DNA from: a virus
DNA: 20,833 bases
Virus record (IMG/VR): IMGVR_UViG_3300025949_001063
Span: 1 to 20,833 of that record
Strand: one strand, 5' to 3'
The notes below the pieces were generated by a model. It was not told the origin of the DNA and ran no database searches. It worked only from the letters and a program-made list of their open reading frames with translations. Each line of letters starts with the position of its first letter. The first letter of the stretch is position 1. Shown here in pieces: positions 1 to 20,833 of this stretch. Both the position numbers and the translations under genes were made by a program.

Positions 1-88
1 AACACCCTTCACTCGCACTCTTAATCACTAGCTCGGCCTCTTTTAATGCATCTAACATCTTAATAATTAATTCTTTTTCTTTATTCAT
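1..88 (-). CDS. Unrecognised protein, cut by the window edge
   Basis: Only the first 29 codons are present; the gene runs off the left edge. It begins with ATG at 88, which overlaps the TGA stop of the annealing protein by four bases (ATGA), so it is probably translationally coupled and part of the same leftward recombination operon. The visible residues (MNKEKELIIKMLDALKEAEL and a few more) predict a charged amphipathic helix. Genes in this position of phage recombination operons often encode nucleases or single-strand binding proteins, but nothing visible supports either. Confidence 0.55.
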   Translation of the reverse strand, partial: MNKEKELIIKMLDALKEAELVIKSASEGC

Positions 89-1146
89 TTTACATCTCGA
101 TACTTTGCCCAAGGGACATCGCTACTCGCCCCTACTTCTTCTTCTAGATCTTCATTTGAGTCACTCGGTTCAGTTTCAGGCTCTTCAGGTTTTTTCTCTT
201 CCTCTTTTCCTATTCTTAATTCACCTGATTCCATTGCCGAACAAAGCTTGTCATATTCAATGAGAGTGAGATCACGTGTGGAGTTCTTACTGAACTCAGT
301 TTGCATATAAGATCTAAGTTCATTATCAGAGTATTCATGAGTTTTCTTAATTGCAAAAAGACGCTTCAATTGGGCATCTGAAGGTTTTCTTTCATCTTTG
401 ACTACTTCACTTGGAACATCTTTAATAGTTCGGTCCATTTCCTCTTGAACGTAAATTCCATTGTAAGCATCGGGGAATGCCATTCGAAGAGCCGCAGCTT
501 CAGCTACTTTTTTAATCATCGTCTCAGGCATTTTTTTCCAGTTCGGTTTCTCACACATGTATTCTTCTAGAGGGACTTCTTCATGAATGGGATGTTCCCA
601 GTCTTTACGGTAAACATCCGCCCAAGCGCCTGTGCATTTCCCAGTTTTACTATCTCGAATGACTCCTCGCTTGATACCATTGAGTTTCCCTGTGGCTTGC
701 GCACGCATGCGATAGCCATCAATCCCAATGATGATTGTCCCAGGGCTATTGCCAAATTTAACGAAATAGATTTGTCCCATAAGAGGGTCTAGTTTTAATG
801 CAGTACACTTATAAAAGAAATGTTCAAGTTCTTCGTCGGATGCATTCTTGCAAACTTTAGTTCGAATGAGATGCATTTGTTTTTCTGTATAATTGAACTT
901 TTCAGCTAAGGTCATTTGTTTCTTTTCTTGAACTACCAACTCACTCATACGTTTCTCTCTTTGTTTGTTTATATATGTGTTCATGGCGAAAACCGCTCGA
1001 TCCATCGAGAAGCCATCACCCGTATAGGTTTTCGATCTGGGTCTGATATTGCTGTTAGAAAAAGGATAGGCATCCCCTGAAAAGCCTGTACCCCCACAGA
1101 AGAGACATTCCTCTTGCTCGCAGCAAAAGCTATATCTTTCTCCCAT
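85..1146 (-). CDS. bet: RecT/Bet-family single-strand annealing protein
   Basis: Phage recombinase of the RecT/Bet family, which coats single-stranded DNA and anneals complementary strands in phage recombination. The core runs from about residue 80 to 245 of the long form. Family features are the helical start (EELEHFFYKCTALKLDP), the central IIIGIDGYRMRAQATGKL block, and the end of the core with AEAAALRMAFPDAYNGIYV followed by EEM. An acidic tail fills residues 310-345. Lambda Bet is about 260 residues. The long form here is 353; starting at the internal ATG at 948 (residue 67, MSELVV), preceded by AAAGAGAG, gives 287, closer to the family. The extra N-terminus carries C8, C9, C14 and C17 in a CxxCxGTG pattern and could be a zinc-binding add-on. 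The first ATG has no clear ribosome binding site. The family call is firm; the start is not. Confidence 0.88.
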   Translation of the reverse strand: MGERYSFCCEQEECLFCGGTGFSGDAYPFSNSNIRPRSKTYTGDGFSMDRAVFAMNTYINKQREKRMSELVVQEKKQMTLAEKFNYTEKQMHLIRTKVCKNASDEELEHFFYKCTALKLDPLMGQIYFVKFGNSPGTIIIGIDGYRMRAQATGKLNGIKRGVIRDSKTGKCTGAWADVYRKDWEHPIHEEVPLEEYMCEKPNWKKMPETMIKKVAEAAALRMAFPDAYNGIYVQEEMDRTIKDVPSEVVKDERKPSDAQLKRLFAIKKTHEYSDNELRSYMQTEFSKNSTRDLTLIEYDKLCSAMESGELRIGKEEEKKPEEPETEPSDSNEDLEEEVGASSDVPWAKYRDVK

Positions 1147-1226
1147 TACAATTGATTAGATTTATAAACTGAAACTCTTGTCAAGAGGATAAGACTACGA
1201 TACATACCGACTCCTAATGTTCTTGT

Positions 1227-1260
1227 TCAGGGAAGGTTTTGTGAAAAGGGCCTTCCCTGA
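1227..1260 (+). terminator. Inverted repeat, possible rightward terminator
   Basis: Perfect 10-bp arms TCAGGGAAGG (1227-1236) and CCTTCCCTGA (1251-1260) enclose a 14-base loop that can itself pair TTTT with AAAA. On the plus strand the stem is followed by GGCTTTTC, a weak T-rich tail. No plus-strand gene ends just upstream, so if it is a terminator it may block rightward transcription coming from the recombination operon. Read leftward it would sit in the leader of the annealing-protein mRNA. Confidence 0.35.
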
Positions 1261-1353
1261 GGCTTTTCTAAAACAAAATCACCTTAAAATATACTGAAAA
1301 AGCAGATCTAGAGCGGTTATTCGGGCGACAATAATCTGTCGGCTGTACTTGAA

Positions 1354-1389
1354 TCTAGGAAATCTAGAAATTCTAGGAAATCTAGGATG
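1354..1389. repeat. Four tandem 9-bp repeats (TCTAGGAAA type)
   Basis: Four consecutive 9-base units are seen: TCTAGGAAA, TCTAGAAAT, TCTAGGAAA and TCTAGGATG. The second unit creates a palindromic TCTAGAAATTCTAG overlap. Short direct repeats beside inverted repeats in a phage intergenic region resemble iterons or a cluster of protein-binding sites. The function is inferred only. Confidence 0.55.
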
Positions 1390-1434
1390 AAGAGAGCATG
1401 GAAACTTCATCGGGAACTTATCCATGCTCTCTTC
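1389..1434. other. 14-bp perfect inverted repeat
   Basis: The arms GAAGAGAGCATGGA (1389-1402) and TCCATGCTCTCTTC (1421-1434) pair perfectly around an 18-base loop. No T-run follows on either strand, so an intrinsic terminator is unlikely. It directly adjoins the tandem 9-bp repeats. It could be an operator, an origin dyad or a structured RNA stem. Confidence 0.55.
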
Positions 1435-1446
1435 GCTATGATTAAC

Positions 1447-1520
1447 GATGACATGAACCAACCTGTAGCCGACTGGGCCGGCAGGAGAACGGACCCCCAA
1501 TGCGACATGAACATGTCATC
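1447..1520. other. Long-range dyad with nested short palindromes
   Basis: GATGACATG (1447-1455) is the reverse complement of CATGTCATC (1512-1520). The right arm also forms a local palindrome, GACATG-AA-CATGTC. Between the arms CCTG (1462-1465) can pair with CAGG (1482-1485), with a CCG/CGG pairing inside. Together with the neighbouring 14-bp dyad this could fold into a multi-stem RNA. No known RNA family is recognised. Confidence 0.35.
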
Positions 1521-1640
1521 CAAGCAGGGGGGATACATCAAGTTTCTGAATTGATATCAAGAGAAAAAATTAGACCCGCATTTGGACGGGAGACAGATAA
1601 ATCGGCATCCTCTAATACCTTAAATGAATAGGGCAACTAC

Positions 1641-1654
1641 TTAAGATATCTTAA
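1641..1654. promoter_or_regulatory. 14-bp palindrome, candidate repressor operator
   Basis: TTAAGATATCTTAA is a perfect palindrome. On the minus strand it starts six bases downstream of a TTGACA hexamer (1665-1660), inside what would be the spacer of a leftward promoter. That is a typical place for a phage repressor site. No good -10 hexamer is present at 16-18 base spacing, so the promoter itself is doubtful. Confidence 0.35.
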
Positions 1655-1931
1655 ATTGTTGTCAACACTTTATTTTTTTGCTCTTGCCCCGCCATTGAAA
1701 GAATTCCGAGTCCCTAGGGGGTAGGTAGCTGGCCGCATGCGAATCTTATCCTGTCTTGATAAGTCTGAATATCGTGATTTAAAACCCGATCAGTCGACAG
1801 CGTTAATCATTGGAATAGTCATTTTCATTTATTGTTTATGCGTAGATAAAAGAGGGGATGCCCCCGTTCACAAATGACACATCTATACAATCAAATCTGA
1901 TTGCATTAACTTTATATTCAAGAGGTGGAAT

Positions 1932-2093
1932 ATGATTGGTGTCATGCTTGAAATAAGTCAGCTTTATTTAAGGATGGCTCGCATTCTTGAAAAAGCAGGG
2001 GAAATAGAAGAAGCACAGCAAATGAGAGAGTATGCTCATCTCATCGTAAACGCAATTCAAGTCTTGAAAAGCGATAATAATTATGGAAGATAA
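1932..2093 (+). CDS. Small helical protein, 53 residues, unrecognised
   Basis: This is a short frame with a good ribosome binding site, AGAGGTGG, spaced correctly before ATG at 1932. The product begins MIGVMLEISQLYLRMARILE and continues with a charged helix containing EEAQQMREYAHLIVNAIQVL. It is almost entirely predicted alpha-helix, resembling small phage early proteins or a helical-hairpin adaptor. The stop at 2091-2093 lies 11 bases inside the next gene, in a different frame, so the two are probably co-translated. It is the first gene of the rightward cluster. The function is unknown. Confidence 0.6.
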   Translation: MIGVMLEISQLYLRMARILEKAGEIEEAQQMREYAHLIVNAIQVLKSDNNYGR

Positions 2094-2298
2094 AAATAAA
2101 AACATGGAAGAGCTTATGGAAAGAATAAATAAAAGGTATCAGCACGCACGATTTGTGAGTGATCTGATCCATCAATTTCAGTTGTTTTGTATGGATGAAA
2201 TTGTGAATGGTACCTTTGATTCTATCGAAGATCGGAATGCTTTTGAGTTCTTTTATAAAGCGATAGAAGAATATCGGAAAAGAACGGGTGATTTATGA
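2083..2298 (+). CDS. Hypothetical small helical protein, 71 residues
   Basis: Not recognised. It starts with ATG at 2083, inside the end of the previous gene; an internal ATG at 2104 (MEELMERI) is an alternative. No strong ribosome binding site precedes either, which suggests coupling to the upstream gene. The product is charged and helical, with FVSDLIHQFQLFCMDEIV in the middle and an aromatic segment (RNAFEFFYKAIEEYRKR) near the end. No membrane segment or metal-binding cluster is visible. It is followed after 21 bases by the ribbon-helix-helix-like gene. Confidence 0.6.
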   Translation: MEDKNKNMEELMERINKRYQHARFVSDLIHQFQLFCMDEIVNGTFDSIEDRNAFEFFYKAIEEYRKRTGDL

Positions 2299-2319
2299 CG
2301 ACGACTAAAGGAGTATAAA

Positions 2320-2502
2320 ATGACAAAAATTTCTTTTCATTCTAAAAAATACGTCTTTATCCAAGGCAGGATTCCGACCGATGTTTTTTACCGGGCCAAA
2401 AGCTTTATGGAAAAGCAGCAACTCAAATGGCCCGAGTTCCTGACAGCAGTGATATGTCATTTTCTAGATGAGCAGGAGAAGGAAAAGAAATTGTCATTGT
2501 AA
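2320..2502 (+). CDS. Small ribbon-helix-helix-like protein, 60 residues
   Basis: A clear ribosome binding site (AAAGGAG) precedes the ATG. The order of predicted elements fits a MetJ/Arc/CopG-type fold: a strand (YVFIQGRIP, about residues 11-19), a helix (DVFYRAKSFMEKQQL, 22-36), a turn at KWP, then a second helix (EFLTAVICHFLDEQ, 39-52). The pattern of a basic residue and IP before the first helix and a hydrophobic FL..VI..FL second helix is typical of that fold, whose members usually bind operator DNA as dimers. The assignment is by pattern, not by a confirmed match. It could regulate this cluster or the palindromic sites nearby. Confidence 0.55.
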   Translation: MTKISFHSKKYVFIQGRIPTDVFYRAKSFMEKQQLKWPEFLTAVICHFLDEQEKEKKLSL

Positions 2503-2529
2503 ATAAATCATTTCAGTTAATATAGCTTC

Positions 2530-2895
2530 ATGGAAGAAAAGCAAATCGAAACTCAAATCCTTACGTGGTTGAATCTTCAACAACAGACGTTCGCTTTTAA
2601 AATAAATACGGTCGGGGTATTCGATCCGATCAAAAAGGTCTTCAGAAAGAATAAGAATCAATTTATCATCCCAGGGACCTCGGACATCGTCGGTTCTATG
2701 AAAGGTCGATTCTTTGCGATTGAGGTTAAATCATCTCGAGGTTACGCCAGATTCATGAATACCCCGACCTTAAGAGATCAGCTTCAAATGGCCTTTTTAG
2801 CCAAAGTCCAAAGGTCAGGGGGCCTCACACTTGTGGCTTGTTGCTTAGAACAAGTCATGACCTGGTACAAACGATTTGACACATGTCCTCTCTGA
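2530..2895 (+). CDS. VRR-NUC domain nuclease
   Basis: Small phage nuclease of the VRR-NUC branch of the PD-(D/E)XK superfamily, whose members cut structured DNA such as branched junctions. At 121 residues it has the usual length of a stand-alone domain. Visible motifs are an N-terminal helix with E7/Q9 (IETQILTWL), the metal site PGTSDI (residues 48-53, D52), then G59 and FFAIEVKSS with E64 and K66 as the E-x-K pair, Q84 in the RDQLQMAFL helix, and the SGGLTLVA block (96-103) that ends the core. No good ribosome binding site precedes the ATG at 2530; the previous stop is 28 bases upstream. It probably works in phage DNA replication or recombination with the annealing protein encoded across the intergenic region. 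Confidence 0.82.
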   Translation: MEEKQIETQILTWLNLQQQTFAFKINTVGVFDPIKKVFRKNKNQFIIPGTSDIVGSMKGRFFAIEVKSSRGYARFMNTPTLRDQLQMAFLAKVQRSGGLTLVACCLEQVMTWYKRFDTCPL

Positions 2896-2900
2896 CACAC

Positions 2901-2929
2901 TTACAATCTATACTTAAATAGTATATTAT
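2901..2929 (+). promoter_or_regulatory. Promoter of the lipoprotein gene
   Basis: TTACAA (2901-2906) and TATTAT (2924-2929) are separated by 17 bases, 25 bases before the ATG at 2954. The -10 matches the consensus at five of six bases and the -35 is weaker. This gives the lipoprotein gene its own promoter, separate from the nuclease gene upstream, as expected of an independently expressed prophage gene. Confidence 0.5.
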
Positions 2930-2939
2930 TAAAGTATAG
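2908..2939. promoter_or_regulatory. Overlapping inverted repeats at the lipoprotein promoter (candidate operator)
   Basis: CTATACTT (2908-2915) is the exact reverse complement of AAGTATAG (2932-2939). A second dyad, ATACT-N5-AGTAT (2910-2924), overlaps the first. In all there are three ATACT/AGTAT half-sites covering the promoter spacer, the -10 and the start region. A protein bound here would compete with RNA polymerase, so repression is the simplest reading. Confidence 0.45.
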
Positions 2940-2953
2940 AAAGAGAGGATTTT

Positions 2954-3655
2954 ATGAGGTACGTCAGTTGTTTAATTCTTTTAAGTCTTTGTTCTTGTAA
3001 CCCTACAACACAGATCAATGCTCCAACTCAAAATTCACAATCTTCACAAAGTACAACATCATCAACAACTTCGAGTTCAAATAAACCTGCTGCTGCTGTA
3101 GAACCTAGTTCCTTTTCGAGATTCATGTATGTCGCTAACCAAGGTGATGATACTCTCACTCAATTTGGAATTGATCCTTCCAATGGTTATCTCTGGGATA
3201 TCGGAGTTAATAATAGAATCACCACTCACTCGCAACCCTATATTCTCTTGATAGATGCATCTAAGAAATTCCTTTTTTGTATCAACAAAAATTCTACTTA
3301 TATCGATGTCTACTCGATCAATTCCTCCACCGGACTTCTTACATTTGTCTATAGCCAAGATATGGGAGACGAATATCAAGGCTATCAATGGAATGGAACG
3401 AATCAAATTTACTTCAAAGTAGGATTCAATTTCGGGAAAATATGGAACTACAATGCTTCAACTGGTACTTTGAGCTACCAAGGAGATTATTATAATTCCA
3501 TGAATTATCAAGTTTATCCCATCAATCCTATCGTTGGAAGTAACTTCACCTATAATATTCAAGGAACGAATAATATTGAGCTGATATCAGGAGGAACAGA
3601 CACCAAGATTGGCTTCTCTACTGGAAATTCTCCATCTCAGTTCATCATTTACTAA
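2954..3655 (+). CDS. Beta-propeller-like lipoprotein
   Basis: Predicted lipoprotein of 233 residues. The signal peptide MRYVSCLILLSLCSC has a lipobox ending at C15 (LCS-C). A low-complexity Ser/Thr/Gln linker (about 25-55) follows. The rest holds at least three repeats of a strand-rich unit ending in an S-x-G-x-L turn: RFMYVANQGDDTLTQF (57-72) with NGYL, KFLFCINKNSTYIDVY (105-120) with TGLL, and QIYFKVGFNFGKIWNY (151-166) with TGTL. This is the pattern of lactonase/YncE-type beta-propellers, but full propellers of that family are about 300-350 residues, so this one is short and may be truncated or oligomeric. The ATG has a strong site, AGAGAGG. The gene has its own promoter and is convergent with the lysis genes. 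It is probably not virion structure; an exported protein altering the host surface or excluding other phages is the favoured inference. Confidence 0.7.
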   Translation: MRYVSCLILLSLCSCNPTTQINAPTQNSQSSQSTTSSTTSSSNKPAAAVEPSSFSRFMYVANQGDDTLTQFGIDPSNGYLWDIGVNNRITTHSQPYILLIDASKKFLFCINKNSTYIDVYSINSSTGLLTFVYSQDMGDEYQGYQWNGTNQIYFKVGFNFGKIWNYNASTGTLSYQGDYYNSMNYQVYPINPIVGSNFTYNIQGTNNIELISGGTDTKIGFSTGNSPSQFIIY

Positions 3656-3878
3656 GACGATCGATCTTGTCCTCGATTCGGTCGAGTCTTTTAAAAAGTT
3701 CATCCTGGATTCGGATTTGCTCGGATTTGTATTCAGCAAATGCATCTTTGGTTTCAAAGTTCACGTAGAAGAATACAGTGATTCCCGCTACCCCTACCAT
3801 GGTCGCTCCTAGCCATGCAACCCATTGATCAATTGAGAAGGGATTCCAATTTCTTAATTTCTCTTCTTGGTAGGACAT
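3645..3878 (-). CDS. Small membrane protein with C-terminal coiled coil
   Basis: This 77-residue protein is the last gene of the late module. A single membrane span lies at about residues 19-41 (WVAWLGATMVGVAGITVFFYVNF), followed by a charged heptad-like helix (about 48-77, ending RLDRIEDKIDRLSK). The order span-then-coil is the reverse of XhlA-type proteins. It starts 50 bases inside the upstream lipoprotein-like gene and ends 11 bases inside the oppositely oriented beta-propeller gene. Its location behind the endolysin suggests a lysis role (holin, antiholin or inner-membrane spanin), but no specific family is recognised. Confidence 0.6.
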   Translation of the reverse strand: MSYQEEKLRNWNPFSIDQWVAWLGATMVGVAGITVFFYVNFETKDAFAEYKSEQIRIQDELFKRLDRIEDKIDRLSK

Positions 3879-4224
3879 GGCGAATGACCTCTCTGTTTTT
3901 TTTAACCAAAAGGAACTCTTCTTCTGGAGTCATCGTGTTCACGTTCCACTGCTTACATTTGAGCATGGTTTCATACATCTTTTTAAGATCTGAATAGGTC
4001 ATGCAGACATAATTATCGAAGTCAGGATCTTTACAGAGAAGATTTTGATTGGATTGTGAGCGGGATATGGATTCCTGGGTAGAGTTTCCCGCCCACAAGG
4101 TAACATCGATTGCGGGTATGTTACTGGAGCATCCTTGGGTTAAAATCAACAAAATAATGGTGATACCTAAAAAAAAGCATCCGAAAGCCGTACTTAATCT
4201 CTGCTCTTCAAATGGATCGATCAT
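3829..4224 (-). CDS. Membrane-anchored or lipoprotein-like lysis-cassette protein
   Basis: 131 residues. A hydrophobic segment (about 12-29, ending LLILTQG) runs into C32, giving an imperfect lipobox (TQG-C; position -3 is not a typical residue). It could therefore be a lipoprotein or a type II membrane protein. The exported part has three further cysteines (C64, C74 and C89) and a charged helix with PEEEFLLVKKNREVI. It starts at an ATGA overlap with the previous gene (4224/4221). In Gram-negative phages, genes placed here often encode spanins that disrupt the outer membrane, and a lipid-anchored outer spanin is one reading. The family is not recognised. Confidence 0.6.
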   Translation of the reverse strand: MIDPFEEQRLSTAFGCFFLGITIILLILTQGCSSNIPAIDVTLWAGNSTQESISRSQSNQNLLCKDPDFDNYVCMTYSDLKKMYETMLKCKQWNVNTMTPEEEFLLVKKNREVIRHVLPRREIKKLESLLN

Positions 4225-4427
4225 TTTTTCTTCCCAGGATCAAAAATGTTCTCTATCCCACTCGTATCTTTTGTCTGTTTTGATACTTGTGAAGCTTTAG
4301 CTAAGTCAGCAATGATTTTTCTGTTTTCGGCAGCATTGACCTGATCACTAATGAATTGAATCAAGCTTTTCAACGCATTCAAAAGAGCAGGAATTGCTGC
4401 GATTGCATTAAAAATAGCTACAATCAT
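4221..4427 (-). CDS. Small hydrophobic protein, possible holin
   Basis: 68 residues. The N-terminal 27 residues are hydrophobic and Ala/Leu/Ile-rich (MIVAIFNAIAAIPALLNALK and on). A charged helix and a basic end (DPGKKK) follow. A short N-terminal membrane-active segment with a soluble basic tail fits small holins or holin partners, but could also be an unrelated membrane peptide. It is tightly coupled on both sides: its ATG overlaps the stop of the 57-residue gene upstream (4424-4427) and its stop overlaps the next start (4221-4224). Confidence 0.6.
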   Translation of the reverse strand: MIVAIFNAIAAIPALLNALKSLIQFISDQVNAAENRKIIADLAKASQVSKQTKDTSGIENIFDPGKKK

Positions 4428-4597
4428 GATTTATTTTGAAGACTTTTTACAAAATTATTGATTCCATCTTCGATGGATTGAAGCTTTGACGCTACATTAC
4501 TTGCGTGCAAAAGATTCGCAATCATTACGCCTACTGCCAAAACTGCAGTTACAATGGAAAGTACACCCGACCAATTTGACGAAAGCCAGCTAATCAT
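4424..4597 (-). CDS. Single-span holin-like protein, 57 residues
   Basis: Starts with ATG at 4597 behind a good ribosome binding site (AGGGGG). The product MISWLSSNWSGVLSIVTAVL continues through AVGVMIANLL, making one membrane span at about residues 9-31. A soluble helix follows (ASKLQSIEDGINNFVKSLQNKS). Size, single span and position right after the endolysin fit a class III type holin, which would permeabilise the inner membrane to release the muralytic enzyme. Its TGA overlaps the next ATG by four bases. The neighbouring small membrane proteins are equally possible holins, so the exact role is not settled. Confidence 0.6.
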   Translation of the reverse strand: MISWLSSNWSGVLSIVTAVLAVGVMIANLLHASNVASKLQSIEDGINNFVKSLQNKS

Positions 4598-4629
4598 AAA
4601 TATTACCCCCTAATATTCAGTTTGAACTC

Positions 4630-5118
4630 TTATGATTTATTTTGCAAATCAAGAAGATTCGATTTTACTTTATTTACATAGGATTGATTCACATACGAAC
4701 CATTGACTTTATGGATAGAACCTGGTCCACCATTATACATACTAAAAATGTCGGAAGGTTGATCTGAATAATGCTTTTTCAAAAAACTTAACCTGATTGC
4801 TAGGTGTTTCAGATTCACTTCAGGTTTAATCAATTCTGACAAAAATCCCTCATGACCTTGTTCTCGAGCTAGCGCTCCCATAATTTGAGCGAGACCCCAT
4901 GACATTTTTTGAGTTGCTATTTCAGTGCTCATAGAGATCAATCCAGATTTAGTGAATTTTTCAGGATTAAATAAATAGGAATAATTCACTTCATATCTAA
5001 CAGCATATGAATTCCAGTTAGTTTCTGTAGTAATAATCGCTTTCATCCAGGTTGATTCTACTTGATAAAGCTTTGATGACATTTGAATGAGGGATTCTAT
5101 TTTAGAGTCAATCATCAA
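4630..5118 (-). CDS. Lytic transglycosylase-like endolysin (SLT domain)
   Basis: Peptidoglycan-cleaving enzyme of 162 residues of the soluble lytic transglycosylase/goose-type lysozyme fold. Ordered motifs are present: the catalytic glutamate E32 in AIITTETNWNSYA, the SWGLAQIM block (73-80) that lines the glycan cleft, MYNGGPG (127-133), and the final YVNKV helix (147-151). The whole protein is one catalytic domain with no signal peptide, so it needs a holin for export. It overlaps the upstream fibre gene by four bases and is followed by four membrane-protein genes. Placement and size argue for the phage endolysin; a virion-associated enzyme is less likely. Confidence 0.85.
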   Translation of the reverse strand: MMIDSKIESLIQMSSKLYQVESTWMKAIITTETNWNSYAVRYEVNYSYLFNPEKFTKSGLISMSTEIATQKMSWGLAQIMGALAREQGHEGFLSELIKPEVNLKHLAIRLSFLKKHYSDQPSDIFSMYNGGPGSIHKVNGSYVNQSYVNKVKSNLLDLQNKS

Positions 5119-5765
5119 TTAATCCTTATATAAATATTTACTACATAACTCTTAGGATTATTCTCAGCGCCCCCTTGAAAAGCAACGACAACATTAGAAG
5201 GACCTGAATCAGCAACAACGAGATTGCTTCCAGTTGCATCTGTTCCAGAAATGTCGCTTCCAGCGCCGTAAGCAGAATTTCTCAATTTAGGACTTAATCC
5301 AGTCCCTAAATAGCTAGTGGTATGGGTATGACCAGGATCAGAAAAATGATGGTTATGGCTACTGAATTGATCACCCTCATAAGTTCCGAGAGCTAGGTCT
5401 CCATGAGGATCTGCTTGTCCATCTGATCTTCCATTATTTTTTCCTCGAAGGAATCCCCCTCTAAAATCAGGGACTGTACTATGTCCGGTTACGTTAGCAT
5501 ACGCGGAACCCGATACATTCCGGCCATCCGCTAAAACCCAAGTTGACCCCAATAAAACAGCTGGAAGCTGACTTGTAAATGTTGTTGGGTCTAACATCGA
5601 ATGAATCAGACTACCTACCGGCAGTATGATCCCCAAAAGACCATTCACTGAAGCTGCAATCCCATCCAAAGAGGATTCAGAAACAGGGTTATTAAATTGA
5701 ACCGAAGGTTGTTGAACCGGATCAAAAGCACCTGGTACGACTGCCATAAAAAAGAGTTCCCCCAT
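5115..5765 (-). CDS. Tail collar-domain fibre protein
   Basis: 216-residue fibre-tip protein with a phage tail collar domain. The features are GSLIHSMLD then WVLADGRNVSGSAYANVTG (about 75-94), the VPDFRGGFLRGKNNG block (98-112), the GTYEGDQFSSHNHHFSDPGH region (about 128-147) where several histidines could bind metal, and a final NNPKSYVVNIYIRIN, the usual end of this family. Such proteins tip the tail or fibres and contact the host surface. Translation may start at the first ATG (TAATG overlap with the hub gene) or at M7, which has GGGGGAA at a proper distance. It sits directly upstream of the endolysin. Confidence 0.82.
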   Translation of the reverse strand: MGELFFMAVVPGAFDPVQQPSVQFNNPVSESSLDGIAASVNGLLGIILPVGSLIHSMLDPTTFTSQLPAVLLGSTWVLADGRNVSGSAYANVTGHSTVPDFRGGFLRGKNNGRSDGQADPHGDLALGTYEGDQFSSHNHHFSDPGHTHTTSYLGTGLSPKLRNSAYGAGSDISGTDATGSNLVVADSGPSNVVVAFQGGAENNPKSYVVNIYIRIN

Positions 5766-8308
5766 TAATCATATCGATAATACCCAGTTCCATCAGGAAA
5801 CCCTAATCCTTCAACAAGGTAGGTATTATCGGGAGTGTATCCCAATGATTTAGATACAGTGATTGTATTAGTCCCACTATCTACCACCGAAATAGTGACC
5901 TCAGGCGAGTAATTCGTCCAGTCGTTTTTTCGGGTAATGAGAAGATTTCCTTGTATAAATTTGGAAATATCAGAAGGTGACACTGTAAATTGAGTGGATG
6001 AGATACCACTTACAATAGCAACTGTTGGAGTAATGTAACAATAGAGAGCTTTATATTGAGAAAAAGTGTGCGGATTTGTATCTAAAGGGTAGGTCGCTAT
6101 CTCTACAATCATTCCTGGAGAGGGTGTAGATCCTAATCCAGTGACTTGTAAAGAAGTCACGTCGCTTGGATCTATGCCTATTAAAGTTCCAGTTTCATAA
6201 AAAGAGTAATCCCGGCTATGAACGACTATACCGAGACCGAATCCAAAAAAAGGACTCCATTTAGAGATTTCTCCGCTTATTGTCGTCTGTCCATAGGATG
6301 GTGTTAATTTTAAGGAGGTTGACGTAGTTCCCATCCCTAAGATCGTAGATGGAGAAACTAATCCAAACCGAGAATTTGCACTGAATCCCAATCCCGAAAG
6401 CAGCTTGAGTTTTACATTGCCTTTTGTGACATTGAATGTTCTATCGATCACTTCAAAGAGTTGTGACCCTAAATTTCTTTGACCTGTCTCAAAATTCATG
6501 ATTTTGAGAGTTCCATTATCAACCAGCAATGCAACATCAGAAACCTCAATCAAAGAGCCAACGCTCCAATTTACAGTCAACTCTATAATGATGGCCACAT
6601 TTTTATAACGATTGAGTAAAGCCGCCCCACGGCTTGCCGCTATAATCCCACCATCTAAGTTGGTCTTAAGTGCTTTCGCCTGGATCGGAAGTGAGAGCGT
6701 CTGATTAAATAGATTGAGAGAATTTGTATCTACGAAATATTGAATGGACCCAAAATCTCCTGAATTAGGATCGAAATCATATTCATATGAAATTTGATTG
6801 TAAAACGTTCGGTTATTAGTTGCTCTTGTAACTAAAATTTTATCTGGATCAATGACATTGGTCCAATCAAGCTGAATTAAATTACCAATTCCCGGAAGAG
6901 GAGGTTTAGTTACGGAAATAGAAATTCTTCCAAATCGACTGATTTGATAACATCCAAAGGGAAGAAACAAATCTTGAGCGACTGTATCTTTCGCAAAAAG
7001 TGGAGAGTCATAAAACATAGCTACATTGGAGGTAGAGTTAAAATAAGATTGTTTTACAAATTCCATCGTTTCTACATCTACATCTCTCATTCGACATTGA
7101 GAACCCGCTGCTACGGGAAGAACATCATACTTAGATCTAAAAGAAGCTGTTGCTGTTGTAGGATTTTCTACGATAAAGGTTTGATCGGTCTCAATCACTA
7201 CAGTGAAAGGACTGACACCGCCCGGAAGAGTCGTGAGTCCGGTAATCACTCCATTGACATTATTTGAGAGATTGGATGCTCCAGAAATTGAAAAGTAGTC
7301 TCCTACGGTCAACCCTAAATCGAGCTGAGCATCGTCGGACGATAAAACAAATGAATTAGGATTTGTGACTCCTGCAAATCCTAGCGACGCGAGAGCAATA
7401 TCGGTTTCACAAGGACCATTCCATCCCGATAGAAGAATCTGAAGCGCTAAAGTGATGAAATTAACCCCTTGGCCTGGAGCATCAAGTCCAAATTGGATTA
7501 CATTGGTCACTTGAGTGTCCTCATCATGAGTTGATGCAAGACTTCCCAAAGACCCTCGTGTGACTGAAAAACTGGTTGGACCTGTAATTCCTGAAGGGCC
7601 ATACGCCATATATTCATCATCAATTTTTATGAAGGTATGAACTGTGCTTGCATAGGTTCCATCAGGCCCCAGTATCTGAGAATAAAATCCTCCTGTTGCT
7701 AATACAGGGATAGTAGTTTGTACTGAATCGATCGGTGTAGTTGTATTTGTACTAGGAGTGTCACATATAGGTTGTCTCGACTTCATAGTTCCATCTGAAA
7801 TTTGAAATCTAACAATGGCGGGCGGACAATCCAAAGAAGTAATATACCCTCTATAGATAATTAAATAATCCTCAGGATAAGAGCTTTGTTGAAATCCCAG
7901 GAAAATGGTTACTTGCTTACTACACATGATCTCGTCAACAACATTCCCAGGAGTAATGAAATTAGAGACCTGACCTTGATAATCAATTAAGGTCATGTTC
8001 AACGTCCCTATGTTTCCTTTGCCTTGTTCAGGTTCAATTCTTTGTTGAATGATCATTCCAGAGTCTAGAACAATCCAAGGTTGTACTCCTCCAGTTCCGT
8101 TAGGACCACCGATGCGTCTAAGCCCTCCATAAACTAATCCAGGAGTTCCGTACACAATTCCAGGATCTCCGTATCTCACGGTTTGAAAAGTATCTGAACT
8201 TCCGAAAATGAGAGGAATTCCCTCAATCTTCATCACAATAGAAAGAGACTTTGAAAGTTGTTGATTAAAGAGAAGATAATTTGGAGGATAATTCCCAAAA
8301 TTTGCCAT
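5765..8308 (-). CDS. Tail tip/hub protein (central tail fibre region)
   Basis: Large structural protein of 847 residues, the longest in the window. Residues about 75-180 look like a tail-hub beta domain (GTLNMTLIDYQGQVSNF, KQVTIFLGFQQ, DYLIIYRGYITSLD, IVRFQISDGTMKS). At 226-262 lies a motif common in phage tail proteins, IDDEYMAYG followed by FSVTRGSLGSLASTHDEDT. Near residue 48 the unit PGIVYG/PGLVYG is repeated. The rest is beta-rich with no catalytic motif noticed. Order after tape measure and Dit-position genes matches the tail-associated lysin/hub slot of siphophages, where the protein closes the tail end and links to fibres. It abuts the C1q-like fibre gene without a gap. The structural role is likely; the exact slot is inferred. 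Confidence 0.6.
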   Translation of the reverse strand: MANFGNYPPNYLLFNQQLSKSLSIVMKIEGIPLIFGSSDTFQTVRYGDPGIVYGTPGLVYGGLRRIGGPNGTGGVQPWIVLDSGMIIQQRIEPEQGKGNIGTLNMTLIDYQGQVSNFITPGNVVDEIMCSKQVTIFLGFQQSSYPEDYLIIYRGYITSLDCPPAIVRFQISDGTMKSRQPICDTPSTNTTTPIDSVQTTIPVLATGGFYSQILGPDGTYASTVHTFIKIDDEYMAYGPSGITGPTSFSVTRGSLGSLASTHDEDTQVTNVIQFGLDAPGQGVNFITLALQILLSGWNGPCETDIALASLGFAGVTNPNSFVLSSDDAQLDLGLTVGDYFSISGASNLSNNVNGVITGLTTLPGGVSPFTVVIETDQTFIVENPTTATASFRSKYDVLPVAAGSQCRMRDVDVETMEFVKQSYFNSTSNVAMFYDSPLFAKDTVAQDLFLPFGCYQISRFGRISISVTKPPLPGIGNLIQLDWTNVIDPDKILVTRATNNRTFYNQISYEYDFDPNSGDFGSIQYFVDTNSLNLFNQTLSLPIQAKALKTNLDGGIIAASRGAALLNRYKNVAIIIELTVNWSVGSLIEVSDVALLVDNGTLKIMNFETGQRNLGSQLFEVIDRTFNVTKGNVKLKLLSGLGFSANSRFGLVSPSTILGMGTTSTSLKLTPSYGQTTISGEISKWSPFFGFGLGIVVHSRDYSFYETGTLIGIDPSDVTSLQVTGLGSTPSPGMIVEIATYPLDTNPHTFSQYKALYCYITPTVAIVSGISSTQFTVSPSDISKFIQGNLLITRKNDWTNYSPEVTISVVDSGTNTITVSKSLGYTPDNTYLVEGLGFPDGTGYYRYD

Positions 8309-10222
8309 TTAATTCCCTACTCGGATAATAGAAATACTATTGAGGTAATTCGGTCCTAATGCAGTAGTCGATGAATTAGACGATAACGCCAAAATATCTC
8401 CTGCTATGCAAGGAATAATATCAGAAATAGTTCCTGGGGCTCCTGCAGTAGCAGCATCGCCTTGACTATAAATAGAACCATTCAAAAGAATATAACTTGC
8501 TATTGCAGTACTACTGTATATTCTTCCAAATACTTCATATATCCCAGATACTGGGACGGTATAATTTCCCGTGGAAGTGTTGAATTGGTTATGTGTGTCC
8601 ACAAGCTTTGTATCATAGATATTTGGGGTTCCGTTATTAATCGCTGCGCCTGCTGTAGCTGTATATTTTGCTGCTACAGTTTCATTTGCAGCAATCACAG
8701 ATGGACCGGAAAGTCTATTAATTGAAAATGCAGTATTATAAGGAGCTGCATTACCTAAATAGGTGTTTCCTCCATTGTTAGCATAAATACCAATTGTATC
8801 CCCTGCATTCACTTTAAGAACAAATGAACCTGCTCCATATGTTCCTGTTGTTACCGAACATAGAGCAGTTAATGCTACACCATTCATTCTTGTTGTAGGT
8901 CCATCTCCACTACCTGAAGAAAGTAATCCCACAAAATCTATTTGATAATAACCGCTGACTGGAACAGTATATAATCCTGTGCTTATAGAATAGGCAGAAT
9001 GAGTATCTGAAATAATGGCATCAAATATTATAGGTGTATTTGCACTGGGAGTTACGTTTGCCGATAAACCTACTTGAGCGGCCACTACTCTTGTATCGGT
9101 ATCATTACTCAATTGTAAATCAGAAGACCAACCTGAAACTGGGAAAGTAGCATGAGCACGCCATTCTTGATTTGCAGTAGAAGCGCTAGGAGCTACAGGA
9201 TTAGAATCCCCAGCAGATTGCGTTCCTGCATTATCTGCATTAGTGAGGCTTAACGAGAATTGAGTAGTTGTTTCATAGGCAACTGTATAATTATACCAAG
9301 CATTCCCACCTCCCAGTTTAAGTGAAAATCCAGTGCCATAAGTAGGTCTAGCAGCTGTTGCCGCATTGGCAATTTTACTTGTATCTATGCTTATCCCTGA
9401 AGGGAGAGAAAAAAGATATTTCCCTGAACCTGAACCATAGGTAGTTGTCGTACCAGAAATTACTGCTGTTCTAAGTTCAATACTATCTCCGACTCTTCTC
9501 CATTGTCCTATCAGGGTCCCGTTTCCTATGGAAGGTGGCGTAGCAGTCGATGTCCAGATCGGAGTATAATCTTGCCAATCTGTCACAGCAGGCCCACTAT
9601 TTCTAGTCGGTCTTCCAAAGGTAAAGTTGTCAAATGACATGCTGAAATTGCCTGCAGGATCATTTCGAAGAACAATCGCAACCCTATATTGGTTTTTATT
9701 TGATGCATTTGAAACATCTGATTGAAAAGTAATTGATGGAGTTCTACCCGGTACAAGCGCCCCAGTTACTCCTTTAGTATTGATTGACCTGAAACCAGCA
9801 GGTTGATACCAGGTCCCTAAACCAACATTATAAAACCAAACTTCAACTGTTTGCGTAGAAGTTCCACTCACGTCCACATTTTGAGGATTTGTAATAAAAT
9901 TGTAATCAAATTGCACAGAGATCACTTTTGCAAGATAAGCATCAGTTAAAGTGATGGGATCAGAAATGACACCATATCCGTGTGAGCCTAGGTAGGCATT
10001 AATATTCATCACCAGACTTTCATTTCCAGACAAAGGATTTGTGGTAGTAGAAGTAATACTGATAATGCTAGTTCCAGTAATGGGGGTAATTGTAGTAGGT
10101 AATCCTCCCGTGAATGTAGTAACAAAGGTGCTCCATCCTGCCGTACCGCTTTCTCCTCCTCCATTAATTAAGAAATTCTGCTCTACTCCTAATTCTGCTT
10201 TATCTCGATTCGTAATACTCAT
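8309..10222 (-). CDS. Tail fibre with tandem C1q-like heads
   Basis: 637-residue fibre-type protein built of four parts. Residues 10-205 form a jelly-roll-like module (FLINGGGESGTAGW at the start, SFDNFTFG at the end) typical of carbohydrate-binding modules. Residues 212-370 form a beta domain found in phage fibres (DWQDYTPIW, GQWRRVGDSIEL, FSLPSGISID). Residues 384-505 and 515-636 are two related C1q/TNF-like domains sharing DTH...STG.YTVPVSG.Y, a later NG, AGD, and a closing strand (FSINRL, ISIIRVG). C1q-like heads form trimers, as phage fibres do. ATG at 10222 overlaps the previous stop by four bases. Receptor binding is the likely task; no depolymerase motif was seen. Confidence 0.7.
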   Translation of the reverse strand: MSITNRDKAELGVEQNFLINGGGESGTAGWSTFVTTFTGGLPTTITPITGTSIISITSTTTNPLSGNESLVMNINAYLGSHGYGVISDPITLTDAYLAKVISVQFDYNFITNPQNVDVSGTSTQTVEVWFYNVGLGTWYQPAGFRSINTKGVTGALVPGRTPSITFQSDVSNASNKNQYRVAIVLRNDPAGNFSMSFDNFTFGRPTRNSGPAVTDWQDYTPIWTSTATPPSIGNGTLIGQWRRVGDSIELRTAVISGTTTTYGSGSGKYLFSLPSGISIDTSKIANAATAARPTYGTGFSLKLGGGNAWYNYTVAYETTTQFSLSLTNADNAGTQSAGDSNPVAPSASTANQEWRAHATFPVSGWSSDLQLSNDTDTRVVAAQVGLSANVTPSANTPIIFDAIISDTHSAYSISTGLYTVPVSGYYQIDFVGLLSSGSGDGPTTRMNGVALTALCSVTTGTYGAGSFVLKVNAGDTIGIYANNGGNTYLGNAAPYNTAFSINRLSGPSVIAANETVAAKYTATAGAAINNGTPNIYDTKLVDTHNQFNTSTGNYTVPVSGIYEVFGRIYSSTAIASYILLNGSIYSQGDAATAGAPGTISDIIPCIAGDILALSSNSSTTALGPNYLNSISIIRVGN

Positions 10223-11166
10223 GAGAAGGTTACCTCACTTGCAAAACTCATATGTCTTGCTCGAGCGGTAGAAGTATCTGTCCCTCGAGTTAATTTGACG
10301 ATAAGAGTATCATCTGATTGGACACTTACACCATTGATCTGCCCAGATCCGTCTGAAAGATCAGCTATTACAGATTGTGGAATATTCACGGTGCCAGCCC
10401 CTAAAGTTAGGGCTGAATTTGTAGAAGTATGTTGATTGGTTGTACTCGAGATCGCATCGATTCCAGTGCGAATTAATGTGGTAACCGTTTGAAATAAGAG
10501 AGAGCCGCTAGCAGCAGAAGAGTAGCATTCTGTTCTCATTCGAATCGGCATTCCTGCAATATAGGTATTTGGAACCTTAACATTGGTATAGAGCGATTGC
10601 CCTAAGCCTAAATCAAATCCATAGACTTCAATATTGTCCTCGAAAATAGGAGTAGGAGAATTCGCATTCTCAATCCATTGAAGAGATCCACCGCCTCCAC
10701 CGCCACCTACGCTCGCACCTGTTGCAGCAATAATGATGTCATTTCCTGTTTGAACCATGGAAATTCCATTTCCAGGAATAAAAACAAGATTTCCAGTCAG
10801 AGGCATATTTCCTGTAACTGCAAGTGTGAGAACCACATCCAAAATAGGTCCATCGCCCGCTGCGCCTGTATGAAAATGACCTGTTGCCGGATCAAATTTA
10901 TCTGCTAATTTAGTTAAAGCAGTTTGATAAGAATCTCCATCATTAATGGTATTGGCAGTTGCATTATACACAGTTCCAGTTTGAGTTTCAGAAGCCCCTG
11001 AAGCGGTATATAATTTGTTTACTGCTACTTGAATATCTGCAATGGATGTTCCCGAAAGGGATCTATTGAATCCCAATTTATTCGGCATGACATCATCTTG
11101 ATTCTTGTTAATAAAAGCAGGATTCGTGACTGATGCTGAGACTGCTTGACCATCTAGGACACCCAT
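10219..11166 (-). CDS. Tail fibre/baseplate-type structural protein
   Basis: 315 residues in two parts joined by a run of seven glycines (154-160). The N-terminal half contains HFHTGAAGDGPIL (97-109), a variant of the H-x-HTG-xx-GDGP motif common in fibres and appendage proteins. Its first 60 residues (MGVLDGQAVSASVTNPAFIN onward) may attach it to the tail. The C-terminal half (162-315) is a beta-rich domain with YTNVKVPNTYIAGMPI, TLIRTGIDAIS and VKLTRGTDT, resembling a jelly-roll seen in phage appendage proteins. It lies between the Dit-position gene and the C1q fibre gene, so it probably connects or forms part of a fibre. The precise function is not known. Confidence 0.6.
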   Translation of the reverse strand: MGVLDGQAVSASVTNPAFINKNQDDVMPNKLGFNRSLSGTSIADIQVAVNKLYTASGASETQTGTVYNATANTINDGDSYQTALTKLADKFDPATGHFHTGAAGDGPILDVVLTLAVTGNMPLTGNLVFIPGNGISMVQTGNDIIIAATGASVGGGGGGGSLQWIENANSPTPIFEDNIEVYGFDLGLGQSLYTNVKVPNTYIAGMPIRMRTECYSSAASGSLLFQTVTTLIRTGIDAISSTTNQHTSTNSALTLGAGTVNIPQSVIADLSDGSGQINGVSVQSDDTLIVKLTRGTDTSTARARHMSFASEVTFS

Positions 11167-11172
11167 TTTAAA

Positions 11173-11961
11173 TCACCCCCCGCTAAAACTCGTTAAATTG
11201 ACAATCAACCTAAATTTTAAAGGACCCGTCTCGTAAAAATTGGGCATCTGAGATGCGAGCATTTCGCTCATTTGATATCCTAATCCCTGATCTTCATATT
11301 GAGTAGAATCCAAAGTAACCGTCAATACATTCGTTGGATTAGCAATCTCTGGCGTAAAATCAAAAGGTCTCTGTTGAATAGACCATAAGAAAAAACTTTT
11401 CCAAGCAGCAAGATTTGCCTTTGGCTCGTACTTATATTCAACATTCACGAAAAATTGTGTATTAAATGTGACTGCTTCTTTGAGTCCTGAAGCTGAAACA
11501 TTCACTGCTCCAAAAATTTTAGATTGATTTGTATTATCCAGATAATTGTATCCGATGAATTCAGGAATTAATGTTGATCCAGTTGTAAATAAACCAATGT
11601 AGGTTGTTGATCCTGTATAATCAGATGGGTTAAAGCCCATAATTGCAGAAGCGCTAATATTGAAATTAGGACCTGTTCCAAATAGAAGACTTAAAAATGT
11701 TCCATTCGTTGAGATGATCACTCTATTCTGTGTTCCGCCCATTACTGTTCTATTTACACTCACTGAGTAAATATTCCCGAGTGTGTCTACACTTTGCATT
11801 TCAAAAGCAATTTCTTGAGCTAAACTTGCTGGGGAATAAAATCCTAAATTAAGAGTTGCGGTCAATGTAAGACCACCACTTGCCGCTTTGAAATCGATTT
11901 TATTATTCAGGGCTGTCACCTGAATTCCATACGTAAATAAACTTTTAGATGCTAAAGCCAT
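11173..11961 (-). CDS. Tail protein in the distal-tail (Dit) position
   Basis: 262-residue beta-rich protein, not recognised from motifs. Visible features are a segment with FYSPASLAQEIAFEMQSVD (about 41-59) and a C-terminal domain containing VTLDSTQYEDQGLGYQMSEM and a closing strand LKFRLIVNL. The gene starts immediately after the tape-measure stop (TAA ATG). In many siphophages the next gene after the tape measure encodes the distal tail protein that caps the tube, and the length is right for that. The call rests on order only. A baseplate or fibre adaptor is the alternative. Confidence 0.5.
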   Translation of the reverse strand: MALASKSLFTYGIQVTALNNKIDFKAASGGLTLTATLNLGFYSPASLAQEIAFEMQSVDTLGNIYSVSVNRTVMGGTQNRVIISTNGTFLSLLFGTGPNFNISASAIMGFNPSDYTGSTTYIGLFTTGSTLIPEFIGYNYLDNTNQSKIFGAVNVSASGLKEAVTFNTQFFVNVEYKYEPKANLAAWKSFFLWSIQQRPFDFTPEIANPTNVLTVTLDSTQYEDQGLGYQMSEMLASQMPNFYETGPLKFRLIVNLTSFSGG

Positions 11962-13893
11962 TTACGCCCCAATCTGATTGTAGTTGAATCCAGTTGCATC
12001 TGATTCTTGCCTCATGAGATCCATCAACATCCGTTTTGTGGAATCCGTTTCTAAATAGTTTCCTGAAATATTCACGGTTACAATTCTTTGAGGAGCCTGC
12101 TGTTGATCCATGCTCGCAGTTGCTTGAGGTGTGGCCTGAGAAGTATCCGTAGATGCTGAAGATATGGGGGCTATAGGCGCAGCCGAACCAGAAGCGATTG
12201 CTTGGGGAGAAGGAGCGGTAGCAACAGTTGAGGGAGTAGATGCACCTCCCGCCGCGCTCCCAGCTGCTTTAAGGGCCCCACCGAGAGCAATTAATGCCGC
12301 ACCTCCACCTAATGCTAATGGATTAGGAGGCCAAATTCCTGACAACATCATGACCGTACCTTCTGCAATGGCTCGGTCTCCTAAGAATCCTAAGAAAAAA
12401 CCGGCTAATGCAGAGGCAACGTTTTGACCTAGATCCTTTTGTGCAACCATCCCCGCACCAATCGACTCAAAAGCAGAGGTAGCATTCACAGAAAGTGAAT
12501 TCCACATTTCGGTTCCTCTTTTACCGAAATCTTCCTGCTCCATTTTCATCTTTTGAGTATTGGCTTTAAATGTTCTCTCAATTCCCTGAAAGATCGTTTT
12601 TGAATTTTTAGCGTAGTTATCTAAAAGCTTGAGTCTCAATGCTGCAGAATTTTTCTCATCATTCTCCATCTGCTCGTTAAAACGTTTATTCTCCATCACC
12701 TCGAGCTGCTTCTTTTGTTTTCGATCTAAGGAGGCATTGCTTTGGATGGCTTTCAAATTTGAGATATGTTGTCTCTCAGCCATTTCTGTTTGTTTTTTGA
12801 CGAGCTGATCGATTTGAGCAAAAGACTGAACACTTTGTTGTTGTTCTTTAAAATACTGCTGATCGATTTTCGACATTTCCTGCCGGAAAGTTTGTTGATT
12901 TTTCTTTTGTTTTTCTTGATCAACAATGGATGCCTGAGAAACCTTTTTAATATTGTCAATCGATTTATTTGTGGCAACTTCTTCTTTTTTAGTGAGTTCA
13001 TCAACTGATTTTCCTGCTAAGATGGCCTTTGCCTTAGCGGCTTCAGCTCCATCACCGATAGATGCTTGAACATGAAGCTTAAGTTGGGTTGCTAAATTTT
13101 GAACGGTCCCCAAAAACTTCCTCATTCCAGGACCAATCGTTTTTTCGAAAGCGAGAGTAAATGTCTCTCCAATTTCAGAAAACGTTGTCTTTAAGCTTTG
13201 AAGAATTGAAGTTGCTGATTTCGCATTGAGAGTGACGTCCTTAAACCCTGCATTCCCTTTTTCTAAGAAAGCATTGAGAATCGCTTGCTGCTTTCCTGCT
13301 TGAGAAAGCTGATCTGCGGTAGTTCCATTCGCATCAGCGAAATCCTTCTCTGCTTTGGTTGCATCAATGATAATCCCGTAATGCTTGAGCATTCGGGTAT
13401 TTCCATTCGCGATAGCATTAGTAATTTCTTCAAAATTGGTTTTGGCATCTCCGCCATAAACCTGAGTTGCTTTTCTCGCAATTTCTAGGATTTGAGGAAG
13501 CTTATCGGCAGAACCTCCCATTTTGACGATGGCCTCATTGGAGATCTTCAAAAGATCATTCGTGCTAATGAGTCCACCTGAAGCTTTTTCTAGTCCTTCT
13601 TTAAGTTTCTCTGGAGCAATTCCTGCTTGTTGCGACAACAACTCAAATTGATTGTTGACTCGCTCGATCTGTTCTCCTTCTACTGTCAAATCAATGGCTT
13701 TTTTAAATGCGAAAGCAGAAACACCCAACGCTCCCAAGATGGGGGCGGCTACTGTCAGTCCTTCAATGAGTCCGGAAAGACTTTCTTCACTTCCTAATTT
13801 TTCAATAATCCCTTTGGCCTGAAGTCCCTTTTCTGTAAATTCAGCAACATCCAAATCGAGAAGAAATGATACTTTATCACTTTCATCAGCCAT
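11962..13893 (-). CDS. Tail tape measure protein
   Basis: Tape measure of 643 residues that sets tail length and is packed inside the tube until DNA ejection. A hydrophobic stretch occurs at about 44-66 (TVAAPILGALGVSAFAFKKA). The PELE-like segment with LSQQAGIAPEKLKEGLEKAS and the NFEEITNAIANGNTRMLKHYG block (about 155-175) are typical of tape measures. Gln/Lys-rich coiled coil covers about 290-470 and a hydrophobic Ala/Gly segment about 488-555. A low-complexity Ser/Ala/Pro linker precedes the end domain. At about 1.5 angstrom per residue it predicts a tail near 95 nm. It starts 8 bases inside the chaperone GT frame, with AAAGGAC as ribosome site. Confidence 0.88.
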   Translation of the reverse strand: MADESDKVSFLLDLDVAEFTEKGLQAKGIIEKLGSEESLSGLIEGLTVAAPILGALGVSAFAFKKAIDLTVEGEQIERVNNQFELLSQQAGIAPEKLKEGLEKASGGLISTNDLLKISNEAIVKMGGSADKLPQILEIARKATQVYGGDAKTNFEEITNAIANGNTRMLKHYGIIIDATKAEKDFADANGTTADQLSQAGKQQAILNAFLEKGNAGFKDVTLNAKSATSILQSLKTTFSEIGETFTLAFEKTIGPGMRKFLGTVQNLATQLKLHVQASIGDGAEAAKAKAILAGKSVDELTKKEEVATNKSIDNIKKVSQASIVDQEKQKKNQQTFRQEMSKIDQQYFKEQQQSVQSFAQIDQLVKKQTEMAERQHISNLKAIQSNASLDRKQKKQLEVMENKRFNEQMENDEKNSAALRLKLLDNYAKNSKTIFQGIERTFKANTQKMKMEQEDFGKRGTEMWNSLSVNATSAFESIGAGMVAQKDLGQNVASALAGFFLGFLGDRAIAEGTVMMLSGIWPPNPLALGGGAALIALGGALKAAGSAAGGASTPSTVATAPSPQAIASGSAAPIAPISSASTDTSQATPQATASMDQQQAPQRIVTVNISGNYLETDSTKRMLMDLMRQESDATGFNYNQIGA

Positions 13894-14640
13894 ATCCTAA
13901 AGTCCTTTTGAAAGATCCAAATACACTTCTCATAATCAGTTGAGCGTCTGGACCGGCGGCATCGAGGTGCATCGAAGGAGGTTGAGGAGGAAGTCGATTC
14001 GGTTTATCTTGATAAATGATTGCGTTATATCGTGATCTAAGTTCTTTGTAGTACTGAAAGCTACTCTTAGAAGCCATAGAGATATCTAGAGTTTCTCTAA
14101 ATTGAGCAGCTTCCATTTTTGTTGCTTCTTTATGCATCTTTCCAAATGCTTTCATGGGCATTTTTAAAGTCTGTTGATAATCCCATTTATAAAAGTAGCA
14201 GACAAAAGCAATCGCTGGAATTAAGGAGATTTCAATGGTGGAATCAATGGATTTTTTTTTTCATCCTTATCATAGAGTCCAGGATCTCCAGCTAATTGCC
14301 GCATGACGAGTTGAATGAGTTGATTCAATAAAAAGAAGGGTAATGACTTTAAATCTTCGAACTCAAAATCTGGAACCAAAGGATGGATGAGATCATAGTA
14401 TTTATGGTAGACCTCATTCTGAGGTAGAGGGTCTCCTTGTGATCTTGAAGTTACCATTTCTAGAAGATTCCTATATGCAAGAGTAATTTGCATGTAGTTT
14501 TCTACTGAAACGTTATTGATCAAATAATATTTATTTTTAAACTTAAAGCCGATTTTTTCACCTACAAGAGCATCAAAATCACAGACAATCTTCATCTGTG
14601 GAATGGGTTCTGCTTGTGCTCTTGCAGGTTTAAATATCAT
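13886..14640 (-). CDS. Tail assembly chaperone GT, -1 frameshift product
   Basis: A second frame, open from the A10 run at 14252-14261 to the TGA at 13886-13888, continues the chaperone gene if ribosomes slip back one base. The joined protein would be residues 1-129 of the upstream chaperone, then 31 residues with no stop (KSIDSTIEISLIPAIAFVCY onward), then the 91-residue segment starting MPMKAFGKM: about 251 residues. This matches the G/GT arrangement of lambda and many siphophages, located between the tail tube and tape-measure genes. The internal ATG at 14161 has no good ribosome site, which supports expression by frameshift rather than independent start. The extension ends 8 bases inside the tape-measure start. 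The T part would help load tube subunits onto the tape measure. Confidence 0.75.
14221..14640 (-). CDS. Tail assembly chaperone G
   Basis: 139-residue unshifted product of the chaperone gene. It starts at ATG 14640 behind GAGGG and ends at TAA 14221-14223, a few codons after the slippery run. The sequence is helical after a beta-like start (MKIVCDFDALVGEKIGFKFK) and contains a hydrophobic LKSLPFFLLNQLIQLVMRQL segment near the end. Individual motifs are not diagnostic; the call rests on position between tail tube and tape measure, on size and on the frameshift signal. Such proteins act in the cytoplasm during tail assembly and are absent from virions. Confidence 0.72.
   Translation of the reverse strand: MIFKPARAQAEPIPQMKIVCDFDALVGEKIGFKFKNKYYLINNVSVENYMQITLAYRNLLEMVTSRSQGDPLPQNEVYHKYYDLIHPLVPDFEFEDLKSLPFFLLNQLIQLVMRQLAGDPGLYDKDEKKNPLIPPLKSP
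14252..14261 (-). other. Slippery A10 run, programmed -1 frameshift site
   Basis: On the coding strand ten consecutive A lie in the codons GAA AAA AAA AAT, allowing A-AAA-AAA slippage. Stepping back one base changes the following codons to AAA TCC ATT GAT, a frame that stays open through to the tape-measure start. No stable downstream stem-loop was picked out by eye; A-rich slippage can work without one. Confidence 0.75.
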
Positions 14641-14647
14641 TTTCCCT

Positions 14648-15490
14648 CTACGTATAGTTTGCGGCTGTCGTTGAAATTGCGTAACTATCTCCTACTGCTG
14701 CATGAGGAGATGCATCATTCACCGTGAATCCAATTTCGTTTCCGAAGGCTGAAAAGGAGACACCCACCGTTGCTGACCCCAGCGGTCCGGAAAGAGACCC
14801 ATTGACATTGAATAATCCACTCGCGCCCGCTGTTACGCAAAGCAAAGTAATCGTTTCTGTCTTCGTAGCGCCGTTGTTCACGGTAATTCCCGTTACAGTA
14901 TCAGCACCAACATTGCCAGTCCCAGCAGTAGCAGCGCCAGCAGAGGCGTTGACAAGACCGACAGATGGATCGCCATATAAACAAAATCGTGGAGGCTGAG
15001 TCGTAAAATCTGGGTAAACATCAAATGTCACTTTCAGTTTTTGTTGTTCGGTAGATGAAAAATCGAGCTGAGAACTCGGCATAGCCGTTGCCAAGTAAAC
15101 ATAGAAGTCAGTCGATTTATCTGAGTTTGTCTTGGAAAGAGGGTGAAGAATGAGTGGGCCCCCTAAAGCGGCCATATGTTGGCCTACTTGAGAGTCAAAA
15201 TACATCATGGTGTTTCCATTTTGAGTGACTAGCTTATGCGCTGGAAAAACCACTTTCCAATTCGCTTTCAGCTGAACCTCATCCAAAGCGGTTTCTATAG
15301 TCACTTTGAACCCAGAAACGACGTTATCGATGATGGTATCTCCCAATTGATCTGCTTTGAGAGGAGATAACTTCTCTTCAATCTTGACAGTGACTTTATC
15401 GGTAGCTCCGAGATCGACGCCTTTATACGTCACTCGGCAGGGTGATAGCTCAAAATTACCTGGCGTAATCGTTGAAAAGCTGGTCGACAT
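14648..15490 (-). CDS. Major tail tube protein with extra C-terminal domain
   Basis: 280-residue tail tube subunit that forms the rings of the tail. The N-terminal part (about 1-175) has tube-protein features: CRVTYKGVDLGATDKVTVKI near the start, VSGFKVTIETALDE (58-71) and a closing LKVTFDVYPDF (152-162). Residues about 188-277 form an added domain: GNVGADTVTGITVNNGA, TETITLLCVTAGASGLFNVN, LGSATVGVSFSAFGNEIGFTVN, VGDSYAIS. That pattern is a decoration-type beta domain found on other phage structural proteins and would project from the tail surface. The coding DNA of this part looks richer in G+C than its neighbours. Ribosome site AGGGAG. It is immediately followed by the chaperone gene. Confidence 0.83.
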   Translation of the reverse strand: MSTSFSTITPGNFELSPCRVTYKGVDLGATDKVTVKIEEKLSPLKADQLGDTIIDNVVSGFKVTIETALDEVQLKANWKVVFPAHKLVTQNGNTMMYFDSQVGQHMAALGGPLILHPLSKTNSDKSTDFYVYLATAMPSSQLDFSSTEQQKLKVTFDVYPDFTTQPPRFCLYGDPSVGLVNASAGAATAGTGNVGADTVTGITVNNGATKTETITLLCVTAGASGLFNVNGSLSGPLGSATVGVSFSAFGNEIGFTVNDASPHAAVGDSYAISTTAANYT

Positions 15491-15556
15491 TTGGAATCTC
15501 CCTATTCCTCAATTTTTAAAGTTCCACTCCTCCTTGGAGAGAACCTACCTACTCAT

Positions 15557-16069
15557 TCACTCTAAATTTTCAATATGATCTACGCTCAGACGTAGAGCCA
15601 TTTCTTTTCTAAAGACCGAATCTTGAGCATTCTTTCCTTTGAGATTGACGATAGCGCTAAATTCACATGATTCGACCTTAGAAAATAACCTAACGTTACC
15701 ATCCGCATTTGTCAAAGATACGAGATGCAAACATTGCATAAGCGCAGCTTGATATCTCCAAGCTTTGATCGTCAAGAGTCTCTCTAGACGATCCTCGACG
15801 ACACAAGCAACCACGATCGAATCAATGGCATTGATATGATTACCATCGGATTTTAAATTCTTAATTTGTTGGTGTTCAAAGATCGTAAAAATAGCGGGTG
15901 GACGATATACATTAGCCGTCGGATAGATGAAATATTCCCTGGGAGGTTCCGTTGTTACTATCGGATCATTTCGCTCAGCTCTTAGACTTGCCAAAGCAGT
16001 TACAATGGTATTTTTAATCTGGGTTTGGATTAAATCAGTTGCGATTTCTGCGCCGTAATAGGCCCCCAT
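15557..16069 (-). CDS. Tail completion/terminator-type protein
   Basis: 170 residues, placed between the morphogenesis protein and the tail tube gene. That is the usual slot for the protein that caps the head-proximal end of the tail (lambda gpU, SPP1 gp17). The fold prediction by eye is mixed: a long N-terminal helix (TDLIQTQIKNTIVTALASLR), a strand region (YFIYPTANVYRPPAIFTIFEH), a helix with RLERLLTIKAWRYQAALMQC, and a strand-rich end (CEFSAIVNLKGK and RKEMALRLSVDHI). This order fits that family, whose members average 130-170 residues. The call rests on order and general shape. Ribosome site AAGGA lies 9 bases before ATG. Confidence 0.6.
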   Translation of the reverse strand: MGAYYGAEIATDLIQTQIKNTIVTALASLRAERNDPIVTTEPPREYFIYPTANVYRPPAIFTIFEHQQIKNLKSDGNHINAIDSIVVACVVEDRLERLLTIKAWRYQAALMQCLHLVSLTNADGNVRLFSKVESCEFSAIVNLKGKNAQDSVFRKEMALRLSVDHIENLE

Positions 16070-16081
16070 GAGAAGTTATCC

Positions 16082-16573
16082 TTACTTTCCAATCAAATAT
16101 TGTTTTAATGCATCTTTAAGTTTTGAAACACTTGCTGCAGAAAAGCTCATAAAAGGACGCTTCTCAGCCACATAGTCAGGATAATTAAAGGGTTTCCCTT
16201 CTGCATTAGTTCCGGACGTATCTACACTGATTTGCATAGAATAGGATTTAAACATGGCCCGATGATGGCTTATGCCCTCAAAAGGGGAACCTGGACCAAT
16301 TACCGCTCCTGCAAGAGTACTAGTGCCAATGAGCATTTTTCTTCCTCCCCCAGGCCAAGATTTATAACGTTTCAATTTATGAGTTTCGTATTCCTTCTTC
16401 AAAGGAGCCCAAGGAGCGCCTTCGCTTGCATTTTGAGTCATGAATCTTCGGGTTTGAATTGCTTGATAAATCGGGTAAAGACGTGCGGAAGCTTTCGTGG
16501 ATTGAGCACGAGTCAAAAGACCGTTCAGGCGGTTCTCGAGTCCATTTTCAGTGATTTCAATAGAAGTACTCAG
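16082..16573 (-). CDS. Phage virion morphogenesis protein (Mu G/HK97 gp10-like)
   Basis: Head-tail assembly protein of the Mu gpG/HK97 gp10 kind. Family signs are APWAPLKKEYETHKLKR (after the EG), the GGGRKMLIGTSTLAGAV block, the region around GISHHRAM, and the final PDYVAEKRPFMSFS with a C-terminal helix. The start is unusual. From TTG at 16516 the product is 144 residues, but the frame is open upstream and the added residues (SIEITENGLENRLNGLLTRA) look like this family's N-terminus. The best ribosome site, GGAGGTGGGG, lies just before a CTG at 16573 that overlaps the previous TGA; that start gives 163 residues. ATT at 16561 is another option. The family is likely; the start is uncertain. 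Confidence 0.68.
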   Translation of the reverse strand: MSTSIEITENGLENRLNGLLTRAQSTKASARLYPIYQAIQTRRFMTQNASEGAPWAPLKKEYETHKLKRYKSWPGGGRKMLIGTSTLAGAVIGPGSPFEGISHHRAMFKSYSMQISVDTSGTNAEGKPFNYPDYVAEKRPFMSFSAASVSKLKDALKQYLIGK

Positions 16574-17241
16574 ACCCCACCTCCACCTCCCGGCATCGGT
16601 TTCACATTCCCTAACACAGAACCAAAAAGAGGCTGTAAAGACCTTCCTTGACGGGTATAGAACTCATCTCGGGCCTTGAGGGCCTCTTCTCTAAATGTTT
16701 CAGACATTTTCACATAGTCATCGGCGGGACCAGTTCCGGGCTTTTTAGGCTCGTCCTCTACGCGGTACATTTCGGAGAGAAAAGTCCTCCACCGAATAGC
16801 CATCTTGAGATAAGCTTCTGCTGCAGCATATTTTAAAGCGGATGGCTGAAGACCATTTGGAATGGTCGTATAATCCGTTGAACTTCCTAACCAGTTGGAT
16901 GCAACAGAAAGAAAATCCTGAAGTTCAGTGTCTAAGAACCATTGAGAATAATAGGAAGCCTCAACTTCTGAACCATCAGAGGGTGCATTTATAAAAACAA
17001 ATTCGCCAGTATCAGGATAATCTGCGGAAAATCCAGAGGCAGGCACAATAGTTCCATCAATATATACTCCTTGAGGGAGTGTGGCAGAAGTGAAATTTGT
17101 AATTCTCCTGAATTCGAAGGTCCTAAACATGAGATTAGATCCATTCACCTCGCCGAAGCAACGTTTTCTGGAGCTATATCGATCCGTTGGCCCATCCGAG
17201 ACAAGTGTTCTGAGATCTGAGACTGCCGTAGACCAGGTCAT
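16570..17241 (-). CDS. Head-tail connector/adaptor protein
   Basis: 223 residues. The N-terminal half is beta-rich (FRTFEFRRI, GVYIDGTIVPASGFSADYPDTGEF, then VFINAPSDGSEVEASYYSQW), an arrangement found in several phage neck proteins. The C-terminal half is helical (ALKYAAAEAYLKMAIRWRTF and DDYVKMSETFREEALKARDEF), fitting a helical-bundle adaptor that seals the portal. The end is a low-complexity PMPGGGGGV. It overlaps the zinc-ribbon gene start-to-stop by four bases (17238-17241) and is followed by the morphogenesis protein. Position between capsid and tail genes supports a connector role; a direct family match is not claimed. Confidence 0.55.
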   Translation of the reverse strand: MTWSTAVSDLRTLVSDGPTDRYSSRKRCFGEVNGSNLMFRTFEFRRITNFTSATLPQGVYIDGTIVPASGFSADYPDTGEFVFINAPSDGSEVEASYYSQWFLDTELQDFLSVASNWLGSSTDYTTIPNGLQPSALKYAAAEAYLKMAIRWRTFLSEMYRVEDEPKKPGTGPADDYVKMSETFREEALKARDEFYTRQGRSLQPLFGSVLGNVKPMPGGGGGV

Positions 17242-17420
17242 GGTCGTCTTCCTTGTATGGATCCATACGAATGTGTTTCTGGGGGGTTATTACCCGTTAC
17301 AGTTGTCGATGAAATTGTCAGCGCCCCATTGCAGTAGGTGCATTCACATTGCTGAGGAGAATAAACCTTTTGGCATTTTGGGCAAATCCACCCGTACTGT
17401 CCTAATGAATAGGAAATCAT
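17238..17420 (-). CDS. Small zinc-ribbon protein, 60 residues
   Basis: Tiny protein with a likely zinc ribbon. Its pattern is WICPKCQKVYSPQQCECTYC, with C13 and C16 forming the first knuckle and C25/C27/C30 the second. The C-terminus is flexible and Thr/Ser/Asn-rich. Similar tiny CPxC ribbon proteins occur inside phage structural operons, though their role is usually undefined. It is certainly part of the unit, since it overlaps both neighbours by four bases (17417-17420 and 17238-17241). Possible jobs are metal-dependent neck assembly or regulation, neither shown here. Confidence 0.7.
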   Translation of the reverse strand: MISYSLGQYGWICPKCQKVYSPQQCECTYCNGALTISSTTVTGNNPPETHSYGSIQGRRP

Positions 17421-17848
17421 AGAGATTCACCTAGCTGTTCTAGGAGGTGCTCATAAGTAGAGTCCTTCTCGACGACCAGATGCCTTAATCCTAGCTTCCT
17501 CATGACTTTATGCCTCTCATAAGCTCGGTAGATTTCTTTCTCATTCCTGGGTTCATCTACCCAAAGGGGGCCCCCTTTTGCGTGAGGGTAGAATTTATCC
17601 ACAAATCGAAATAAACTCTGCGTGACGTCCGGATAAGCCTCATCCGCTCCAGGAAACTTCGTCTTCCGGATGACCAGTTTATCTTGAGCAATTCTCTCTA
17701 CGGGATAAAGAAACTGTTGTTTCTCCTCGTACTTCTGAAGCGCTCGCCTATGCGCCGCTGTTTCGGTCTCTTTAGGTTCTGAGTCCGGATAAATTTCTGC
17801 CATGCGTTGTTTTTTGGATTCAGGTGCAATGATCGTTCTTTTACTCAT
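17417..17848 (-). CDS. Hypothetical charged protein after the capsid gene
   Basis: 143 residues, not recognised. It is strongly charged and helical, with a lysine-rich start (MSKRTIIAPESKKQRMAEIY), a middle with LFRFVDKFYPHAKGGPLWVDEP, and a helical end (EKEIYRAYERHKVMRKLGLRH). No signal peptide, membrane span or catalytic motif is visible. It is the first gene after the major capsid gene, separated from it by a 13-bp hairpin whose base overlaps the ribosome site (GGGGAGA). It could be a head completion or scaffold-like protein. The function is open. Confidence 0.6.
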   Translation of the reverse strand: MSKRTIIAPESKKQRMAEIYPDSEPKETETAAHRRALQKYEEKQQFLYPVERIAQDKLVIRKTKFPGADEAYPDVTQSLFRFVDKFYPHAKGGPLWVDEPRNEKEIYRAYERHKVMRKLGLRHLVVEKDSTYEHLLEQLGESL

Positions 17849-17858
17849 TCAATATCTC

Positions 17859-17895
17859 CCCGCGTAGATCTAAGATAAACCGAGATCTACGCGGG
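17859..17895 (-). promoter_or_regulatory. 13-bp hairpin between capsid gene and next gene
   Basis: Perfect arms CCCGCGTAGATCT and AGATCTACGCGGG flank an 11-base loop, 15 bases after the capsid stop. On the transcript no U-run follows. Instead the 3' base of the stem runs into GGGGAGA, the ribosome site of the next gene, with three of its G in the stem. Partial termination, an RNA processing or stability site, or masking of that ribosome site are the plausible roles. Each would make capsid protein more abundant than downstream proteins. Confidence 0.55.
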
Positions 17896-17909
17896 TCAAT
17901 CATTATTGA

Positions 17910-19208
17910 TTAACTTGTGACTGAGCCATCATTTCCTTGCCAACAGAAACGAGGGTCAATCCAATCTCCATTCCCTCTCATGACCAAACGGAATCGAATA
18001 ATATCCCGATCAAAGGATTCTCCCGAGTTCGGAGCTTCCTGAATCACACTTGCGCTCTCTCTGACTTGCATGACAAAGCATGGCTTCGAATCATCAAGCA
18101 GGTACCAGGCATTACTTTGACCATCGATCACACCTGTGTTCTCAAACACAAAGCGAGATACTGTCAAAGCAGCAATGCTTTCAATCGGGTTGATCGCGAA
18201 CGTTGCACCTGGAGTTCCTGCGGTTCCGCTAGGTACCGAAGGATAGAAACTGCTGTTCAGGAGAATCGCAGCGCTAAACCGATTGAGAGGAGATACAATC
18301 AATCTCTTTGGGTCCACATTCATGAGGAGCCCTAACAAGTTTCTTTGGTTCATGAGACCGATGAAACCGTTTTGAATCCCAGTCTGATTCAAAACTGTAA
18401 AACTGGTCGGACGGTTAGAACCTCCTCCTTGAAAAGGAGCAGAAGAAGACGTGAACGGATAGTTTGCTTCAGTGGAAGGTTTTGTTTCAGTATTCGGAAT
18501 CACGAGGCCTGCATAGCTTGCCTTGACTCCGCCCGTGAAAACACCGGCAAGTTTCGCGTAGGCAATAACTTCCCAAGCAAGTTTAGCATATTCACCGAGC
18601 AAACCACTTTGCTTTGCAAATTGCCCCGTTTGGTCATCTTCTAAAAGCTCTCGCTCAACGGCATAGATCTCACCGTATTTACGATTGATGAGCTTGATAT
18701 CTAAGCCAGCTGCAGTGCTTTCACTGAAAGGCTCCTGCTTACCAACTTCCCGCATAAACGTAATTCCATGCAGAGGTGCATAGAGTTCCGTATCGCGAGT
18801 GGAGTTTACAGTGGAAGTCCAGGATTCAAAAGTCGTAGGAACCGTATCATAAGAGTTGTTCACTAGCTGCTGAATCCCAGCGCGAAGGACCTGGGTAAAA
18901 GAGGTTGCGGAATCCGCTTCTCGAAGAGCGGACCCTACGGTTGCATGACCGAGTTTGTTTGCAACCTTATTCCAGCTCCATTTGTTGTCACCTACTGGAA
19001 AAGCTTTTCGATCAGCCCAATCGAATCCATACTTTCTCTGAAAGCTTTCTCGGTAGGATTTCACCTCGGCACTTTGCCAAAGGTTTTCTCGGAGTTGCTG
19101 TTTGTTTTCGGGTTTAGAACTATTCACGAGAATAGTTTCTCCCTTATTGTTCGTCCAAGAATTGCTCTCGGACATTTTTTGAATTTGATCCAAGTTAAGT
19201 AAACTCAT
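17910..19208 (-). CDS. Major capsid protein (HK97 fold, Mu gpT-like)
   Basis: Main shell subunit, 432 residues, the usual size for HK97-fold capsids without a fused scaffold. The N-terminal arm is charged. The core begins near residue 100 (SFTQVLRAGIQQLVNNSYDT), followed by TTFESWTSTVNSTRDTELYAPL, an E-loop-like FSESTAAG, and KYGEIYAVERELLEDDQTGQF (about 170-197), which resembles the Mu gpT-type block. The P-domain contains helices with GEYAKLAWEVIAYAKLAGVF. The end has NAWYLLDD, CFVMQVRESASVIQEAPN and RFRLVMRGNGDWIDPRF. It has a strong ribosome site (AAGGAAGG). It follows the decoration gene and precedes the hairpin, which supports high expression. The fold is confident; the Mu-like sub-type is less so. 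Confidence 0.87.
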   Translation of the reverse strand: MSLLNLDQIQKMSESNSWTNNKGETILVNSSKPENKQQLRENLWQSAEVKSYRESFQRKYGFDWADRKAFPVGDNKWSWNKVANKLGHATVGSALREADSATSFTQVLRAGIQQLVNNSYDTVPTTFESWTSTVNSTRDTELYAPLHGITFMREVGKQEPFSESTAAGLDIKLINRKYGEIYAVERELLEDDQTGQFAKQSGLLGEYAKLAWEVIAYAKLAGVFTGGVKASYAGLVIPNTETKPSTEANYPFTSSSAPFQGGGSNRPTSFTVLNQTGIQNGFIGLMNQRNLLGLLMNVDPKRLIVSPLNRFSAAILLNSSFYPSVPSGTAGTPGATFAINPIESIAALTVSRFVFENTGVIDGQSNAWYLLDDSKPCFVMQVRESASVIQEAPNSGESFDRDIIRFRLVMRGNGDWIDPRFCWQGNDGSVTS

Positions 19209-19220
19209 ATCGTTCCTTCC

Positions 19221-19730
19221 TTAGAATTTGAGAGTCGAATTCGGATAAACTGCGCCCAATAGAACATCTACTTTCTGACCCGCAGCAGAAGAACTCAAAG
19301 ATCCTTGAGTCCCCGTGTAAATTCCGATCTGAGAAGTTCCGTTAGCAGTCGGGCTCACGTGCTGAGCGTCGGTATTGGATAAGTAGACAGCTGCTCCAGG
19401 AGCCAGCGTGCTTCCCGTGTCCAAAATCAACGTCGCAACGACGTTGTAAAGGGGGCCAGCCATATCTGAAAGACCTTCAGACGCATCTACTGCTGTTCCC
19501 TGATAAGGAGATTTAGGAACACCACTCACCACGGTATTGACAGCAACACCCAAGAAATTCGCAGAATTCCCGGTAGCAGCTGCAATCAAGACTTTGTTTG
19601 ACGTATCAAAACAAAGAAGATCGCCTTGGTTATAACTGACAGAAGTACTTAAAACGGGAAGAGCACTCGCGAAGATCGACTTAGCTTGTGCGCCTCCTCG
19701 GATGACATTATTAATCGGCGTAGTAGCCAT
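19221..19730 (-). CDS. Capsid decoration/stabilising protein
   Basis: 169 residues, beta-barrel-like, with no charged tail. Recognisable elements are SVSYNQGDLLCFDTSNKVLI (about 31-50), ANFLGVAVNTVVSG, a central LILDTGSTLAPGAAVYLSN (about 101-119) and the closing QIGIYTGTQG with VDVLLGAVYP. This arrangement matches small decoration proteins that bind the outside of HK97-type shells next to the capsid gene. ATG at 19730 has a good ribosome site (AGGGAG). It lies 12 bases before the capsid start, so both are likely made in similar amounts. A direct family match is inferred from pattern and position. Confidence 0.7.
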   Translation of the reverse strand: MATTPINNVIRGGAQAKSIFASALPVLSTSVSYNQGDLLCFDTSNKVLIAAATGNSANFLGVAVNTVVSGVPKSPYQGTAVDASEGLSDMAGPLYNVVATLILDTGSTLAPGAAVYLSNTDAQHVSPTANGTSQIGIYTGTQGSLSSSAAGQKVDVLLGAVYPNSTLKF

Positions 19731-19753
19731 ACTTTAAACTCCCTTTTAAAGTG

Positions 19754-20833
19754 TTAACGTAAACAATCTGAGAAGTTTACTTTTCCAGTAGAGCTTTCAG
19801 ATTCACGATAATTTGATTTTTCGGTTAAAAAGACGTCTGATTCCGTTCCGACTTCTTCGACACCGGCATCAGCAGCTTTCAAGAAAACTTTCCACATCTC
19901 GTCAATGTGAGGTTTAGATTTAGGTGTTCCTAAAGCTTCGCGGAATTTCTTGGTGAAAGCGTTAGAACGCTTGGATTCTCTCATCTTTGAATCCAGATAA
20001 TCTCTCAGCTCATATTGCTTGACGCTTTCTTTTAAACGAGCAACTTCCCCATGAAGCTGGATATAATCCGATTCTTTCTTAGCAGCAGGTCCATCTCCTT
20101 TTGGAGCAGGAGGAGGGGATTGAGCTTCTTTCTTCTCTGCTTCGGACTCAGCTTCATGTTCTGATTCACTGGCCTGTTTACATTGAGCCATCTTCTTACC
20201 AATTTCCATAGCCATCTTGAGATGTTTTCCAGCGGCTTCATAGGCTTCTCCGTGCTCCATCCCGCCTTCTTTGTGGGCTTGATAGGCATGTTTTGCCATT
20301 TCCATCTCTTCTTGATCCGCATCATCTTTGCCCAAGTATTGCTTGATCATTTTGGCAAAGAGCGCTTTGTCTTGATCTTCATCAGCATGATCAGGCTTTC
20401 CAGCAGACCCTGGAGCCATCGCGGAAGCATCCGCAGCACCATCCTCGTGGTGTTTTTCATGCTTTTCAGATTCCCCTTCGGATTCAAAAAACTTCCTTGT
20501 TTTACCCATACTTTTCTCCATTTCTAGCATTCTTAAGATTTTCCCACCCGCACCAGCCTTGGTCACGAGATCAACGGATTGGGCTTGAGTCAATTCATTG
20601 ACGATATTGATCTCGCTAATTCCTTGTGTTTTCGCTTCATTCAACTTCTCAATCACCGAGGGTGAAAGCTTTTGAGATTGAAGGAATGCATCGATCTCAA
20701 CCTGACTTGCCGAACCACTCGCATTGATCGATAGTCCAACAAGATCTGATTCTCTAAACTTTGTGGAGTAATCTATAGAATTTGTCAAAAGACTCATTGC
20801 CCAATCTAAAGAGATGGAATTGCCAATACAAAG
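19754..20833 (-). CDS. Capsid maturation/scaffold protein, 5' end outside the window
   Basis: The frame is open to the right edge (LCIGNSISLDWA before the ATG at 20797). No ribosome site precedes that ATG, so the gene probably begins outside the window. Positions here count from it (347 residues). The segment VGLSINASG (20-28) and SVDLVTKAGAGG (74-85) resemble the tail of phage prohead protease/scaffold proteins, in which a serine protease domain precedes a scaffold. The rest is scaffold-like: acidic and His/Glu-rich (about 100-225), a Pro-rich linker near 226-236, a coiled coil (about 240-265), and a basic helical end (MRESKRSNAFTKKFREALGT) that could bind the shell. It sits before decoration and capsid genes, as scaffolds do. 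Confidence 0.65.
   Translation of the reverse strand, partial: LCIGNSISLDWAMSLLTNSIDYSTKFRESDLVGLSINASGSASQVEIDAFLQSQKLSPSVIEKLNEAKTQGISEINIVNELTQAQSVDLVTKAGAGGKILRMLEMEKSMGKTRKFFESEGESEKHEKHHEDGAADASAMAPGSAGKPDHADEDQDKALFAKMIKQYLGKDDADQEEMEMAKHAYQAHKEGGMEHGEAYEAAGKHLKMAMEIGKKMAQCKQASESEHEAESEAEKKEAQSPPPAPKGDGPAAKKESDYIQLHGEVARLKESVKQYELRDYLDSKMRESKRSNAFTKKFREALGTPKSKPHIDEMWKVFLKAADAGVEEVGTESDVFLTEKSNYRESESSTGKVNFSDCLR

Follow-up and report, generated by a model that had tools for sequence, protein, structure and literature searches.

The G/GT shift of tail assembly chaperones is a textbook ribosomal frameshift. In phage lambda, the partner of gpG is the tape measure and that of the T part of the fusion is the tail tube protein, and conserved frameshifts in tail assembly chaperones are attributed to Xu, Hendrix and Duda (2004, as cited in PMC5009743). 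Long homopolymers offer a different way to change frame: the RNA:DNA hybrid in bacterial RNA polymerase measures 9-10 bp, and efficient slippage has been reported on nine A or T (PMC5009743). Baranov and colleagues considered a run of nine that is conserved among homologues very likely to reflect purposeful transcriptional slippage (PMC1088944), Antonov and colleagues infer transcriptional slippage for dnaX genes with A10 (PMC3711429), and slippage in tssM1 amounts to 20-25% (for tssM1 and spa13, see PMC4256274, PMC5009743 and PMC6260861). Both the G/GT pair and transcriptional slippage on A9-A11, in dnaX, IS elements, spa13 and tssM, are thus already known; a literature search that covered few subscription papers did not turn up transcriptional slippage in tail chaperones or as a family-wide feature of phages. 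The locus described here lies in a 20.8 kb IMG/VR phage contig (the window: the whole stretch of 20,833 nucleotides that was analysed). Judged from its sequence and that of its relatives, it probably encodes a lambda-type G/GT pair of chaperones, and RNA-polymerase slippage would be the main source of the fusion.

Gene order, the A10 tract and relatives of the locus

On the minus strand, the genes follow one another from capsid (19208-17910) through the head-tail genes and the tail tube gene to G, T and the tape measure (Table 1). The T stop codon (13888-13886) overlaps the tape-measure ATG (at 13893) by 8 nt (ATGGCTGA), and most relatives have an overlap of 4-8 nt at this point; because the overlap recurs, synthesis of GT and translation of the tape measure may be coupled. 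In the tail tube protein (window 14648-15490), the C-terminal part (Ig-like families) is optional, the alignment being limited to about residues 1-180 in L025, L026, L032, L036, L038, L042 and L043. Elsewhere in the window, a tail-region protein (8309-10222) has a C1q domain (PF00386, 9.5e-12) and is a probable receptor-binding or adhesive head, and 85-1146 encodes a RecT recombinase that has a weak GemA-like hit close to the C-terminal end.

Table 1. Features of the G/T region, in window coordinates
Feature	Position	Strand	Basis or remark
Putative major tail (tube) protein, just upstream of G	14648..15490	-	phrog_2175 (E 3.8e-17), phrog_1280; relatives keep the gene order
G frame, putative short product of the tail assembly chaperone gene, 139 aa	14221..14640	-	phrog_893; model pLDDT 87; BFVD; 40 distinct homologues
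A10 slippage tract (T10 on the + strand)	14252..14261	-	zero frame GAT GAA AAA AAA AAT; 9, 10 or 12 A in 40/40 homologues
Third-frame (+1) stop directly after the run	14245..14251	-	ATC CAT TGA; would end opposite-slip products
T frame, -1 to G, including stop; C-terminal half of the G-T fusion (about 251 aa)	13886..14253	-	
Tape measure protein candidate	11962..13893	-	position, length, synteny; no family match of its own

The ATG of G is preceded by GAGGG. Its family, phrog_893 (function unknown), was matched by 16/16 G homologues tested, and the best named BFVD matches of the G model are tail assembly chaperones, at moderate scores (probability up to 1.0, E 5e-3 to 1e-2); neither the G nor the T model had a match below E 0.9 among solved structures (PDB), and no named relative was found for T. 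The putative chaperone roles of G and T are assigned, as in lambda, from position and architecture.

As the earlier note had read, ten A's lie just before the chaperone stop, and the -1 frame stays open from there into the frame beginning MPMKAFGKM and on to the tape-measure start (124 codons, from the run to 13886); the gap of 59 bases that it gave between the two genes is that between the end of G and the T ATG (14220-14162). The run sits 28 nt upstream of the G stop codon, the 3' end of the gene reading GAT GAA AAA AAA AAT CCA TTG ATT CCA CCA TTG AAA TCT CCT TAA, and in the window the third frame is closed after it. It is the sole run of at least nine A or T in the window. Since 2.65 A9 matches are expected in shuffles, one such run is in itself unsurprising, and the weight of the argument rests on position and conservation.

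The fused G-T protein as a query found only four contigs, from other metagenomes in IMG/VR, all of them identical to the window across 755 nt and all with the same A10. Further loci were collected through the capsid, and G and T profiles built from the first set then found 40 distinct G genes. The pair is present at every locus whose capsid is more than about 40% identical and whose sequence extends far enough downstream; the loci that lack it all have capsids less than 35% identical. No isolated relative beyond 25% capsid identity was found among 50,697 phage records. As to the host, a relative was found only in one Cytophagales MAG, with no other in 395 genomes of the same class, and is probably a binned phage contig. 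A capsid gene copy on a Cytophagales MAG contig (L116/L169) contains one in-frame TAA and is a decayed or misassembled relative.

Conservation of the A run and the slipping machine

The junction is one uninterrupted A run in 40/40 homologues, with 9 (15 cases), 10 (24) or 12 (1, L021) residues and never 7 or 8; one of the A9 cases (L157) is cut by the contig end and is a lower bound. In that locus, the contig ends within the poly-A run (11797-11806), perhaps because assembly breaks at homopolymers. On the coding strand of the same loci outside the junctions (543 kb), by comparison, there are 96 A7, 41 A8 and 4 A9 runs, and none of A10 or more. For the first 27 loci, a first-order expectation gives 18 runs of A9 or longer, whereas 3 were seen outside the junctions; such runs are thus avoided except at the junction.

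What is conserved is neither a codon phase nor a peptide. The run begins in all three codon phases and encodes EKKK, EKKN, EKKT, EKKS, QKKN, KKK, SKKK, GKKK, VKKK or AKKK, and outside it AAA accounts for only 55% of lysine codons, which argues for selection on the nucleotides rather than on the residues. The base that follows is C in 18 cases, G in 16 and T in 5. Along a tree of 36 G-T proteins whose branches sum to 41 substitutions per site, there were at least 7 shifts in run length, 6 in phase and 20 in the flanking bases, counts that are approximate because deep forks are weakly supported, and the run never fell below nine. Run length is therefore kept among the homologues more than the neighbouring sequence is, and the conservation of a heptamer in a single phase is absent: the run is always at least nine, in three phases, with its last base free.

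This conservation of homopolymer length, not of a heptamer in one phase, points to RNA-polymerase slippage, and lengths of 9 and 10 agree with the 9-10 bp hybrid of the bacterial enzyme. Transcription of the T10 tract would leave the hybrid in the host polymerase composed entirely of rA:dT, which would let the transcript slip register, so that a fraction of mRNAs would gain one A or lose two. Unslipped mRNA would give G; slipped mRNA would give the G-T fusion by ordinary translation; and mRNA slipped into the third frame would stop within a few codons, its product being similar to G. If the parts act as they do in lambda, G would bind the tape measure and T the subunits of the tail tube. The polymerase rather than the ribosome as the main slipping machine, like the G:GT ratio and the chaperone roles, is what we infer from these patterns.

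Slippage in both directions predicts a harmless third frame. A third-frame stop lies within 3 codons past the run in 21/37 relatives, where control positions within these T frames give an expectation of 9.1 +/- 2.5 (p 5e-5, in a test that treats lineages as independent), and early stops in the zero frame after the run are not enriched. RNA structure upstream or downstream of the junction, including a downstream pseudoknot or stem-loop and an upstream nascent-RNA hairpin, showed no excess over control stretches, and none was conserved. Shine-Dalgarno (SD)-like motifs 4-18 nt upstream of the run occur in 9/40 homologues, as against 8% in controls, which may reflect ribosomal help in some lineages. 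PF00940 (T7-like RNA polymerase) had no match in 11 relatives of 34-42 kb, a weak negative, as control genomes gave none either.

The main alternative retains a -1 ribosomal frameshift of the lambda/dnaX kind, in which a tRNA-Lys tandem slips where A_AAA_AAA or A_AAA_AAG stands in phase, and a longer run only raises efficiency. Any A run of nine contains an in-phase A_AAA_AAA, so that a ribosomal slip is possible too, and this heptamer is present in every relative. Other points in its favour, which likewise count against polymerase slippage, are the SD-like motifs in a minority of lineages and the A_AAA_AAG of a Mu-like outgroup, whose run is A8G; in addition, tailed-phage chaperone shifts have been described as ribosomal, some of them without stimulators (PMC5009743). 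However, seven A's would be enough, as would six followed by a G, yet 0/40 junctions have 7 or 8, and just 4/141 other runs of at least seven reach nine. Nor is the strong AAAAAAG preferred, given the bases that follow the run; its phase moves among relatives, RNA structure does not exceed the controls, and early third-frame stops are not predicted. Were only a heptamer under selection, run lengths of 6 to 8 and a single phase would be expected, and neither is seen, which argues against a ribosome-only shift and makes this alternative unlikely. Thus the lambda-type reading of the earlier note stands as to the G/GT cassette with a shift on an A run, and is probably wrong as to the ribosomal mechanism, because a length of at least nine, not a heptamer, is kept.

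Another explanation is that ribosomes slide on poly-A in more than one direction, or that slippage by the polymerase and by the ribosome act together. Sliding of E. coli ribosomes on A runs is documented (PMC4363877), early third-frame stops would be favoured here as well, a point that also counts against polymerase slippage, and L021 has A12. But the same ribosomes slide robustly from A11 and little at A9 or A10 (PMC4363877), and 39/40 genes here have 9 or 10, so that we regard this explanation as improbable. A further point against polymerase slippage is that the E. coli enzyme slips less when the run is of A than when it is of T (PMC6260861).

RNA-polymerase slippage can be carried one step further, to a proposal that we consider evenly balanced between right and wrong: that this phage family has replaced the ribosomal G/GT shift by obligate polymerase slippage, with a run tuned to the 9-10 bp hybrid, a third-frame stop that disposes of wrong-way slips, and a product ratio that is set at transcription and depends on the host polymerase. 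If polymerase slippage is correct, it is the polymerase that can fix how much of one assembly protein is made relative to another, the same output having been moved to transcription. The family would then supply dozens of natural variants (A9, A10 and A12, in all phases, at 35-57% GC) with which to examine what RNA polymerase needs in order to slip. It would also carry a warning for annotation, as gene finders and heptamer-based frameshift tools would report a pair of unrelated genes or assign a mistaken mechanism.

Frame relation and coding of T

T is homologous and in the -1 frame in 37/37 relatives with a readable T, and in none of them is it in the zero frame, in +1 or separately initiated. 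The earlier note had expected a programmed -1 cassette of G and T between tail tube and tape measure, and this is conserved throughout these relatives, whose junctions, compared as it had suggested, contain no -1 stop and no separately initiated second gene. Its view that an A count of 9 would speak against the frameshift did not hold, since relatives with A9 keep the -1 relation.

The first start codon of the -1 frame in the window is the ATG at 14161, 30 codons past the run, where standard gene finders would call T. That T is a separate gene beginning there (MPMKAFGKM), with the open -1 frame upstream of it due to chance, is scarcely credible. This ATG has no SD sequence. The T model (pLDDT 88) has five helices, with residues 12-22 and 26-31 helical ahead of the internal Met 32, and the nearly invariant L30 and P33 (the L..MP motif) lie at that methionine; the first two conserved helices and the motif precede ATG 14161. 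In the relatives, 8 to 65 codons separate the run from the first T start codon, which is often far inside the domain. Between the run and the first start, substitutions in six related pairs are distributed 47/24/83 over T-frame codon positions 1/2/3, the third-position bias of the T frame being already present upstream of any start. Because the first T helices are conserved upstream of the first start codon, T cannot come from separate translation, and the missing SD, the upstream helices and the substitution pattern led us to reject a T gene with its own start.

Homopolymers mutate and are prone to error, but a break between G and T caused by sequencing error, decay or replication slippage (phase variation) can be dismissed: identity of five contigs across 755 nt makes an assembly indel unlikely, and the -1 relation holds in 37/37 relatives with a fused reading frame in 0, where phase variation would give in-frame contigs.

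Comparison with known systems

In the Mu-like tail chaperones (L105-L112, Klebsiella phage ST405-OXA48phi1.1), whose capsids are 22-31% identical, the pair likewise precedes the tape measure and has a -1 extension; by contrast, the run there is exactly eight followed by G, the classic A_AAA_AAG. The A8G junction of the Mu-like chaperones in L105-L112 and L168 has two A's beyond what A_AAA_AAG needs.

Lambda gpG/gpGT shares with this locus its place between the tube and tape measure genes, the overlap of two frames, a -1 shift near the end of G, and a short and a fused product. This likeness is one of position and architecture, with no sequence similarity to lambda claimed. The difference lies in the slip, which in lambda is ribosomal on GGGAAAG, whereas here the site is a homopolymer of 9-12 A, conserved in length and not in phase.

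Citrobacter rodentium tssM1 (A11) and Shigella spa13 (A10) make a short and a long form of one machine component, at a fixed ratio, by poly-A transcriptional slippage of the kind proposed here, although they are isolated cases in bacterial secretion genes and not family-wide in phages. Thermus thermophilus dnaX and bacterial IS elements with A9 share the conserved A9-A10, the -1 extension and the dispensability of stimulators (PMC5009743, PMC3711429, PMC1088944). Programmed transcriptional realignment in dnaX and IS elements entails heterogeneous mRNA, as would be expected in the phage family here; those are, however, a replication gene and transposases, whereas the present gene serves virion assembly in a family of phages.
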